From NCBI GenBank assembly GCA_947495555.1, contig CANLZI010000001.1, positions 1,712,861-1,776,860 on the forward strand: DNA of 64,000 bases, given 5' to 3'. This document shows, piece after piece, positions 1 through 64,000 of this stretch. Position numbers and translations under genes: made by a program. The stretch comes from an uncultured Erythrobacter sp. Lineage in GTDB: Bacteria; Pseudomonadota; Alphaproteobacteria; Sphingomonadales; Sphingomonadaceae. The notes below the pieces were generated by a model. That model did no database searches. It was not told the origin of the DNA and saw only the letters and a list, made by a program, of their open reading frames with translations. Each line of letters starts with the position of its first letter. Position 1 is the stretch's first letter.

Positions 1-569
1 CCGATATTCGCGCGGTTCTCGCCTTATCGAAAGAGTTTGGCGCATTGGACATCGTACTGGTTGGTGCAACAGAAGGTTGGACCGTTGCCGCAGAACTGGC
101 GCAGTCGGGCATCCCGGTTATCGCGGAAAGTTTGCAGGATTTGCCCGAGCGGTTTGAACAATTGGCCGCCACGCAAAGCAATATCGGGCGCATGCAGGCT
201 GCTGGCGTCACTGTGGCTCTGAATGCCGATACCATCAGAAACATCCACCATTTGACCCAGCATGCTGGCAATTTGGTCGCTTTGACCCGGGTCCCGCGTG
301 CAACAGGGCTGTCCTGGGGCGAGGCACTCGCTACGATTACCTCGCGCCCTGCCGAAGCGATGGGAATGGGCGGAAAAATTGGTGTTCTGGCACCGGGTGC
401 GATGGGCGATCTGGTGGTGTGGGATGGTGATCCCCTGGAGGTCTCGTCAACACCGATCAGAGTTTATATCGAGGGTGTCGAGCAGCCGTTGGACAATCAC
501 CAAACCCGCCTGCGGGAACGCTATCGCGATCTGGACGAAAGCGATCTGCCAAAGGCTTATGATTGGTAG
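1..569 (+). CDS. Amidohydrolase family protein, C-terminal part (cut by window edge)
   Basis: The reading frame is open from base 3, so the start lies outside the window; 188 residues are visible. The C-terminal pattern (a threonine-rich helix with SRPAEAMG, then KIGVLAPGAMGDLVVWDGDPLE and a final IEGVE strand) is the usual end of imidazolonepropionase-like amidohydrolases, where the last strands close the composite beta-sandwich domain. The metal-binding HxH and other ligands would be upstream, so substrate and activity cannot be judged. It ends 90 bases before the NnrU gene on the same strand. Confidence 0.8.
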   Translation, partial: DIRAVLALSKEFGALDIVLVGATEGWTVAAELAQSGIPVIAESLQDLPERFEQLAATQSNIGRMQAAGVTVALNADTIRNIHHLTQHAGNLVALTRVPRATGLSWGEALATITSRPAEAMGMGGKIGVLAPGAMGDLVVWDGDPLEVSSTPIRVYIEGVEQPLDNHQTRLRERYRDLDESDLPKAYDW

Positions 570-659
570 CAAGGCAAAGGCAAAGGCAAATTGGCGCAAG
601 ACGAGTGCTGGCCAAGCCCGAATTTGCGGCAATCGCCACTGTGGTGATAGGGTTTGGGC

Positions 660-1334
660 ATGGATCACGCCCTCACCGAACTCGCTGCAGCTAGCCTCAC
701 GCTGATTGGAACCCATTTCGCTATGTCGCACCCCTTGCGGGGCCCGATGGAGCGCGTGTTTGGGCCAAAGGGTTTCCAGGGGGTCTATTCGCTAGTCAGT
801 CTGGCGGCGATTGTGTGGATTTACTTTGCGTTCAAGGCTGCCCCGACAGGCGATTTGCCGGGATCGGGTGAGGCAGGTTGGATCATTGCCAGCCTGATGC
901 TGATCCCGGGGCTGGTCCTTTATGCCGGGTCGTTCTCTGGCAATCCTGCTCTGCCCACTCCCGGTGCTGCGACGCAGGCCCGAGCCGAGCCCAAGGGTGT
1001 GTTTCTGGTCACGCGCCACCCGATGATGTGGTCTTTCGCCATCTGGGCACTGTCGCACATCATTTTGTTGTGGAGCTGGCGAACCATGATTGTGGCTACA
1101 ACCGTTGGCGCACTGGCGCTGATTGGTGCGCATATGCAAGACCGCAAGAAGCGCGTGCAGTTGGGTGATGCATGGGACATGTGGCAAAGCCGCACATCCT
1201 ATTGGCCGCGCTGGCACAAGATGTTCGCCGTTGGTCTGTTACCCTGGGTGATCGCGTTGATGCTGTGGGTTTTGATCAGCTGGCTGCATCTGCCCCTTGG
1301 GGGCATCCCCGCGGGCATTTGGCGCTGGTTCTAA
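660..1334 (+). CDS. NnrU family integral membrane protein
   Basis: 224 residues with about six hydrophobic segments and the family signatures GTHFAMSHPLRGP near the N-terminus and VTRHPMMWSFAIWALSH in the middle. NnrU proteins are related to plant 15-cis-zeta-carotene isomerase (Z-ISO) and were named from a denitrification cluster. No denitrification genes are nearby, so a nitric-oxide role is not supported here; a haem-binding inner-membrane role is a family-based guess. ATG at 660 is preferred over an in-frame TTG at 654. Confidence 0.8.
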   Translation: MDHALTELAAASLTLIGTHFAMSHPLRGPMERVFGPKGFQGVYSLVSLAAIVWIYFAFKAAPTGDLPGSGEAGWIIASLMLIPGLVLYAGSFSGNPALPTPGAATQARAEPKGVFLVTRHPMMWSFAIWALSHIILLWSWRTMIVATTVGALALIGAHMQDRKKRVQLGDAWDMWQSRTSYWPRWHKMFAVGLLPWVIALMLWVLISWLHLPLGGIPAGIWRWF

Positions 1335-1460
1335 CAAGCTGCTCTATCAGCCCTGTTATAATCAATGCGGTAGAAAGAGGCTGGTGCAAGACGCTTTTAA
1401 TTGTTTTGGCAGATGAATATGTTCATGACTGCCGCTAGCCCGATGCGCTAAGGAAACAGA

Positions 1461-2609
1461 ATGCTTTTGTCGATTGCCGCCTCTTTAGGTTTGGCGACAT
1501 CACCTTTACCGGCCGAAATGCCGCAACCGACCATGTTGGCGCAAATTGTTGTAGCCCAGCAGGCGGCTGGCTCTGTTCAATCTACGCCTCAGAACCAAGC
1601 AGATGATGCCCTAGCTCAAGCTGAGTCTCAGGCTGCCTCCCAAACAGCTGACGAGCCGCAACCCGCTGAGGCACAAGATGCGCCCGATGATCTGGCGGAG
1701 CCTGTCGCCACCGAGCCGCAAGAGCAAACAGATGTTGTCGCACCCGGCACCATTGTGGTCACCGGATCGTCAGAAGCAATTGGCCGTGACCCCTTGGTCC
1801 AGCTGAACGAGGCGGCCTTCGATCTCACCCAGGATGTTGATCAGGCCTTTGTCGAGCCGGTTGCTGACGCTTATGAGAAGGGTCTGCCCAAGCCGGTCCG
1901 CAAGGGTTTGCGCAATTTCTTCCGTAACCTGCTCGAGCCGGTGAATTTCCTGAACTATCTGCTCCAGTTCAAGCCAGGCAAGGCGTTTGAGACACTGGGT
2001 CGGTTTACGATCAACAGCACAGTTGGCCTGGGCGGTTTCATCGATGTCGCTAAAAGCAAGCCGTTCAATCTGCCCTATCGCCGCAACGGATTTGCCAACA
2101 CGCTGGGCTATTACGGGGTCGGCCCCGGTCCGTTCCTGGTGGTCCCCTTGGTAGGTGCCACCACACTGCGCGATCTGGTCGGCAGCTTGCTGGATCAATC
2201 CTTCTTGCCAGCAGTGGTTGGTAAGCCGTTCGGAACACCCTATTACGCCATCCCCGCCTACACAGTGAATTCGCTCGAGTTTCGGATTGAATTTGACGAG
2301 AAGCTGGAATCCATCCGCGAATCTGACGATCCCTATTTCGCCATGCGCGAGACCTATTTGTGCAATCGTGAGGCGGATATCGCCGCGCTGAAGAACAGAC
2401 CTCCGCCGCGTGATTGCAGCATCGAGGCCTTGATGTCCGAAGGCGCGCCGCTGGTTGGGGTAGGGGCCGATCTGACCCAGCAGGAATTGGAAGCGGCAAT
2501 GGCGCCCGCGGATGCCGCTGCCCAGCCAGCTGCCGCGCCAGAGCCAGCTGCGCCGCCGCCCGCACCAGCGATCATTTATATCAGCGAAGAAGTCGTTCAG
2601 CCGATCTGA
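1461..2609 (+). CDS. MlaA (VacJ) family protein lacking a lipobox
   Basis: 382 residues. Residues of about 125 to 290 are the MlaA/VacJ domain (DAYEKGLPKPVRKGLRNF, NFLNYLLQ, GRFTINSTVGLGGFID, GYYGVGPGPFLVVPL), the outer-membrane component of the Mla system that moves phospholipids out of the outer leaflet. Unlike Escherichia coli MlaA there is no cysteine in the N-terminal region, and a stop codon (TAA, 1449-1451) prevents an upstream extension. About 100 Ala/Gln/Glu-rich residues separate the hydrophobic N-terminus from the domain, and an Ala/Pro-rich tail follows. A short IVVTGSS segment before the domain resembles the start of TonB-receptor plugs. No mlaBCDEF genes are in the window. Confidence 0.85.
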   Translation: MLLSIAASLGLATSPLPAEMPQPTMLAQIVVAQQAAGSVQSTPQNQADDALAQAESQAASQTADEPQPAEAQDAPDDLAEPVATEPQEQTDVVAPGTIVVTGSSEAIGRDPLVQLNEAAFDLTQDVDQAFVEPVADAYEKGLPKPVRKGLRNFFRNLLEPVNFLNYLLQFKPGKAFETLGRFTINSTVGLGGFIDVAKSKPFNLPYRRNGFANTLGYYGVGPGPFLVVPLVGATTLRDLVGSLLDQSFLPAVVGKPFGTPYYAIPAYTVNSLEFRIEFDEKLESIRESDDPYFAMRETYLCNREADIAALKNRPPPRDCSIEALMSEGAPLVGVGADLTQQELEAAMAPADAAAQPAAAPEPAAPPPAPAIIYISEEVVQPI

Positions 2610-2636
2610 GCGAATGCGTTAGGTCGACCAGTCGGT

Positions 2637-3434
2637 CTACTTGCCTTTGAACTGAGCCGGGCGCTTTTCCAGCAAGGCGTCAATGCCCTCCATATGATCG
2701 TCGGTCAGATGCATCAGCGCCTGCGTATTTGCTGCCATTTCCAGCGCCGTATCATAGGTAATCGACTGTCCCTGGCGCAGCAGGTTCTTGGTGTGGCGCA
2801 AGGCGTGCGGGGGTTGCTGGGCAATTTTCTGCGCGAGCTCTTGGGCAGTGGCCGCCAGATCATCGGGAGCACAAATCTGTCCAATCAAGCCCCATTCCTG
2901 TGCTTTGGCAGCATCAATCACATCGCCGGTATAGAACAGTTCTGCGGCGCGAGACTGGCCAATAACGCGCGGCAATATCCATGTTCCACCGTCACCCGGA
3001 ATAATGCCGAGCTTTAGAAAGGTAACGCCGAATTTGGCCTTTTCGCTCGCCATCCTAATGTCCGCCAGACAGGCCAAATCACACCCCAGACCAATCGCGG
3101 GACCATTGATAGCAGCGATCAGAGGCACGCGCAGGCCATGCAGCGCCCGCAGGATGCGGTGGATATTGTTGCGATAACCATCCGAGATGCCGGGAGGCGT
3201 GCCGCCAAAATTGCCGCTGCGTTCTTTCATCGCTTTCACATCACCACCGGCAGAAAAAGCGCGGCCCGCACCCGTCAGGATCACGCAGCGCACCTCCATA
3301 TCGGTGTTGATCGCATCACATGCAGCGACAAATTCATCGCCATCACCATCAGCCCCCAGCGCATTCATCATGTCCGGCCGATTAAGGGTAAGGGTTGTGA
3401 CATGCCCTTCGCGCGTGATGGTGAGCAGGCTCAT
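2637..3434 (-). CDS. Enoyl-CoA hydratase/isomerase (crotonase) family protein
   Basis: 265 residues with the crotonase fold: oxyanion-hole segment AFSAGGDVKAM and the second signature INGPAIGLGCDLACLADIRMAS, followed by KLGIIPGDGGTWILPR. Such enzymes hydrate or isomerise enoyl-CoA esters in fatty-acid or aromatic acyl-CoA degradation; the exact substrate cannot be read. The start codon overlaps the stop of the upstream alpha/beta hydrolase by four bases (ATGA), so the pair and dxs upstream probably share a transcript. Confidence 0.88.
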   Translation of the reverse strand: MSLLTITREGHVTTLTLNRPDMMNALGADGDGDEFVAACDAINTDMEVRCVILTGAGRAFSAGGDVKAMKERSGNFGGTPPGISDGYRNNIHRILRALHGLRVPLIAAINGPAIGLGCDLACLADIRMASEKAKFGVTFLKLGIIPGDGGTWILPRVIGQSRAAELFYTGDVIDAAKAQEWGLIGQICAPDDLAATAQELAQKIAQQPPHALRHTKNLLRQGQSITYDTALEMAANTQALMHLTDDHMEGIDALLEKRPAQFKGK

Positions 3435-4228
3435 TCAATCGTCTCCAAAACCAAAATGCTTTCGATAAATCGCAGCGTCGCAAGTTCGGCTGCATCATGC
3501 CATGCCAGATCATGGCCAATGCCCGCAAATTCGGTCAATTGGACATGGCTGGACTGCTGGGCCAGCTGGCGCGCATGATCAATCGGAATCAATGTGTCCG
3601 CCGTTCCATGCAAAATCAAAATTGGCGCCCTAATCTCCGGCAGCTTCTCGTCATTGCGATAGCGATCTTTCAGCAACAATGCCGCTGGCAAGAACCGTAG
3701 TTTTTCCTGCACCAATTGCTGCAGGCTGGCGAAAGGAGAGATCAGCACCAGTCCTCGCGCAGAGGTCTCGGCAGCCATTTGCGTCGCCACCCCTGACCCA
3801 ATCGAATTGCCAATGATAACCAAGCGAGATGGGTCCACACCCTGTGCGCCCAGCCATGCAATTGCCGCTCTACCATCGGCATACAGACCAGCCTCGCTGG
3901 GGGTGCCAGGATTGCCGCGATAACCGCGATATTCTGCCGCCAGCACGCCAAAGCCTGCTGGTACCAAACGGTCGGTTGCCACAACCGAGCTTTGCCAGTC
4001 GGCGGCATTGCCATGGAAATAGAGAATGGTCGGCGCGCCATCTGCTGCGCGGCGATATCCCGCCCGCAAATCCAGCCCGTCTGCCGTGCGATAAGTGATG
4101 GGTTCAAATCCGGCCGGGGCAGCCCTTTCACCGGCCGGCGCAGGATAGATGAAGCTGCGCTGGGAAAAGTACAGAACTGCGGCAACCGCTGCATAGGCAA
4201 TTGCGATGGCGAGCAGAAACGTGCTCAC
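3431..4228 (-). CDS. Membrane-anchored alpha/beta hydrolase
   Basis: Alpha/beta hydrolase with an N-terminal transmembrane anchor (FLLAIAIAYAAVAAVLYF), the strand FHGNAADW that sets up the oxyanion hole, the nucleophile elbow GNSIGSG, the acid in HGTADTLIPIDH and a final catalytic His in GHDLAW. It resembles the BEM46/ABHD13 group of serine hydrolases; substrate unknown. GTG at 4228 gives a clean N-terminal anchor and has AAGGGG upstream; an in-frame TTG at 4264, three bases after the dxs stop, would add 12 residues. The stop overlaps the crotonase start by four bases. Confidence 0.8.
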   Translation of the reverse strand: MSTFLLAIAIAYAAVAAVLYFSQRSFIYPAPAGERAAPAGFEPITYRTADGLDLRAGYRRAADGAPTILYFHGNAADWQSSVVATDRLVPAGFGVLAAEYRGYRGNPGTPSEAGLYADGRAAIAWLGAQGVDPSRLVIIGNSIGSGVATQMAAETSARGLVLISPFASLQQLVQEKLRFLPAALLLKDRYRNDEKLPEIRAPILILHGTADTLIPIDHARQLAQQSSHVQLTEFAGIGHDLAWHDAAELATLRFIESILVLETIE

Positions 4229-4267
4229 CGCGCGTTTCCCCTTGCCACCTGTCCCATCGACCAATTG

Positions 4268-6205
4268 CTAAGCTCGCGCTTCTTCCACATCGGCCGAATT
4301 GTGCCGCAAGGCCTTCAGAACCGTCTCGACAATCTGCGGCGCGTTCAACCCAGCTTGATCATATTGCTTTTCAGGCGCGTCGTGATCGATGAAGATATCT
4401 GGCAAGCGCAACGTACGCACCTTCAATCCGCCGCCTGCGCCATCGGCATCGGTCAGCCCTTCATCGCTGGCATAGGTCAGCACATGTGCGCCCAGCCCGC
4501 CAATCGCGCCTTCTTCAACCGTCAGAACAATCTCGTGGCTGCGCATCAGTCTGGCGATCAAATCTTGGTCCAGCGGCTTGGCAAAACGCATGTCCGCCAC
4601 CGTTGTTGAAAGCCCCTTGGCTTCCAATTGGTCAGCTGCCTTCTTCGCTTCTTCAAGCCGCGCACCAAGCGACAAGATCGCAACCTTGCTGCCTTCGCGA
4701 ACGACCCGGCCTTTGCCAATCTCCAGCTTTTCCAGCGTTTCAGGGATCGGCACGCCCACACCGCCGCCGCGCGGATAACGCAGCGCAATCGGGCCATCGT
4801 CATACTCGGCCGCAGTATAGGTCATATGGGCCAGTTCGGCCTCGTCAGCAGCGGCCATCACCACCATATTGGGCAGTGTGGCGAGATAGGTGATGTCAAA
4901 GCTGCCGGCATGGGTCGCTCCATCGGCACCAACCAGCCCCGCCCGGTCAATCGCAAAGCGCACCGGCAGATTCTGGATCGCAACGTCATGCACCACCTGG
5001 TCATAGGCGCGCTGCAAGAATGTTGAATAGATCGCTGCAAAAGGACGCATGCCTTGGGCTGCCAATCCGGCGGCAAAGGTGACCCCGTGCTGTTCGGCTA
5101 TGCCAACGTCAAAAGTGCGTTCTGGATGCGCTTTGGCAAAGCGATCGACACCCGTACCCGACGGCATGGCAGCCGTGATGGCGCAGATCCGGTCATCGCT
5201 CTCGGCCAGTTTGGCCAGAGTATCGCCAAACACATTTTGATAGGCCGGTGGGCCAGGTTTGCCCTTCGCCTTTTCGCCCGTCACCACATCGAATTTGGGC
5301 ACACCGTGATATTTGTCAGCACTGTCTTCTGCCGGGCCATAGCCCTTGCCCTTGGTGGTCACGACATGGATCAGCACAGGGCCTTCTTCGGCATCGCGCA
5401 CATTTTCCAAGACGGGGATCAGATGGTCCAGATTGTGACCATCGATCGGGCCAACATAGTAAAAGCCCAGCTCTTCAAACAGGGTGCCGCCGGTGACCAT
5501 GCCGCGGGTGTATTCTTCGGCCTTATCCAGCGTGGAGTGGATGCGGCGCGACAATTTCTTGGCCACTTTCGAGGCCAGGGAACGCAGGCCGAGATACTCG
5601 CTGGAAGACACCATGCGCGCCAGATAGGCGCTTAAGCCACCCACTGGCGGAGCGATCGACATGTCATTGTCGTTCAGGATCACAACCAGCCGATTACCGG
5701 CCTGCTCGGCATTGTTCATCGCCTCATAAGCCATGCCCGCACTCATCGCGCCATCGCCAATCACGGCGATCCCGCGGCCCGACTTGCCTTGCAATTTATT
5801 AGCCACGGCAAAGCCCAAGGCTGCCGAAATAGAGGTAGAGGAATGCGCCGCGCCAAACGGATCATATTCGCTTTCGCTGCGCTTGGTGAAGCCAGACAGG
5901 CCGCCGCCTTGGCGCAAAGTGCGAATCCGATCGCGGCGACCAGTCAAAATCTTGTGCGGATAAGCCTGATGGCCAACGTCCCAGATTAATCGATCTTCCG
6001 GCGTATTGAACACATAGTGCAGGGCCACGGTCAGCTCGACCACGCCTAAGCCCGATCCCAAATGCCCGCCGGTCGATCCCACAGCGTCGATCATTTCCGT
6101 GCGCAATTCATCCGCCAACTGCCGCAAATCGGCGGTGGGGATAGCGCGCAAATCCTTGGGGGTGTCGACAGTGTCGAGCAGCGGGGTCTTGGGTCGTTCA
6201 CTCAT
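4268..6205 (-). CDS. dxs: 1-deoxy-D-xylulose-5-phosphate synthase
   Basis: 645 residues, normal length for DXS. It condenses pyruvate and glyceraldehyde 3-phosphate, the first step of the MEP isoprenoid pathway, using thiamine diphosphate. Visible motifs: HQAYPHK (about 79-85), the thiamine-diphosphate motif GDGAM...NN (about 150-165), and the transketolase segment [17 protein letters not shown] with the conserved Glu. It is the first gene of a three-gene minus-strand group with the hydrolase and crotonase. Isoprenoid supply serves quinones, hopanoids and the carotenoids common in this order. Confidence 0.97.
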
Positions 6206-6285
6206 GAGGTCAGGTCTTACACTTGAAAATAGAGACTGTCGATGAACGGATCATCGATAAAAATGCACGTTCTGTCGTTGCTAAA

Positions 6286-6750
6286 TTAGGCGCACAAGCG
6301 GCACAAGCCGCGAATTTCGATGATGGGTCGCTCTGCCTTGAAGCTGCGGCCCTGCGCGATATTGCGCACGCTGCGGCTGACCTCATCATCGTCAACATGG
6401 GTTGCTTCGCCGCATTCATTGCACACCAGGAATATGCAATCATGCTCGCAGCCCGGATGGCTGTTGGCGAGATAGGCGTTGGCGCTTTCCACTCGCATCG
6501 CCAGATTGTTGCTCACAAACAAATCCAGAATACGATAGACGCTGTTGGGCGCAACACGTTTGCCCCGCGCCTTGGAAAGATTGTCCGCAATATCATAGGC
6601 CGATGTGGGGCGTTCATGCCTCGCCAGTTCGGCAAATACCGATTCGCGCATGCCGGTCCATTGCTCGCCCGCTTCGGTCAGCGATTGGCGTGCAGCCTCG
6701 ACCAGGGTCTGGCCGGTGTGTTCGTGATGTGCGTGTTTATGTGCCGCCAT
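6286..6750 (-). CDS. Fur-family metal regulator, probably zinc-responsive (Zur)
   Basis: 154 residues. A winged-helix domain (YDIADNLSKARGKRVAPNSVYRILD) is followed by a dimerisation domain with CNEC near 112-115 and CRLC at the C-terminus, the structural-zinc cysteine pairs of the Fur/Zur family. The N-terminus is His-rich (HKHAHHEH). The combination resembles Zur rather than iron-responsive Fur, but metal specificity is inferred. It is followed by dxs on the same strand after about 80 bases. Confidence 0.8.
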   Translation of the reverse strand: MAAHKHAHHEHTGQTLVEAARQSLTEAGEQWTGMRESVFAELARHERPTSAYDIADNLSKARGKRVAPNSVYRILDLFVSNNLAMRVESANAYLANSHPGCEHDCIFLVCNECGEATHVDDDEVSRSVRNIAQGRSFKAERPIIEIRGLCRLCA

Positions 6751-6831
6751 ACCCCAGATATAGCGATGCCATGCCGCTTGCGCCAGCGGTAGAACGCAAA
6801 TTGCCTCAGCTTGGCGCGGCTAACGCGCCGA

Positions 6832-7509
6832 TCAACTCGTTTCGCGCAGGAAAGTAGACCTGTAATGGTTCGGGTACAGCCGTTGCAGCGCCTTCACCTT
6901 GGGCTTGTCCCAGCGGACAATATATCCCTGGTTAGGGTTCCGGGCCATATAGTCCTGATGATATTCCTCGGCCTCATAAAAGGCTTTGAACGGCTCAATC
7001 CGGGTCACAATCGGGCCATCCCAAATGCCAGAGGCTCCCATCTGTTTCAGATAGGCGGCGGCGACAGCCTTTTGCTCTGCATTCATGGGTACAATTGCCG
7101 AGCGATAATGCGCGCCAACATCGGGGCCTTGGCGGTCCTTCAACGTGGGGTCCGCACCAACCGAGAACAGGATACGCAGCAATTCGTCATAGCGTACAAT
7201 CTTGGGATCATAGACGACCCGCACGGATTCTGCGTGTTTGGTGTATCCGGTGATGATGGTGCTGTATTTGGCGGTTGCCGAACGCCCGCCATGATAGCCT
7301 GAAACTGCGCTTTTCACGCCGCGCACATGGCTGAAGACGCCTTCGATGCCCCAAAAGCATCCGCCCGCAAATATCGCCACTTTCAGCCCGCCCTCTTCGG
7401 CAGACTGGCGTTCTGCAACCGGCGCTCTGACCGCTTCTTCTCCTGCCGCCATCGACGGCTGACAGGCGGCAAGGCTGACCGCCAGAACGAGAGCGAGCTT
7501 GCGCGCCAT
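6832..7509 (-). CDS. msrA: Peptide-methionine (S)-S-oxide reductase, predicted lipoprotein
   Basis: 225 residues. The MsrA catalytic motif GCFWG has its Cys at about residue 51, followed by SGYHGG and a C-terminal HYRS/HQDY pattern. It reduces methionine-S-sulfoxide in oxidised proteins. The N-terminus is a signal peptide with a lipobox (SLAAC, Cys16), so the enzyme is probably tethered outside the cytoplasm, unlike cytosolic MsrA. The start overlaps the stop of the upstream small membrane protein by one base (TGATG). Confidence 0.93.
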   Translation of the reverse strand: MARKLALVLAVSLAACQPSMAAGEEAVRAPVAERQSAEEGGLKVAIFAGGCFWGIEGVFSHVRGVKSAVSGYHGGRSATAKYSTIITGYTKHAESVRVVYDPKIVRYDELLRILFSVGADPTLKDRQGPDVGAHYRSAIVPMNAEQKAVAAAYLKQMGASGIWDGPIVTRIEPFKAFYEAEEYHQDYMARNPNQGYIVRWDKPKVKALQRLYPNHYRSTFLRETS

Positions 7510-7667
7510 CAGTTGGAAACTCCGGATGCCTGAACCGTTGACGCTTGCACCGGTGCGACCAGATCTTGCTGACCCTGGGTCGCAAAGCTGCCCATTACGA
7601 TTACCGCGCCCAGCAAAAAGCCAAGACCGAAATTGCGGGAAATGTCAGATTTGAGCAGGCTCATCAT
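7509..7667 (-). CDS. Small single-span membrane protein upstream of msrA
   Basis: About 52 residues from the tandem ATG codons at 7667/7664; one transmembrane segment (FGLGFLLGAVIVMGSFAT) and a short Val/Ala/Gln tail. No family recognised. Its TGA overlaps the msrA ATG by one base, which suggests translational coupling and a shared envelope location with the MsrA lipoprotein. A longer start at 7721 is in frame but less likely. Confidence 0.6.
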   Translation of the reverse strand: MMSLLKSDISRNFGLGFLLGAVIVMGSFATQGQQDLVAPVQASTVQASGVSN

Positions 7668-7819
7668 TGTTTCATCTATCCGTAAGTCTGGTTGGGCGCC
7701 TAATCTTAGGTCGCTGGACATAAACGTGATCGCTTTCGACCAGCTGAACGCGCCGTTTGAAATTGCACTTGTAATTGAGTGTTCGCAGGAACTTCAAAAA
7801 TAGTTACGGTGTTTCTCGA

Positions 7820-9391
7820 ATGTTGGATGCAGTGATCATCGGGGCGGGCCATAACGGCCTGACATGTGCCTTCTATCTCGCCCGGTCGGGAATGAAGGTG
7901 GGCATCGTGGAAGCGCGCGACGTGATTGGCGGTGCCGCTATCACAGAAGAATTTGCGCCCGGCTATCGCAACTCAACCGCCAGTTACACCGTCAGCCTGC
8001 TGCAGCCCAAAATCATCGCCGATATGGCGCTGCCAGGTCGCGGTTACCGCGTGATAGAACGGCCTGTCTCTAACTATCTCCCGTTTGAAGGGGGGTATCT
8101 CGCGATTGGAGGCGAGGTCTCGGCCAGCCAGAAAGCGGTCGCCCAGCATAGCGAGAAAGACGCCGAGGCCCTGCCTGAATATTACGCAATGCTGGAGGAT
8201 GCTGCCGATGTTTTGCGTGCGCTCGCGCTCAAGATCCCGCCCGATCCCGAAGGTGGCTTGCGATCCTTGATCGACATTGCACTGCAAACCAAAGACTTTG
8301 CGAAATTGCCGGTCGAACGCCAGGCCGCTGTGCTGCAATTGTTCACCCGCTCCGCCCGCGAAGTGCTGGATGACTGGTTTGAAAGCGACATTGTAAAGGC
8401 CGCTTTTGGCTTCGATGCCTGCGTTGGGAACTATGCCTCTCCCGATACGCCGGGCAGCGCCTATGTCTTGCTGCACCATGTGTTTGGCGAGGTAAATGGT
8501 AATAAGGGAAGCTGGGGCCATGTCATCGGAGGGATGGGAGAAATCACCCAGATGATGGGCGAAGCGGCTCGCGAAAACGGCGTCGACATTCGCTGCGGCG
8601 CTCCGGTCAAGCAGGTCATCATGGAGCGTGGTAAAGCCGTAGGTGTGCAACTGGATAACGGCGAAGAGATCCGCGCAAAGCGGGTGATTGCCAATCTTGG
8701 CCCCAAGCCCTTGTTTGATCGTCTGGTGCCTGCCGCTGAGCAACCGCAGTTTTTGCAAAGCGCCATGCGCAGCTATCGCGGCGGGTCTGGCTCGCTCAGG
8801 ATGAATGTTGCCCTGTCCGGCCTCCCTGAATTCACCCATGCGCCTGTGGGCGACAGCCATTTGCGCTCGGGCATCATAATGGCGCCCTCGCTCGACTATA
8901 TGGATCGGGCCTATCAGCAAGCACGCCAAAACGGTTTTTCGACCGAGCCGATTGTCGAAATGCTCATCCCCAGCCTTGTCGATGACAGTCTTGCCCCTGT
9001 CGGCCATCACGTCGCCAGCCTGTTCTGCCAGCATGTCGATCCCGATTTGCCCGAGGAACGCGAAGGAGAAGCGGTCGCAGCAGTGTTTGCGACGATAGAA
9101 CGCCATGCACCCGGTTTCGGCGATCTGGTGTTGCACCGGCAGGTGCACACACCGCGCGCGCTGGAGCGGAAATTCGGCCTGTGGCGCGGAGACATTTTTC
9201 ACGGCCGGATGAGTCTTGATCAATTGTGGTCGGCCCGCCCGGCCATGGGGTTGGGCAGCTATCGCACACCGCTTGACGGGTTGTGGCTGTGCGGTGCGGG
9301 GACGCATCCCGGCGGCGGCGTTACCGGAGCACCCGGACACAATTGTGCGCATGCCATTGTTAAATCAAAGTCCTGGCTTCGCCGGTTCTGA
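7820..9391 (+). CDS. FAD-dependent oxidoreductase, PYROXD2/phytoene-desaturase-like
   Basis: 523 residues from the ATG at 7820, where homology begins at once with the dinucleotide-binding motif (VIIGAGHNGL, residues 5-14) and the IVEARDVIGGAA strand. The C-terminal GAGTHPGGGVTGAPGHN segment is the second FAD-contact motif of the phytoene dehydrogenase superfamily. The pattern fits the PYROXD2 branch rather than a carotenoid desaturase (CrtI), and no carotenoid genes are adjacent, so the substrate is unknown. It converges on purH with 34 bases between the stops. Confidence 0.82.
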   Translation: MLDAVIIGAGHNGLTCAFYLARSGMKVGIVEARDVIGGAAITEEFAPGYRNSTASYTVSLLQPKIIADMALPGRGYRVIERPVSNYLPFEGGYLAIGGEVSASQKAVAQHSEKDAEALPEYYAMLEDAADVLRALALKIPPDPEGGLRSLIDIALQTKDFAKLPVERQAAVLQLFTRSAREVLDDWFESDIVKAAFGFDACVGNYASPDTPGSAYVLLHHVFGEVNGNKGSWGHVIGGMGEITQMMGEAARENGVDIRCGAPVKQVIMERGKAVGVQLDNGEEIRAKRVIANLGPKPLFDRLVPAAEQPQFLQSAMRSYRGGSGSLRMNVALSGLPEFTHAPVGDSHLRSGIIMAPSLDYMDRAYQQARQNGFSTEPIVEMLIPSLVDDSLAPVGHHVASLFCQHVDPDLPEEREGEAVAAVFATIERHAPGFGDLVLHRQVHTPRALERKFGLWRGDIFHGRMSLDQLWSARPAMGLGSYRTPLDGLWLCGAGTHPGGGVTGAPGHNCAHAIVKSKSWLRRF

Positions 9392-9425
9392 GAAAGCACC
9401 GAGCGCAATCGCGCTGGGCGCAAAA

Positions 9426-11015
9426 TCAGTGCCGGAAGTGGCGCATGCCGGTAAAAACCATGGCCAAACCAGCCTTATTGGCGGCTTCGATCACCTCATC
9501 ATCGCGGATCGATCCGCCCGGTTGAATAACCGCGGTGGCGCCTGCCTCTGCCGCTGCCAACAAGCCATCCGAAAACGGGAAAAAAGCGTCCGAGGCAACC
9601 GCACTGCCTACAGCGCGCGACCGGTCCCAGCCATATTTCTCGGCGGCTTCGGCAGCCTTCATCGCAGCGATGCGCGAGGAATCGCGGCGGTTCATCTGGC
9701 CTGCGCCAATACCCGCCGTCGCGCCGTCCTTGACGTAAACAATCGCATTGGATTTCACATGCCGCGCCACGGTCCATGCAAACAAGCAGTCGGCCAACTC
9801 CTGCTGGCTCGGCTCGCGCTCGGTCACTACTTTCAATTCTTCCGGCGTGATCGCCCCATTGTCGCGTGACTGCACCAGCAATCCACCCGTTATCGGCTTG
9901 ACCGCGAGCCCGCCACGGCGCGGGTCGGGCAAGTCGCCTGTTACCAGCAAGCGCAAATTCTTCTTCTTGGCAAAGGCAGTGCGTGCCGCGTCCGATATCG
10001 CCGGAGCAATCACCACCTCGGTGAATATCTCGGCAATCGCCTCGGCAGTGGGGCCATCCAATTCCTGATTGACCGCGACGATCCCGCCAAAGGCTGACAC
10101 GCTGTCGCATTGCAGAGCCGCCTCCCAAGCTTCCAGCAAAGTCCCCGCCTGCGCCACACCGCAAGGGTTTGCGTGCTTGACGATCACCACAGCCGGCTCG
10201 CCGTCGGCAAATTCAGCGCATAGTTCCAGCGCTGCATCGGCATCATTGTAATTGTTGTAGGACAATTCCTTGCCCTGCAATTGTTCTGCCTGAGCGATAC
10301 CGCGCTGATGCGGCCCCACGGGGGTATAAAGCGCCGCCTTTTGATGCGGGTTCTCACCATAACGTAGCTCGGTCGGCGCACGACCATTGATCGCCAGCAT
10401 ATCGGGGAACAGCTGCCCTTGATCGGCAAAGGCGAACCATTGGCTGATCATGGAATCATAGCTCGCCGTTGCCGCAAATGCTTTGGCGGCCATAGACTTG
10501 CGGAAGACTAGCGAGGTTGCGCCCTCATTGGCCTCAAGCTCGCTCAACAAGGTGGGATAGTCCGAGGGATCGGTCACAATAGTGACAAATTGGTGATTTT
10601 TTGCTGAGGAGCGAACCATACTGGGCCCACCAATGTCGATATTCTCGATAATCTCGTCACGCTCTGCACCACGCATGACGGTCGCTTCGAATGGGTAGAG
10701 ATTGACCACGACCAGATCGATCGCCCCGATCGCATGATCCTCCATCGCGGCGGCATGTTCGGGATTGTCGCGCACCGCCAGCAGTCCGCCATGGACCTTA
10801 GGGTGGAGGGTTTTGACCCGGCCATCCATCATTTCGGGAAAGCCGGTGAGATCAGAGATATCGCGCACATCCAAGCCAGCATCGCGCAAAGCCTTGGCCG
10901 TTCCGCCGGTGGACACCAGCTCTACGCCGCGCCCAGCCAGGGCTTGGCCCAATTCTACCAATCCCGCTTTGTCGGACACTGACAACAGCGCCCGCTTGAT
11001 CGCAATCTCACTCAC
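9426..11015 (-). CDS. purH: Bifunctional AICAR transformylase/IMP cyclohydrolase
   Basis: 529 residues. The N-terminal IMP cyclohydrolase domain shows [19 protein letters not shown] and [13 protein letters not shown]. The C-terminal AICAR transformylase domain shows RYGENPHQ and the catalytic KHANPCG. It performs the last two steps of de novo IMP synthesis: formyl transfer from 10-formyl-tetrahydrofolate, then ring closure. It follows the heparinase gene by eight bases on the same strand. Confidence 0.97.
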
Positions 11016-11023
11016 TTGGAAAC

Positions 11024-12955
11024 TTACCCCATCTTCTTGAGCAGCCAGGAGAAATGTCCCCCGCCGCGCGACGTCATGCCTTCAATCACCAATTGCTGTG
11101 TCGGGCGCGGACGGCCTTCACCATCGACCCACAGGCTTTCTTCCAACGACACGCTGGCGCCTGTTTCATCGCCCGCGATCCTGAACTGCCACAAATTGCT
11201 ATTGGGCAAAGACAGGCTCGCCCCGCGCTTGTCCTCGGCCAGCCTGGCCTCGACACTCGCGCCCAAATGGAAGCGCAGCGCATAGGCAATCTTGCCCCGC
11301 TTACCCTTCTTGGCCTGCGGCTGGAGAATGTCTTCTGCGCGCAATTCTGTGCCATCAGCCCGCAGCATCAATATCCGGCGATGGGTCAGCCCATACCGCG
11401 CGGCATAGCCATCATGGCTTGCTTCGACCCTTGTCGCTTCCTTGCCGCCGGTGCCCAATGTGCGCCGCTCAACCTCGACCTGCTCGACACCCTTGCCCAG
11501 CTTGCCATTGATCAAAACGGCGGTGGAATTGGCATTGTCGAGCACCAAGGTGGAGTGCGCTGCACTGGCGCGCAGGCCCTGCTCGATGCGTGCCGGCACC
11601 AGACCGCCCGCCAAAGCCGAGCCGCCGCAATTGACGATCAGCCGGTGATCGCCATCGGACATCTCAAACGCCAAGGTAGAAGCACAACCCCACCGCGCAT
11701 GGCGCGCCTTGGGTGGAGGAGCGGCATCAAACTGCACCGCAGTCTTGCCACCGGTCAGCCGTTGATAGCCCCAATGGCGAACATCTTTGAGAGGACGCGT
11801 GCGCACCCCGCTGGCATCAATCAATGCCGCCACCCTGTCCGCGCCAATCGCATTGGAACCCTGCCAGCTTCCCAATCCGCCGCCGCCATGACGCAGCGCC
11901 AGCAAGGGCGGCACCAGCAATTCCAGCATGACCGACAGCGCTTGCGGCGGAGTGCGATCAACCGCGCGATAACACGCCAGCAAATCGGTCAGCAGCGCAA
12001 TGGCATCCATCTGCGCCATCGGGCTGCGCGACAAAACGCCGCCATCTTCGGCCACCATTTCGCCCAGCGCCTTCAGCAGTCCAGCCTCGCCATACAGGCG
12101 GCGCGGCTTGCCCAGCGGAAGCAACAGCCCAGCGGCCGTTATCGCAGTCCAGCCAGCCACTTCGCCCAGACGGTCTTCTGCTCGGGTAACATTGCGATCG
12201 AGCCAGCGCGCCGTGGTATCGACCGCCTCCAACATACGCGAACGCAGGCCCGCCTGCTGGTCGGACAAAACCAGCGGGGCATGCACCAACCATGCGAGCA
12301 AGCGTTGGCCAACATGCTCAACCTCCCACGCCGGACCTTTGGCCGGAGCAGGGTTGGCAGCCAGCCACGTCGAAGCAATCCGCTCAGCGGTTGCCACACA
12401 TTGTTCGCGCGAGGCCGAAACGGCCAGATCTGCAAGCCAGCCAAAGCCATGAACAATTGGCACGAACGGCGGCGTCAATCCGGTTGAGCTGGACGAGAAA
12501 TCAACCTGTGCGATCGGCGCCTTTACGCCATGCACCAAGAAATGCCCTGCGCGCAGAGCAATGCCGGCCGAACGATCACCCTTGGGTGGAGCATCAACGG
12601 TCGCAAGCAGCCGAATCTTGCCTGGTTTGCGAAAAGGGGCTGCTATTGTCGCGCCAGGCACGCCCAGGCGATAGGCCAGCCGGATCAGGCGGGCGCTAGC
12701 GCCAGAAGAGGGCGGAACAAAGTCGCTGATGGTCAAGGCGCGGGTAGGTTCCAGCGGCTCTGTGGGGACGATGCCCACACCTACAACATCCGGGGCAGCA
12801 GCGGATTGGTCAGCAGCAGCCGAAACACTGCCCGAAACCCCGGGCTCTTGCTTGTCTGTCAGGGGAATGGCGCTGCCGAGATCCTCGCCATCGCTTTCAA
12901 CCGCATTGCCGAACAGGTCTTTGTCTTCACTTGCGTTGGACAGCAGCGCGTCCAT
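11024..12955 (-). CDS. Heparinase II/III family protein
   Basis: 643 residues. After a low-complexity N-terminal stretch of about 70 residues comes an alpha-helical (alpha/alpha toroid) part with RWLDRNV and a C-terminal beta domain with the family pattern from [12 protein letters not shown] through [11 protein letters not shown]. Named after polysaccharide lyases, but such proteins are widespread in Alphaproteobacteria next to purH and may act on cell-surface glycans; no signal peptide is visible. ATG at 12955 overlaps the rpe stop by one base (TGATG); an in-frame TTG lies one codon upstream. Confidence 0.85.
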
Positions 12956-13617
12956 CAACTGTGCCCTTTCAGCGCGGCGATATTGGCCGCGTAGTGATCG
13001 GGGCCGCCTTTGAAGGTGGCAGAGCCTGCGACCAGCACATCAGCCCCGGCATCAACGCACAGCCGCGCCGTTTCGGGATTGACCCCGCCATCAACTTCCA
13101 GCCGGATATCTTTGCCCGTCTTGTCGATCATTTTGCGGATCGCTTCGATCTTGCGCAATTGCGAATGGATGAAGCTCTGCCCGCCAAATCCGGGATTGAC
13201 GCTCATCACCAGTACCAGATCAACATCCTCGATCAGATAGTCGAGCATTTTGGCAGGAGTGGCCGGATTGAGCGACACGCCAGCTTTCTTGCCCAACCCC
13301 TTGATCGCCTGAATTGTGCGGTGGGTGTGCGGACCGGCCTCTGGGTGAACGGTGATGATATCCGCGCCCGCATCGGCAAATTCTTCGAGATAGGCATCAA
13401 CCGGAGAAATCATCAGATGGACGTCGAACACTTTGGTCGTGTGGGGCCGCAACGCCTTCACCACCATGGGTCCAATGGTCAGATTGGGCACATAATGCCC
13501 GTCCATCACATCGACGTGAATCCAGTCTGCGCCCGCGGCGTCAATGGCGCGCACTTCTTCTCCAAGCCGAGCGAAATCGGCTGACAATATCGAAGGAGAG
13601 ATCAGTGGTGGCGCCAT
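12955..13617 (-). CDS. rpe: Ribulose-phosphate 3-epimerase
   Basis: 220 residues, normal length. TIM-barrel epimerase interconverting ribulose 5-phosphate and xylulose 5-phosphate; motifs [13 protein letters not shown], the metal-binding [29 protein letters not shown] and LEVDGGVN are all present. ATG at 13617 is chosen because the conserved ISPSIL starts five residues in, with GGAA about eight bases upstream; a longer frame to 13743 exists. First gene of rpe-heparinase-purH. Confidence 0.96.
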
Positions 13618-13865
13618 AACAGGTTCCGTTGCATGCCCGCCCATCGGCGTAGGGCGCATGGTTAATCGGGACAAGCACCGCCGAGCCCCTTTTCCACACG
13701 CGTCCCGCGCTTGGTGCTGCGAAAACCGCCTGAACAAAGCCAACAGGCAAAATTCAGGCCCAATTCAGCACTTTTTCTGTAAAGAGTGATTCAATGTCGG
13801 GTGATCCGGCGTCTTTTGGTGCGCTCGACATCCGGGTTGATCCAACAGTTTGAACAGGGTTTTTA

Positions 13866-14414
13866 ATGAGCAATCGCTTGCGACATAGTCTGAAGCACGC
13901 ACTGCCTGCGGGCGGTGTGTTCGCCAGCGCGGCCGCTGTCGGCGGCATGATCTTTGCCGCAAGCGCTGCTGTGGCCCAGCCAGCCGACCCGACCAATGGC
14001 TTCCGCCAGAAGATCGCTCACAGCACTGCAAAATGCAGCACGGGTGCTGGTCCAGCGGTTCTGGTAACCATCAACAACATCAAAAGTTCTTCGGGAACCG
14101 TGCGGGTCCAAAGCTATCGCGGGATCAAGGATGAATGGCTGAAAAAGGGCAAATGGATCAACCGGATTGAACTGCCAGCAAAGGCGGGTTCGATGACGGT
14201 TTGTATGCCCATTCCGGTGTCCGGAACCTACGGCATTGCCGTGCGCCATGACATCAATGGCAATGGCAAAACCGAAATCTCGAAGGATGGCGGTGCCATG
14301 TCGAACAATCCATCGATCAACATCTTCAATCTGGGCAAGCCCAGCTATAAGAAAACGCGGTTTCAAGTCGGCTCTGGCGTCCAGAAAATTTCGATCAATA
14401 TGCGCTATATGTAG
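13866..14414 (+). CDS. DUF2141 domain secreted protein (first of two)
   Basis: 182 residues with a signal peptide ending near AAVAQPA (about 35-40). The DUF2141 domain runs from VLVTINNIKSSSGTVRV to the end, with HDINGNGK and NNPSINIFNLGKP, a pattern shared with the paralog at 31631. It is a periplasmic or secreted beta-sandwich of unknown function. It lies alone, divergent from rpe and convergent with the Tam41-like gene. Confidence 0.82.
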   Translation: MSNRLRHSLKHALPAGGVFASAAAVGGMIFAASAAVAQPADPTNGFRQKIAHSTAKCSTGAGPAVLVTINNIKSSSGTVRVQSYRGIKDEWLKKGKWINRIELPAKAGSMTVCMPIPVSGTYGIAVRHDINGNGKTEISKDGGAMSNNPSINIFNLGKPSYKKTRFQVGSGVQKISINMRYM

Positions 14415-14462
14415 GTCAATTGGCCGAGCCGCGCCTAGCCAAACACAGCCGCGCCAATTGTG

Positions 14463-15353
14463 CTACTTCTCTCGCTTGCGCCAGACATCCAGCATCACCG
14501 CAGGAGCCGCCAGCAAAGGGTGCTTCTCGCGAAAATCGGTGACCTCGACCGGCACGCCTGTATGGCGCTCGATCTTCCACGCCGCATAGCGCGCCGCACC
14601 TTCAAATGTTGCGCTGGCCTTGACCAGGCGCACCACATTCAACGGCTTACCCATCCGCCTGCGCCACTTCCACCAGGTCATAATGCGGGCGCGTTCGCCG
14701 TCACTAAGCTGCGGCTCGATCGTTCCGTCCTGCTCGGTATAGGCGAAACCTGCAGCGGATAATGCGAGCGGGAACAAGCCTTCAAAATGGGCCGCATTGA
14801 CCGATAGGATCGAATCCTCTCGCCCCGCTTTCTCGACCCGGAATTCAGCCTTGTAAGTGGCGCGAAACAAGGCCCGCCAATAATCTTGCGCTTCACCCTG
14901 TGCAGGGCCAAGCGCCGCCGCCAGCTGCGCCGCTGTTTTTGCAGCCGAGCCAATCGCGTCAATCACCGCCTGCCTGGCCGCATCATCGCGCGCCCACACC
15001 AAACCGCTGGGTTGGACAAAGCGCGCCCAAATGGTCGTATCCATCCGACTTCCCTCAGCTGCTTCGGCAAAGCGGGCCAGCGACATGGTTGCAACCTTAG
15101 CGCGCAGCGTTTCGCCTGTGCTGGAGGCGCGTTCGTGATAGCTTACCCGCGGCCAGATGCGTTCTTGCTGAGGGCCCGGCAGCAGGACGTAGAAATCCAG
15201 CACCCCCTCCAACGATCCAGTGCGCAAATTCGAGCCATAGAACAGCACCGCCATCGCGCCAGCCTCGTGCGCAAGTGCTTGGCCAAAGGCCGCCACTTCG
15301 GGGTGGATTGTGGCGGCCAGCCGATCAGCAATCCGCGCCTGCAATGGGTCCAT
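14463..15353 (-). CDS. Putative nucleotidyltransferase-fold protein resembling Tam41/TAMM41 CDP-diacylglycerol synthase
   Basis: 296 residues. Residues 37-58 (LFYGSNLR, then LDFYVLL) match a nucleotidyltransferase core: G40-S41 about a dozen residues before D53. The following order, KVATMSL, then an ARFVQPSGLVWARD segment, then YWRALFRATYKAEFRVE, resembles the layout of the mitochondrial phosphatidate cytidylyltransferase Tam41 (GS, MIDF, KYG/V, SGR-KPV, YxGDxR). Tam41 makes CDP-diacylglycerol from phosphatidate and CTP. The start (15353) overlaps by one base the stop of a diacylglycerol-kinase-like gene, which would make phosphatidate, so the context agrees. No transmembrane segment is evident. 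The assignment is by eye and needs a profile search. Confidence 0.5.
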   Translation of the reverse strand: MDPLQARIADRLAATIHPEVAAFGQALAHEAGAMAVLFYGSNLRTGSLEGVLDFYVLLPGPQQERIWPRVSYHERASSTGETLRAKVATMSLARFAEAAEGSRMDTTIWARFVQPSGLVWARDDAARQAVIDAIGSAAKTAAQLAAALGPAQGEAQDYWRALFRATYKAEFRVEKAGREDSILSVNAAHFEGLFPLALSAAGFAYTEQDGTIEPQLSDGERARIMTWWKWRRRMGKPLNVVRLVKASATFEGAARYAAWKIERHTGVPVEVTDFREKHPLLAAPAVMLDVWRKREK

Positions 15354-16387
15354 CACGGGGCTACGAAACGAAGTTCTGGCCCCGTGCACACGCGGTATCG
15401 ACCTGGAGGAAAGGCTTCGCCATCAAGGATAAAGGAATCGTCCAGATCCATCGTGAAGCCTGCTGTGCTGACCTGATGAAAGCCCCTCGAGGCCAGATCA
15501 TCGGGCGTCCAGCCGCTGACTATCGCCGGCAATTGCAGCGCCGTGCGACGCGAAATTTGATCAAGCACTGCCAATTTCAAACCATCGCGGTGGGGGCCAA
15601 AAGCCTTCAGCCCGGCAGGCAAACGCTCCAGCGTTGAGGCGACCAGAAGCTGGCGCCTGTCCCGATCGCCCAAGCCGCTGTGCGCCAAGGTCTGGTCAGC
15701 TTCATCAAGGTCAATATTCAGCCGGACGCCGCGCCGCCACGGGTTGCTATTGTTGCCGAATAAGAATTGCATAACGCCCCAACCTGCCGTCACCGCAACG
15801 GCCAGACTGTTGAATGCGCCGAGCCGATGCGCGCTTTGACCTGCCTTTGTGCCAATGGTGAGCGCGCCCGCGCCCAGAATAAAGCCATAAGCCTTGGCAT
15901 CGGAATCATCGACCGGATGTATCAAAACAGGCCTGCGAACAATGCGGCGGGTCCCCTCAAAGGCCTCGATCGCGCCCTGCAACGACCAATCCTTTGGCGC
16001 ATCCAGATCAACCGTTAAGGCATTGGTCTTGCCCTTGGGCAGAACGGCGATATCGGGCCAATTCTCGCCAAAAACGGGCATGCCACTGGTCAACACGTCG
16101 CGCACGGTTCCATCGCCGCCATTGATGATCAGCAAGTTGATCTTACGCTCGGCAAAATCTGCAAGAGCTTGCGGCAATTGATCGCGGTTTCCGGGCTGTG
16201 CCAGATAAATATGCGGCGCAATGCTGGCATCCAGATCGCGGCCGCGATTGCGGTGGCTGCGCGGGTTATAGATCATCCCGATGCATGTCTCATCAGGACA
16301 AGCTTCAACCGTCTCGGTCGGCTTCGCACGCTTTGCGACCTCTGTCTGGCGCGGCAAATCGCTAAATTCATGAACCGGAGAAGGCAT
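15353..16387 (-). CDS. Diacylglycerol-kinase catalytic-domain (lipid kinase) protein
   Basis: 344 residues with the DAGK catalytic domain: IYNPRSHRN (about 39-47), the nucleotide-binding GGDGTVRDV (90-98) and PKGKTNAL (117-124), in place of the usual PxGTxND. The C-terminal half has the beta-sandwich with DGE(AFP) near the end (LDGEAFPPGRY). It could phosphorylate diacylglycerol or a related lipid. The TGA overlaps the ATG of the downstream Tam41-like gene by one base, so the two are likely translated together and may work in sequence on phospholipid precursors. Confidence 0.82.
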   Translation of the reverse strand: MPSPVHEFSDLPRQTEVAKRAKPTETVEACPDETCIGMIYNPRSHRNRGRDLDASIAPHIYLAQPGNRDQLPQALADFAERKINLLIINGGDGTVRDVLTSGMPVFGENWPDIAVLPKGKTNALTVDLDAPKDWSLQGAIEAFEGTRRIVRRPVLIHPVDDSDAKAYGFILGAGALTIGTKAGQSAHRLGAFNSLAVAVTAGWGVMQFLFGNNSNPWRRGVRLNIDLDEADQTLAHSGLGDRDRRQLLVASTLERLPAGLKAFGPHRDGLKLAVLDQISRRTALQLPAIVSGWTPDDLASRGFHQVSTAGFTMDLDDSFILDGEAFPPGRYRVCTGPELRFVAP

Positions 16388-16527
16388 AACCCGATTGTCT
16401 TAACCCCAATCACGGGCGGCAAACTAGAGCTTTCTAGATTTTTTGCCCTTTTGCCGACTGCGACATTGGTATTGAGCCTGTCAGCGAAACGGCTGGACGA
16501 TTACGCAGGCAGCGTTAAGTTGAACCC

Positions 16528-17739
16528 ATGTTGACACAAGAACTCCTCGCATCCGCCCGCGGCCTGTCGGACAATATCGTCTCTTTGCGCCGCGCCATCC
16601 ACAAAGAGCCCGAGCTTGGGTTGGAGACGCCAAAGACCTTGGCCAAGGTCCGCGCCGCTCTGGACGGATTGCCGCTGAGTTGGCGCGAGGGGCCATCATG
16701 CACAGGTGCCATCGCCACATTGGAAGGCACAGGAACCGGACCCGGCGCCGAGCGACGCGTGTTGTTGCGCGGCGATATGGATGCGCTGCCGATGGAGGAG
16801 AAGACAGATCTGGAATTTGCCTCGACCATTCCAGGACGGATGCATGCCTGCGGCCATGATACGCACACCGCCATGCTGGCCGGAGCCGCACAATTGCTGT
16901 GCGCGCAACAAGACAGCTTTGCCGGAACTGTCGATTTCATGTTCCAGCCGGGCGAAGAAGGGTATCACGGTGCCCGCTTTATGTTGGATGATGGGCTAAT
17001 AGACCCGCTGCCCGATGCCGCTTTTGCTCTGCATATTATGCCCAATGCGCCCTTTGGCGTTTTGGGGGGACGCGCAGGCCCACTTCTGGCGGCAGCAGAC
17101 GAATTCAACATCACGGTAAAGGGACGCGGCGGACACGCCAGTATGCCGCATGATTGTCTAGACCCAGTGCCCGGAGCAGCGGCCATTGTTGGCGCGATCC
17201 AGGCAATGGTGACGCGTCGCTTCAAATCGACCGATCCGGTGGTGGTGACTGTGACCCAAATTCATGCTGGCACCGCCCATAATGTGATTGCCGATGAGGT
17301 GGTCTTGGGCGGCACCATTCGCACGCTGAGTGCGCAGCACCGCACAAAGGTGCATGGCTTGATCGAACAAACCGCCAAACGCACCGCCGAGGCTTATGGG
17401 TTGGAGGCCGAATGCGAGCTGACGCTGGGCTTCCCCGTCACCATTTGCGACGAGCGCGCGGTCCAATTGGGCTGCAAAGTAACCAAGCAATTGGGCGGTG
17501 AGGACGCGTGGCGTGACATGGCCGATCCGATCATGGGCGCGGAAGATTTCTCTTACATCTTGGAGAAAGTGCCTGGTGCGATGTTCTTTCTGGGCGTGGC
17601 TGGCGAGGGTGAAGACTGGACGCAATGCTGCGCTATCCACTCCTCGCGCATGCATGTGGACGAGAATGCTCTGCCGCGCGGCACGGCTATCTTGGCCGGA
17701 TGCGCGCTGGAGTTCCTGGCCGAAGGCTTCGCAGAATAG
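16528..17739 (+). CDS. M20 family amidohydrolase (hippurate hydrolase/aminoacylase type)
   Basis: 403 residues. Metal-binding motifs of the M20D group are clear: RGDMDALPMEE (81-91), MHACGHDTHTAML (105-117), FQPGEEGYHGA, and the C-terminal GAEDFSY. Such enzymes remove acyl groups from N-acyl amino acids or hippurate with two metal ions in the cytosol. Stands alone on the plus strand, convergent with the symporter gene. Confidence 0.9.
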   Translation: MLTQELLASARGLSDNIVSLRRAIHKEPELGLETPKTLAKVRAALDGLPLSWREGPSCTGAIATLEGTGTGPGAERRVLLRGDMDALPMEEKTDLEFASTIPGRMHACGHDTHTAMLAGAAQLLCAQQDSFAGTVDFMFQPGEEGYHGARFMLDDGLIDPLPDAAFALHIMPNAPFGVLGGRAGPLLAAADEFNITVKGRGGHASMPHDCLDPVPGAAAIVGAIQAMVTRRFKSTDPVVVTVTQIHAGTAHNVIADEVVLGGTIRTLSAQHRTKVHGLIEQTAKRTAEAYGLEAECELTLGFPVTICDERAVQLGCKVTKQLGGEDAWRDMADPIMGAEDFSYILEKVPGAMFFLGVAGEGEDWTQCCAIHSSRMHVDENALPRGTAILAGCALEFLAEGFAE

Positions 17740-17821
17740 AAAACACACGCGCACCCCACCGCTTAAGCCAAGCCGACAGACTAGGCTTAGGCTGAGCAGG
17801 GCACGCGCGCTGTTTCGTTTG

Positions 17822-19405
17822 TCACCAAAGCAGCACGTAGAGTGCGACCAGGATGGCGACGGTCAGCATGGCCAGCGTGTTGAACAGCATGCTGGTTGCA
17901 AAGCCGATATCGCCCAGCTTGACGGTACGCTCTTCATCGGGCGCTCCGGTCATCCGCGACACGGCAATTGCAGCAAACAGTGCGGCCACAGTCACGATCC
18001 AGATGCGGATGATGAAGGCCAGATCGGGTGCGCCGAACTTCATCGCGAAGTTCAGCACAATCGACCCGATCAAAGCGGTGAATGCGCCTGCGGTGTTCGC
18101 TTTCTTGTCAAAGAAACCGAGCAGGAAGACGATCACAATACCCGGCGCGATATAGCCGGTATATTCCTGAACCGTTTGGAAAGCGCTTTCAAACCCGCCA
18201 AGGAATGGCCGAGCCAGAACCAGTGCAATTGCCATTGCGACGAAGGCTGTGATCCGGCCCACCAACACATAATGCTGCTCGGCCTGGGCCGGTTTCCAGC
18301 TTCGGTACAGATCCATTGTAAAGATGGTCGAGATCGAGTTCATCATCGAGGCCAAGGAGGACACAATGGCGGCGATCAGGGCGGCAAAGACCAACCCGCG
18401 AAGGCCTGCCGGAGCAAAGCCCATCAACTGACCATAGGTGCGGTCTGATTTCTCGTTCAACGCGGCAGCGTCCAACATGCCCTGCTGCGCCAGAATGACG
18501 GCAGCAATACCCGGGATCACCACGATGAAAGGCACCAGCAATTTCAGGAATGCGGCAAAGGCCAGACCCTTTTGCGCTTCGCCCAGATTCTCGGCACCCA
18601 GCGCACGCTGGATGATGTATTGGTTGAAGCCCCAATAGCTGAAGTGCAGCACCCACAATCCGCCCAGCAACGTCCAGATGCCTGGCAGTTTGTCATAACC
18701 ATTATCGCCTTCATCCAGTATCATTTCGAAGTGGCCGGGCATTTCCTGCATCAGATAGCCAAGGCCGGCAACTGCCCCGTCAGCAGGCAGAGCGTCGAGC
18801 GCGAACCATGTGATGGCAAGCCCGCCAATGATCAAAATCACCACCTGAATGATGTCGGTCAGAGCAACCGCTTTCAGGCCGCCATAGAGCGAATAAAGCA
18901 CGGCAAATCCGGCCAGCGCCATCATCGATGGCATCACGCCCCAACCGGTCAGCGTATCGACAGCCAGGCCGCCCAGCCACAACACGGCGGTAAGGTTCAC
19001 GGCAGTGTATAGGAAGACCCAGAAGACGCTCATCAGGGTTTTGACGCCCGATCCGTAACGCTGCTCGAGGAACTGCGGCATGGTGTAAATCTGCCGCTTC
19101 AAGAAGATCGGCAGGAAATATTTGGCAACGATCAGCAGGACGATGGCCGCCTGCCATTCATAGGCTGCAATCGCGATGCCGATGGCAAAGCCTTCCCCCG
19201 ATTGTCCGATAATCTGTTCGGCGGAAATGTTCGAGGCAATCAGCGATGCGCCGATGGCCCACCATGGCAAGGCACGTCCAGCGAGAAAGTAATCCTCTGT
19301 GTTCTTGTCATGCCCGGCCGGCTCGCGGCTGACGAACAGCGCGATGCCCAGCAGCGCAAGCGCATAGCCTGCGATAATGATGATATCGATTGTCTCGAGT
19401 GTCAT
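17822..19405 (-). CDS. Sodium/sugar symporter, SSS (SGLT) family
   Basis: 527 residues with about 14 hydrophobic segments. The region SNISAEQIIGQSGEGFAIG followed by AAYEW is very close to the vSGLT-type core helix, and GGLKAVALTDIIQ is the SSS signature. It would import a monosaccharide, probably glucose released from beta-glucan, with sodium. It is the last gene of the glucan locus, 64 bases after GH3, with a GAGGGG ribosome-binding site. Confidence 0.9.
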   Translation of the reverse strand: MTLETIDIIIIAGYALALLGIALFVSREPAGHDKNTEDYFLAGRALPWWAIGASLIASNISAEQIIGQSGEGFAIGIAIAAYEWQAAIVLLIVAKYFLPIFLKRQIYTMPQFLEQRYGSGVKTLMSVFWVFLYTAVNLTAVLWLGGLAVDTLTGWGVMPSMMALAGFAVLYSLYGGLKAVALTDIIQVVILIIGGLAITWFALDALPADGAVAGLGYLMQEMPGHFEMILDEGDNGYDKLPGIWTLLGGLWVLHFSYWGFNQYIIQRALGAENLGEAQKGLAFAAFLKLLVPFIVVIPGIAAVILAQQGMLDAAALNEKSDRTYGQLMGFAPAGLRGLVFAALIAAIVSSLASMMNSISTIFTMDLYRSWKPAQAEQHYVLVGRITAFVAMAIALVLARPFLGGFESAFQTVQEYTGYIAPGIVIVFLLGFFDKKANTAGAFTALIGSIVLNFAMKFGAPDLAFIIRIWIVTVAALFAAIAVSRMTGAPDEERTVKLGDIGFATSMLFNTLAMLTVAILVALYVLLW

Positions 19406-19440
19406 TCAATTTCCCCTCTCATGCCGCCCTGAATTCTGTG

Positions 19441-19465
19441 CCAGGTGCTGCATCCCAAAACCTGG
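19441..19465 (-). other. Inverted repeat between GH3 and symporter genes
   Basis: Six-base arms CCAGGT and ACCTGG with a 13-base loop start right after the GH3 stop codon. There is no run of T, so it is more likely an mRNA-processing or weak pause hairpin than a full terminator. Confidence 0.3.
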
Positions 19466-19468
19466 TTG

Positions 19469-21931
19469 TTACAATGCGCAAGCGGTTCCGTCTGGCACTG
19501 TTTCTCGTGTGACCGATGCAATCTGGATCGTCATGTCCTGCTGCGGTTGCAACGCGATCGCCGATCCACCTTCGGGAGCGCACGCGCTGGTAACCAGCAA
19601 TTCGCGCCACCCCTTGCCCGCTGCAATCGAGAGCGCCTGCGTAATATCAATGGTCGAGCGCGGTCCTTTCGATGCCGTTCCAACATGCAGCAGAACGGGT
19701 GCCAGTGGCCGCTCGTCCAGCTTGAACATGATCCGGAACGCTGCCGTGCTGTCGATTTCGCTCGCCAAGGCCAGCGTTGCGCCGCCAGCGATGGTCGCCT
19801 CACGCGCATCTTCCTGAGCATTGCGGTCGATCCCGCGCGCGCTCACGCCATTGGCTGCACCGCGCAGCTGGTCCAGCTTGGCCAAATTGCCTTCGGTGCT
19901 GATCGCCAGCGCGCTCACGCCGCTGCCCAAACGTCCGGCGCTGAACATCACCGATGCATCGCTTGCGTTCAGCGGGCCACATTCCTCGCTCAAGTCCGCC
20001 AGTGCGCTCGTGTCAGCCAGATCGCGGCCATAGCCGAATGGGAACAAGGCACCTTCTGGTCCATTGAGAGGCTCGCCTTCGCATGATGCCGGCCAGCTGA
20101 AGGAAAGCTTGCCGCTGGCTGCAACCCGTCCGGTCAGGACATCGCCAACGCCAGCGCCTTCGCTACCTGGAAGCCATGCGGCGACAAAGGCATCGGAGGC
20201 GTTGAGCTCTCGGTTCATCCACATAGGGCGGCCCGACAGAAACACCGCGACAGCAGTAATATTGTCTTGCTGGAATTGGCGCAGAAGGTTCAGCCCTTCT
20301 TCATCGCGGAACACCAGATCGGATTGGTCGCCAACAAATTCGGCATAGGGACGCTCTCCAAACACCACCACGGCAACGTCTGGTTTGTCCGCATAGGAAC
20401 CGTCGGCAGAGAGGGTGGCGCTGCCGCCATTGGCTTCAACACCTTCGCGGATGCCGTCCCAAATGGTCGAGGTTTTGGGGAACAGCGTGGCGTTGCTTTC
20501 GGTCATGCCTTGCCATTCCAACGTCCAACCGCCCGAAGCGATACCCACGTGATCAGCCGCAGGCCCCGCCACCAACACATTGGAACCAGGAGCCAATGGC
20601 AAAACGCCATCATTCTTCAGCACCACTTGCGAGCGCGCCACAGCCTCGCGCGCCAAGGCGCGATGCTCGGGCGATGCCAGCAAGTCATAGCGGCCGGCAA
20701 AGCCACGCTCGGATGGACGCTTGGCATCAGGGCCCAGCAGGCCAGCGCGATATTTGACGCGCAAGATACGGGTCACAGCCTCGTCCAGCCGCGCCATCGG
20801 GATTGTGCCGTCGGCAACCTGCGCAATTAAAGAAGCCATCAAGGGCTTCCAATCATCAGGCACCATATAAATGTCGAGACCTGCCATCAGCGACTGCGGG
20901 CAATCGGTAACTTCGCATCCCTTGATCTGTCCGTGGCCATTCCAATCGCCCACAACCAGGCCATCAAAGCCCATATCGCCGCGCAAAACGTCGGTCAGCA
21001 GCGCCTTGTTGCCGTGCATCTTGCGGCCATTGATCGAGTTGAAGCTGGCCATGATCGATTCAACACCAGCGGCAATAGCGGCCGGATAAGGGCGACCGTG
21101 CAGATCGATCAAAGCGTCAATGTCGCCATTGACGTCGCCCTGATCGACACCGCGTTCGGTCCCGCCATCGCCAAAGAAGTGCTTGGCTGTTGCGATGACT
21201 TTGCCATCACCCAGATAATTTTCGCTGCCCGGTGTGCCTTGCTGGCCTTCAACCAGCGCTGCACCCAGCGCGGCGACTAGATCGGGATTTTCTGAATAGC
21301 TTTCATAGGTGCGGCCCCAGCGATCATCGCGCGCCACTGCAACCGTCGGAGAGAAGTTCCAGTCAATCCCTGTCACTTCGATCTCAAGCGCGGTCGCAGC
21401 GCCAATCCGACGCACCAGATCGGCATCGCCTGTCGCACCCAAAGCGATATTGTGCGGAAACAAGGTTGCGCCCACAATATTGGAATGTCCGTGCACCGCA
21501 TCTGTGCCCCACATTACGGGGATCGCAGGTTCGCCATTGGGCAGGGGCTTAACCGATGCATCATACATCTCGTCAGCCAATCGCAGCCATTCAGAAGCAG
21601 GCGCGAACTCGTCACCATAGGGGCCGCCATTGCCGCCATTGAGATAGCTGCCGAACCGATACTTTTCCATATCTTCAGCAGTGAAGGAATTGATCTGCGG
21701 CTGGATCAATTGACCGACCTTGCGCTCAACACTCATCCGGGAAACCAGTGATGCGACAAAGGCATCTTCTGAGCTGATGGGAGAAGCCGCAACCTGCGCT
21801 GTCTGATCATCCGTCGCGGCAGCAACATTCGCGTCATTGACCGAAGCGGGTCCCGACTGCGCACCAGTATAAGCCGCAGAGCAACCGGTCAGCCCCAATA
21901 GTGTCGCCGCAAGCAAGCAAGACGCCCGCAT
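19469..21931 (-). CDS. Glycoside hydrolase family 3 beta-glucosidase/glucan glucohydrolase, lipoprotein
   Basis: 820 residues. Signal peptide with lipobox LLGLTGC (Cys17). The GH3 barrel carries MWGTDAVHGH (140-149), the AKHFFGDGGTERGVDQGD loop and the nucleophile Asp329 in VVGDWNGHG. The alpha/beta sandwich domain and a C-terminal beta domain (about 170 residues) follow, an arrangement seen in ExoP-like exo-1,3/1,4-beta-glucanases. It probably cleaves glucose from laminari-oligosaccharides outside the cytoplasm. A LacI-type palindrome lies 54 bases upstream of its start. Confidence 0.93.
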   Translation of the reverse strand: MRASCLLAATLLGLTGCSAAYTGAQSGPASVNDANVAAATDDQTAQVAASPISSEDAFVASLVSRMSVERKVGQLIQPQINSFTAEDMEKYRFGSYLNGGNGGPYGDEFAPASEWLRLADEMYDASVKPLPNGEPAIPVMWGTDAVHGHSNIVGATLFPHNIALGATGDADLVRRIGAATALEIEVTGIDWNFSPTVAVARDDRWGRTYESYSENPDLVAALGAALVEGQQGTPGSENYLGDGKVIATAKHFFGDGGTERGVDQGDVNGDIDALIDLHGRPYPAAIAAGVESIMASFNSINGRKMHGNKALLTDVLRGDMGFDGLVVGDWNGHGQIKGCEVTDCPQSLMAGLDIYMVPDDWKPLMASLIAQVADGTIPMARLDEAVTRILRVKYRAGLLGPDAKRPSERGFAGRYDLLASPEHRALAREAVARSQVVLKNDGVLPLAPGSNVLVAGPAADHVGIASGGWTLEWQGMTESNATLFPKTSTIWDGIREGVEANGGSATLSADGSYADKPDVAVVVFGERPYAEFVGDQSDLVFRDEEGLNLLRQFQQDNITAVAVFLSGRPMWMNRELNASDAFVAAWLPGSEGAGVGDVLTGRVAASGKLSFSWPASCEGEPLNGPEGALFPFGYGRDLADTSALADLSEECGPLNASDASVMFSAGRLGSGVSALAISTEGNLAKLDQLRGAANGVSARGIDRNAQEDAREATIAGGATLALASEIDSTAAFRIMFKLDERPLAPVLLHVGTASKGPRSTIDITQALSIAAGKGWRELLVTSACAPEGGSAIALQPQQDMTIQIASVTRETVPDGTACAL

Positions 21932-21984
21932 GATAATCCCCTCTCAGTCCAATCGGTTCCCTATTACGCCCTTGTTGGGCTTAA

Positions 21985-21998
21985 TGAGAACGTTCCCA
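21985..21998. promoter_or_regulatory. Probable LacI-family operator upstream of GH3
   Basis: Palindrome TGAGAACGTTCCCA (6 of 7 pairs match) with the central GAACGTTC typical of LacI-family sites. It shares the AACGTTC core with the site at 28160 upstream of the TonB receptor, so the locus LacI protein may control both promoters. Confidence 0.6.
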
Positions 21999-22039
21999 AT
22001 CTTTCTTGAGTGGCATGTGACTGCGGCAAAATCAAGCGC

Positions 22040-23248
22040 CTATTTGCGCTCTACCAAGCTCAACAGGATCAACCCTGCCGCTACGGCAAGAACGGCCAAG
22101 GCGATGAAAAGCGCACCAAATCCAAACACAGGCACCAGTGCCAGCGTCAGCCAAGGCATAATCAGCGATGGCGTGGTGTTGGTGAGGTTGAACATGCCCA
22201 GATCGCGGCCCCGGTTCTGAGGCTTGGGCAAAACACGCAAGGTTTGGCTGGAATGCAGCGCCAAAAAGACGCTGGAGGCCAAACCAAACACTACATATCC
22301 GGCGATCGCCAGGCTGAGATCTTGTGCCGCAGCCATAATCAGCAGTCCAAGGGCAATGCCCATTGCGCCAAACAGCAAGGGCAAAATGGGCCGCTGATGA
22401 AGGTCCGACCAGCGCCCCAACCAGAGGGCTAATGGCACCCCCGCAAGTAAGACCGCTCCGAACAAGATGGCGGTGTCATTGTCCTTGAAGGCACCATCGA
22501 TCGAGCGGAACCAGAACAATAGATAGGCGAAAAGGGCCGCCTCTGCGATCTGGATCAGCAACCGGGCGATCCACATGCGAGCAACGGCAGAACGGGTTTG
22601 CAGAAAGGGTCGAACGGCCGCTTGGGCTTCCTGCACGGGTCGCGTAAGCTCTGGCATAGGGCGTGCCCGGCCAAACATAACCACCGGCAGCACCAAGGCT
22701 GCCACAATCAGGGCAACCAATTCCAGCCGAGCATCGGGACCGGCCAGGCCAGGGATGGTGACAAAGGCGCCGGTCATCGCGCCCATGGCAGGGCTGAAGG
22801 AAAGCAGCCCGCCCAAAATTCCCTTTTGCGCGTCAGGCACACAGTCTCCACCCCATGCGGCCAGCGGAGCGAGCATCATATTGAGCATACATTGCCAGGC
22901 GCAGATCAGAACAATCAGTGCCACGGGTTCGTTGACTTCGCGTGACAAGATCAGCAGCGCGGATGACCCGGCCAATCCCGCCACAATCCAGCCACGGCGG
23001 CTCTTGGTCAGATCGCTCAGCCAGCCAAATGCCACATTGGCCAAGCTGGCAAAGATGGCTCCGGCAAACGCTATGTAGGCCAGCAATTGGACATCTTGCA
23101 TCCCGCTCATGTCGGTGACTTTGAGCGGCAACAGGATCGTCAGAAATGGTACATAGGCCGCCGCGCCGCCCGCAACCGCCAGAGCGTAAAGCAGCATAAA
23201 GCGCCATGATTGCAGCGCGCTGTGAGGATTATCGTCAGGCGCTGACAT
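22040..23248 (-). CDS. Major facilitator superfamily transporter of the glucan locus
   Basis: 402 residues from the ATG at 23248, with about 12 transmembrane segments and the MFS loop-2/3 motif GWLSDLTKSRRGW. MFS carriers of this kind sit with LacI regulators in sugar-use loci of marine Alphaproteobacteria and Gammaproteobacteria; the likely cargo is an oligosaccharide or glucose. The start overlaps the lacI-type gene by 14 bases, so the two are co-transcribed. A longer frame to 23335 would add a charged, non-conserved N-terminus and is not used. Confidence 0.85.
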   Translation of the reverse strand: MSAPDDNPHSALQSWRFMLLYALAVAGGAAAYVPFLTILLPLKVTDMSGMQDVQLLAYIAFAGAIFASLANVAFGWLSDLTKSRRGWIVAGLAGSSALLILSREVNEPVALIVLICAWQCMLNMMLAPLAAWGGDCVPDAQKGILGGLLSFSPAMGAMTGAFVTIPGLAGPDARLELVALIVAALVLPVVMFGRARPMPELTRPVQEAQAAVRPFLQTRSAVARMWIARLLIQIAEAALFAYLLFWFRSIDGAFKDNDTAILFGAVLLAGVPLALWLGRWSDLHQRPILPLLFGAMGIALGLLIMAAAQDLSLAIAGYVVFGLASSVFLALHSSQTLRVLPKPQNRGRDLGMFNLTNTTPSLIMPWLTLALVPVFGFGALFIALAVLAVAAGLILLSLVERK

Positions 23249-24296
23249 CAACCCGCGGACTGGCGGTGGAGCCTCTTTCCTGCAAGCTGCCAGAAACCAC
23301 CACCGGAGTATCCGGCAATTCTTCGCCATTGGCATTGATCAGCATACGCACCGCGGTGGAGATCGTTTCGGCAATCGGTTGATCGATTGCGGTCAGCGCC
23401 GGATCGGTAAAGCGCACGATTGGCGTGTTGTCGAAACTGATCAAAGACAGCTCGCGCGGCACCGACAGCCCCATGGCTCGGGCGGTTTCCAGCGTTGCCA
23501 ATGTCATCTGATCGCTGCTGGCAATGATCGCAGTCGGGCGGTCGTCGAGACGCAGCAATTTGCGCGCCGCCTCGGCCCCCGATTGGAAGCCAAAATCGCC
23601 GCGCCCGCACAGATTGTGGGTGTCCAATCCGCGCGCCGCCATCGCTTTTTGCCAGCCATCGATACGCCAGCCACTCAAGCTGTAGTCCGATGGCCCAGCG
23701 ATAAATCCGATCCTTTTGTGGCCAAGCTCCAACAAATGGTCGGTCGCCAATTTGGCCGAGCCCTCATCGTCCATCGTCATGGCGATGCCAGGGCCTTCTT
23801 CTTTCGATCCAATCCGCGCAAAAGGAATATCCAGTTTGGCCAGCAAATTGGTGATCAGCGGATTTTCCGAGTGCGGCGGGGTCAGCACCACGCCATCGGG
23901 TTGTAACGCCGCGACCGCTGCGCCCAATTCGCGTTCGACATGATCGTTATGCGTGTCCACCAGTTCGACCATCATGCGGTAGCCAAATTCAGCGCAGGTC
24001 AGCATCCCGCCCAGCAACATTTGGTCGACCCAGTCGGTGCCCTGCCGGGCGCGCCAATCGGCAATGGTTCTTTCGCGGTCATTGAGCGCAAGGATCAGAT
24101 ATGATCGAGAGCCGCTCATCCGCTGGGCTGCGATCGAGGGCACATACCCCAGCCGATCGATCGATTCCTGCACGCGGGCCTTCATCGCCTCGCGCACATT
24201 CGGCTCATTATTGATGACGCGGCTCACCGTCTGCAAGGAAACCCCTGCATCAGCCGCTACATGCTTGATGGTGACCGATTGCCGCCGCCTAGCCAT
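23235..24296 (-). CDS. LacI family transcriptional regulator
   Basis: 353 residues. The N-terminal helix-turn-helix (TIKHVAADAGVSLQTVSRVIN) and hinge (RLGYVPSIAAQRM) are followed by a periplasmic-binding-protein-like sugar sensor domain (GFIAGP, IIASSDQMTLATLE, LISFDNTP). It is encoded between GH16 and MFS genes and probably represses the glucan locus until a sugar ligand binds. Candidate operators are at 21985, 28135 and 28160. Confidence 0.93.
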   Translation of the reverse strand: MARRRQSVTIKHVAADAGVSLQTVSRVINNEPNVREAMKARVQESIDRLGYVPSIAAQRMSGSRSYLILALNDRERTIADWRARQGTDWVDQMLLGGMLTCAEFGYRMMVELVDTHNDHVERELGAAVAALQPDGVVLTPPHSENPLITNLLAKLDIPFARIGSKEEGPGIAMTMDDEGSAKLATDHLLELGHKRIGFIAGPSDYSLSGWRIDGWQKAMAARGLDTHNLCGRGDFGFQSGAEAARKLLRLDDRPTAIIASSDQMTLATLETARAMGLSVPRELSLISFDNTPIVRFTDPALTAIDQPIAETISTAVRMLINANGEELPDTPVVVSGSLQERGSTASPRVDVSA

Positions 24297-24302
24297 GTCG
24301 CG

Positions 24303-25205
24303 TCACTCCTCTACCAGTTGGTAAACGCGAACGTGATCAATTTCCATGCGCTGCGGCAATGCGCTTTCGTCAATCCCTTTGCGCCCACCCCAATCGCCGC
24401 CAATCGCAACATTTAGAATCAGATACATTGGTTCATCAAACGGCCAGCGGGATTTGCCTGATCGGAGCTTCCGAAATGCGAACTTGGGTGCGTCATCTAC
24501 GCCAAAGATAAGACCGTCGGGTGTCCACAACAATTGATATCGGTGGAACTGCGTGCAAGCAGTGTCAAGGTTGTGGCTCGTCGTCTTTTGAGTGCCGCGT
24601 CCAAAATTGAAGGCTTTGGTGTGAACCGAATGGTGGATCACCATTGGGTCATAGCCAACATGCTCCATAATATCGATTTCGCCGCCATCAGGCCACACGA
24701 CATCAGGATCCTCTGGCAGCATCCAGATTGCCGGCCATGTACCCCGTCCGCATGGCAGTTTAGCGCGAATCTCGTAGAAGCCATATGTCCATGCTGCCTT
24801 GCCTTGAGTAAGCAAGCGGACAGAGCTGTACTCTTGACCACCGTAGTCGCTCTCGGATTCGAGGTTGGCGCCATCATGGCGCGCCTCAATAATCAGCCTT
24901 CCGTTCTCTACCCTTGCATTTTCAGATCGATTGGCCGCGTAATATTGTAGCTCATTATTAAACCACCCTTGGGCATTGCGATGGCGGTCATAATTCCATT
25001 TGGACGGATCGGGCTTGTTGCCGGCGTTGAATTCATCGGCAAACACAAGATCATATCCCGGCGGCGCACGATGTGGCATTGAAACTGGCGCAGTGGTATC
25101 AGTTGGGGGTGGTGCAGCCGAGGCTTCTGAAGCCTGTTTCCCTGAAGCAGTCACCGCTCCTGCCTGAGCTGCAGCAGCAATTAAGACAAGAAGCATATCA
25201 AACAT
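24303..25205 (-). CDS. Glycoside hydrolase family 16 endo-beta-1,3-glucanase (laminarinase-like)
   Basis: 300 residues with a signal peptide (MLLVLIAAAAQAGA) and an Ala/Pro/Thr-rich linker to about residue 45. The GH16 domain begins at DLVFADEFN. The active site GEIDIMEHVG has nucleophile Glu176 and acid/base Glu181 in the ExDxxE arrangement with the extra methionine typical of laminarinases. Conserved RGTWPAIWMLP and NVAIGGDWGG are present. It would cut laminarin or a similar beta-1,3-glucan outside the cell into pieces for the TonB receptor. Confidence 0.93.
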   Translation of the reverse strand: MFDMLLVLIAAAAQAGAVTASGKQASEASAAPPPTDTTAPVSMPHRAPPGYDLVFADEFNAGNKPDPSKWNYDRHRNAQGWFNNELQYYAANRSENARVENGRLIIEARHDGANLESESDYGGQEYSSVRLLTQGKAAWTYGFYEIRAKLPCGRGTWPAIWMLPEDPDVVWPDGGEIDIMEHVGYDPMVIHHSVHTKAFNFGRGTQKTTSHNLDTACTQFHRYQLLWTPDGLIFGVDDAPKFAFRKLRSGKSRWPFDEPMYLILNVAIGGDWGGRKGIDESALPQRMEIDHVRVYQLVEE

Positions 25206-25238
25206 GCGATCAACCTAGTTGCACAGACCTGATAAAGG

Positions 25239-25266
25239 AAGGGCGACAAGTTTCCTTGTCGCCCTT
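25239..25266 (-). terminator. Hairpin between TonB receptor and GH16 genes
   Basis: Perfect 12-base stem AAGGGCGACAAG / CTTGTCGCCCTT with a TTTC loop, 17 bases after the receptor stop; on the minus strand it is followed by TTCCTTTATC. It could end most receptor transcripts or protect their 3' end, allowing more receptor than GH16 mRNA. Confidence 0.65.
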
Positions 25267-25283
25267 ATTCTCTTAAGACAGTC

Positions 25284-28091
25284 CTAGAACTGGACCCGCA
25301 CTCGGGCTCCGAAAGTGCGCGGCCGAGTAAAGAAGCGCGTATTATCAAATTGAGTGATAATGATAGCCGCTTCTTTCTGCTTATTGGTAACATTGTTAGC
25401 ATACACTTCAAATCGCAGCTTGCCTTCGTCACCATGGGTGTATCCAGCTCCCAGATCGAAGGTCCAATATCCGGTAACGACATCGTTGAGACGCTCTTCC
25501 GCATCATCGTCCGGATTGAAATCGATCGAGTTAAAGATCGACTGGAAAGTCGAAGAGCGATAGCCAGCCGAGATAACCCAGTCGAGCGAGCCGGATTCCA
25601 CTTCAATGTTCTGCGACAGCGAAGTGTTTAGCTGCCAGCGCGGCGTACGCGGCATCCGGTTGCCGGTTATCGGGCGCAGCACAGCGTTTACTGCATCCAC
25701 GTCTGACTGATAGCGGAAGTCAGGAATGTCGATAGAATCCTTGATTTTCGCCTCGAGCCAAAGCGCATTGAAGTCCCAATTCAACCCAGCGGGCAGGTCT
25801 AGTCCGCCCTCCACGTTGATCCCGTAAATTTCCGAATCGGCAGCATTGAAATTATAGCCAACAACGAGCTGCCCCGATGTCCCTTCCGGAAGTGGAACCG
25901 TATTGCCCAGCGCCGTCTCGAAACTCACGATCGTGTCAACGGCGACCAAAGCACTGAAGGCTTGGTCTTTGTAGTCATTGTAGAAGGCCGAGCCATTCAA
26001 CTTGGCCCTCACGTCCCCAATAAAGAACTCATTCTTAGAACCTAGCTCATAAAGGACAACATTCTCGGTGTCAGTCGTAGGCACGAAGCCATTGCTGCCA
26101 AGGTTGTCGTTGAACGTTCCTGACTTGTGACCACTAGCAACCAATGCGTAAATAAGATTGTCTGGACTGATGTCATATTCAACACGCAAACGCCAATCGA
26201 CGAAATTGTCTGCAATTGCGCCATCCTGCTCGAAGATCTGACCCTCAAAGGGCAACGCATATGTAAACACGCCCGGATTGCCCGGGAAAAAGCCACCCGC
26301 CCAATTTGGATCGGCCGTAAATCCATTACACGTCCAGAAATCTCCGGTAATGGTATCGATACAAGGTGTGGTAAGAGTCGCCCCGTCGCCGTTAGGCGGG
26401 TTAGGGTTTGTATAAAAGGTTTGCGGGCCATTCAGTAGAATGTCATCGACATTGTCTCGTAGGCCGAATTGCGCAACACCATTGAGCCAGAAATCAAATA
26501 TCTCCTGGGTTGTAATAGTACCGTCGCCATCGATGTCGCCGTTGAAAATGGTACGATCAAATGCAGCAAACTCAAAGCCTTCTGTGCCGTAACGAGCACC
26601 ACCACAGCAGTTGAAATTGCCGTCACCCAAGGCGAGGCCATAGCGAACCGCGACACCTTGACGACTCTTCTCATCATCGGTGTAACGGATACCAGCGGTT
26701 ACGCGAAATTTGTCGCTAAGCTCCCAAGTGGCGTCGCCATAAAGCGCCCAACTTTCCGCATCGACATCTGGCATAACGAACTCAACGCCCTGGAAGAAAA
26801 GACCGCGATCACCCGTCGAGCCAAGAAACGATCGCTGGTCTTCCTTGAAGTACATCCCACCAAGTGACCAGATGAATGGGCCATCCGAGTTAAAGATGCG
26901 CAGTTCGTTGAAATAGCTTTCTGAATCCGTGATTGACTGGAATCGAGACCAGTTGTCGAACACTTCATTCAAGACAGTTTGCGGGTCAACCAACGGCTGA
27001 CTGCCATCGGGAAGAGGGGCTGCCAGTACATCTTCGCGTGTAGCCAGATTGTCGAGCACGCCGGGATAGAACGGCGTGAGCGGAGTGGTCGCATCATAAT
27101 CCGCCACCAGATCTCGATAACTGCTGGTCAGCTCAATGGTGAATGGATCAGCTTCATACGTTACCGTTGCACGCAAGCCATAATGCTTGTTGTCCAGTAT
27201 TGGCGTGAACGCATTCGCGATAACGTCGCGTGGATCGTCAATATCACGGGGGTCAATGCCTTCGCCCAGCGGGTTGGCATAGTTGGTACCGGTGTAACCA
27301 GTGCCTTCTTCATGAATGTAATCACCAGCGAGCAAGACGGAGAGGCGATCACTCGGCTCCCACAGCAATTGCGCACGGAATGCCTTATTGTCTTCCGCTT
27401 CGGCAACATCGATGTTCTGGATCGGCCCGACATTGTTGTAGTAGCTGTCGTGCTTCAAATACATGCCTGAAAATCGAAACGCGAGGGTTTCGCCCAGCGG
27501 CACATTGATCATACCGCGGAATTCAGCGTGGTCGTAATTGCCATAGCCAACCTCAAGCTCGGCGTCCCATACGCCAAGGCCCGGCTTCCAGGAAATTGCA
27601 TTGACGGAACCCGCCATCGCATTACGCCCGCGAAGCGTGCCTTGCGGCCCTACATTCACTTCGACCCGCTCAATATCAAAGAAGGCCGAGCCAATGCCTG
27701 ACGGACGAGGTACATATACGCCGTCAAAGTGGAACGCAGCAGCGGGGTCACCCAACTCAGTGTTGTTTGACGACCCAACACCGCGAATCCAGATCTCCAC
27801 ATTGCCGCCATTGTTAGCGACCGTCAGGCCCGGCAGCTCGTCATTGAAATCAGTAATATCTTGAATGCCGCGGGCGCGCAGGTCGTCGCCCTGGAAGACA
27901 GCGGCAGTGCCGGCGTAATCTTGCAAATTTTGGACGCGGCGGTCAGCGGTGACAACAATCGCGTTGTCATCACTCTGTTCTTCTGTGGCCTGTTCGGCTT
28001 CTTGCGTTGATGCTTCCTGGGCAAAAGCAGGCTGCGCCAAAGCGACAATAGACACTCCCGCACCGAGCGCGGCAAACGTTTTCTTCATCAT
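25284..28091 (-). CDS. TonB-dependent receptor of the glucan locus
   Basis: 935 residues. Signal peptide ending AFAQEAS, TonB-box-like NAIVVTADRR (about 48-57), plug domain with RGVGSSNN and VYVPRPSG, then a 22-strand barrel ending in an aromatic residue (RVRVQF). It would import oligosaccharides across the outer membrane with TonB energy. An extracellular part near residues 495-620 carries a perfect EF-hand loop (519-530) and a few Cys residues (NCCGG, PCID, TCNG). It starts the minus-strand glucan operon and has tandem LacI-type sites upstream. Confidence 0.92.
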   Translation of the reverse strand: MMKKTFAALGAGVSIVALAQPAFAQEASTQEAEQATEEQSDDNAIVVTADRRVQNLQDYAGTAAVFQGDDLRARGIQDITDFNDELPGLTVANNGGNVEIWIRGVGSSNNTELGDPAAAFHFDGVYVPRPSGIGSAFFDIERVEVNVGPQGTLRGRNAMAGSVNAISWKPGLGVWDAELEVGYGNYDHAEFRGMINVPLGETLAFRFSGMYLKHDSYYNNVGPIQNIDVAEAEDNKAFRAQLLWEPSDRLSVLLAGDYIHEEGTGYTGTNYANPLGEGIDPRDIDDPRDVIANAFTPILDNKHYGLRATVTYEADPFTIELTSSYRDLVADYDATTPLTPFYPGVLDNLATREDVLAAPLPDGSQPLVDPQTVLNEVFDNWSRFQSITDSESYFNELRIFNSDGPFIWSLGGMYFKEDQRSFLGSTGDRGLFFQGVEFVMPDVDAESWALYGDATWELSDKFRVTAGIRYTDDEKSRQGVAVRYGLALGDGNFNCCGGARYGTEGFEFAAFDRTIFNGDIDGDGTITTQEIFDFWLNGVAQFGLRDNVDDILLNGPQTFYTNPNPPNGDGATLTTPCIDTITGDFWTCNGFTADPNWAGGFFPGNPGVFTYALPFEGQIFEQDGAIADNFVDWRLRVEYDISPDNLIYALVASGHKSGTFNDNLGSNGFVPTTDTENVVLYELGSKNEFFIGDVRAKLNGSAFYNDYKDQAFSALVAVDTIVSFETALGNTVPLPEGTSGQLVVGYNFNAADSEIYGINVEGGLDLPAGLNWDFNALWLEAKIKDSIDIPDFRYQSDVDAVNAVLRPITGNRMPRTPRWQLNTSLSQNIEVESGSLDWVISAGYRSSTFQSIFNSIDFNPDDDAEERLNDVVTGYWTFDLGAGYTHGDEGKLRFEVYANNVTNKQKEAAIIITQFDNTRFFTRPRTFGARVRVQF

Positions 28092-28134
28092 ATCCTCCCC
28101 GACATGTTAAATTATTAGTGGGAAATAGCGCAAA

Positions 28135-28150
28135 TTGTGAGCGTTCACAA
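28135..28150. promoter_or_regulatory. Probable LacI-family operator 1 upstream of the TonB receptor
   Basis: TTGTGAGCGTTCACAA is a 16-base palindrome with one mismatched pair beside the centre. It repeats, in direct orientation, the TGARCGTTCACAA of the next site, with 22 bases (about two DNA turns) between the centres, which would suit cooperative binding. Confidence 0.7.
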
Positions 28151-28158
28151 GCCCTAAA

Positions 28159-29520
28159 ATGAACGTTCACAATTTGCGTGGACTTAATGGCCTGTTGGGC
28201 GTCAAAGAGCGCGACATGATGGCTGCTTCACAGGCAACCTTCAAACTGGGGATCCAGTTTTCCAATTGGGGCAAGCAAGGCGACAGCTACATCCACCCGT
28301 TCGGAGCCTATGGCTACACTATGGGCGGCATTTCCTTCTTGCAGATTTGGCATAAGTTTCGCGAATTGGGCGACCGGCGACCGATCCAGGCTTTTAATGT
28401 CGAGACATTGGCGGCCCATTTCGGCAAATTTTCCAAAGCCGAAGACTTCAAGCGCGATGACTTGCCGCCGGTCAATTATGCCTATCACCTCGATGCTGGC
28501 CGTTATGCCGCATTCCTTAGGAAAGTGGCCGAGGGCCGCGGCGTTGTGCGTCAGGAAGGCCGCGTGTGCGACACGGTGCTCGATAGCGAGACCGGCTATG
28601 TCACCTCGATCAAACTGGAAAGCGGCGAAGAATTGTCTGGCGATCTGTTTATCGATTGCTCGGGCTTTCGCGGGTTGCTGATCGAACAAGCACTCCAGTC
28701 GGGTTATGAAGAATGGACCCATTGGTTGCCGTGTGACCGGGCCGTGGCGCTGCCCTGCAATCGCGATGATGGCAGTCCGCCGGCACCTTATACGCGCGCC
28801 ACCGCGCATTCCGCAGGATGGCAATGGCAGGTGCCGCTGCAGCATCGCAACGGCAATGGACATGTCTATTGCAGCGCCCATATGAGCAATGACGAAGCGC
28901 ATGATATTCTGGTCAATAATCTGGCCGGCAAGCCAACCGCTGACCCTAATTTCCTGCGCTTTGTTACTGGGCATCGCAAAAAATTCTGGAACAAGAATGT
29001 GGTTGCTCTGGGCCTGTCCGCAGGCTTTATGGAGCCGCTGGAATCCACCTCTATCCACCTGATCAACACCGGCATCGACAAATTGATGGCCATGCTTTCG
29101 CTGGATGGCATCACACCCTCGATGGAGGCGACCTACAACCGCCTAACGGCCAAGGAATATGCGCGCATCCGCGATTTTCTGATCTTGCATTATCACGCCA
29201 CCAGTCGCGACGATTCCGAGTTTTGGAATTATTGCCGCACAATGAGCGTGCCCGATACGCTGCAGGAAAAGATGGATCTATTCCAAGCGAATGGGCTGAT
29301 CTTCCGCGAAGAGGACGAACTGTTCACCGAGACCAGCTGGGCAGCCGTGATGATGGGGCAAGGCATAGCGATGCAGGGCCACAATCCCGTGGCCGACACT
29401 TTGGACCAAAGAGAAACGCTGGGCGAGCTCAACGAGATGGAAAAGTCGATCCGCTTCCTGGTCCAAAACATGAAGGACCATGGAGAATACGTGCGGCAAT
29501 ACTGCCCTGCGGCAGCCTGA
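28159..29520 (+). pseudogene. Tryptophan halogenase family protein, 5'-truncated
   Basis: 453 residues. From LNGLLGVKE onward it follows flavin-dependent tryptophan halogenases: QATFKLGIQFSNWGK, DSYIHPFGAYG, the LFIDCSGFRGLL segment and GFMEPLESTSIHLI. The expected N-terminal part, roughly 45-55 residues with the GxGxxG FAD-binding motif and GVGEATIP, is missing: a stop codon (TGA 28138-28140) lies seven codons upstream, and the TonB receptor gene starts 67 bases away on the other strand. Without the dinucleotide-binding motif it should not bind FAD normally. Related genes often accompany TonB receptors in sugar loci of this group, so this looks like a remnant or an altered member. Confidence 0.75.
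28160..28169. promoter_or_regulatory. Probable LacI-family operator 2, overlapping the halogenase start
   Basis: Perfect 10-base palindrome TGAACGTTCA within ATGAACGTTCACAA. The ATG of the truncated halogenase is at 28159-28161, so this site overlaps the start of that reading frame. Confidence 0.65.
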
Positions 29521-29550
29521 AAGCAGTATCCTGATTTCTGTTTGAGAAAT

Positions 29551-29627
<77 letters not shown>

Positions 29628-29805
29628 TGAGCGCAGGATGAAACCCATGCGCGTTCATTTCCGGGGCGGCGCTTAGCAAAGGCCCCAGCCCCGCGCCAAC
29701 AAAAAACGCATGGCCATCGCGGATGCCACCGCCATCGCTCGCATGCATGCCCGCAACGCATGTTAGCAATTTGGCAATGCAACTCGGTTTATCGCAACAA
29801 CCATC

Positions 29806-30207
29806 ATGTCAGCATTTCAATCTCCCAAGCAAACCCGCGCCATGCAAAGCGCCTTTTCGGACAGTATGTCTGCGCCCAAAACATTGCGCCGGAAATGGGA
29901 GGACATGCATGAAACAGCCCAGTTGATCGGCACCATGGCGCATCTGGCGCATGAGGATTACACCGGCCCAATTGCCGCTTTCCCCAATGCGATCGTTCTG
30001 GCTGGGCCTTTAAAGCAGGAATTGGCCGAACACGGGCTGGAAGATCTGGACGCCATTGTTCAACCCGGCGTGACAGCACTGTTGGCAATCGAGGCGCGCG
30101 GTCAGGACACCACCGCGCCCGCGCTGGCACTGTGGCGCGAATATCATGCCGTCCGGCAGTCGCTGATGGCGCTGTGTCTGCCAGAGGACTTGCAGATCTC
30201 CGCCTGA
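29806..30207 (+). CDS. Hypothetical protein
   Basis: 133 residues, no signal peptide or membrane segment. Mostly helical-looking (RRKWEDMHETAQLIGTMAHLAHEDY, then ALWREYHAVRQSLMALC). No family recognised. Codon use looks normal for the window and the frame is well bounded between tRNA-Arg and the MmcB gene, so it is probably real. Confidence 0.6.
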   Translation: MSAFQSPKQTRAMQSAFSDSMSAPKTLRRKWEDMHETAQLIGTMAHLAHEDYTGPIAAFPNAIVLAGPLKQELAEHGLEDLDAIVQPGVTALLAIEARGQDTTAPALALWREYHAVRQSLMALCLPEDLQISA

Positions 30208-30290
30208 TCACTCCCCGGCCTATGTCGACCTGCGCCAACCTGCCGACACCTAAGGCTTGACCGTGTTCCTTGTCTGTTCCAGACAGGGGC

Positions 30291-30836
30291 ATGGCCGAAC
30301 AACCCACAACCAAAGTCGATTCGCAAATCGATGATGCGCCTATCAGACCGGATGAGCTTCGCCCTGTGCCGACCAGCGATCATAGTGCCGAGGCAGTGGC
30401 GCGCGGGATTGCGCGCATGTTCGCCCGCAATGACATTTGGTGTCTGGGCGAAATGCCGCTGCGCAACAATCGCCGCGCCGATTTGATGGGGATTGATGCC
30501 AAGGGGCATGTCATTATCGTTGAGATCAAGGTGGCCCGCTCGGACCTTTTGGGGGACGCCAAATGGCCCGACTATCTGGATCATTGTGACCGGTTTTATT
30601 GGGGCGTGCCGCCCGATCTGGACCGAGCTCCGCTGGAGGGTGAAGGATATTCGCCCGACAGCTGCGGCGTGATTGTGGCCGATGGCTATGATGCAGAGAT
30701 ATTGCGCCCCGCCCCGCTGCTTCCGCTGGCTGCGGCACGGCGCAAGGTCGAGGTGGAGCGTTTGGCAAGGGCCGCGTTGCGGCGCCATCATAGCCAGATC
30801 GATGCGCGCTATGCCCAGGCGGTGAACGCGAAATAG
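30291..30836 (+). CDS. MmcB family DNA repair protein
   Basis: 181 residues. The core has the PD-(D/E)xK nuclease-like pattern: RRADLMGID, then IIVEIKVARSDLLGD with the E-x-K pair, and WPDYLDHCDRFYWGVP. MmcB was described in Caulobacter as a LexA-regulated factor needed for mutagenesis by ImuB/DnaE2. No SOS box was recognised upstream. ATG at 30291 follows a GGGG stretch; an in-frame TTG at 30270 is less likely. Confidence 0.8.
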   Translation: MAEQPTTKVDSQIDDAPIRPDELRPVPTSDHSAEAVARGIARMFARNDIWCLGEMPLRNNRRADLMGIDAKGHVIIVEIKVARSDLLGDAKWPDYLDHCDRFYWGVPPDLDRAPLEGEGYSPDSCGVIVADGYDAEILRPAPLLPLAAARRKVEVERLARAALRRHHSQIDARYAQAVNAK

Positions 30837-30881
30837 CGCAGATTGCACCTGTCGCACTCACGCGCAGTGCGGCATAAGGCG

Positions 30882-31634
30882 ATGACCATGATCTGGGCCA
30901 TTGTTCTTTCTGCTGCAGCCATGACTGCCATCGTCGCGCTGCGTTATCTCATGACCAGCGGGATGTTTGCGTGGATTACGGGCAAGGTCAGGCCTGGCCT
31001 TTATGCCAAGTTGGGCAGTCAGATACGGGCAGAGATTGCCTGGTCGCTGGCATCAGCCGCCATTTATGGTGTGCCAGCCGGGATTGTCGCCTGGGGTTGG
31101 CAAAATGCCGGGTGGACCCAAATCTACTCGGATTTGGGCGCATATCCGCTGTGGTATTTGCCCGTATCCTTGCTGCTTTATCTATTGGCGCATGACACGT
31201 GGTTTTATTGGACGCACCGATGGATGCATCGGCCCAAATGGTTTCGGATCGCCCACGCGGTGCACCATGCCAGCAAGCCCCCGACCGCATGGACCGCGAT
31301 GAGCTTTCACCCGGTAGAGGCTGTAACCGGCGCAGTTGTGATACCCGCCTTAGTGTTCATCATCCCGATCCACATCGGAGTTTTGGGGCTGGTTTTGACC
31401 ATTATGACGATCATGGGCATCACCAATCATATGGGCTGGGAGATGTTTCCGCGCTGGCTTGTTCACTCCCCATTCGGCAAATGGCTGATAACGGCCAGCC
31501 ATCACGAGAGGCATCACGAGCAATATCTATGCAACTTCGGACTGTATTTTCGTTTTTGGGACAGGCTTTGCGGAACCGACCGCGGCCTGTCGGACAAAAT
31601 TTCCGGCCCACGCGTAAGGGCGTCATCAACATGA
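30882..31634 (+). CDS. Sterol desaturase/fatty acid hydroxylase superfamily protein
   Basis: About 250 residues with four or five hydrophobic segments and the histidine clusters of the di-iron membrane oxidases: HDTWFYWTHRWMH, HAVHH, NHMGWE and HHERHHEQY. The substrate (fatty acyl chain, hopanoid or carotenoid) cannot be told. The stop overlaps the ATG of a DUF2141 gene by four bases, so the two are linked. Start could also be the next ATG at 30888 or an upstream ATG at 30843. Confidence 0.85.
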   Translation: MTMIWAIVLSAAAMTAIVALRYLMTSGMFAWITGKVRPGLYAKLGSQIRAEIAWSLASAAIYGVPAGIVAWGWQNAGWTQIYSDLGAYPLWYLPVSLLLYLLAHDTWFYWTHRWMHRPKWFRIAHAVHHASKPPTAWTAMSFHPVEAVTGAVVIPALVFIIPIHIGVLGLVLTIMTIMGITNHMGWEMFPRWLVHSPFGKWLITASHHERHHEQYLCNFGLYFRFWDRLCGTDRGLSDKISGPRVRASST

Positions 31635-32119
31635 AGCCAGCCCGCTGCATCCAGGCTGTCAGCGGATTGGCTCTGTGCGGTGCCGCCAGCATGTTGGTGG
31701 CCGCAACGCCCGCAACCCAAGCTGCGGCAACTGCCGCTCCGGCCGAGGGCGAGATTGTCATCACCATAACCAATATGCGGTCAACCAAAGGCGTGATCCG
31801 GGCCTGCATGACAACCAATGAGGATATCTTCCCAAGGTGCCGCAAGGATCCGCAATCCCACCGGACTGTCGTGCCCGCTGGCCAGAATGTTCAATTGCGC
31901 TTTGTTGGCGTTAAACCCGGCAAATATGCCGTTGCACTGCTGCATGACGAGAATGACAATGGCAAAGCCGATCGCGCGCTGGGTATGATGCCAAAAGAAG
32001 GCTTTGGCTTCTCGCGTGACGCCAAGGTTAGAATGGGGCCGCCCAAGTTCAAAGACGCAGTTTTTGATTATAGCGGGGCGGGAGAAAACCTGACGATACG
32101 GATGCGTTACCTGCTGTAA
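31631..32119 (+). CDS. DUF2141 domain secreted protein (second of two)
   Basis: 162 residues with a signal peptide (MLVAATPATQAAA). The DUF2141 domain shows VITITNMRSTKGVIRACM, the turn HDENDNGKADR and GFGFSRDAK. It is a paralog of the protein at 13866. Coupled by an ATGA overlap to the membrane hydroxylase upstream, which suggests an envelope role alongside a modified lipid, but function is unknown. Confidence 0.82.
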   Translation: MKPARCIQAVSGLALCGAASMLVAATPATQAAATAAPAEGEIVITITNMRSTKGVIRACMTTNEDIFPRCRKDPQSHRTVVPAGQNVQLRFVGVKPGKYAVALLHDENDNGKADRALGMMPKEGFGFSRDAKVRMGPPKFKDAVFDYSGAGENLTIRMRYLL

Positions 32120-32258
32120 AGTGGCGCACGGATGTCCTGACGTCATTACATCTTTATGGCCGCTGAAAAGCAAGTCTTCACAATTTGGGCACAACTTAAC
32201 GCAATGTTTACCATGTCGCGCCAAAACCGGTCCTGCAATTACCAATGCAGGGGCTTTA

Positions 32259-34124
32259 ATGGTCATGGATACGTTACGCGGCACTTTTGATGCGTCAGAC
32301 ATAAACGACGACGCCGTCGACTTCGACCTTGGGGAAGAGGAGGCGGGTCGTGATCTGCCGCCTGCAGCCATCGGACAAGACGAACGCCGCATGCAAGTGC
32401 GCGCTTACAACCATTGGGCCAGCACTCTGGGTGACCGGAACTTCCCCTCTATCGAGGTCCTTGAGCCCGAAAAGCTGGACGACTTTGGTCCCTACAGTGT
32501 TCTGCTCGATTTCTCGCAAGGGATCGAAGATCCATTGGTCCAGTTTCTCGGCGACGAGATCGCGGCTGAATGCGGTACCGATGATGATATCGCCAAGCTG
32601 TCAGACGTGCCGGCACGCTCTTTGCTGAGCCGCATCACCGACCACTATATGCAAATTCTGGCCAATCAGGCGCCGATCGGATTTGAGGCCGAGTTCGTCA
32701 ATCAGCGCGGGCTGACGATCATGTATCGCGGTATCTTGCTCCCCTATTCGAGCGATGATGACACGATCGACTTCATCTATGGCGTGATCAATTGGAAAGA
32801 GATCGCCGATCAGGTCACAGCCGATGAATTGCTGCTGGAGATCGATCAAGCGCTGGAAGTTGAAGAAGAAGACGAGCCGCAAAAGCACAACACCGGCCCG
32901 GTTACCGATTGGGCTGACGTGCCTTCTGAAGACGAGAAGGTGGCCGATATTGGCGCTCAGGAACCACAATACTCCAGCCTGGCACCCGATGATGCCGATA
33001 CAGATCTGCCGCTGCCGGACTTTGGCCAATATGGGCTGGACGATGAAGACGAGGATGAAGAGGGCGAGGAAGAGGCAAATTACGATTTTGCATCGCTGAC
33101 CGACCACATTTCTATCCCCGAAAAGAAGACGCAAGCGATTGATCTGGACGCGCTTGACGCAAACAATTCCGGCGAGTCCGTTGATGGGGAAGAGCCTGCT
33201 GACGATTGGCAAGCCAACGCCAGACCAAATATCGCATCAGACCCCAGCATTGGGTTTGACGAGGGCGCATTCGGCACTCCTTTTGAGCCAGCGGCTGAAG
33301 ACAATGAAGCCGAAGCAGAATTTGAGCAGGACAGCGTTGAACCGGTCGAGGCAGATGAAGCACCTCAAGTTGTCGCTCCGGAAGTTGCCGAAGCCGAAAC
33401 AGCTGCACCCGAGGTGGTTGAACCTGAAGTGGCGGCACCACTGGCGCCAACATTGCCCGTGGCCGATTTTGACGAACCCGATGATGTGTTGGAGCTGAGC
33501 ACTGAGGAATTGAGCGATGATGCCGGTCTGTATGATTATCTGGCATCAGCGCGCGAGCTCGCCCAAACCGCCAACAATTGCGAGGATCGCAGCCGCAACG
33601 CTTTGTATGCTGCTGTTGGCCGCGCCTATGACTTCTCGATTGCTGCCAAAGAACAGCCCGAGGACTATAATGAGCTGGTCGCCGAAAGCGGATTGAGCAT
33701 ACAAGAACGCGCGCCCATGACGCCCATCGTGAAGCTGGTGTTTGGCGCTGAATACGACAAAACCCGATTGACCGAATATGCCACAGTGCTCAGCCATGCT
33801 CATCGCATTGGCGTGGAACGTGGGTCGCTGGCCAATTTCCTGGCAGAGGCCGAGGGCGGCTTGAAGGGCACGGTCGCAGCTGAGCGCCAGTTGCGCCGCG
33901 AAGAAGCGGGCAAATCGGTCGAGCCAGCCGATTCTCCACGCGAAGCCTTGGCCAAGAAATTGCGCGAAATCGCACCGCTTGGGTTTGAAGACATTCCAGC
34001 GGAGGGCGACGAATTTGCTCTGGTGATGATCCGCCGCACCGAAGAAGGTGACGTGGTGGTTCTGGGCGAGATCGAGCGCGACATTCCTCTGATCGAGCGC
34101 GCTGCCCGTAAACTGGTCGCCTAA
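32259..34124 (+). CDS. Large acidic protein with an N-terminal PAS-like domain
   Basis: About 621 residues from the ATG at 32259 (second ATG at 32265). Residues of about 40-190 (VRAYNHWASTLGDRNFPSIEVL to IYGVINWKEIAD) look like the PAS-type domain found in many Sphingomonadales and Rhodospirillales proteins. A long, very acidic region rich in Glu/Asp/Ala/Pro with EVAEAE/APEVVEPEVAAP repeats follows, and then a helical C-terminal region (LASARELAQTANNCEDRSRNALYAAVGRAYDF). No enzymatic motif. Function unknown. Confidence 0.75.
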   Translation: MVMDTLRGTFDASDINDDAVDFDLGEEEAGRDLPPAAIGQDERRMQVRAYNHWASTLGDRNFPSIEVLEPEKLDDFGPYSVLLDFSQGIEDPLVQFLGDEIAAECGTDDDIAKLSDVPARSLLSRITDHYMQILANQAPIGFEAEFVNQRGLTIMYRGILLPYSSDDDTIDFIYGVINWKEIADQVTADELLLEIDQALEVEEEDEPQKHNTGPVTDWADVPSEDEKVADIGAQEPQYSSLAPDDADTDLPLPDFGQYGLDDEDEDEEGEEEANYDFASLTDHISIPEKKTQAIDLDALDANNSGESVDGEEPADDWQANARPNIASDPSIGFDEGAFGTPFEPAAEDNEAEAEFEQDSVEPVEADEAPQVVAPEVAEAETAAPEVVEPEVAAPLAPTLPVADFDEPDDVLELSTEELSDDAGLYDYLASARELAQTANNCEDRSRNALYAAVGRAYDFSIAAKEQPEDYNELVAESGLSIQERAPMTPIVKLVFGAEYDKTRLTEYATVLSHAHRIGVERGSLANFLAEAEGGLKGTVAAERQLRREEAGKSVEPADSPREALAKKLREIAPLGFEDIPAEGDEFALVMIRRTEEGDVVVLGEIERDIPLIERAARKLVA

Positions 34125-34192
34125 GACAAGCAGCAACCGGACGACATCCTATCGGCTTAGCACACTATACGCGGCCGCATTCAGCCACTATC

Positions 34193-34225
34193 GGGCGCTT
34201 GCAGGAATTCATCCGGCAGGCGCCC
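34193..34225 (+). terminator. Possible terminator after the PAS-like gene
   Basis: Inverted repeat GGGCGC / GCGCCC with a 21-base loop, followed by TTGGCTTTTGG on the plus strand. The stem is short and the T tract interrupted, so the call is weak. Confidence 0.3.
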
Positions 34226-34251
34226 TTGGCTTTTGGTTTGCGACCAATGGC

Positions 34252-35223
34252 TTGAGAAAAGCGGAGCGCTTGACCGCAAACTGGCAGGAAATTGCATTGG
34301 CACAATCGAAGGGGCGGCGCGTGGTGGTCTGGATAGTAGGAACGATCATTGCGGTGGTGGTGCTGGCGGGCATCGGCTTGCAAGTGGCGATCAGTCGTAA
34401 TGGCCCAGCCGTCTTGAATACAGTCGACCGATTGACTGGTGGCGCGCGCGATGCGGTCGCGGTTGAGGCCACCCGTTTTGGGCTGGAGCCTGCGCAAAAG
34501 ATCTATGTCTATCGCCCCAAGGATACCAACGCTGCGCCCCGGCCCGTCTTGCTGTTCGTGCATGGCGGCAGTTGGCGCGATGGAAACCCGGATGACTATG
34601 ACTTCATCGCGCGGTCCTTTGTCCCGGAAGGCTTTGTGGTCGTGCTGGCCGGCTACAGGATGTTTCCCGATGTCGTCTTTCCAGCCATGTTGGAAGACAC
34701 CGCCAGCGCGATGGCCTGGACCAAGGCCAATATCGCCGAGCATGGCGGCAACCCTGATCACATCATCGTCGCGGGACACTCCGCCGGGGCGTATAATGTC
34801 GTGATGACGGCGCTGGACCCCCAATGGCTGGGCGCAGAGGGCCTGACGAAGGACGATATCGCCGGAGTTATCGGCCTGTCAGGCCCGTATGATTTCTTTC
34901 CGTTCGATAGCGAATCGACCATCAACAGCTTTGGCCCCGCTGCTGACCCGCAAGCCACGCAGCCGGTCAACTTTGTTACTGAACAGGCTCCGCCTATGTT
35001 GTTGATCCACGGGGAGGATGATACGGTTGTCTATCCCCGGAACTCGATCGAATTGGCCAAGAGACTGGATCAGGCTGAGTCCAAAGTGCAAACCCGTTAC
35101 TATCCCGGGATGGACCATTCGGCCCCGCTGATCCAATTGGCTAGCCCGTGGCGTGGCCGAACCGATCTGCATCAAATGGCGGTGGAGTTTGCCCTCAACC
35201 CGCAATCGCGTGACCGCGATTAA
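34252..35223 (+). CDS. Alpha/beta hydrolase (carboxylesterase, HSL-like) with membrane anchor
   Basis: Up to 323 residues. An N-terminal hydrophobic segment (VVWIVGTIIAVVVLAGIGLQVA) anchors an esterase domain with the oxyanion-hole HGGSW, the nucleophile motif GHSAGA, the acid in HGEDDTVVYP and a late His in GMDHSAP. Substrate unknown. The longest frame uses TTG at 34252; GTG at 34321 has AAGGGG just upstream and places the anchor at the N-terminus, and may be the true start. Confidence 0.82.
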   Translation: MRKAERLTANWQEIALAQSKGRRVVVWIVGTIIAVVVLAGIGLQVAISRNGPAVLNTVDRLTGGARDAVAVEATRFGLEPAQKIYVYRPKDTNAAPRPVLLFVHGGSWRDGNPDDYDFIARSFVPEGFVVVLAGYRMFPDVVFPAMLEDTASAMAWTKANIAEHGGNPDHIIVAGHSAGAYNVVMTALDPQWLGAEGLTKDDIAGVIGLSGPYDFFPFDSESTINSFGPAADPQATQPVNFVTEQAPPMLLIHGEDDTVVYPRNSIELAKRLDQAESKVQTRYYPGMDHSAPLIQLASPWRGRTDLHQMAVEFALNPQSRDRD

Positions 35224-35270
35224 GCGCATTCTTCATTGCCTGTTCAGCCCAAATCACGTTAGCATCCCCT

Positions 35271-36626
35271 ATGCGTTTCCTGAGCCACCTGCTCGTCGCC
35301 CTCATCGCGATAGCCCTGCCCACACAACAAGTGTTGGCGCAGTCCATCCTCCGCGATGCCGAAACCGAAGCTTTGCTGAACGATATGGCAGAGCCGTTGG
35401 TCGAGGCCTCCGGGTTGGAACGGGGCAATGTCGATATGGTTTTGATCAACGATCCATCGATCAACGCCTTCGTTGCTGGTGGACAAGCTGTCTATATGCA
35501 CAGCGGGCTGCTGAACGCTGCTGACAGCGCCTTGGAAGTACAAGGCGTGATTGCTCACGAAATCGGCCATATCACCGGCGGCCATATTGTCCGCTTTAGC
35601 GAGGGTGCAAACGCAGCCAGCAATATCTCGATCCTCAGCCTGTTGTTGGGCGTTGGGGCCGCTCTGGCCGGAGCAGGCGATGCAGCCATCGGCATTTTTC
35701 AGGCGGGACAACGCGCCGCACTGGGCAAATTTTTGGCCTTTAACCGGGTACAAGAATCCGCTGCCGATGCTGCGGGCGCGCAATTCCTTTCAGAAGCGGG
35801 CATTTCGGGCCGGGGTTCGCTCGATTTCTTTGGTAAGCTGCGCAATCGGGAATTCCGCTATGGCTATAGCCAGGATGACGAAAGCGCCTTTACTCGCACC
35901 CACCCAATGTCGGGTGACCGGATCGCGACCCTGCGAGAAAGCTATATTGTTGACCCTGCTTGGGACACGCCAGTTGACCCCGAATTGCAGGCGCGCTTTG
36001 TCCGGGTGAAGGCCAAGCTGTTCGGCTATCTTTCCACCCCGCAGCAGACCGTCAACAGATATCCGCTGTCTGATACGAGCGTTCCTGCCCGCTATGCGCG
36101 TGCTTATGCCTTTCACAAAGACGCGCTGGTCGAACAAGCTTTGGCTGAAGCCCAAGACCTGATGGCCTCAGACCCGTCCGACCCCTATTTTCTGGAACTG
36201 CACGGTCAGATATTGCTCGAATCCGGGCGTCCGGAAGAAGCTTTGCAATCGCTGCGGCGGGCAACCGAGTTGAGCGGCAACGAGCCCTTGATCGCATCCA
36301 TTCTGGGTCATGCCTTGATTGCCACCGAAGATCCGGCCCGATTTGACGAGGCCGAGCAAGTGCTGCGGACTGCCGTTGCGCGCGACCGGCTCAATCCCTT
36401 CGCCTGGTATCAGCTGGGCGTGGTCTATGCCGCCAAGGGGGACCAGCCGCGCGCGCGGTTGGCCAGCGCTGAACAACAAGTGATGACGCGGCGCTATCCC
36501 GATGCCCTGCGCAGCGCGCAAGTGGCCGAAGCAGGGTTGGAGCCGGGCACACCGGATTGGATCAGAGCGCAAGACATCGCTTTGCAGGCGCGGGCCGCAC
36601 TCGAACAGATACGAGACAGAAACTGA
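35271..36626 (+). CDS. M48 family metallopeptidase with TPR-like C-terminus (BepA-like)
   Basis: 451 residues. Signal peptide ending QQVLAQ; zinc motif HEIGH (96-100) extended to ITGGH, third ligand in ESAADAAG; helical repeats after about residue 270 (DPYFLELHGQILLESGRPEEALQSLRRA). The layout matches periplasmic BepA/YfgC, which degrades stalled outer-membrane proteins and helps assemble LptD. It is followed by a DsbA-like gene, consistent with periplasmic protein quality control. Confidence 0.9.
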   Translation: MRFLSHLLVALIAIALPTQQVLAQSILRDAETEALLNDMAEPLVEASGLERGNVDMVLINDPSINAFVAGGQAVYMHSGLLNAADSALEVQGVIAHEIGHITGGHIVRFSEGANAASNISILSLLLGVGAALAGAGDAAIGIFQAGQRAALGKFLAFNRVQESAADAAGAQFLSEAGISGRGSLDFFGKLRNREFRYGYSQDDESAFTRTHPMSGDRIATLRESYIVDPAWDTPVDPELQARFVRVKAKLFGYLSTPQQTVNRYPLSDTSVPARYARAYAFHKDALVEQALAEAQDLMASDPSDPYFLELHGQILLESGRPEEALQSLRRATELSGNEPLIASILGHALIATEDPARFDEAEQVLRTAVARDRLNPFAWYQLGVVYAAKGDQPRARLASAEQQVMTRRYPDALRSAQVAEAGLEPGTPDWIRAQDIALQARAALEQIRDRN

Positions 36627-36662
36627 AGCCAACCCTTTGGGGGAGGCATCTATGGGGCAGCT

Positions 36663-37364
36663 ATGGAAAACACTATGAAAAGCACTTTGGTGACCGCGGG
36701 AATCGCGATTGTGTGCGGATTTATGGGCGCTGGGGCGTGGTCGTTCAGCGGGCTGGGTGACGCACAGACCCGAAGCTATCTGCTCGAAAACCCGCAAATC
36801 TTGCCCGAAATGGCCGAAGCCTATCAGCGCAATGAATCGGCCATCCGATTGTCGCAAGTGGCCGATGAAGTAACGGTGGCGTTCCCGGGCGCAGTGCTGG
36901 GTAATCCTGAAGGCTCCAAAGTCTTGGTCGAATTTGCCGATTACAATTGCGGCTATTGCCGGCAGAGCATGCTTGATGTGGAACGGTTGATCGCAGATGA
37001 TCCCGAACTCAAAGTGGTGATGCGCGAATTTCCTATCTTCAACGGCAGCGAATTGGCGGCACGCATGGCCCTGGCAGCCGCCAAGCAGGGCAAATATGCG
37101 GCCTTCCATCGCGCCATGTTCGAACGCGCACCCGCCACGCCTGAAAACATCAATGCTGCCGCTGTAGCCGCCGGTCTGGATATGGAGCAGGCGCAACAAG
37201 ATGGCACCTCGCAAGAGGTTGAGCTAGAGCTCGCCCGCACGCAGGCGCTAGCCCAGCAATTGGGTTTTGCCGGAACCCCCAGTTGGGTGACCGGCGATCG
37301 CGCGTTTGAAGGCGCGGTGGGCTATAATGGTCTAAAATCAGCCATTAACGAGACCGAGGGATAA
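36663..37364 (+). CDS. DsbA family thiol-disulfide protein
   Basis: 233 residues. Hydrophobic N-terminal anchor or signal (TAGIAIVCGFMGAGAWSF), then a thioredoxin fold with the active site CGYC (96-99), a helical insertion, and the cis-Pro strand GFAGTPSWV. It resembles Com1/ScsC-like periplasmic disulfide proteins. The TAA overlaps the ATG of the next metallopeptidase gene by one base. ATG at 36675 is an alternative start. Confidence 0.9.
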   Translation: MENTMKSTLVTAGIAIVCGFMGAGAWSFSGLGDAQTRSYLLENPQILPEMAEAYQRNESAIRLSQVADEVTVAFPGAVLGNPEGSKVLVEFADYNCGYCRQSMLDVERLIADDPELKVVMREFPIFNGSELAARMALAAAKQGKYAAFHRAMFERAPATPENINAAAVAAGLDMEQAQQDGTSQEVELELARTQALAQQLGFAGTPSWVTGDRAFEGAVGYNGLKSAINETEG

Positions 37365-38398
37365 TGCCCGGCCGCAAGGCTGCAACGCCGGTCTGGCCGA
37401 ATGCATCTGTGCTGCCCATGGCGCAGGTGCGGCGGAAAAAGTCTGGCATGCTCAGCCTTGTGGCGCTGGCACTCACCGCCGTCCTGACGCCCCCTGCCCA
37501 CGCGCGCGATGGCAATCACGAATTGTCAGAAACGCTGATACAGATCCGCGCGCAGGATCAACGCATGCAAGACATCGGCTGGAAACTGGTGTCGGCCAAT
37601 GCGCCCTTCTGCGAGCAAACAGTACCCTCAATCGGCCTGCAATTGGTCGATGTGGCAGGCTATCGCAAACCGGCGCAAATCCGCGAGACGCTGGGGCTGT
37701 CGAGCGAATTTGCGATCTATACCGTGGCCGTCGGATCGCCCGCATCGCATGCGCAATTGCCCCTTATGGCCGAAGTTTTGACCATCGACGCAATGGCGCT
37801 GGCAGATATGCCCGCCAATGCCCATTCCGATTGGGCGCGTCTGGCCAGCGTGCATGACGCTGTCGAGCAATCGCTGTTGGCGGATGGGTCGGTTGGTCTG
37901 GAGCTGGCGGATGGCCCGACCTACACCGTTGAAGGCACAGACGTCTGCGCCAGCCGGTTCGAGCTCGGCGGCAAGAACAAGCAGGCGCTAGCGGATGGAT
38001 CACGCGTAATCTTGGGCCGCAACTTTCCCGGGTTTGCCTATACAGATGACGAATTGGCAGCCGCCCTGGCGCATGAATTGGCGCATAATATTCTAGGCCA
38101 CAAGCAGTGGCTCGACACACAAGGGCGCAAGCGCAAGGCTACCCGGTTGACCGAGCGCGAGGCCGATCGCTTGATGCCGTGGTTGCTGGTCAATGCCGGT
38201 TATGATCCTGCCGCAGCGATACGCTTTATGCAGAAGTGGGGGCCCAAACATGGCGGGGGCCTTTTGCGCAAGCGCACCCATGACGGATGGGACGAGCGGG
38301 TCGAGAATATCACCGCCGAACTTGCCCGGCTCAAAGCCGTGCAAAAGGATGGCGGCACGGCCGATTGGTCAACCCATTTCCGGCGCGAAATCCCCTAG
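37364..38398 (+). CDS. M48-type peptidase domain protein
   Basis: 344 residues. A signal peptide follows a charged N-terminus (MLSLVALALTAVLTPPAHA); an internal ATG at 37448 may be the actual start. The zinc motif HELAH (237-241, HELAHNILGH) and a later EREADRL with the third ligand are of the M48 type; the central part has a PDZ-like stretch (GLSSEFAIYTVAVGSPA). Coupled to the DsbA-like gene by a TAATG overlap. Target proteins unknown. Confidence 0.78.
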   Translation: MPGRKAATPVWPNASVLPMAQVRRKKSGMLSLVALALTAVLTPPAHARDGNHELSETLIQIRAQDQRMQDIGWKLVSANAPFCEQTVPSIGLQLVDVAGYRKPAQIRETLGLSSEFAIYTVAVGSPASHAQLPLMAEVLTIDAMALADMPANAHSDWARLASVHDAVEQSLLADGSVGLELADGPTYTVEGTDVCASRFELGGKNKQALADGSRVILGRNFPGFAYTDDELAAALAHELAHNILGHKQWLDTQGRKRKATRLTEREADRLMPWLLVNAGYDPAAAIRFMQKWGPKHGGGLLRKRTHDGWDERVENITAELARLKAVQKDGGTADWSTHFRREIP

Positions 38399-38408
38399 GC
38401 CAAGTGGC

Positions 38409-39023
38409 CTATTCTTCGGTGACTTTCGCATACATCGAGTTGATCGGCTTCTCCATCACCCGGCGAACCATGGGCTCAAAGAAGCTGAGCGGCGCGCTGT
38501 CATAATTGGGATCAAACGCAGCCTGATCGTATTTTTCGCAGAAATGAGCGCACGCCTCAAAGGATTCATGGCCGCGATATTGCTCGCGGATGTCGCGGTT
38601 CATCCCGACATGGTGGAAATAGAAATAGCCTTGGAAGGCGCCGTGCTTTTCGCAAATCCAAAGCTCTTCTTCTGAAACGAATGGCTTCAAAATTGCTGCA
38701 GCCACGTCGGGGTGATTGTATGTTCCCAAGGTGTCGCCAATGTCATGCAACAGCGCCATGGTGACATAACGTTCGTCGCGGCCATCGCGATGCGCGCGAG
38801 TCGCGGTTTGCAAAGAATGCTCCAGACGGTCGACCGGAAAGCCGCCAAAGTCGCCCTTCAGCAGGCTCAGGTGATCCAGCACGCGATCGGCTACACCCTT
38901 GGCAAAATTGCGGTATTCACCTCCGATAATGGCCCAATCCTCAGCCGTGCCATCCACCATGGCAGTGAATTTTGCCCGTTCGGGGGGGTGCTTCAATGTG
39001 TCAGTGGTTGAGCCCATCATCAT
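38409..39023 (-). CDS. HD-domain protein, possibly PhnZ-like mixed-valent di-iron oxygenase
   Basis: 204 residues. The HD core reads RLEHSLQTATRA, then VTMALLHDIGD, a His in YNHPD and later EKHGAF and FHHVG. The leading EHxxQ and the HD pair are also found in the PhnZ/myo-inositol-oxygenase-like branch, which uses two irons to cleave C-P or C-C bonds, while ordinary HD phosphohydrolases lack the EHxxQ pattern. No phosphonate genes are nearby, so the substrate is open. Convergent with the M48 gene. Confidence 0.7.
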   Translation of the reverse strand: MMMGSTTDTLKHPPERAKFTAMVDGTAEDWAIIGGEYRNFAKGVADRVLDHLSLLKGDFGGFPVDRLEHSLQTATRAHRDGRDERYVTMALLHDIGDTLGTYNHPDVAAAILKPFVSEEELWICEKHGAFQGYFYFHHVGMNRDIREQYRGHESFEACAHFCEKYDQAAFDPNYDSAPLSFFEPMVRRVMEKPINSMYAKVTEE

Positions 39024-39110
39024 TCTCCTCAGGCCAGCAGTGTAGCGCGCAAGACAATATGTCGCAAAACAAACTGCAACAGACTGGCAAATGCGCTAAG
39101 ACCGCAATTC

Positions 39111-40337
39111 ATGGCTGTTCTGCACATCCGTCCTACGCCGTTCTTCGATAATAAGAACAAGGCTTTCTGGAACCTCCAGCTGGCAGGCTGGGGCGGCGCC
39201 TTTTTGCTGCGCGCGGTTTCGGCGCTGGCCAATGGTCAGCCGCTCGATTTGCTGGCGGTGATTTTGGTGACCACCATAACCGGCTTCTCGATCAGCCTGG
39301 TGCTCTCGGTCATCTATCGCCAGTTGATCAGCAAGCAGCCGCTGTTCACTTGGGGCACCACTGCAATGGTGCTGGTGGGCGCGGTCATCCTGCACGGCAC
39401 AATCGATGCCTGGGTACAGGGGATCTATTACGCTGGAACATCCGAGACCACCTTTGCCCAGCGCTTTATCGGCCTCAGCTATATCCCGCTGACCCTACTG
39501 GGCGGCTGGAGCGCGCTGTATTACGCCATCAATTACTTCCTGACGGTCGAACAGCAGGCCGGCAGGCTAGAACGTTTGGAGGCGCAAGCAACCAGCGCCC
39601 AATTGGCCATGCTGCGGTATCAACTGAACCCGCATTTCCTGTTCAACACGCTCAATTCCATCAGCACGCTGGTGCTGCTGAAGCAGACCGAACCGGCCAA
39701 TGCGATGCTGACCCGGTTGAGCGGTTTTTTGCGCCATACTCTGGTGGCCGAACCGGGCAGCCAGGTGACGCTGGAGCAAGAGGTGGAAACCCTGCAGCTG
39801 TATCTGGATATCGAGCGGATGCGTTTTGAAGAACGGTTGCGCACCCATTTTGCGATTGAGCAAGAGGCGCTGCAGGCAAAATTGCCCAGCATGCTGCTCC
39901 AACCCTTGATAGAAAATGCGATCAAATACGCGGTCTCTCCGCAAGAAGAAGGGGCCAGTATTTCACTGTCCGCCCGCGTTGTTGGCGGGCGTTTGAAAAT
40001 CGCCATCGAGGACACCGGACCCGGCACCGACCGCGCCATTCCCGATGAATTGTTCGATTTTGCCACCGGCAGACCGGGCGAAACCATGTCCACCGGCGTC
40101 GGTCTCGCCAATATTCGCAACCGTTTAACGCAGGCCTATGGCAAGGATCACCGCTTCGAGACACAATCTGATCCTGCAGGAGGCTTTAGCGTGTTGATTG
40201 AAATCCCCTTCCAACCTTCAACTCCTGAAAATCCCGATCAGTTGAACGAACAGAAACCCTTTACCCCCCTAAGTCCCGCAAATGCTGCTCCCCCCAACCA
40301 TGCCGCACGCGGGCGAGCAATTGGATCCAACGCATGA
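39111..40337 (+). CDS. LytS/YehU-type sensor histidine kinase
   Basis: 408 residues. Four hydrophobic segments in the first 140 residues form the membrane sensor; then a short coiled coil and the histidine-kinase signature YQLNPHFLFNTLNSIS with the phosphorylated His, followed by an ATPase domain (LLQPLIENAIKYAV, GVGLANIRNRL). The stop overlaps the ATG of the LytTR regulator gene by four bases. The signal sensed is unknown. Confidence 0.93.
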   Translation: MAVLHIRPTPFFDNKNKAFWNLQLAGWGGAFLLRAVSALANGQPLDLLAVILVTTITGFSISLVLSVIYRQLISKQPLFTWGTTAMVLVGAVILHGTIDAWVQGIYYAGTSETTFAQRFIGLSYIPLTLLGGWSALYYAINYFLTVEQQAGRLERLEAQATSAQLAMLRYQLNPHFLFNTLNSISTLVLLKQTEPANAMLTRLSGFLRHTLVAEPGSQVTLEQEVETLQLYLDIERMRFEERLRTHFAIEQEALQAKLPSMLLQPLIENAIKYAVSPQEEGASISLSARVVGGRLKIAIEDTGPGTDRAIPDELFDFATGRPGETMSTGVGLANIRNRLTQAYGKDHRFETQSDPAGGFSVLIEIPFQPSTPENPDQLNEQKPFTPLSPANAAPPNHAARGRAIGSNA

Positions 40338-41131
40338 CTATTCGCACAATCCTTGTTGATGATGAAAAGCTGGCCATTCAGGGTTTGCAGCTGAGGCTGG
40401 AACAGTTCGACGATGTCGAGATCATCGACACATGCTCGAACGGTCGCTCTGCCATTCGCAAGATCAAGACGGCCAAACCCGATCTGGTCTTTCTCGACAT
40501 CCAGATGCCCGGCTTTGACGGGTTTAGTGTGGTCAAAGGGATCATGGAGATCGAGCCGCCCTTGATCGTGTTTGTAACCGCCTATGAAGAGCACGCGATC
40601 CGCGCCTTCGAAGCCAATGCGGTCAATTATCTGATGAAGCCGGTGGATGAAGACAAATTGGCCGACACTATCGAACGTGTCCGCGTGCGATTGGCCGAGA
40701 AGAAGTCTTCCGAAGAAGCGGACAAGCTGAAAAACGTCCTCAACGAAGTCGCGCCCGACAGGGCCGAAGAATTGTCAGAAGGCGAGGGCGAAAGCGCCGA
40801 TCGCTTTGAAAAGCTGATCAATGTCAAAGACCGCGGCCAGATCTTCCGGGTCGAGGTCGATTCGATCGAGCATATCGAGGCCGCGGGCGATTACATGTGC
40901 ATTTATACCGGCGACAATTCGCTGATCTTGCGCGAAACGATGAAGGATCTGGAGCGGCGGTTGGACCCGCGAACCTTCCAACGCGTGCACCGCTCGACCA
41001 TCGTCAATCTCAATCAAGTGCGTCAGGTTAAACCGCACACCAATGGCGAATGCTTCCTGGTGCTGGATTCGGGTGCCGAGGTTAAGGTGAGCCGTTCTTA
41101 TCGCGATGTTGTCGCCCGTTTCGTGCATTGA
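40334..41131 (+). CDS. LytTR-family response regulator
   Basis: 265 residues. Receiver domain with phospho-acceptor Asp55 (LVFLDIQMPG), conserved acidic pair at 9-11 and Lys in LMKPVDED. The C-terminal LytTR DNA-binding domain (from about 155: IEHIEAAGDYMCIYTG, FQRVHRSTIVNLNQV) ends in KVSRSYRDVV. Forms a pair with the kinase just upstream; targets unknown. Confidence 0.95.
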   Translation: MTIRTILVDDEKLAIQGLQLRLEQFDDVEIIDTCSNGRSAIRKIKTAKPDLVFLDIQMPGFDGFSVVKGIMEIEPPLIVFVTAYEEHAIRAFEANAVNYLMKPVDEDKLADTIERVRVRLAEKKSSEEADKLKNVLNEVAPDRAEELSEGEGESADRFEKLINVKDRGQIFRVEVDSIEHIEAAGDYMCIYTGDNSLILRETMKDLERRLDPRTFQRVHRSTIVNLNQVRQVKPHTNGECFLVLDSGAEVKVSRSYRDVVARFVH

Positions 41132-41192
41132 TCGCTTGGCATAGGGCGCTAGGCGCGCTTGCGGTCCTGACACAGCAATCTATTAAGTCCTC

Positions 41193-42053
41193 ATGACCTT
41201 TACCCTCACCGGCTTCGACCTCGACTCCTTTGTTCGCGACACTCTTGCCGAGGATTTGGGCGATGGCCTGCCCGGTGGCGGGCGCGACGTTACCAGCGAC
41301 AGTGTCATTCCTGCCGACGCGCGCTTTTCCGGCGTTATGGACAGCCGCGATCCCATCCGTGTGGCCGGTCTGCCGGTTGCCGAAGCGTTCTTCCGCGCGC
41401 TCGACCCTCAGGTGGAGATCGAGCTGCTGGTGCAAGATGGAGACCCGGTGGAGGCCGGGACAGATCTGATGCGGCTATCGGGCAATGCGCGCGCCATGCT
41501 GACGGCGGAACGCAGCGCGCTCAATACTGTCCAGCATCTGTCGGGCATCGCCACCATGGTGCGCCACTATGTCGACGCGATGGACAATCCCGATTGCACC
41601 TTGCTCGACACGCGCAAGACCATTCCGGGGCTGCGCCATTTAGAGAAATACGCGGTTCGCATGGGCGGTGGCAGCAATCACCGAATGGGCCTGTGGGACG
41701 CCGCCATGATCAAGGACAATCACGTCATGGTGGCTGGCAATGTCGGCGAAGCTGTGCGTCGCGCCGTGGCCGCAGGCGTGAAAGAGATCATCTGCGAAGT
41801 GGACCGGATCGACCAGATCGAGCCTGCGCTGAAGGCGGGTGCCACACGGCTACTGCTCGACAATATGGAACCGGATGCCCTGCGCGAAGCAGTGGCGCTC
41901 GTAGCGGGCCGTGTCCCGACAGAAGCCTCGGGCGGGATCAATCTGGACACGATCCAGGCCAAAGCGGCGACCGGGGTGAACTTTGTCTCGGTTGGGCGCC
42001 TCACCCAAAGCGCGCCCGCAGCGGACATCGGGCTCGATTTCACGCCGCTATGA
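41193..42053 (+). CDS. nadC: Nicotinate-nucleotide pyrophosphorylase (carboxylating)
   Basis: 286 residues, normal length. Quinolinate phosphoribosyltransferase of de novo NAD synthesis; motifs ERSALNTVQHLSGIAT, DTRKTIPGLRHLEKYAV with GGGSNHRMGL, and the C-terminal EASGGINLDTI are all seen. The stop overlaps the RNase T2 start by four bases. Confidence 0.96.
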   Translation: MTFTLTGFDLDSFVRDTLAEDLGDGLPGGGRDVTSDSVIPADARFSGVMDSRDPIRVAGLPVAEAFFRALDPQVEIELLVQDGDPVEAGTDLMRLSGNARAMLTAERSALNTVQHLSGIATMVRHYVDAMDNPDCTLLDTRKTIPGLRHLEKYAVRMGGGSNHRMGLWDAAMIKDNHVMVAGNVGEAVRRAVAAGVKEIICEVDRIDQIEPALKAGATRLLLDNMEPDALREAVALVAGRVPTEASGGINLDTIQAKAATGVNFVSVGRLTQSAPAADIGLDFTPL

Positions 42054-42751
42054 AGATGGGGTTTGTCTGGGCGCTGATATTGCTGGCTTTGCCCGCAAAT
42101 GCTGCTGCCCAAGCCTATCAATGCCGCCTGCCAGCAGCGCGCAATGTGCCCGAGGTACGCCAGGATGCGCCCTCGCGCATGATGCCAGTTACCGGCTACA
42201 CCATGGCGCTCAGCTGGTCGCCCGGCTTTTGCCGCGGCAAGGAAACCCAGCGCAACCATGCTGCGCAATGTTCGGGCCGCAATGGTCGCTTTGGCTTGGT
42301 GGTGCATGGCTTTTGGCCCGATGGAGGCAGAAGTTGGCCGCAGTATTGCCCCGCGCCCGCACGGCTGACCCCGACCGAGGCGCGCAAGAATATGTGCATG
42401 ATCCCCTCTGCCCGGCTGATGGCGCGGCAATGGGTCAAGCACGGCAGCTGTATGACGAAACGGCCCGAAACCTATTTCGAAGTCACTCGGATCCTGTGGA
42501 ACTCCTATCGCATTCCCGATTATGATCGTTTGTCGCGCAAGGACGGCTTGACGGCGGGTGACATTCGCAAGGCGTTTGCCGATGCCAATGGCGGATGGGA
42601 GCCAGCCCATATCGGTGTGAGACTGACTGCCAGTGGTTGGCTGCGTGAATTGCGGCTGTGCTATTCCAAGCGGTTCCGCCCGACGCGCTGCGATGATCGC
42701 CGCTATGGCGCTGATGACAACGCGCCGGCCAAAATCTGGCGCGGGCTGTAG
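42050..42751 (+). CDS. Ribonuclease T2 family protein
   Basis: 233 residues with a signal peptide ending ANAAAQ. The two catalytic segments are present: VVHGFWPD with His86 (CAS I) and QWVKHGSC with His131 (CAS II); several Cys residues could form disulfides. It would cut RNA in the periplasm or outside the cell. Coupled to nadC by an ATGA overlap. The last codons (PAKIWRGL) and following bases recur as a divergent remnant at 44318. Confidence 0.9.
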   Translation: MKMGFVWALILLALPANAAAQAYQCRLPAARNVPEVRQDAPSRMMPVTGYTMALSWSPGFCRGKETQRNHAAQCSGRNGRFGLVVHGFWPDGGRSWPQYCPAPARLTPTEARKNMCMIPSARLMARQWVKHGSCMTKRPETYFEVTRILWNSYRIPDYDRLSRKDGLTAGDIRKAFADANGGWEPAHIGVRLTASGWLRELRLCYSKRFRPTRCDDRRYGADDNAPAKIWRGL

Positions 42752-42774
42752 GGCCTGAAAATGGGGTGGGAAGC
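42733..42774 (+). repeat. Left boundary repeat, copy 1
   Basis: End of the RNase T2 gene plus the following bases to GGGGTGGGAAGC (42763-42774). Closely matched at 44324-44368 and partly at 45078-45106. It marks the left edge of the accessory patch. Confidence 0.65.
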
Positions 42775-42859
42775 TGCCTGAGCGGAATTGCGCAGATGCT
42801 CGCCTGTTTGACATTCTTCAAGGTCATGCCGAAGGATGCCTGTTTCCTGGGGGATTGGG

Positions 42860-44185
42860 ATGAAACTACTAAGAAAACTATTCTTGGCTGGATCGGTTGC
42901 AGCGGTTGGCGCCTTTGCCGCGAGCGGAAGCTTTGCCCAGGAAGGCCCATTCGAAGAGAGGGAGACTCCATCCGAATATTCCATGGAAGAAATCCGGGAG
43001 ATTCACGATTTTTATAGCGTGCCAGCCAACCGGACTTCACTACTAGACCCCAGCAAGCCGCAGTCGGCATTCGTCTGGCAAAACATGACGCGCTTCTTTC
43101 CCACCGCCGAAGTGGCGCGCGGCGGCTCTATCAGCAACTTGCCACGCAATCTTGATCCAACCCTATGGACCATTCCGGTCACGCAAAATGGCGAGACCTC
43201 CACCGTCCAAGAGCGGTTTGAAAGCACGGCCTATAATGCCATGATCGTCATCAAGGGTGGCTCGATCGCGCTTGAGCGCTACAGATCTCTTGGCCCTTCG
43301 GACAAACATGTGTGGTTCTCCTCAGGCAAGGTTGTCAGCAGCACGCTGCTCGCGATCCTTGAGGCGGAGGGCAAAGTCGACGTTACGCAGCCCGTTTCCA
43401 GCTATCTGGATGAGCTTCAGGGGAGTGTCTGGGATACTGTCACGGTCGAACAGGCGCTCGACATGGCTTCAGGCCTCGACGGGACCGAGCATGACGAGCC
43501 CTCGCGCGATTCGCGCAGCAACCCGCAGCAAATATGGTTCAAATGGGCCGCTTCGATTGGGATATTCCCCGACTTGCTGAACGAGAAGCCGGAACCGTGG
43601 GCTGTCTTGCGCAGCATGGAGCGGCGCAAACCAGGTCACACCGCTTTTGAGTATAATTCGATCAACACATTCGTGGTCGAGCGTATTGTCGAACGGATCG
43701 AAGGGAAGCCTCTCAACAAGGTGTTCTCAGAACGTGTGTGGAGCAAGATCGGCGCGGAGCACGGCAGCAACGTTGTCGTCAGCCCTCAGGGCTACCCGCT
43801 GTTCCTTGGCTTTCACTCGGCTACCCTCCGCGACATGGCCCGCTTTGGAATGATCTTTACGCCGAGTTGGGAACAGATAAGCGAAGAGCAAATCATTCCG
43901 GAGCAGTCCTTGGCTACTATCCAGTTTGGCGGCCGACGAGAGATCTTTGCCGGAGGGAACTTCTCGCGGGAGTCTTATGCGGCGGTGATGCCGGATGAAG
44001 TCATGACAAACCGATATCAGTGGGATGTCGTTTTCGAAGACGGCGATATGTACAAGCAAGGCGTTGCGGGGCAGGGTCTATACGTATCGCCCTCACGCGA
44101 TCTGGTCGCGGCTTGGTATTGCACGGGCTGCGGCGATCCCATCGTGATGGCGCGTGAGATTGCCCGAAAATTCGACACAGAGTAA
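42860..44185 (+). CDS. Beta-lactamase-related serine hydrolase (class C type)
   Basis: 441 residues from the ATG at 42860 with GGGGG upstream. Signal peptide ending GSFAQEG. The SxxK motif is Ser154-Lys157 (FSSGK), the YxN equivalent lies in FEYNSINTF, and a late GVAGQGLYV precedes the C-terminus. These enzymes range from esterases to D-aminopeptidases; a role as a true beta-lactamase is not supported. It is the cargo of the first accessory module. Confidence 0.85.
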   Translation: MKLLRKLFLAGSVAAVGAFAASGSFAQEGPFEERETPSEYSMEEIREIHDFYSVPANRTSLLDPSKPQSAFVWQNMTRFFPTAEVARGGSISNLPRNLDPTLWTIPVTQNGETSTVQERFESTAYNAMIVIKGGSIALERYRSLGPSDKHVWFSSGKVVSSTLLAILEAEGKVDVTQPVSSYLDELQGSVWDTVTVEQALDMASGLDGTEHDEPSRDSRSNPQQIWFKWAASIGIFPDLLNEKPEPWAVLRSMERRKPGHTAFEYNSINTFVVERIVERIEGKPLNKVFSERVWSKIGAEHGSNVVVSPQGYPLFLGFHSATLRDMARFGMIFTPSWEQISEEQIIPEQSLATIQFGGRREIFAGGNFSRESYAAVMPDEVMTNRYQWDVVFEDGDMYKQGVAGQGLYVSPSRDLVAAWYCTGCGDPIVMAREIARKFDTE

Positions 44186-44210
44186 TCGAAGCTAGTTGCG
44201 TGCGCACCAG

Positions 44211-44227
44211 CGTCCGCAAATGGGTCG
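44211..44227. repeat. Right boundary repeat, copy 1
   Basis: CGTCCGCAAATGGGTCG matches 45872-45888 at 15 of 17 bases. In both places it stands 19-28 bases before the reversed 3' end of tadA or its remnant. Confidence 0.6.
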
Positions 44228-44246
44228 TTGGCAGGCCCTCGGCCCC

Positions 44247-44323
44247 TCACCGCCGCTTTTGGAAAAATTCCCTCAGCAATTCGGCTGCCTCGGTCTCGCC
44301 CATGCCCGAATAGATTTCCAGCC
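44247..44323 (-). pseudogene. Remnant of a tadA 3' end (divergent copy)
   Basis: Read on the minus strand it encodes LEIYSGMGETEAAELLREF then FQKRR and a stop, against VYSGMGEAEAGELLREFFKERR at the end of the intact tadA. About 86 percent of bases match over the 80-base span, with several differences silent or conservative, so it looks like an allele from a related lineage rather than a decayed local copy. With the repeats around it, it fills the 314-base stretch 44186-44499, which holds no complete gene. Confidence 0.75.
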
Positions 44324-44344
44324 AACATCTGGCGCGGGCTTTAG
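44318..44344 (+). pseudogene. Remnant of the RNase T2 gene 3' end
   Basis: Encodes PANIWRGL and a stop, against PAKIWRGL and a stop at 42751. It joins the tadA remnant head to tail at shared bases (GGCC in the intact genes, AGCC here). Confidence 0.7.
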
Positions 44345-44368
44345 GGTCTAAAAATTGAGGTGGGAAGC
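44324..44368 (+). repeat. Left boundary repeat, copy 2
   Basis: Divergent copy of 42733-42774, ending GAGGTGGGAAGC, followed by GGACAT. Begins the second accessory module. Confidence 0.6.
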
Positions 44369-44499
44369 GGACATCGGAACATAAATGTCGACAGTTCGCT
44401 CGACACATCCAAAAAATGGAAAGTTGTGCAACCTCTTGAGTCAGTCAATACTGGCCGGAGGGGTGCAGTGAGGCACTCGTTTGGGAAGAGGAATGGGGC

Positions 44500-45054
44500 A
44501 TGGCCTACATTAAGTCGATCCAATCGGATCAGGAGAGTCCACCAGGGGTAATGATGCGCTTTCCAAAGCAGTTGCGAGCGATAATGGACTATACGCAAGA
44601 AGTTATGCGTGACGGGGAATGCAACTTCTCTGACAAAGAGCGTGAATTAATTGCGGCATTTACGTCAGCGATGAACGATTGTAACTTTTGTTACGGGGCG
44701 CACAAAGCAACCGCACTGGCGTTCGGGATTGAGCAGGGCTTCCTTGAAGCGCTCGTAGCAGATGTCGAAACAGCGCCTGTTGATGAAAGAATGAGGCCGG
44801 TGCTGGTGTTCGCTAGAAAGCTTACGCAAATGCCCTCACAAATGGCCCAAAGTGATGTTGACGCTGTGCTGGATGCCGGATGGACCGAAGAGGATTTCCA
44901 CTATCTGACTAGCATCTGTTCGCTTTTCAACTTCTACAATCGATTGATGGAAGCGTATGGATGTAGTCTAGACGCCAACCCAGAATTCCCAGTCGAAGCC
45001 GCCGGTGAGATGTTAGCTACCAACGGATATGTCCTAGCCGACTTTGCGCCTTGA
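44500..45054 (+). CDS. Carboxymuconolactone decarboxylase/AhpD-like protein
   Basis: 184 residues. The peroxidase-related signature is complete: Cys61-x-x-Cys64-x-x-x-His68 (DCNFCYGAH), with E47/E49 upstream and a second helical half (WTEEDFHYLTSICSLFNFYNRLMEAYG). Such proteins reduce peroxides through the CxxC pair. GAGGA lies eight bases before the ATG. Base use is visibly AT-richer than the neighbouring genes, supporting recent arrival. Confidence 0.85.
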   Translation: MAYIKSIQSDQESPPGVMMRFPKQLRAIMDYTQEVMRDGECNFSDKERELIAAFTSAMNDCNFCYGAHKATALAFGIEQGFLEALVADVETAPVDERMRPVLVFARKLTQMPSQMAQSDVDAVLDAGWTEEDFHYLTSICSLFNFYNRLMEAYGCSLDANPEFPVEAAGEMLATNGYVLADFAP

Positions 45055-45077
45055 ATTTGTCCGTGTTCGATGCGGTT

Positions 45078-45106
45078 TGTAGATGTTCGAAACCGGGGTG
45101 GGAAGC
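45078..45106 (+). repeat. Left boundary repeat, copy 3 (partial)
   Basis: TGTAG followed 12 bases later by GGGGTGGGAAGCGGTCATT, similar to copies 1 and 2 but without the coding part. It separates the AhpD-like gene from the SGNH hydrolase gene, whose stop codon lies just inside its edge. Confidence 0.5.
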
Positions 45107-45108
45107 GG

Positions 45109-45837
45109 TCATTCAGCACGTACGTATGGTGCCACATAATCGCGCCATTGAACGTAAGCGTCGCCGGCAAGATGAATACCGTCAGATGTAAATCTCTCGT
45201 CGAGCGAACCATCACTGGTTTCAAACAACTCACGTACATTGACGAAAGTGTGACCACGTCTTGCAGAGGAATCGGCGAGATGCTCGTTTACTATCTTCGC
45301 CGCATCATTGACCCCTGGGACGATATAATCTGCTGAGACGGGCAGGATGCTTTGAACCATTATCTCGGATTCTGGCATCCTTGCCTCAAACGCGTCGAGC
45401 AATCGTTCATAGTCCGCTATGGTTTCTGCCGCGCTTTTCCCAAAGTTCAGATCATTCACGCCTACCATCAGGAAAAGCCTCTTGGGCTCCAGGCCAACAA
45501 TGCCGTCAATACGCTCCAGGATGTCATGAGTTTGATCGCTTCGAACTCCGCGATTTGCCACTACATGGTCGGGGAAGTACTCCTGCCAAAGCCCCGCAGC
45601 GGTAATACTGTCCCCGATGAAAACGATATCGACAGACTCAAGAGAGCTGGCATTCGAAGCGCTCAGCATCTCGGCTGTAAACCTATCATGCCGTTGCGTT
45701 TGTGCTTCGGTAAACTTGGTTGACATGCTGGAGGCCGCCCATACGCCAAGTCCGATCAATGCGAGAAGCACGGCGTTCAACGCAACTGATGCTTTGAATC
45801 CTAAGCTCATTTTGGTCTTCGTGGTCGCCTGCTCCAT
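45109..45837 (-). CDS. SGNH/GDSL hydrolase with membrane anchor
   Basis: 242 residues from the ATG at 45837. One hydrophobic segment (VALNAVLLALIGLGVWAA) is followed by the SGNH blocks: GDSIT with nucleophile Ser77, the Gly in NRGVRSD, GVNDL with the Asn, and DGIHL with the catalytic Asp/His. An esterase or acetyl-hydrolase acting outside the cytoplasm is likely. A longer frame to 45891 runs into the right boundary repeat and is not used. Confidence 0.85.
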   Translation of the reverse strand: MEQATTKTKMSLGFKASVALNAVLLALIGLGVWAASSMSTKFTEAQTQRHDRFTAEMLSASNASSLESVDIVFIGDSITAAGLWQEYFPDHVVANRGVRSDQTHDILERIDGIVGLEPKRLFLMVGVNDLNFGKSAAETIADYERLLDAFEARMPESEIMVQSILPVSADYIVPGVNDAAKIVNEHLADSSARRGHTFVNVRELFETSDGSLDERFTSDGIHLAGDAYVQWRDYVAPYVRAE

Positions 45838-45871
45838 CGAAAATCGGTGCCTAGTGTAAGCAATCGAGCAA

Positions 45872-45888
45872 CGTCCGAAATTGGGTCG
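45872..45888. repeat. Right boundary repeat, copy 2
   Basis: CGTCCGAAATTGGGTCG, two mismatches from 44211-44227; precedes the reversed 3' end of the intact tadA gene. Confidence 0.6.
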
Positions 45889-45916
45889 CATCCGGGCCCC
45901 GGACTAGGTTTCGCCC

Positions 45917-46384
45917 TCACCGCCGTTCCTTGAAAAATTCCCTCAGCAATTCGCCTGCCTCGGCCTCGCCCATGCCAGAATAGACCTCTGGCCTATGCAG
46001 GCACTGGGCATGTTCAAACACGCGCGCGCCGTGTTCCACCGCGCCGCCCTTGGGATCGGAGGCGGCGTAATATAGCCGCGCAATCCGGGCATGGCTGATC
46101 GCCCCAGCGCACATGGCACATGGTTCCAGCGTCACATAAAGATCGCATTGCGTGAGGCGGTGTTGTCCCAGCTTCTGCGCCGCGCTGCGCAGAGCTCTGA
46201 TCTCGGCATGGCCGGTGGGATCGGGCGGGTTACGCGTGGTATTGGCCGCAACAGCAATCACCTCACCAGCACAAACGACAACGGCGCCGACAGGAACTTC
46301 TCCTGCCGCCGCCGCGGCGCGCGCAGCCTCTAGGGCGCGCATCATGGGGTCCGGAACGGGCCAACGTGTGCCCCGCTCCGTCAT
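45917..46384 (-). CDS. tadA: tRNA-specific adenosine deaminase
   Basis: 155 residues, normal length. Cytidine-deaminase fold with HAE (His59-Glu61) and PCAMC (Cys89, Cys92) zinc ligands. TadA converts the wobble adenosine of tRNA-Arg(ACG) to inosine. Its 3' end has a divergent partial copy at 44247. Confidence 0.93.
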   Translation of the reverse strand: MTERGTRWPVPDPMMRALEAARAAAAAGEVPVGAVVVCAGEVIAVAANTTRNPPDPTGHAEIRALRSAAQKLGQHRLTQCDLYVTLEPCAMCAGAISHARIARLYYAASDPKGGAVEHGARVFEHAQCLHRPEVYSGMGEAEAGELLREFFKERR

Positions 46385-46393
46385 ATTGTACCC

Positions 46394-46639
46394 TTATTCG
46401 TTACCAGTGACTGGTTCACCGTCGGCATCATCAGGCATGTCTACATCCAATGTTGGGACATCGACAGTGACTTCTTCGGTGCCTACGTCAACGTCGGCTG
46501 TTTCCACGTCAAACTCAGGCATGTTGCCGCCTTCAACTTCAACATCAGGCAGTGCGCCTTCTTCGGTTTGGTCGATGTCGCATGCGGCAAGGCCCAATGT
46601 TGCGGTCAGGGTCAGGGCTGCGGTTGTAAACTTGTTCAT
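46394..46639 (-). CDS. Small acidic lipoprotein
   Basis: 81 residues from the ATG at 46639 with a strong GGAGGA site. Lipobox LAAC (Cys about 20), then an Asp/Glu/Val-rich body with repeated VDV/LDVDMPD steps and no other cysteines. Function unknown; the acidic repeats could bind cations. Lies between tadA and rpmB. Confidence 0.7.
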   Translation of the reverse strand: MNKFTTAALTLTATLGLAACDIDQTEEGALPDVEVEGGNMPEFDVETADVDVGTEEVTVDVPTLDVDMPDDADGEPVTGNE

Positions 46640-46759
46640 AATGTAGTCCTCCAATATACGTAGCGCGGGCAATCGCCCCGCGCACATGCAGAACCAATGG
46701 ACGGGCAGCACAAGTGGTTCCCAGAAAAATCAAAGAACAATTTCCCGGGTCGACTTTTC

Positions 46760-46788
46760 TTGACGATTCGCCCCTGCACCGCTAAGCG
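46760..46788 (+). promoter_or_regulatory. Possible rpmB promoter
   Basis: TTGACG, 17-base spacer, then TAAGCG, 84 bases before the rpmB ATG. The -35 is good, the -10 poor. Confidence 0.35.
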
Positions 46789-46871
46789 CGCGCCTTTCCG
46801 GGAAAACCCGATAGCTTTTGGCCCATGGCATTAGTTTCTGCGGCCTATTTTTTGAACGAGTGAGATATACC

Positions 46872-47168
46872 ATGTCGCGCATCTGCGAATTGACCGGCAA
46901 AGGCCGTATGACCGGCAACAATGTAAGCCACGCCAAGAACCGCACAAAACGCGTGTTCCTGCCGAACCTGCAAAAGGTAACGCTGATGAGCGAGAAGCTG
47001 GATCGCAGCTTCAAGTTCCGCGTTTCTACCGCTGGTTTGCGCTCGGTTGAGCACAATGGTGGTCTGGACAATTGGCTGCTGAAAACCAGCGACGACAAGC
47101 TTTCTGCCAATGCGCAGAAGGTAAAGCGTGAGCTGAAGAAAACCGCTGAAAGCGCAGACGCAGCGTAA
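46872..47168 (+). CDS. rpmB: 50S ribosomal protein L28
   Basis: 98 residues, typical alphaproteobacterial length. [21 protein letters not shown] and the Arg/Lys-rich [11 protein letters not shown] are the L28 signature; the C-terminus is the helical extension of this class. ATG at 46872 gives the conserved start. Confidence 0.97.
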
Positions 47169-47217
47169 ATCGGCTGGTTATGTCTGGGCCTGAAAAGGCT
47201 TGGGCAAGCAAACAGAA

Positions 47218-48264
47218 TTATGGGGCGTGCAGGGCAGTCTGCGCGCCCTTTTCTGTGTCTGGCTCTTCTGTCTGCGGCGTTTCCGCAAAGCCGCCGCACT
47301 GATCCCATTCAAGCTCGAGCAGGATAGTGTCTTGAAAGGCGCTGAAGTTATCGTCTGACAGCAGCCACACGCGGCAGCTTGCGCTATTCTCACCTGACCC
47401 ATCCAGCGCCAGGCCTTCAAAATTGTCGAGCGGCAAGGATGAAGGCAGCGCAATCACCGTCTCGCTTTGCCAGGCTTTCTTGGCTCTAATCTTGGCCGGA
47501 TCCGCCACGGCCAGGGCGATGGTAAAGCTTGGATCATCCCACAATTCGAATCGGCGCAGCACCAGCACAACCTTGCCGTTGGGCGCAGCAGCCATATCGG
47601 TGGGCCTGTGGCCATCCTCGCCTGGATAGGCAAAGCGCACCGCCTTCTGACCCTGTGTGGGGTCACCGGGATAGAGCAAGCCCTCATGGCCCCCATCGGC
47701 AAGGCCAGAGCGCTGCTCGGCTATCACGATCGCGCGGCCATCGGCCAGCATGATCATGGCCTCTGGTCCGGAATTGTCGCTCCATCCCTGCATCTGTTCG
47801 GGCCGGGCGCGAACTTGCTCGCGCTCGTCACCGGAATAGCGCACAATCGTGTTGCTGCGTTCAAATCCGCCCCAAAACTGGCCGGTATCCGGGTTCAGCA
47901 TAAGCGATTCGAGATCAACCACAGTCTTGGAACGCGCTGATTGCGGGCCAATCCGATTCAGGGTGCCACCTGCCGGTCCGTCGGCCTCCAGAGCAAAGCG
48001 AAACAAATGGCCTCGATCGCTGCCAGCCAAAAACTGATCGCCTCCCAGATAGAGCAGGGCCGAAAAGCCACCGAACTCGGGGTGCGAGCTGTTGAGACGC
48101 CAGGCCCGCTTCACCGCAAACCCGCCCGAGGACCACTCCTCCACCGCCATAGGCGTCGCGGTGAAGGTGAAGGCTTGCGTGTGGCTGACCTGCGCACTGC
48201 GGAGCCACGTGCCCGGCGCTAGGCCTAGAGCAACGATGGCCAGCAAGAACAGGCGGCGTTTCAC
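47218..48264 (-). CDS. Esterase-like activity of phytase family protein
   Basis: 348 residues with an N-terminal signal or anchor (LFLLAIVALGLAPG). The beta-propeller-like domain shows GGFSALLYLGGDQFLAGSDRG, VVDLESLMLNPDTGQFWGGFE, GPEAMIMLADGR and LDNFEGLALDGSGEN, as in the phytase-like esterase family of Alphaproteobacteria. No biochemical role is established from context. It converges with rpmB and may share a transcript with the M23 peptidase gene upstream. Confidence 0.82.
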   Translation of the reverse strand: MKRRLFLLAIVALGLAPGTWLRSAQVSHTQAFTFTATPMAVEEWSSGGFAVKRAWRLNSSHPEFGGFSALLYLGGDQFLAGSDRGHLFRFALEADGPAGGTLNRIGPQSARSKTVVDLESLMLNPDTGQFWGGFERSNTIVRYSGDEREQVRARPEQMQGWSDNSGPEAMIMLADGRAIVIAEQRSGLADGGHEGLLYPGDPTQGQKAVRFAYPGEDGHRPTDMAAAPNGKVVLVLRRFELWDDPSFTIALAVADPAKIRAKKAWQSETVIALPSSLPLDNFEGLALDGSGENSASCRVWLLSDDNFSAFQDTILLELEWDQCGGFAETPQTEEPDTEKGAQTALHAP

Positions 48265-48279
48265 ATCGCCTACCTAAGT

Positions 48280-49146
48280 CTATTCAGCATCGGGCAGGAA
48301 CAATAGCGGGTCCAGCCGGGCATCGCGCCATTTCAGGCTCCAGTGCAAATGCGGCCCGGTCGCGCGCCCACTCGATCCCACGCGGCCCAGCAATTGGCCC
48401 TGCGTCACCACATCGCCCTCGCTCACCGCCAGGCTCTGCGCATGCAGAAAGGCACTGTTGAGGCCATTGCCATGATCCAGGATCAGCAAATTGCCTTCGA
48501 GGCTGAAGCCCTGCACCGCCAACACCACCACGCCATCGGCCGGCGCGACAAAGGGCTTGCCTGCTCCGGGCGCAATATCGAGGCCCGAGTGATAGCTGCC
48601 GGGTTCGCCGCGATAGATACGTTGCGCCCCAAACCGGCCCGAGATCCGGCCCCTTACCGGCCAGATAAAGCTTTGACGCCAACCATCAGCATCGGTCTGC
48701 TTGGCGCGGGCGCCCTGAATGGCGTTCCATTCCGGCTCGCGCTTTTTCCACCATGCTTCGCTGGCACCGCCGCTACGCTTAGCAACATTCACATGTTCGA
48801 TTTGCCATTTGCGCGCTGCAATATTGAGGGTTTGGCGATGACTGCGCCCATCCTCATAGGTCAGCGTCAATTGCACCTGCGCTGCCGCATCGCGGTCAAA
48901 AGCGGCGAAAAATTGCCCCGAATCATCAAGAGTGAGCGCCTCGTCACCTACAGTCACCGAGGTGACGTCAGCATCCGCAGTTCCGCGCATCCAGCCGCCT
49001 TGGATGAAATTACCATCCAATTGCACTTGGGCTGAGCTGGTTAAGTCAGGGGCAGTCGGCGTGCGCGCTTGGGCAGGCGCCATCGCCGCACTTAAGACAA
49101 GCGCAGCCAGCCACCACATTCGCCGCGCCAAGGTTGGCTTAATCAC
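48280..49146 (-). CDS. M23 family metallopeptidase
   Basis: 288 residues from GTG at 49146, which overlaps the DUF2093 stop by four bases (GTGA). Signal peptide ending AMAPAQA. The C-terminal LytM domain has GSYHSGLDIAPG (HxxxD ligands), VVLAVQGFSLEGNLLILDHGNGLNS-type strands and the GPHLHW His pair. It would cleave peptidoglycan cross-bridges or activate amidases. The domain of about 100 residues before it looks like a beta-rich ligand domain. Longer frames to 49182 or 49215 exist. Confidence 0.88.
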   Translation of the reverse strand: MIKPTLARRMWWLAALVLSAAMAPAQARTPTAPDLTSSAQVQLDGNFIQGGWMRGTADADVTSVTVGDEALTLDDSGQFFAAFDRDAAAQVQLTLTYEDGRSHRQTLNIAARKWQIEHVNVAKRSGGASEAWWKKREPEWNAIQGARAKQTDADGWRQSFIWPVRGRISGRFGAQRIYRGEPGSYHSGLDIAPGAGKPFVAPADGVVVLAVQGFSLEGNLLILDHGNGLNSAFLHAQSLAVSEGDVVTQGQLLGRVGSSGRATGPHLHWSLKWRDARLDPLLFLPDAE

Positions 49147-49346
49147 GCTGAGTCGGCGAGCCGCTGCGTCGCGAGTTCGCATGAGGCATAGGGCTCTTGG
49201 TGCTCCACGCTCCAATAGCGCAGCTCCTCCAGCGGAATTGCCTCACCGGAAACCGCGCAAAAAACATGCTGCCCTGGTCGCAACACCCGAAAGCCGTTGG
49301 GGCCGTACTGAAGCTTGGCACCATCATCGTTAGAAGACATCAACAT
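49143..49346 (-). CDS. DUF2093 domain protein
   Basis: About 67 residues from the ATG at 49346 (or 49340). The core LQYGPNGFRVLRPGQHVFCAV then LEELRYWSVEHQEPY matches the short DUF2093 proteins of this order. Function unknown. Lies between xseA and the M23 gene, overlapping the latter by four bases. An in-frame TTG at 49382 would extend it to the xseA stop. Confidence 0.78.
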   Translation of the reverse strand: MLMSSNDDGAKLQYGPNGFRVLRPGQHVFCAVSGEAIPLEELRYWSVEHQEPYASCELATQRLADSA

Positions 49347-49382
49347 GAAACGGTCCTTAGCAAGACTGACATTGGCGTACAA

Positions 49383-50879
49383 TTAACCGAACAGATCGTC
49401 TTGTGCAGACGATCCGGACGGAGCTTTGCGCGGTTTTACTCGCTTTGCCGGTTTCTTTGGTGCCGACACAGGTGGAACCGATGTGGCCGACGCCCCTTCG
49501 CCCACACCCAATGCGCCATCGGCAAATTCAATGCTGAGCGCATCGGCCTGCTCGGCCAGCGCCTTGGTCGTCAGCACCTTGCCTGCGGCGTCTCTGACAA
49601 TGGCATAGCCCCGTTCGAGCGGTTTGCGCGGATGAAACTGGCTCGCCAGCCGGGCCAAAGCCGAGAGGCGCTCTGTCTTTTGGGTAAAGGGACGCTCCAG
49701 CAATGCGGGCACCAGCCGCGCCTGTTCCAAGCGGGTTCCCGCATCACGCGCCGCCCGAGACAGAATTTGCGGCGAGAGGCGCGAGGAGACCGCTGCCAAC
49801 TTCTCGCGGCCCAAGCCCGCGCGGTCGCGTAAGCCGCGCCGCAAACGCTCGCTCAACTCGTCCAATTTTTGGGCTTGTGGTTGCAACAATTGCGCGGGCT
49901 GAGGCAGGCGGCGCAGGCGCGCCTCGAGCCTCTCTCGGCCCAATTCTACCGGGCGATGCACCGCGCGGGCCTGACGCGCGGCCAGATCGGCAATAGTAGC
50001 CGCCAGATCGGCCCGTACCGGAACCGCCATTTCGGCTGCCGCCGTAGGGGTTGGTGCGCGCCGATCGGCGGCATAATCGGCCAAGGTAGTGTCGGTCTCA
50101 TGCCCGATTGCAGAAATAACCGGAATGGTACATCCTGCGATGGCTCGAACCACAATCTCTTCGTTGAAACTCCACAAATCCTCGATCGAACCGCCACCGC
50201 GCGCCACAATCAGCAAATCCGGTCGCGGATTGTCAGCGCTGCCCTCCACCGCGGAAAAGCCCTGAATTGCAGCACTTACTTGCTCGGCCGCCCCCTTGCC
50301 TTGGACCAAAACCGGCCAAACCAACACTTGGCTGGGGAAGCGGTCGGCCAAGCGGTGCAAAATATCGCGGATAACCGATCCGGTTGGCGAAGTGACCACC
50401 CCGATCACGCGGGGAAGGAAGGGCAGCGGCTGTTTCCGCTCGCGGGCGAACAACCCTTCGGCATCCAACCGTTGCCGGGTTTTCTCCAGCAGAGCGAGCA
50501 AAGCCCCCTCGCCCGCAATCTCCATACTGTCGATCACGATCTGATATTTTGAGCGCCCCGCGTAAGTGGTCAGTTTGCCGCTGGCGATCACTTCCAAGCC
50601 ATCTTCCGGCACAAAGGCCAATCGCCCGGCATTGCCGCGCCACATCACCCCGTCGATCACGGATTTCTCGTCCTTGAGCGCGCAATAGAAATGGCCCGAT
50701 GCGGCCCGCTTGACCCCCGACAGCTCGCCGCGCAGGCGGACATAGCCAAAGCGATCCTCGACCGTTCGTTTCAACAGGCCAGAAATCTCGGTGATCGTCA
50801 GCGGCTCGGCGTTGTCGCCTTTGACCGAGCGCGCTACCAGCCCATTTGATTGATCATCATCGAAAGGTGCAGGTGGCAT
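49383..50879 (-). CDS. xseA: Exodeoxyribonuclease VII large subunit
   Basis: 498 residues. N-terminal OB-fold ([27 protein letters not shown]), then the catalytic domain with [34 protein letters not shown] and [28 protein letters not shown], then a long coiled coil. Degrades single-stranded DNA with the small subunit XseB, not in this window. AGGA lies six bases before the ATG at 50879, inside purD; the two divergent start codons overlap. Confidence 0.96.
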
Positions 50880-52173
50880 GAATATCCTAGTCTTGGGTTC
50901 GGGCGGACGCGAGCATGCGCTAGCCTGGAAACTGGCGCAATCCCCCTCATGCGCCAAACTGTTCGCATCTCCGGGCAACCCGGGGATGGCACAGGACACC
51001 GAATGTGTCGCGCTGGATGCCAGCGATCATGCCGCCGTGATAGCCTTTTGCCAAAGCAATGCCGTGGATCTGGTCGTGATCGGCCCCGAAGCACCTTTGG
51101 TTGATGGGCTGGCCGACAGTCTGCGCGCGCAAAACATCGCCACCTTCGGCCCTTCTCAAGCCGCCGCCCAATTGGAAGGCAGCAAGGGCTTCACCAAGGA
51201 TTTGTGCCTACGCGCCAACATCCCCACCGCGGGCTATGTTCGGACCAAATCGCTGGATGAAGCGCAAGATGCACTGCTGGGATTTTCCGCCCCCTATGTC
51301 TTGAAGGCCGATGGCCTGGCAGCGGGCAAGGGCGTGGTGATCGCCGAAACACGCGAGGAGGCTGAGGCTGCTTTGCTCGACATGTTTGGCGGAAAGTTTG
51401 GCGAGGCGGGCGCCGAAGTTGTGATCGAGGAATTTATGCAGGGCGAGGAAGCCAGCTTCTTTGCGTTGACCGATGGCACCGCGATCCTGCCGTTTGGCTC
51501 TGCCCAGGATCACAAGCGGGTGGGCGATGGCGACACCGGCCCCAACACTGGCGGGATGGGTGCTTATTCGCCCGCGCCGGTGCTGACGCCCGAACTGGAG
51601 GCACAGGTCCTGCGCGAAATTATCGAGCCGACAGTTGCCACCATGCGCGCGGAAGGCACCCCCTATTCCGGCGTGCTTTATGCTGGATTGATGCTGACCG
51701 AGGCCGGGCCAAAACTGATCGAATACAACTGCCGCTTTGGCGATCCTGAATGCCAGGTCCTGATGATGCGGCTGGAAAATGACCTGGCCGAAATCATGCT
51801 GGCCTGCGCAGAAGGCAGGCTGACCGAGGTTGGCGCGCGTTTTGCAACGCAAACCGCCCTAACCGTAGTGTTGGCGGCCAATGGCTATCCCGAGGCTCCG
51901 GACAAAGGCGGATCGATCGATCTGGGCAATGCTGAGGCGAGCGGGGCAGAAGCGGGCGGAGCCAAGGTCTTCCACGCCGGAACCAAACTGGTTGATGGCG
52001 CTCTGATCGCCAATGGAGGGCGCGTACTGAATGTCACCGCTACTGGGCCCAATGTAACCGCCGCCCAAACCTCTGCTTACAGGGCAGTGGATGCAATCAA
52101 CTTCCCAACCGGATTTTGCCGCCGCGATATTGGCCAAAAAGAAGTGGCGCGTGAGGCGGAGCGGGCGAAGTGA
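50878..52173 (+). CDS. purD: Phosphoribosylamine-glycine ligase
   Basis: 431 residues. ATP-grasp enzyme making glycinamide ribonucleotide in purine synthesis; [44 protein letters not shown], and [22 protein letters not shown] are clear. Its ATG shares two bases with the divergent xseA ATG. The next 237 bases hold no gene, but do hold the FNR box. Confidence 0.97.
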
Positions 52174-52341
52174 TGTTCCTTCACAACTGCGCCGCGCTAG
52201 GTTGAGCGCCGCTCTTTCACATCGCCAGCACCCCAGCAGGCGCCAGCCTTTGTCAAATAAGTGTCAAAATTGAAATGGATCGCCAGAATTGGCCGATCCG
52301 CCCGAAAATTCGGCCTCAGCCTGGAATTTACGGCCGGAAAT

Positions 52342-52355
52342 TTGATCGAGATCAA
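52342..52355. promoter_or_regulatory. Perfect FNR/FnrL-type box
   Basis: TTGATCGAGATCAA matches TTGAT-N4-ATCAA exactly and is centred 62 bases before the ATG of the cytochrome c lipoprotein gene. If used as a class II activator site, transcription would start near 52390. Confidence 0.7.
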
Positions 52356-52410
52356 TGAAGCGCCGCCGACAATGGGCCAATGTCTCTGATGTCGTGATCG
52401 GAGAAACGCC

Positions 52411-52767
52411 ATGCGCCCCTATGCCATTCTATCCTTAGTCTTTTTGCTTGCCGCGTGCGAACATAGCTCGTCAGAACAATCGGGCTTCAACCGGGTTTCC
52501 GAGGTTGAACCACCCACCTTCGCCCAGGCCCTTTGTGCCGGATGCCACGGGGTCAAGCCGCTGGTGCTTTCACCCAACCCGCATGCACCCAGTTTTTCCG
52601 ATATCGTCAACCGCGAAGGCGTGACGCGCGCCAACCTGCACCGGTTCTTGTCGAACGCGCATAATTACCCTGAAGCAATGGATTTTGACCTTGAGGACCA
52701 TCATGTCGACGAATTGACCGACTACATGATCACCCTCAAAGACCCGCGATATCGGCCCATGCCTTAA
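52411..52767 (+). CDS. Lipoprotein c-type cytochrome
   Basis: 118 residues. Lipobox LLAAC (Cys16), haem-binding CAGCH (42-46), and a likely axial Met or His in the short helical tail (ITLKDPRYRPMP). A membrane-tethered single-haem protein facing the periplasm, likely an electron carrier. The upstream FNR box suggests induction at low oxygen. Confidence 0.85.
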   Translation: MRPYAILSLVFLLAACEHSSSEQSGFNRVSEVEPPTFAQALCAGCHGVKPLVLSPNPHAPSFSDIVNREGVTRANLHRFLSNAHNYPEAMDFDLEDHHVDELTDYMITLKDPRYRPMP

Positions 52768-52802
52768 CGGTGGGCTGGCCAGTTGCGGACGGACTTTAAG
52801 TC

Positions 52803-53798
52803 TTAGCCGAGCTTGTCCGCCATCAGCTTTTGCATATCGGCCTCGGGCCTCGGGCCGTAATGCACGATCACCTCGGCTGCTGCGATGGCCCCACGCTTTA
52901 GGCACACTTCCAATGCTGCGCCGCGAGCAAAGCCTGACAAGAAACCAGCCGCGAATTGATCGCCAGCACCGGTTGTATCGACCACCTTGTCGATCGGTTC
53001 GGCCGCCACTTCGGCACGCTCTCCATTGGCGATCGCAATCGCTCCGTTCTCGCCCTTGGTTGCGACCAGAACCGGAACTTTGCCAGCAAGGGCGGCAACG
53101 CCGGTTTCGAAATCGTCTTCACCGGTCAGCGTGGCCAGCTCGCCTTCATTGACGAACAGGATATCGATCGCGCCGTCCTCGATCATGGACCGGAAATCAT
53201 CACCATGACGATCGATTACAAAGCTCTCGCTGGCAGTAAAGGCGATCTTGCGACCAGCCTTGCGAGCCACCTCAATCGCCCGGCGCATAGCCTTGCGTGG
53301 CTCTTCCGGATCCCACAGATAGCCTTCCAGATACAGGATCGCTGCTTGCGCAATCAGATCTTCATCCAGCGCTTCGGCGGGCAAGAACTGGCCCGCACCC
53401 AGGAAGGTGTTCATCGTGCGCTCGCCATCGGGGGTGACAAAGATCAGCACTCGGCCAGTGGCAGGCTCACCCTCACGCGCTGGGGTGTCGAAATCGATCC
53501 CGGTGGCGCGCATGTCATGGCGAAAGACCTTGCCCAACTGATCATCGGCAACCTGTCCGATAAAGGCGCATTGCAGGCCCAGCGTTGACAGTCCGGCCAG
53601 CGTGTTGGCCGCTGACCCACCCGAGATTTCCCGCGCAGGTGGCATGGCGGAATACAACGCGTCAGCCTGCGCCTCGTCGATCAAGGTCATGCCGCCGCGG
53701 TTCAGTTGCAGTTCCTGGATCAGCTCTTCATCGCAAGAAGCGATCACATCCACCACAGCATTGCCAATAGCGATTACGTCATAACGAGGTTCGGTCAC
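52803..53798 (-). CDS. PfkB-family carbohydrate kinase, adenosine kinase-like
   Basis: 331 residues from GTG at 53798 with AGGA nine bases upstream. Ribokinase fold with GGSAANTLAGLSTLG near the start and the catalytic DTTGAGDQFAAGF near the end. The DVIAIGNAVVDVIA N-terminus and overall length match alphaproteobacterial adenosine kinases, which salvage adenosine to AMP; other nucleosides or sugars are possible. Confidence 0.88.
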   Translation of the reverse strand: MTEPRYDVIAIGNAVVDVIASCDEELIQELQLNRGGMTLIDEAQADALYSAMPPAREISGGSAANTLAGLSTLGLQCAFIGQVADDQLGKVFRHDMRATGIDFDTPAREGEPATGRVLIFVTPDGERTMNTFLGAGQFLPAEALDEDLIAQAAILYLEGYLWDPEEPRKAMRRAIEVARKAGRKIAFTASESFVIDRHGDDFRSMIEDGAIDILFVNEGELATLTGEDDFETGVAALAGKVPVLVATKGENGAIAIANGERAEVAAEPIDKVVDTTGAGDQFAAGFLSGFARGAALEVCLKRGAIAAAEVIVHYGPRPEADMQKLMADKLG

Positions 53799-53918
53799 GA
53801 TTATTCCTGTATCTTGGGGGAGAATTTGAAAAAATCGCCTAGCGGCTTGCGGCGAACTAGCCAAGCACAAGTGTAAAGCCGTTGACTTGGGAGGCGGACG
53901 CACCGACACCCACTAGCC

Positions 53919-54650
53919 ATGTCTCTTGTGCTCAATTCTTTGCTGCTTGGCATCTCTCAATTGAAAGACCCGGCAGTGCTACGCGTGTTGGCCAAATCAT
54001 TCGCGCTGACTGTGATTGTCTTCGCTGGCCTGGGAGTGGCGCTGTATTTCGCACTGGTCCCAGCGTTTGAATATTTTGGGCTGAGCGATTCCGGCTTGGC
54101 CGGCGCAACGGTGGCTGCCCTGATCGCAATATTGAGTTTCTGGTTCCTGTTTCGCGTTGTTGCGCTGGCGGTGCTGCAATTCTTTGCTGACGAGATTGTT
54201 CTAGCGGTCGAGCACAAACATTATCCCGACGCAGCCCGTCAGGCGCGCAAACTGCCATTCCGCGAAGACTTGGCCAACAGCCTGAAGGGCATCGGCAGGG
54301 CGGTTGGATTCAACCTCGCCGCGTTGCCCGTCGCAATCTTGCTGCTGTTCACCGCGATCGGCCCAGCGATAGTCTTCCTGGTGGTCAATGCGGTGCTATT
54401 GGGCAGAGAGCTGACCGACATGGCTTGGTTGCGCCATCGCCCGGAACGCTTTGGTTCTGAGCAGCTTGGTTCTGGCAAGGCCGAAGCCTCTCCAACAGGA
54501 GCGGGCCAGCGACTGATATTAGGAGCCTGTGTGGCGGGAATGATGTTGATACCATTTGTGAATTTGCTGGCGCCAGTAATCGGCGCGGCCGCTGGCACCC
54601 ACATGGTCCATATTCGTCGCAAGCAATTGGACGCAGCCAGCAATGCGTAA
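53919..54650 (+). CDS. EI24 domain (CysZ-like) membrane protein
   Basis: 243 residues with four to five hydrophobic segments and the EI24 pattern (KDPAVLRVLAKSFALT, the long segments near 25-45 and 60-80, then NAVLLGRELTDMAWLRHR). Related to sulfate transporter CysZ, but the substrate here is not established. Overlaps the next gene by eight bases. Confidence 0.8.
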   Translation: MSLVLNSLLLGISQLKDPAVLRVLAKSFALTVIVFAGLGVALYFALVPAFEYFGLSDSGLAGATVAALIAILSFWFLFRVVALAVLQFFADEIVLAVEHKHYPDAARQARKLPFREDLANSLKGIGRAVGFNLAALPVAILLLFTAIGPAIVFLVVNAVLLGRELTDMAWLRHRPERFGSEQLGSGKAEASPTGAGQRLILGACVAGMMLIPFVNLLAPVIGAAAGTHMVHIRRKQLDAASNA

Positions 54651-55080
54651 TTTGTTGGTGTTGGCGGCTTTGCCCTTGCTGGGCGCATGCGTGTCAGGCT
54701 CTGTCACCCCTGCTCCGCAAACCAGCAGCCCGCCACGGATCGTTACGCCGCCGCCGCAAACCTTGCCGCCAGCCGTCAGCGCGGCACCCGCACAAAGCGG
54801 CTTTATCCCGCCCCAGATCATGCAGGTAAGAGGTTTGGAGGGTGTGATCGGCCAAAGCGAGGCATCACTCACGCGTCAATTTGGTCAGCCGCGCTTGAAT
54901 GTCTGGGAGGGCGATGCGCGCAAGCTTCAATTTGTGGGTGAGGCCTGCGTGCTCGACATATATCTCTATCCCTTGCGGCCGGGCGCACGCCCCAGCGCGA
55001 CCCATATCGAGGCGCGGCGAGCCAGCGATGGCCGCAATGTGGATCGGGTAGCCTGCGTCAGAGCCTTGCGCACCGGCTAA
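54643..55080 (+). CDS. Hypothetical lipoprotein
   Basis: 145 residues with lipobox LLGAC (Cys16), a Pro/Ala-rich linker to about residue 50, and a small domain (GLEGVIGQSEASLTRQFGQPRLNVWEG) that resembles the BamE/SmpA-type fold in outline: a turn, a helix with FGxP and strands. Function unknown. It starts inside the end of the EI24 gene. Confidence 0.7.
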   Translation: MRNLLVLAALPLLGACVSGSVTPAPQTSSPPRIVTPPPQTLPPAVSAAPAQSGFIPPQIMQVRGLEGVIGQSEASLTRQFGQPRLNVWEGDARKLQFVGEACVLDIYLYPLRPGARPSATHIEARRASDGRNVDRVACVRALRTG

Positions 55081-55100
55081 GCGAACAACGCATTCGGCGC

Positions 55101-55457
55101 TCAGACCATAAAGCTTTCGCCGCAGCCGCATGCGCCCTTGGCGTTGGGATTTTCGAATACAAAGCCGGCGGTGAAATCATCCTCGACCCAGTCCATGACA
55201 GAGCCGACCAGATACAGCACACTGGCACCGTCAATATAGAATATGCCGCCGGGCGTTTCGATCTTCTCGTCAAACTTCACCTCTTCGGTGATGTAATCGA
55301 CCGAATAGGCAAGGCCAGAGCAGCCCCGGCGCGGCGTGGAAAGTTTCACCCCGATGGCATCATCGGGCGCTTTGCTCATCAGCTCGGCAACGCGCGTTTC
55401 GGCCCCTTTGGTCAGTGTGACGGCAGCGGGAATTTGGCGGGTTTTGGTATCGGTCAT
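55101..55457 (-). CDS. sufA: A-type iron-sulfur carrier (SufA/IscA family)
   Basis: 118 residues with the three ligand cysteines: Cys46 (RRGCSGLAY), Cys110 and Cys112 (ACGCGESF). Carries Fe-S clusters from the Suf scaffold to targets. Last gene of the suf operon; its start overlaps the sufT stop by four bases. Confidence 0.92.
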   Translation of the reverse strand: MTDTKTRQIPAAVTLTKGAETRVAELMSKAPDDAIGVKLSTPRRGCSGLAYSVDYITEEVKFDEKIETPGGIFYIDGASVLYLVGSVMDWVEDDFTAGFVFENPNAKGACGCGESFMV

Positions 55458-55984
55458 AGCATTCCCAACTCCAAACGGGCTTCATCTGTCATCTTCTCTG
55501 GTCCCCATGGCGGGTCCCACACAAGGCTTACTTCGGCGTCGCGCACTCCGGGCACGCTGGCTGCGCGCAATTCCACCTCGCCCGGCATGCTTTCGGCCAC
55601 CGGGCAATGCGGCGTGGTCAGCGTCATGGTGACCAGCGCATCGCTTTCATCGGTAATTTCGACGCCATAGATCAGGCCCAGATCATAGATATTGACCGGG
55701 ATCTCGGGATCGTAAATCTCTTTCAACGCACTGATAACGGCATCATGCAAGGCCCCGCCAGGTTCACTCGGAGCGACATTTTCCGGCTTCTTTTGCAAGA
55801 AACCTTCCAGATAGTCGCGCTTACGCTCCAGCTTCTCGACCGCGCTTTCCGCAGGTGCTTCAGCGTCAGGATCAATCGCATCTTCCACCCTTGCGCGCGG
55901 AGGCTTGGGCGCAGACACCACATCATCATTGGGCGCCGGAGCGGCCACAAATTCTTTGTCTTCGGTTGGCTTGTTCATCATCAT
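55454..55984 (-). CDS. SufT/DUF59 (MIP18) family protein
   Basis: 176 residues. An acidic N-terminal half of about 75 residues is followed by the DUF59 domain (ALKEIYDPEIPVNIYDLGLIYGVE, TLTTPHCPVAESMPGEV, VWDPPWGPEKMTDEARLELGM). SufT helps mature Fe-S proteins. Follows sufS by three bases. Confidence 0.9.
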   Translation of the reverse strand: MMMNKPTEDKEFVAAPAPNDDVVSAPKPPRARVEDAIDPDAEAPAESAVEKLERKRDYLEGFLQKKPENVAPSEPGGALHDAVISALKEIYDPEIPVNIYDLGLIYGVEITDESDALVTMTLTTPHCPVAESMPGEVELRAASVPGVRDAEVSLVWDPPWGPEKMTDEARLELGML

Positions 55985-55987
55985 TTC

Positions 55988-57220
55988 CTAGCCGAAAATT
56001 GTCTTTGTGCGGGCAATTCCATCCAGCAAAGCGGTTACATCGCTTTCATCCGAATAGAGCCCAAAGCTGGCCCGTGCCGTAGCCGGAACGCCCAAGTGAT
56101 CCATCAAAGGCTGAGCACAATGATGGCCGGCGCGGATCGCTACATTGTTCTCATCCAATATGGTGCCCAAATCGTGCGGGTGAACCCCATCGATTGAAAA
56201 GCTGACAATACCGGCGCTGTTTTCCGGCCCATAGAGCGTGACATCATTCATCGCGCCAAGCGCTTCGCGCAATTGCCCGACCAACGCCGTTTCGCGGGCG
56301 TGGATCTGATCTAGGCCGATGGCCTCGACATAGTCGATCGCTGCGGCCAGACCGATCGCCTCTGCAATCGCAGGCGTGCCTGCTTCGAAGCGTTGCGGGG
56401 CAGGAGCATAGGTGGTTTTCTCAAAGGTCACGCGGTCAATCATCGCGCCGCCGCCTTCCCAGGCGGGCATGGCGTCCAGAATTTCGGGCCGTGCCCACAA
56501 CACGCCAATCCCGGTCGGGCCATACAGCTTATGCGCGCTGAACACGTAAAAATCGCAGTCCAACTGTGCCATGTCCAGCTTCAATCGCGGTGCCGCCTGA
56601 CATCCATCAAGCAACAACTTGGCGCCAACATTATGCGCCAAATCCGCCGCCCGGCGAACATCGAGAACAGAGCCCAGCACGTTGGACACATGGGCCAGCG
56701 CAACCAGCTTGTGCTGCCGGGTCAGCATCGCCTCGGCAGCATCCAGATCAATCTGGCCATCATCTGTCAGCGGGCAGACATCAATGTGCGCACCGACACG
56801 CTCGGCCAGCATTTGCCAAGGCACAATGTTGGAATGGTGTTCCAAGGTGGAGAGCAGAATACGGTCGCCCACGCTCAGATTTTCCATGCCCCAAGTATTG
56901 GCAACCAAATTGATCGCCTCGGTCGCGCCGCGTGTAAAAACAATCTCATCTTCGCTAGCCCCGATAAAGCGGGCCACTCGTTGCCGCGCCGCTTCATAAG
57001 CCAGCGTCATATCAGCCGAGCGAGCATAAACACCGCGATGCACCGTGGCATAATCCTTGCCCAAGGCGCGCGATACAGCGTCAATCACTGCTTGCGGCTT
57101 TTGGGCCGTCGCTCCCGTATCCAGATAGTGCCATGGCGCACCATCCGCACCAACCAGGCCGGGGAAATCCTGGCGCTGCAGATTGGTCGCGTTCCGGTTC
57201 AAGGCGGCGTGGGCGTTCAA
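55988..57220 (-). CDS. sufS: Cysteine desulfurase SufS
   Basis: 410 residues. Class V aminotransferase fold with the PLP-lysine segment FSAHKLYGPTG (about 230-240) and the sulfur-accepting Cys in IRAGHHCAQP. Supplies sulfur to SufBCD. Overlaps sufD by four bases. No sufE follows, so the sulfur-transfer partner is elsewhere. Confidence 0.95.
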   Translation of the reverse strand: MNAHAALNRNATNLQRQDFPGLVGADGAPWHYLDTGATAQKPQAVIDAVSRALGKDYATVHRGVYARSADMTLAYEAARQRVARFIGASEDEIVFTRGATEAINLVANTWGMENLSVGDRILLSTLEHHSNIVPWQMLAERVGAHIDVCPLTDDGQIDLDAAEAMLTRQHKLVALAHVSNVLGSVLDVRRAADLAHNVGAKLLLDGCQAAPRLKLDMAQLDCDFYVFSAHKLYGPTGIGVLWARPEILDAMPAWEGGGAMIDRVTFEKTTYAPAPQRFEAGTPAIAEAIGLAAAIDYVEAIGLDQIHARETALVGQLREALGAMNDVTLYGPENSAGIVSFSIDGVHPHDLGTILDENNVAIRAGHHCAQPLMDHLGVPATARASFGLYSDESDVTALLDGIARTKTIFG

Positions 57221-57990
57221 AGCGTTGCACCTGCCAATTGATCGAGCGCGCGTTCCACCATCATCTCGCGCGAGGATTGATCGTCCAACGCCACAAAGGC
57301 ATCGCCGATAAAGGCCTGCACCAATAATTTGCGCGCCAATTGCGGGGGAATGCCGCGCGCGGCCATGTAATAGGCAGCCTGTTCATCCAGCTGACCAATG
57401 GCGGCACCATGGGCGCACAACACATCATCAGCAAAAATCTCAAGCTCCGGCTTGGCATTTGCGCTGGCGCCTTTTTCTAACAAGATTGCTCGGAAATTTT
57501 GCGCCGCATCGGTCTTTTGCGCATCGCGTGCGACTTCGATCCGGCCAAGATAATTGCCGGTGGCCCGCCCCCAGTGAACCGCGCGCACAATCTGGTTGCT
57601 GGTCGCATTAGGATGGGCATGAATGGTGCGGGTGACAAATTCCTGGCGTTTGGTTTCGCCACCAACCGTAACGCCGCCAAATTCAAAATGCGCGCCTTCT
57701 TCCAGCGTCACTTCGATCTCGACTCGCTGGTAGTTTCCTCCGCCCAAGATCGCAAAGGCTTCGAACCGGCCGCCTGCGCCAACATGGACCCGCAAACGGT
57801 CGATCATACCGGATGCACCATCGTCGGACAGATGGGTCTTGACCTCGCAAACGGTCTCACCAGCAGGCACGGTTATGGTGCGCCAGTCATTCAACAGCGC
57901 AATTTCTGCAGAAGCGATAAAATCGCTATCGGCATAGCGCCACGCCTCGTCGCGCGTTGTGGGCCGGTGCAGTTCGGCTACCTCAGGCAT
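57217..57990 (-). CDS. sufD: Fe-S cluster assembly protein SufD
   Basis: 257 residues, on the short side, as often in this order. Beta-helix scaffold with the conserved C-terminal block: EIFADDVLCAHGAAIGQLDEQAAYYMAARGIP, ending in a helical pair. Forms SufBC2D with neighbours; it overlaps sufC by eight bases. Confidence 0.92.
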   Translation of the reverse strand: MPEVAELHRPTTRDEAWRYADSDFIASAEIALLNDWRTITVPAGETVCEVKTHLSDDGASGMIDRLRVHVGAGGRFEAFAILGGGNYQRVEIEVTLEEGAHFEFGGVTVGGETKRQEFVTRTIHAHPNATSNQIVRAVHWGRATGNYLGRIEVARDAQKTDAAQNFRAILLEKGASANAKPELEIFADDVLCAHGAAIGQLDEQAAYYMAARGIPPQLARKLLVQAFIGDAFVALDDQSSREMMVERALDQLAGATL

Positions 57991-58744
57991 GAGCGGCCTC
58001 AGCTGCCATCACTGCATCATAGCCTTCTTCTTCCAGCCTCAACGCCAGCTCCGGCCCGCCGGTCTGAACAATCCGGCCATTGGCCAGAATGCTGACCCGG
58101 TCTGGTTTCACCACATCAAGCAAGCGCTGATAATGGGTGATCAGCAACACGCCCTTATCGGGTGCGCGCATGATCGTATTGATCCCTTCGCCAACAACCC
58201 GCAGTGCATCGATATCCAACCCGCTATCGGTCTCGTCCAAAACGGCGAATTTCGGATCGAGAATGCCCATCTGGACCATCTCTGCGCGCTTCTTCTCGCC
58301 GCCGGAAAATCCGACATTCACTTGCCGCTTGAGCATTTCCATATCGAGCTTGAGCAAACCTGCTTTTTCCTTGGCCAGCTTCAGAAACTCGCCGCCCGAC
58401 AAAGGTTCCTCACCGCGCGCGGCGCGTTGGGCGTTCAGGGCTTCGCGCAGGAATTGCACATTGGAAACACCGGGTATCTCTACCGGATATTGAAAGCCCA
58501 GAAACAGGCCAGCGGCTGCACGCTCATGCGGCTCGAGCTCCAGAAGATCGGCGCCGTTAAAGCTCACGCTACCCTGTGTGACATCGTAATTGGGCCGCCC
58601 GCCCAAAGCATAGGAAAGGGTGGATTTGCCGGCACCATTGGGGCCCATGATGGCGTGAATTTCGCCTGGACGCACTTCGAGCGACAGGCCCTTGAGAATG
58701 GCCTTTCCGTCGATTTCGGTGTGCAGGTTTTCAATCTTCAGCAT
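57983..58744 (-). CDS. sufC: Fe-S cluster assembly ATPase SufC
   Basis: 253 residues. ABC ATPase with Walker A GPNGAGKST, Q-loop in LGFQYPVEIPGV, signature GFSGGEKKRAEM and Walker B FAVLDETDSGLD, all of the SufC type. Separated by two bases from the small membrane protein upstream. Confidence 0.96.
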   Translation of the reverse strand: MLKIENLHTEIDGKAILKGLSLEVRPGEIHAIMGPNGAGKSTLSYALGGRPNYDVTQGSVSFNGADLLELEPHERAAAGLFLGFQYPVEIPGVSNVQFLREALNAQRAARGEEPLSGGEFLKLAKEKAGLLKLDMEMLKRQVNVGFSGGEKKRAEMVQMGILDPKFAVLDETDSGLDIDALRVVGEGINTIMRAPDKGVLLITHYQRLLDVVKPDRVSILANGRIVQTGGPELALRLEEEGYDAVMAAEAAHA

Positions 58745-58746
58745 GC

Positions 58747-58941
58747 TTAGAACAACTCGATAAAGCCGGGCGCGAAATAGATCGCGATGGCGGCAAAGGT
58801 AACGGCGGTAACAATACCGGGGATGGACGAGCCACGGCTCAACGTAAGGGTGACAGCGGCGAGCGAGATCAACGCCGGGATCAAGAACAGCAGGATCTTC
58901 TGCATGTCGGGGGCCATCACATCATTGAGGGCTGGGATCAT
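58747..58941 (-). CDS. Small two-span membrane protein in the suf operon
   Basis: 64 residues with two hydrophobic segments (ILLFLIPALISLAAVTLTL and IVTAVTFAAIAIYFAPGF). No family recognised. Its start overlaps the DUF559-like gene by four bases and it lies two bases before sufC, so it is co-expressed with Suf. Confidence 0.65.
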   Translation of the reverse strand: MIPALNDVMAPDMQKILLFLIPALISLAAVTLTLSRGSSIPGIVTAVTFAAIAIYFAPGFIELF

Positions 58942-59474
58942 CGTCTATCTCCTTCATGTCTATCGGAGCGGTCATTGGAATAGCGGTCTTTGGGGGTGGA
59001 GCGTTGGCGATGCTCGCGCTGCCCTTCGCGTTTGTCGCCAATTCGCTTGCGCATGCCCAAGGTGATGCGTTCCAAGACAGCATCCATATTTTCCAACACG
59101 TCCTGCGCGCGCAAATGCATGACGCGAATGCCAACCGATTCCAAACTCTTGTCGCGGCGATTGATCAGCGCCTCTGGCGTGTCTTCTTCATCGATGACGA
59201 TCGCCATGCCCAATTGGTGGCAATTGAAGTCGACAATCGCGCTGCCAACAACGGCAAAGCGCTTGAAAGAATATCGGCCGAAGTCCGCCTTTGCGAATTT
59301 GGCGGCAAGTGCCTTGTGAGCCGGGCTGGCGTGGCGGCGCATGTCGCGCGCACGATCATGCAACGCGTCCAACCGCTTTTCCGAGATTTCCCAGCCGCGC
59401 CCCTTCTTCTTGATAGCAGGCGCTTCGGTCTGCTCAGAGGCAGGCTTTATGGCCAGCTTCTTGCGTTCGGTCAC
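58938..59474 (-). CDS. DUF559-like (Vsr/MTE1-related) endonuclease-fold protein in the suf operon
   Basis: 178 residues. The centre (RRHASPAHKALAAKFAKADFGRYSFKRFAVVGSAIVDFNC, then a spaced DEEDTPEALINRRDKSLESVGIRVMHL) follows the DUF559 pattern: charged N-terminal helix, VDF strand, an acidic residue and a final RVMHLRAQDV strand. The catalytic ELDG-type motif is changed to VIDEEDT, so activity is doubtful. The tail is very Arg/Asp-rich. Overlaps both neighbours by four bases. Confidence 0.65.
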   Translation of the reverse strand: MTERKKLAIKPASEQTEAPAIKKKGRGWEISEKRLDALHDRARDMRRHASPAHKALAAKFAKADFGRYSFKRFAVVGSAIVDFNCHQLGMAIVIDEEDTPEALINRRDKSLESVGIRVMHLRAQDVLENMDAVLERITLGMRKRIGDKREGQREHRQRSTPKDRYSNDRSDRHEGDRR

Positions 59475-59914
59475 AGCTTGGCATCCTCGGCCGCTTTGGC
59501 TTCCAACTCGTCATAGAAGCGCTTGGTTTGAGCGCCCATGCGCAGGTGGCCGTCCAGATCGCGGGCCCGTGCGACATGAATGACGTCGATCGTGTCAAAG
59601 GTCTTGGTGACCTGTTCGGCTCCAAATTCATCTGTCCGGCCCAGTCGTTCAAGCACAGCCTGGGATTGCTCGATCCCGTCGGCCTTGAGCTTGCTGCAGC
59701 GAGGGATGTCGCGGCGATGCTGCTCTTCAAAGAACGTGTTGCCGTCAACGATATGGCCGCCCGATTTCAAGCAGTTGTAATAGTCATCGACAAAGGGCGA
59801 GATAACGGTCGGATATTCGACAACCCATGTTTCTGGATTGTCCGGCTGGATCGCCACCGCGACCTCACCGGTTGACTGCAATTGAATTGCCAGAGCAAAA
59901 ATAAACGTAATCAT
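59471..59914 (-). CDS. Hypothetical, probably exported, protein in the suf operon
   Basis: 147 residues with a weak signal-like start ([18 protein letters not shown]). Two cysteines (YYNCLKSGG and IPRCSKL) in the middle and a helical, charged C-terminus. No family recognised. Overlaps sufB and the DUF559-like gene by four bases each. Confidence 0.6.
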
Positions 59915-61407
59915 CCCACACTCCCCTCAAGTGAAATCGCCAGCAGCTTCTGTGCCTCAACCGCAAATTCCATCGGCAATTCTTTCAAAACGTCCTTGGC
60001 AAACCCATTGACGATCAAGGCAACTGCCTCTTCCTCACCCAGCCCGCGCTGCATGGCATAAAACAGCTGATCATCGCTGATCTTGCTGGTTGTTGCTTCA
60101 TGCTCGATTTGCGCGGTGGGGTTCTTCACTTCGATATAAGGCACCGTATGCGCGCCGCAGGTATCGCCCAGCAACAGGCTGTCGCACTGCGTGAAATTGC
60201 GGACATTGTCGGCATTGGCGCCCACCCGGACAAGGCCGCGATAGGTGTTGTTGCTCTTACCCGCCGAAATCCCCTTGGAGATAATCGTCGAGCGCGTGCC
60301 CGGCGCATTATGAACCATTTTGGTTCCTGTGTCCGCCTGCTGGTGGTTATTTGTAACCGCAACCGAGTAAAACTCGCCCACGCTGTTTTCGCCATTGAGC
60401 ACGCAGGACGGGTATTTCCACGTCACCGCGCTGCCGGTTTCCACCTGGGTCCAACTGATCTTGCTGCGCGCGCCCTGACACAGACCCCGCTTGGTTACGA
60501 AATTATAGATCCCGCCCACACCTTCGGAATTGCCGGGATACCAGTTCTGCACGGTCGAATATTTGATCTCTGCATCTTCCATGGCGACCAGTTCAACCAC
60601 GGCGGCGTGCAGCTGGTTCTCATCACGCATCGGCGCGGTGCAGCCTTCGAGATAGGAGACATAGGACCCCTTCTCGGCCACGATCAGCGTGCGTTCGAAC
60701 TGGCCTGTGTTTTCAGCATTGATGCGGAAATAGGTGCTCAGCTCCATCGGGCAGCGCACGCCTTCGGGGATGTACACAAAGGTGCCGTCGGAAAATACCG
60801 CGCAATTCAGCGTCGCAAAGTAATTGTCCTTTTGCGGCACCACCTTGCCGAGCCATTTCTTGACCATCTCGGGATATTCCTTGATCGCCTCTGAGATGGA
60901 GAGGAAAATGACGCCCGCCTTCTTCAGCTCTTCGCGGAAGGTGGTGGCGACCGACACGCTGTCGAACACGGCATCCACCGCGACTTTACGCGCGCCCTTT
61001 ACGCCCGCCAGCACTTCCTGCTCGGCCACCGGAATGCCCAGCTTGTCATAGACCCGCTTGATCTCCGGATCGAGCTCGTCGAGCGAACCAAGCTCAACCT
61101 TTTTCTTGGGGGCGGCGTAATAATAGGCGTCCTGATAATCGATCTTGGGATAGCCCAGCTTGGCCCAATCCGGCTCTTCCATGGTTTGCCACAGACGAAA
61201 GGCCTTCAACCGCCAGTCGAGCATCCACTGTGGCTCGCCCTTTTTGCCGCTGATGAAGCGAACGGTGTCTTCAGTGAGGCCTTTTTCGGCATATTCGGTC
61301 TCGATGTCCGACGACCAGCCATGCTCGTAATCAGCCGCTTTTGCTGCGGCATCCTTGGCATCCTGATCCATCTCGGACCGGTCCTGAATGTCCAAATTCT
61401 CGCTCAT
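59911..61407 (-). CDS. sufB: Fe-S cluster assembly protein SufB
   Basis: 498 residues from the ATG at 61407, which overlaps the regulator stop by four bases. SufB scaffold features: [65 protein letters not shown] and the C-terminal [22 protein letters not shown]. Builds new Fe-S clusters with SufC and SufD. Confidence 0.96.
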
Positions 61408-61814
61408 GCTATTTCCTTCACCGGCGTCAGCTGCGTTAGCGAGATATCCGCCAGGGCTCCGCGCAAGGCTTGGTTGATCATTGGCCAATGGGGTTTGACC
61501 GCACAATTGTGGTCGACCATGCAATCATGCCCGTCGACGCAGGCGGTCAGCGCGATCGGCCCTTCGACCGCTTCGACGATATCAGCAATGGTGATGGCTG
61601 CCGCTGGCCGGGCCAATTGCAAACCGCCGCCAGCCCCGCGAACCGAGCGCAACAGGCCCGCCGCGGTCAATTTACTGACCACTTTTTGGACGGTTGGCAC
61701 GGGCAGACCGGTTTCAGCCGCCAATTCCGAGGCGCTGACCCTGCTGCCGCCACAGTGGCGCGACGCGGCGCTCATCGTGACCACGGCATAATCGGCAAGA
61801 TTGGATAGTCTCAT
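61404..61814 (-). CDS. Rrf2-family suf operon regulator
   Basis: 136 residues from the ATG at 61814. Winged helix-turn-helix ([23 protein letters not shown]) then three cysteines, C-x5-C-x5-C ([13 protein letters not shown]), which may hold an Fe-S cluster. This is the usual leader of Sphingomonadales suf operons (SufR/IscR-like). The palindrome at 61828, just upstream, is its probable operator. Confidence 0.9.
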
Positions 61815-61827
61815 AGACCTATAACCT

Positions 61828-61852
61828 AAATCGGACTGATTCGTTCCGATTT
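61828..61852. promoter_or_regulatory. Probable operator of the suf regulator
   Basis: Perfect eight-base inverted repeat AAATCGGA / TCCGATTT with a nine-base spacer, lying 14-38 bases upstream of the regulator ATG. The dyad, spacing and position suit binding of a dimeric Rrf2 protein; a hairpin in RNA is a less likely alternative. Confidence 0.6.
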
Positions 61853-61942
61853 GCAATTAGGGAGGCGATCGGCGGGATTCAACGGATTTCAGCTTGTTGC
61901 GAGTCGTTAGCATTTACGCGCGGATAACCTACCCGCCCAAGC

Positions 61943-62914
61943 CTAGGCCGAGGACGATGTTTCCGGGCCAAGCGAATCAATCTCTCTAAAGTTCCTCAGG
62001 TCCAACATTTCCATCAGATAAGGAGACTCTTCGTCGTTTAACCTGGTGGGGGTGCGGCCAGCGAAAAGACGAATTTCTTTGATCATATGCGACTGGTCGT
62101 AAAAGGCCTCGCCCAAACGCGCCTCATATTCCGGCGTCAATGTTGGCAAGAACAAGAAGCTGGCCGCGCGCAATGCCCGATATTTGCGCCGCAACGCCCG
62201 AGGATTCAGCCCGAAATACTGCTCAATCAAACGTTGCGACTGGCGCTGGGAATAGGATAGCTTTTCATACAGCGCGTCCAGCCTGGGATCGAGATCGCTG
62301 CCCAGCCAGCGCTGCGTTTGATTGATCAATTCTGCATGCCGCTGATTCACCGGCTTGATCTTACTAGCGATAAATTCGCACAAAGCATCGGCGCACTCCT
62401 GCGCGCTCATCCGGCCCTCGCGATAGTCTTCGCAGGCCGCCTCGCCCATGGTTTCAACCTCTTTGCCCAACCAATCGGACGCCCGGTAAAGTCGGTTGCC
62501 GTGTTCGCCTGCGTGCAAGCCGGTCAGCGCCGCCCAGCCCAATGGGGAAAGGGACGCACCGATGGCATGCATCGGGCCATCGACAAAGAAGGGGACCGAC
62601 ACCGAGTTCGGGGTCACCAGGCTGACCTCGTGATTGGGGTCGCATTGGCCATTACGAAACTGCATTTCCCCTTTGCCCCGAGGGAACAGGGTAAGCTGGC
62701 CAATAGCCGCGGGCTGGATGTCACGGATCACCGCTTCGTCGCAGCGGAAGTGGAACAATGTGGTGATATAGGGGCGAAGCTCAGCCGGTGGAGCGATGTA
62801 ATCCAGTTCGACCAATGACGCAGACGTCAGATGAAACAGATCATTCCCGTCAGGCTTTGACGATGGGCGCTCCGTTTGCTCGGGAGTTTGCCCTCCATTC
62901 AACATTGCGACCAT
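61943..62914 (-). CDS. AraC-type helix-turn-helix regulator
   Basis: 323 residues. The N-terminal half (LDYIAPPAELRPYITTLFHFRC, then GQLTLFPRGKGEMQF) is the DUF6597-like sensor of many AraC relatives; the C-terminal half has the double helix-turn-helix (YSQRQSQRLIEQYFGLNPRALRRKYRALRAA and DQSHMIKEIRLFAG). Target unknown. The upstream 307-base gap (62915-63221) holds the mini-gene and terminator described separately. Confidence 0.85.
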   Translation of the reverse strand: MVAMLNGGQTPEQTERPSSKPDGNDLFHLTSASLVELDYIAPPAELRPYITTLFHFRCDEAVIRDIQPAAIGQLTLFPRGKGEMQFRNGQCDPNHEVSLVTPNSVSVPFFVDGPMHAIGASLSPLGWAALTGLHAGEHGNRLYRASDWLGKEVETMGEAACEDYREGRMSAQECADALCEFIASKIKPVNQRHAELINQTQRWLGSDLDPRLDALYEKLSYSQRQSQRLIEQYFGLNPRALRRKYRALRAASFLFLPTLTPEYEARLGEAFYDQSHMIKEIRLFAGRTPTRLNDEESPYLMEMLDLRNFREIDSLGPETSSSA

Positions 62915-62958
62915 CCCCGTTCTTCAACGCCGCCTGCATTCTTTCACCGATTCAGGTC

Positions 62959-62993
62959 AAAAAAAAGGCGGCCCTTCGCAATGAATGGCCGCC
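62959..62993 (-). terminator. Strong intrinsic terminator after the mini-gene
   Basis: On the minus strand GGCGGCC, a 13-base loop and GGCCGCC are followed by eight T (62959-62966). The T run is on the side of the AraC-type gene, so it ends transcription coming from the mini-gene before that gene. Confidence 0.85.
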
Positions 62994-62994
62994 C

Positions 62995-63054
62995 TTATAA
63001 GTTGAGGAACTCTTTGCATTGCTGCTCCGAGCCCTTCGGGTCGCACACACTCAT
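62995..63054 (-). CDS. 19-codon mini-gene before a terminator
   Basis: ATG at 63054, preceded at eight bases by AGAAGGGG, encodes MSVCDPKGSEQQCKEFLNL and a TAA stop one base before the terminator hairpin. Two cysteines, no membrane segment. The ribosome-binding site, short frame and terminator form one unit. It could be a small protein, or a leader peptide whose translation decides read-through into the AraC-type gene. No family recognised. Confidence 0.5.
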   Translation of the reverse strand: MSVCDPKGSEQQCKEFLNL

Positions 63055-63221
63055 TAGCCAAACCCCTTCTCGCGGAATTGTATGCAAACGACAAGTAGTG
63101 CATTGCGGGCGTTGAATTTACACTTTTTTGGCCAACAAAAGGCTCTTTTTGGCAGTTAAGTGATTGAAAATCAGAGTTAGTTGAAAACTGGCTAACGAAT
63201 TAAGGATTGTACGTAAGGACT

Positions 63222-64000
63222 ATGGTTTTCCGCTTGATTCGACCCGCAATCTTCGCTCTCGATTCCGAAAAGGCACACCGACTCGCTGTCGAGTCGCTCA
63301 AACTCTCTCCGTTCAGAGCATCTGAATGCAGCGATAGCCTGGCCATTGACGTGGCAGGTATCCGGTTTCCTAACCCGGTTGGAGTGGCGGCAGGCTTTGA
63401 TAAGGATGCGGAAGTTCCCGATGCTCTATTGGGTTTGGGCTTTGGCTTTACCGAAGTGGGATCGATCACTCCGCGGCCGCAAGCGGGCAATCCAAAACCG
63501 CGCCTGTTCCGCTTGGTTGAAGACAAAGCCGTGATTAATCGCATGGGCTTTAACAATGCGGGCGCGCAAGCCGCTCTCAAGCGGCTGAACAGACGGCAAG
63601 GGAAGCCTGGAATTCTGGGCATCAACATTGGAGCGAATAAGGATTCGTCTGATCGGATCACCGATTACGCCGAAATGACCCGCCTGATGGCCCCCCATGC
63701 AACCTATCTTGCGGTGAACATCTCAAGCCCCAATACGCCGGGGTTAAGAGCCCTGCAGGACGAGGGCGCCCTCTCCGATTTGCTTGATGCAGTGCTGGAA
63801 GCAAGAGAGGCGGCCAGCGCAGAATATGCCGGGCACACGGCTCCGCCGATCTTCCTGAAGGTCGCGCCTGACCTTGAACCAGCGGACATCGATGCGATTG
63901 CCCGGATCGCGATGGAAAAGCAGTTGGGTGCCTTGATTGTATCCAACACCACCATTTCACGGCCTGAACTTCGCTCACGCCATTCCGGCGAGGCAGGCGG
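63222..64000 (+). CDS. pyrD: Dihydroorotate dehydrogenase (quinone), N-terminal part cut by window edge
   Basis: 259 residues visible. Class 2 signature: FRLIRPAIFALDSEKAHRLAVE membrane-association helices, GVAAGFDKDAEVPDALLGLGFGFTEVGSITPRPQ with FMN contacts, then NRMGFNNAG and LAVNISSPNTPGLR with the catalytic Ser. Oxidises dihydroorotate with quinone in pyrimidine synthesis. The start is ATG at 63222 with AAGGA upstream. Confidence 0.95.
   Translation, partial: MVFRLIRPAIFALDSEKAHRLAVESLKLSPFRASECSDSLAIDVAGIRFPNPVGVAAGFDKDAEVPDALLGLGFGFTEVGSITPRPQAGNPKPRLFRLVEDKAVINRMGFNNAGAQAALKRLNRRQGKPGILGINIGANKDSSDRITDYAEMTRLMAPHATYLAVNISSPNTPGLRALQDEGALSDLLDAVLEAREAASAEYAGHTAPPIFLKVAPDLEPADIDAIARIAMEKQLGALIVSNTTISRPELRSRHSGEAG

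Follow-up and report, generated by a model that had tools for sequence, protein, structure and literature searches.

A gene for a soluble-looking nucleotidyltransferase that begins on the last base of a lipid kinase gene raises the question of which lipid the two enzymes would activate, and for what product. Such a pair lies on the reverse strand of the window, the whole 64-kb stretch of DNA from an uncultured Erythrobacter species analysed here. In the original prediction the nucleotidyltransferase was a relative of mitochondrial Tam41, and the pair was held to convert diacylglycerol (DAG) into phosphatidate (PA) and then CDP-diacylglycerol (CDP-DAG). The predicted fold, the core residues shared with Tam41, the conserved pairing with the kinase, the sphingolipid genes that surround relatives of the pair, and the co-occurrence with serine palmitoyltransferase (SPT) uphold the first idea and point to another lipid for the second. 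The pair is probably a cpgB-cpgC operon in which a Tam41-fold cytidylyltransferase of the CpgC type would make CDP-ceramide from ceramide-1-phosphate (C1P).

A lipid kinase and a nucleotidyltransferase as a conserved pair

The nucleotidyltransferase (NT) frame runs from 14463 to 15389 on the reverse strand and encodes 308 residues if translation starts at the GTG at 15389, or 296 residues from the ATG at 15353; residue numbers below follow the 308-residue form, and the features of the locus are collected in Table 1. The 296-residue protein and its one-base overlap with the upstream lipid kinase gene had been described at the outset and are confirmed, since the kinase stop and the NT start both use base 15353. 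No stretch of the NT resembles a membrane span, the largest mean Kyte-Doolittle value over 19 residues being 1.32, which bears out the soluble look also described at the outset. The kinase has 344 residues, its DAGK_cat match in a Pfam scan is above the family cut-off, and it is the sole PF00781 match found within its own genome. Its GGDG motif is one that has been described for CpgB and for human CERK (PMC10331486). A kinase from a plasmid-borne cluster of Roseomonas marmotae, discussed below, is 30% identical to it (E 2e-18).

Table 1. Features of the kinase-NT locus, in window coordinates.
Feature	Position	Strand	Basis
CpgC-like Tam41-fold NT	14463..15353	-	ORF; AlphaFold model with pLDDT 94; Tam41 fold matches; PF09139 in relatives
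Lipid kinase with DAGK_cat domain, CpgB-like, predicted ceramide kinase	15353..16387	-	PF00781, E 8.1e-11
TGATG overlap of kinase stop and NT start	15351..15355	-	sequence
GGDG nucleotide-binding motif of kinase, residues 90-93	16109..16120	-	translation
Y51-G52-S53 motif of NT	15231..15239	-	Y and G in 46/46, S in 98%; in both Tam41 sequences
D65 of NT, single Asp, in D-F-Y	15195..15197	-	invariant in 46/46; in both Tam41 sequences
K98 of NT, in R-A-K, aligned with K of Tam41 K-Y-G	15096..15098	-	invariant in 46/46; in both Tam41 sequences
R123-F-x-Q-P127 of NT, aligned with Tam41 R-F-Q-K-P	15009..15023	-	R123 and P127 invariant; also in Tam41
E182-F-R184-x-E186 of NT, aligned with Tam41 D-I/T-R ... 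E	14832..14846	-	R184 and E186 in both Tam41 sequences
Gene for a DUF2141 protein, a recurrent neighbour in convergent orientation	13866..14414	+	PF09912, E 1.9e-21

The pairing of kinase and NT is conserved beyond chance. Relatives of the NT were found in 53 of 61 near genomes and, among sampled genomes, in 94 of 147 from the order and 34 of 289 from the class, the window's own genome being counted in each sample. At 151 of 157 loci, a set that takes in the window's own copy and of which 148 are distinct by their 3' 300 bases, the kinase stop lies at most 110 bases from the NT start. Overlaps of four bases or one occur in 88 of these 151 pairs, a count favoured by the choice of the NT start nearest the kinase stop. 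The remaining six comprise five loci without a kinase match and one (L132) that was scored as far, the longer stretch of the same genome (L193) having a kinase that overlaps the NT by four bases. The pairing extends to 39 distant loci, which are stretches of 8.8 to 16 kb from 30 alphaproteobacterial genomes outside the window's family, from eight of the window's order and from one of another class; the 30 were drawn from 32 NT-positive genomes outside the family, leaving out G206 (a 3-kb contig) and G341 (split matches). With the window kinase as query, a kinase is found ahead of the NT at 34 of the 39, and with the Roseomonas kinase at 35.

Several loci depart from this arrangement. In L211 and L221 (genomes G302 and G405) and in L204 (G364) the NT is near SPT and has no adjoining kinase, and in L204 a CDP-alcohol transferase gene lies directly upstream of the NT. 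Copies of the NT with internal stops (G115:C1:185451-186281) or split matches (G071, G127, G341) were also encountered, possibly through gene decay or breaks in the assemblies. DUF2141 genes are recurrent neighbours of the pair, present at 64 of the 80 loci whose sequences are closest and at 12 of the 39 distant ones; the window has a second DUF2141 protein at 31901-32110.

Fold and core residues of the nucleotidyltransferase

In single-sequence searches the window NT matched no Pfam or NCBIfam family at E values up to 1 and nothing significant among PDB sequences. When the 46 family members of an alignment were scanned singly, PF09139 (Tam41_Mmp37) matched two at E values up to 1, L152 with 28.8 bits (E 9.8e-7), above the cut-off of 24, and L151 with 23.1 bits, below it; L152 in turn matches the window NT with an E value of 6.9e-37. 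Thus, of the significant Pfam Tam41 match that had been predicted, what was found belongs to these relatives, the window NT itself having no Pfam family. The family profile, aligned by hhalign with two Tam41 stretches, scored 34.6 (E 2.4e-4, probability 44%), against a mean of 13.3 and a maximum of 21.1 in 200 shuffles of the columns.

Other sequence searches yielded little. The profile of the 46 members found a generic nucleotidyltransferase among PDB sequences, weakly (E 0.017), and did not find Tam41; phmmer with L152 gave no relevant match in the PDB; and neither NCBIfam (NTs of L200, L233 and L152) nor Pfam (those of L231, L232 and L233) supplied a family for other members. Searched in six frames with PF09139, neither 385 genomes from the class nor 398 from the phylum gave a match above the cut-off, the best in the class being L151 (genome G303) and the best in the phylum L182, likewise a kinase-NT pair, both below the cut-off. 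These negatives are weak evidence, for the matches listed do not include the genome of L152, although the L152 protein passes the cut-off. PF09139 likewise had no match in the window genome, nor in the control genomes.

Structure prediction agrees with the proposed kinship in fold. An AlphaFold model built from the alignment (mean pLDDT 94, pTM 0.90) was compared with the PDB by Foldseek, and the first five places went to Tam41 chains (E 5.6e-9 to 1.7e-7, TM-scores of 0.49-0.54 on the model's length), followed by aminoglycoside nucleotidyltransferases at E 3.1e-4. VIA-align likewise placed Tam41 in its top three rows, with Z scores of 17.1 for 7ecd, from a Firmicutes bacterium, and of 16.0 and 15.7 for 6ig4 and 6ig2, both mitochondrial; the next row stood at 7.7. 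The entry 7ecd, reportedly the Tam41 of a Firmicutes bacterium from the work of Kimura in 2022, is by Z the closest solved structure to the NT, and superposes with an rmsd of 3.1 over 218 residues. The Tam41 matches by VIA-align cover 213-218 residues, and the fold match spans residues 12 to 262 or so of the predicted model; as these matches end at residues 245-262, at least the last 45 residues of the NT lie outside the comparison.

Within the 46-member alignment 20 columns are invariant, including Y51, G52, D65, K98, W121, R123, Q126, P127, E182, R184, E186 and K272. The residues Y51, G52, S53, D65, K98, R123, P127, R184 and E186 are those found both in the two aligned Tam41 sequences (the 6ig4 and 7ecd stretches) and in no fewer than 98% of the 46 members. 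The glycine, serine and aspartate originally singled out as G40, S41 and D53 are G52, S53 and D65 in the present numbering, and the alignment places them on Tam41 core residues; the GS...D core and the ordered Tam41 motifs first recognised hold up in that Y-G-S and the single Asp are shared and their order is kept. Many nucleotidyltransferases carry D-x-D where the NT has the lone D65. After the Asp motif, both Tam41 sequences have a stretch of the form W-H-K-x-N ... N-P-x-x-Y-S, which is missing from the window NT and from the five members aligned beside it; judging from these two sequences, we read this stretch as probably family-defining for Tam41.

The term 'Tam41-like' is thus right at the level of the predicted fold, on the evidence of the match of the AlphaFold model to Tam41, PF09139 in two of 46 relatives, and the shared core residues. 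The NT resembles the mitochondrial enzyme, a CDP-DAG synthase (6ig2, 6ig4), in its fold over 213-214 residues and in a core of Y-G-S, D, K, R-F-x-x-P, R and E, and differs from it in sharing about 13% identity, in lacking the stretch after the D-F motif and any PF09139 match, and in that its relatives sit among sphingolipid genes. To the Firmicutes enzyme, bacterial like itself, it is 12% identical, and over structural alignments with Tam41 of either source the identities are 11-14%. The Firmicutes and mitochondrial Tam41 stretches are 44% identical to each other. With the Firmicutes protein resembling the mitochondrial enzyme far more closely than the NT does, these identities do not support a special closeness of the NT to mitochondrial Tam41, and the suggested bearing on mitochondrial origins finds no support.

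Sphingolipid genes around relatives of the pair

A kinase immediately upstream of the NT is also the arrangement of CpgC (CC_1161, CCNA_01219) in Caulobacter crescentus. There, CC_1159 encodes CpgA, a CDP-alcohol transferase by its domain, CC_1160 the ceramide kinase CpgB, CC_1161 CpgC, and CC_1162 is spt; further ceramide genes run to CC_1165, and second LptF/LptG genes and nucleotidyltransferases lie on the other side (PMC11324152). As described in that paper, ceramide phosphoglycerate (CPG) was not detectable in CC_1161 mutants, CpgA is dispensable for CPG, the CC_1161 protein bears the InterPro domain of CDP-DAG synthases, and orthologs of most of the cluster genes occur in Sphingomonadales, in two of which they are scattered over the genome. 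The end product of the CPG pathway is reported to be able to replace LPS in Caulobacter. From the gene order, and from the statement on Sphingomonadales orthologs in PMC11324152, we infer that the window NT is orthologous to CC_1161.

The order of genes on the Roseomonas marmotae plasmid, namely CDP-alcohol transferase, kinase, NT, SPT-like gene and acyl carrier protein (ACP), is that of Caulobacter; the PLP-dependent enzyme next to the NT is taken for SPT on the strength of its match to the SPT genes found at 28 of the 39 distant loci. In the annotation of this plasmid the NT is a 'hypothetical protein' and the kinase a 'diacylglycerol kinase family protein', and genes so labelled and so placed may serve sphingolipid synthesis.

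Among the 39 distant loci, whose neighbouring genes were identified by ORF clustering and by searches with named proteins, SPT is found in 28, its centre at most 2.4 kb from that of the NT, together with LptF/G permeases (31 loci), a fatty acyl-AMP ligase (26), a CerR-like epimerase (24), a metallophosphoesterase (19), a CofC-like transferase (16), a CDP-alcohol transferase (13) and ACP (13). Pfam and NCBIfam uphold the labels at L200, including an SPT equivalog above its cut-off, and the names CerR and CofC rest on position and likeness. Within the window's order SPT adjoins the NT in six of the eight loci of the distant set. Relatives share with Caulobacter the succession CDP-alcohol transferase, kinase, NT, SPT and ACP, with LptF/G nearby. 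A second CDP-alcohol transferase gene stands beside the LptF/LptG pair at L200:14127-15338, L198:13615-14826 and L231:2923-4131, and its product is a candidate user of CDP-ceramide.

The window genome differs from Caulobacter in that its kinase-NT pair is apart from SPT, and of the cluster genes sought the 64-kb window yielded only the kinase, the NT and DUF2141. The spt-acp-cerR-aasR, cpgA and lptFG setting is seen around relatives, with SPT at 28 distant loci and on the Roseomonas plasmid, and was not found at the window locus. The SPT of this genome is separated from the pair by about 320 kb (G000:C1:2049442-2050683; best PDB match the serine palmitoyltransferase 2x8u, E 2.6e-203) and is adjoined by ACP, and the 60 kb around it hold no sought cluster gene beyond these two. 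A search for a match to the CpgA of Roseomonas, which had no positive control, drew a blank in the window genome. Nor was SPT found at any of the 80 loci closest in sequence, within flanks of up to 6 kb, some of them clipped by contig ends; a CofC-like gene occurs in 25 of these loci, a CpgA-like gene in 20 and a CpgD-like gene in 15.

In a draw of 289 alphaproteobacterial genomes, an SPT match at E values up to 1e-60 is present in all 34 NT-positive genomes, which are spread over 21 families. The draws for NT and for SPT are taken as one set, their size and listed handles agreeing; the genomes without a match are listed in part. SPT matches occur in 43 of the 289, or in 40 once three matches of 34-35% identity, probable paralogs, are set aside, and the association has a Fisher p of 1.8e-38 (2.7e-36 with all 43), a value that is not corrected for kinship. 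Six genomes with a clear SPT and no NT match (G019, G061, G245, G258, G423, where SPT is partial, and G457) are perhaps sphingolipid makers that lack this head group.

The reaction of the pair

As the NT tracks sphingolipid genes, with SPT in 34 of 34 genomes, and as the gene order of its relatives is that of the Caulobacter cpgB-cpgC genes, ceramide is the likelier substrate. The kinase-NT pair would then be the cpgB-cpgC operon of phosphosphingolipid synthesis, with the kinase predicted to phosphorylate ceramide. The NT, soluble or peripheral to the membrane and of predicted Tam41 fold, would transfer CMP from CTP to C1P, yielding CDP-ceramide together with pyrophosphate. In a further step, a CDP-alcohol phosphotransferase could exchange the CMP of CDP-ceramide for glycerate or another alcohol, giving CPG. 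That the pair acts in this manner is the reading we consider probable. Whether CpgC-type proteins at large are CTP:ceramide-1-phosphate cytidylyltransferases, so that head groups are attached to sphingolipids by a logic copied from CDP-DAG, with the Tam41 fold turned to a new lipid, is a more general proposition for which we see an even chance.

The original route from DAG through PA to CDP-DAG is the weaker reading, and its substrate is probably wrong. On this reading a DAG kinase and a soluble CDP-DAG synthase would recycle DAG to CDP-DAG beside the membrane enzyme CdsA, a role that would suit the Tam41 fold and shared residues of the NT, the DAGK_cat domain of its partner, the production of CDP-DAG reported for the Tam41 of yeast and of a bacterium, and the acceptance of DAG in vitro by Caulobacter CpgB, which also phosphorylates ceramide (PMC10331486). 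We nevertheless hold this to be unlikely: such recycling has no need to track sphingolipid genes, yet the NT does so in 34 of 34 genomes; deletion of cpgB left PA levels unaltered in Caulobacter (PMC10331486); and CdsA is present in all 34 NT-positive genomes, so that there is no need for another CDP-DAG synthase. By the same count the NT is rejected as a substitute for CdsA. The proposed look for cdsA elsewhere in the window genome located it as a separate gene at G000:C1:67755-68159. CdsA is described as an integral membrane protein that is not homologous to Tam41, and although CTP_transf_1 enzymes would in principle carry out the same type of reaction, on CTP and a phospholipid, the NT has neither PF01148, since it matches no Pfam family, nor a span-like segment.

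It is also conceivable that the NT belongs to the CPG pathway and has the Tam41 fold but carries out other chemistry, using another nucleotide or another phospho-acceptor such as phosphoglycerate, or forming CPG directly. Two papers give the role of CpgC simply as converting C1P to CPG 'via an unidentified mechanism' (PMC12275187, from 2025, and PMC13228409, a 2026 preprint), and the window NT lacks the stretch that separates the Asp and K-Y-G motifs in Tam41, so that its substrate site may differ from that of Tam41. The residues common with Tam41 are nonetheless intact in the NT, and CDP-glycerate is reported to be made already by CpgD, which CPG formation does not need; other chemistry therefore appears distinctly unlikely. 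A generic nucleotidyltransferase fold of the aminoglycoside or MNT type, with a superficial likeness to Tam41, is suggested by fold matches to ANT(4') and HalB, which are weaker, and is highly implausible in view of the wide gap in Z (at least 15.7 against 7.7), the reach of the Tam41 match to residues 245-262, past the nucleotidyltransferase domain, the PF09139 matches among relatives, and the single Asp of the NT, which agrees with the statement that Tam41 retains one of the fold's three acidic residues (PMC11646218).

Synthesis of CDP-ceramide by the NT would supply a candidate answer to the unsolved step from C1P to CPG in bacterial sphingolipid synthesis and, if true, would mean that bacterial biochemistry includes an activated sphingolipid as an intermediate. 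An NDP-activated ceramide was already proposed in 2024 as a possible product of CC_1161 (PMC11324152), and a Tam41 fold for CpgC-type proteins turns that suggestion into a precise prediction of CTP, of CDP-ceramide and of Asp65. The term 'CDP-ceramide' was absent from the 5.39 million open papers searched, no paper was found with the term 'FbTam41', and among the matches listed for 'Tam41' together with 'ceramide' no title concerned bacterial sphingolipids.

Clusters of the phosphosphingolipid type that include the NT are also carried on plasmids of alpha-, beta- and gammaproteobacteria, namely p1318-4 of Roseomonas marmotae (L233), pDCB2 of Diaphorobacter sp. JS3051 (L231) and pPNP1 of Pseudomonas sp. 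JS425 (L232). Such a distribution agrees with PMC11324152, where horizontal transfer was proposed. The Diaphorobacter plasmid pDCB2 is typed as conjugative.
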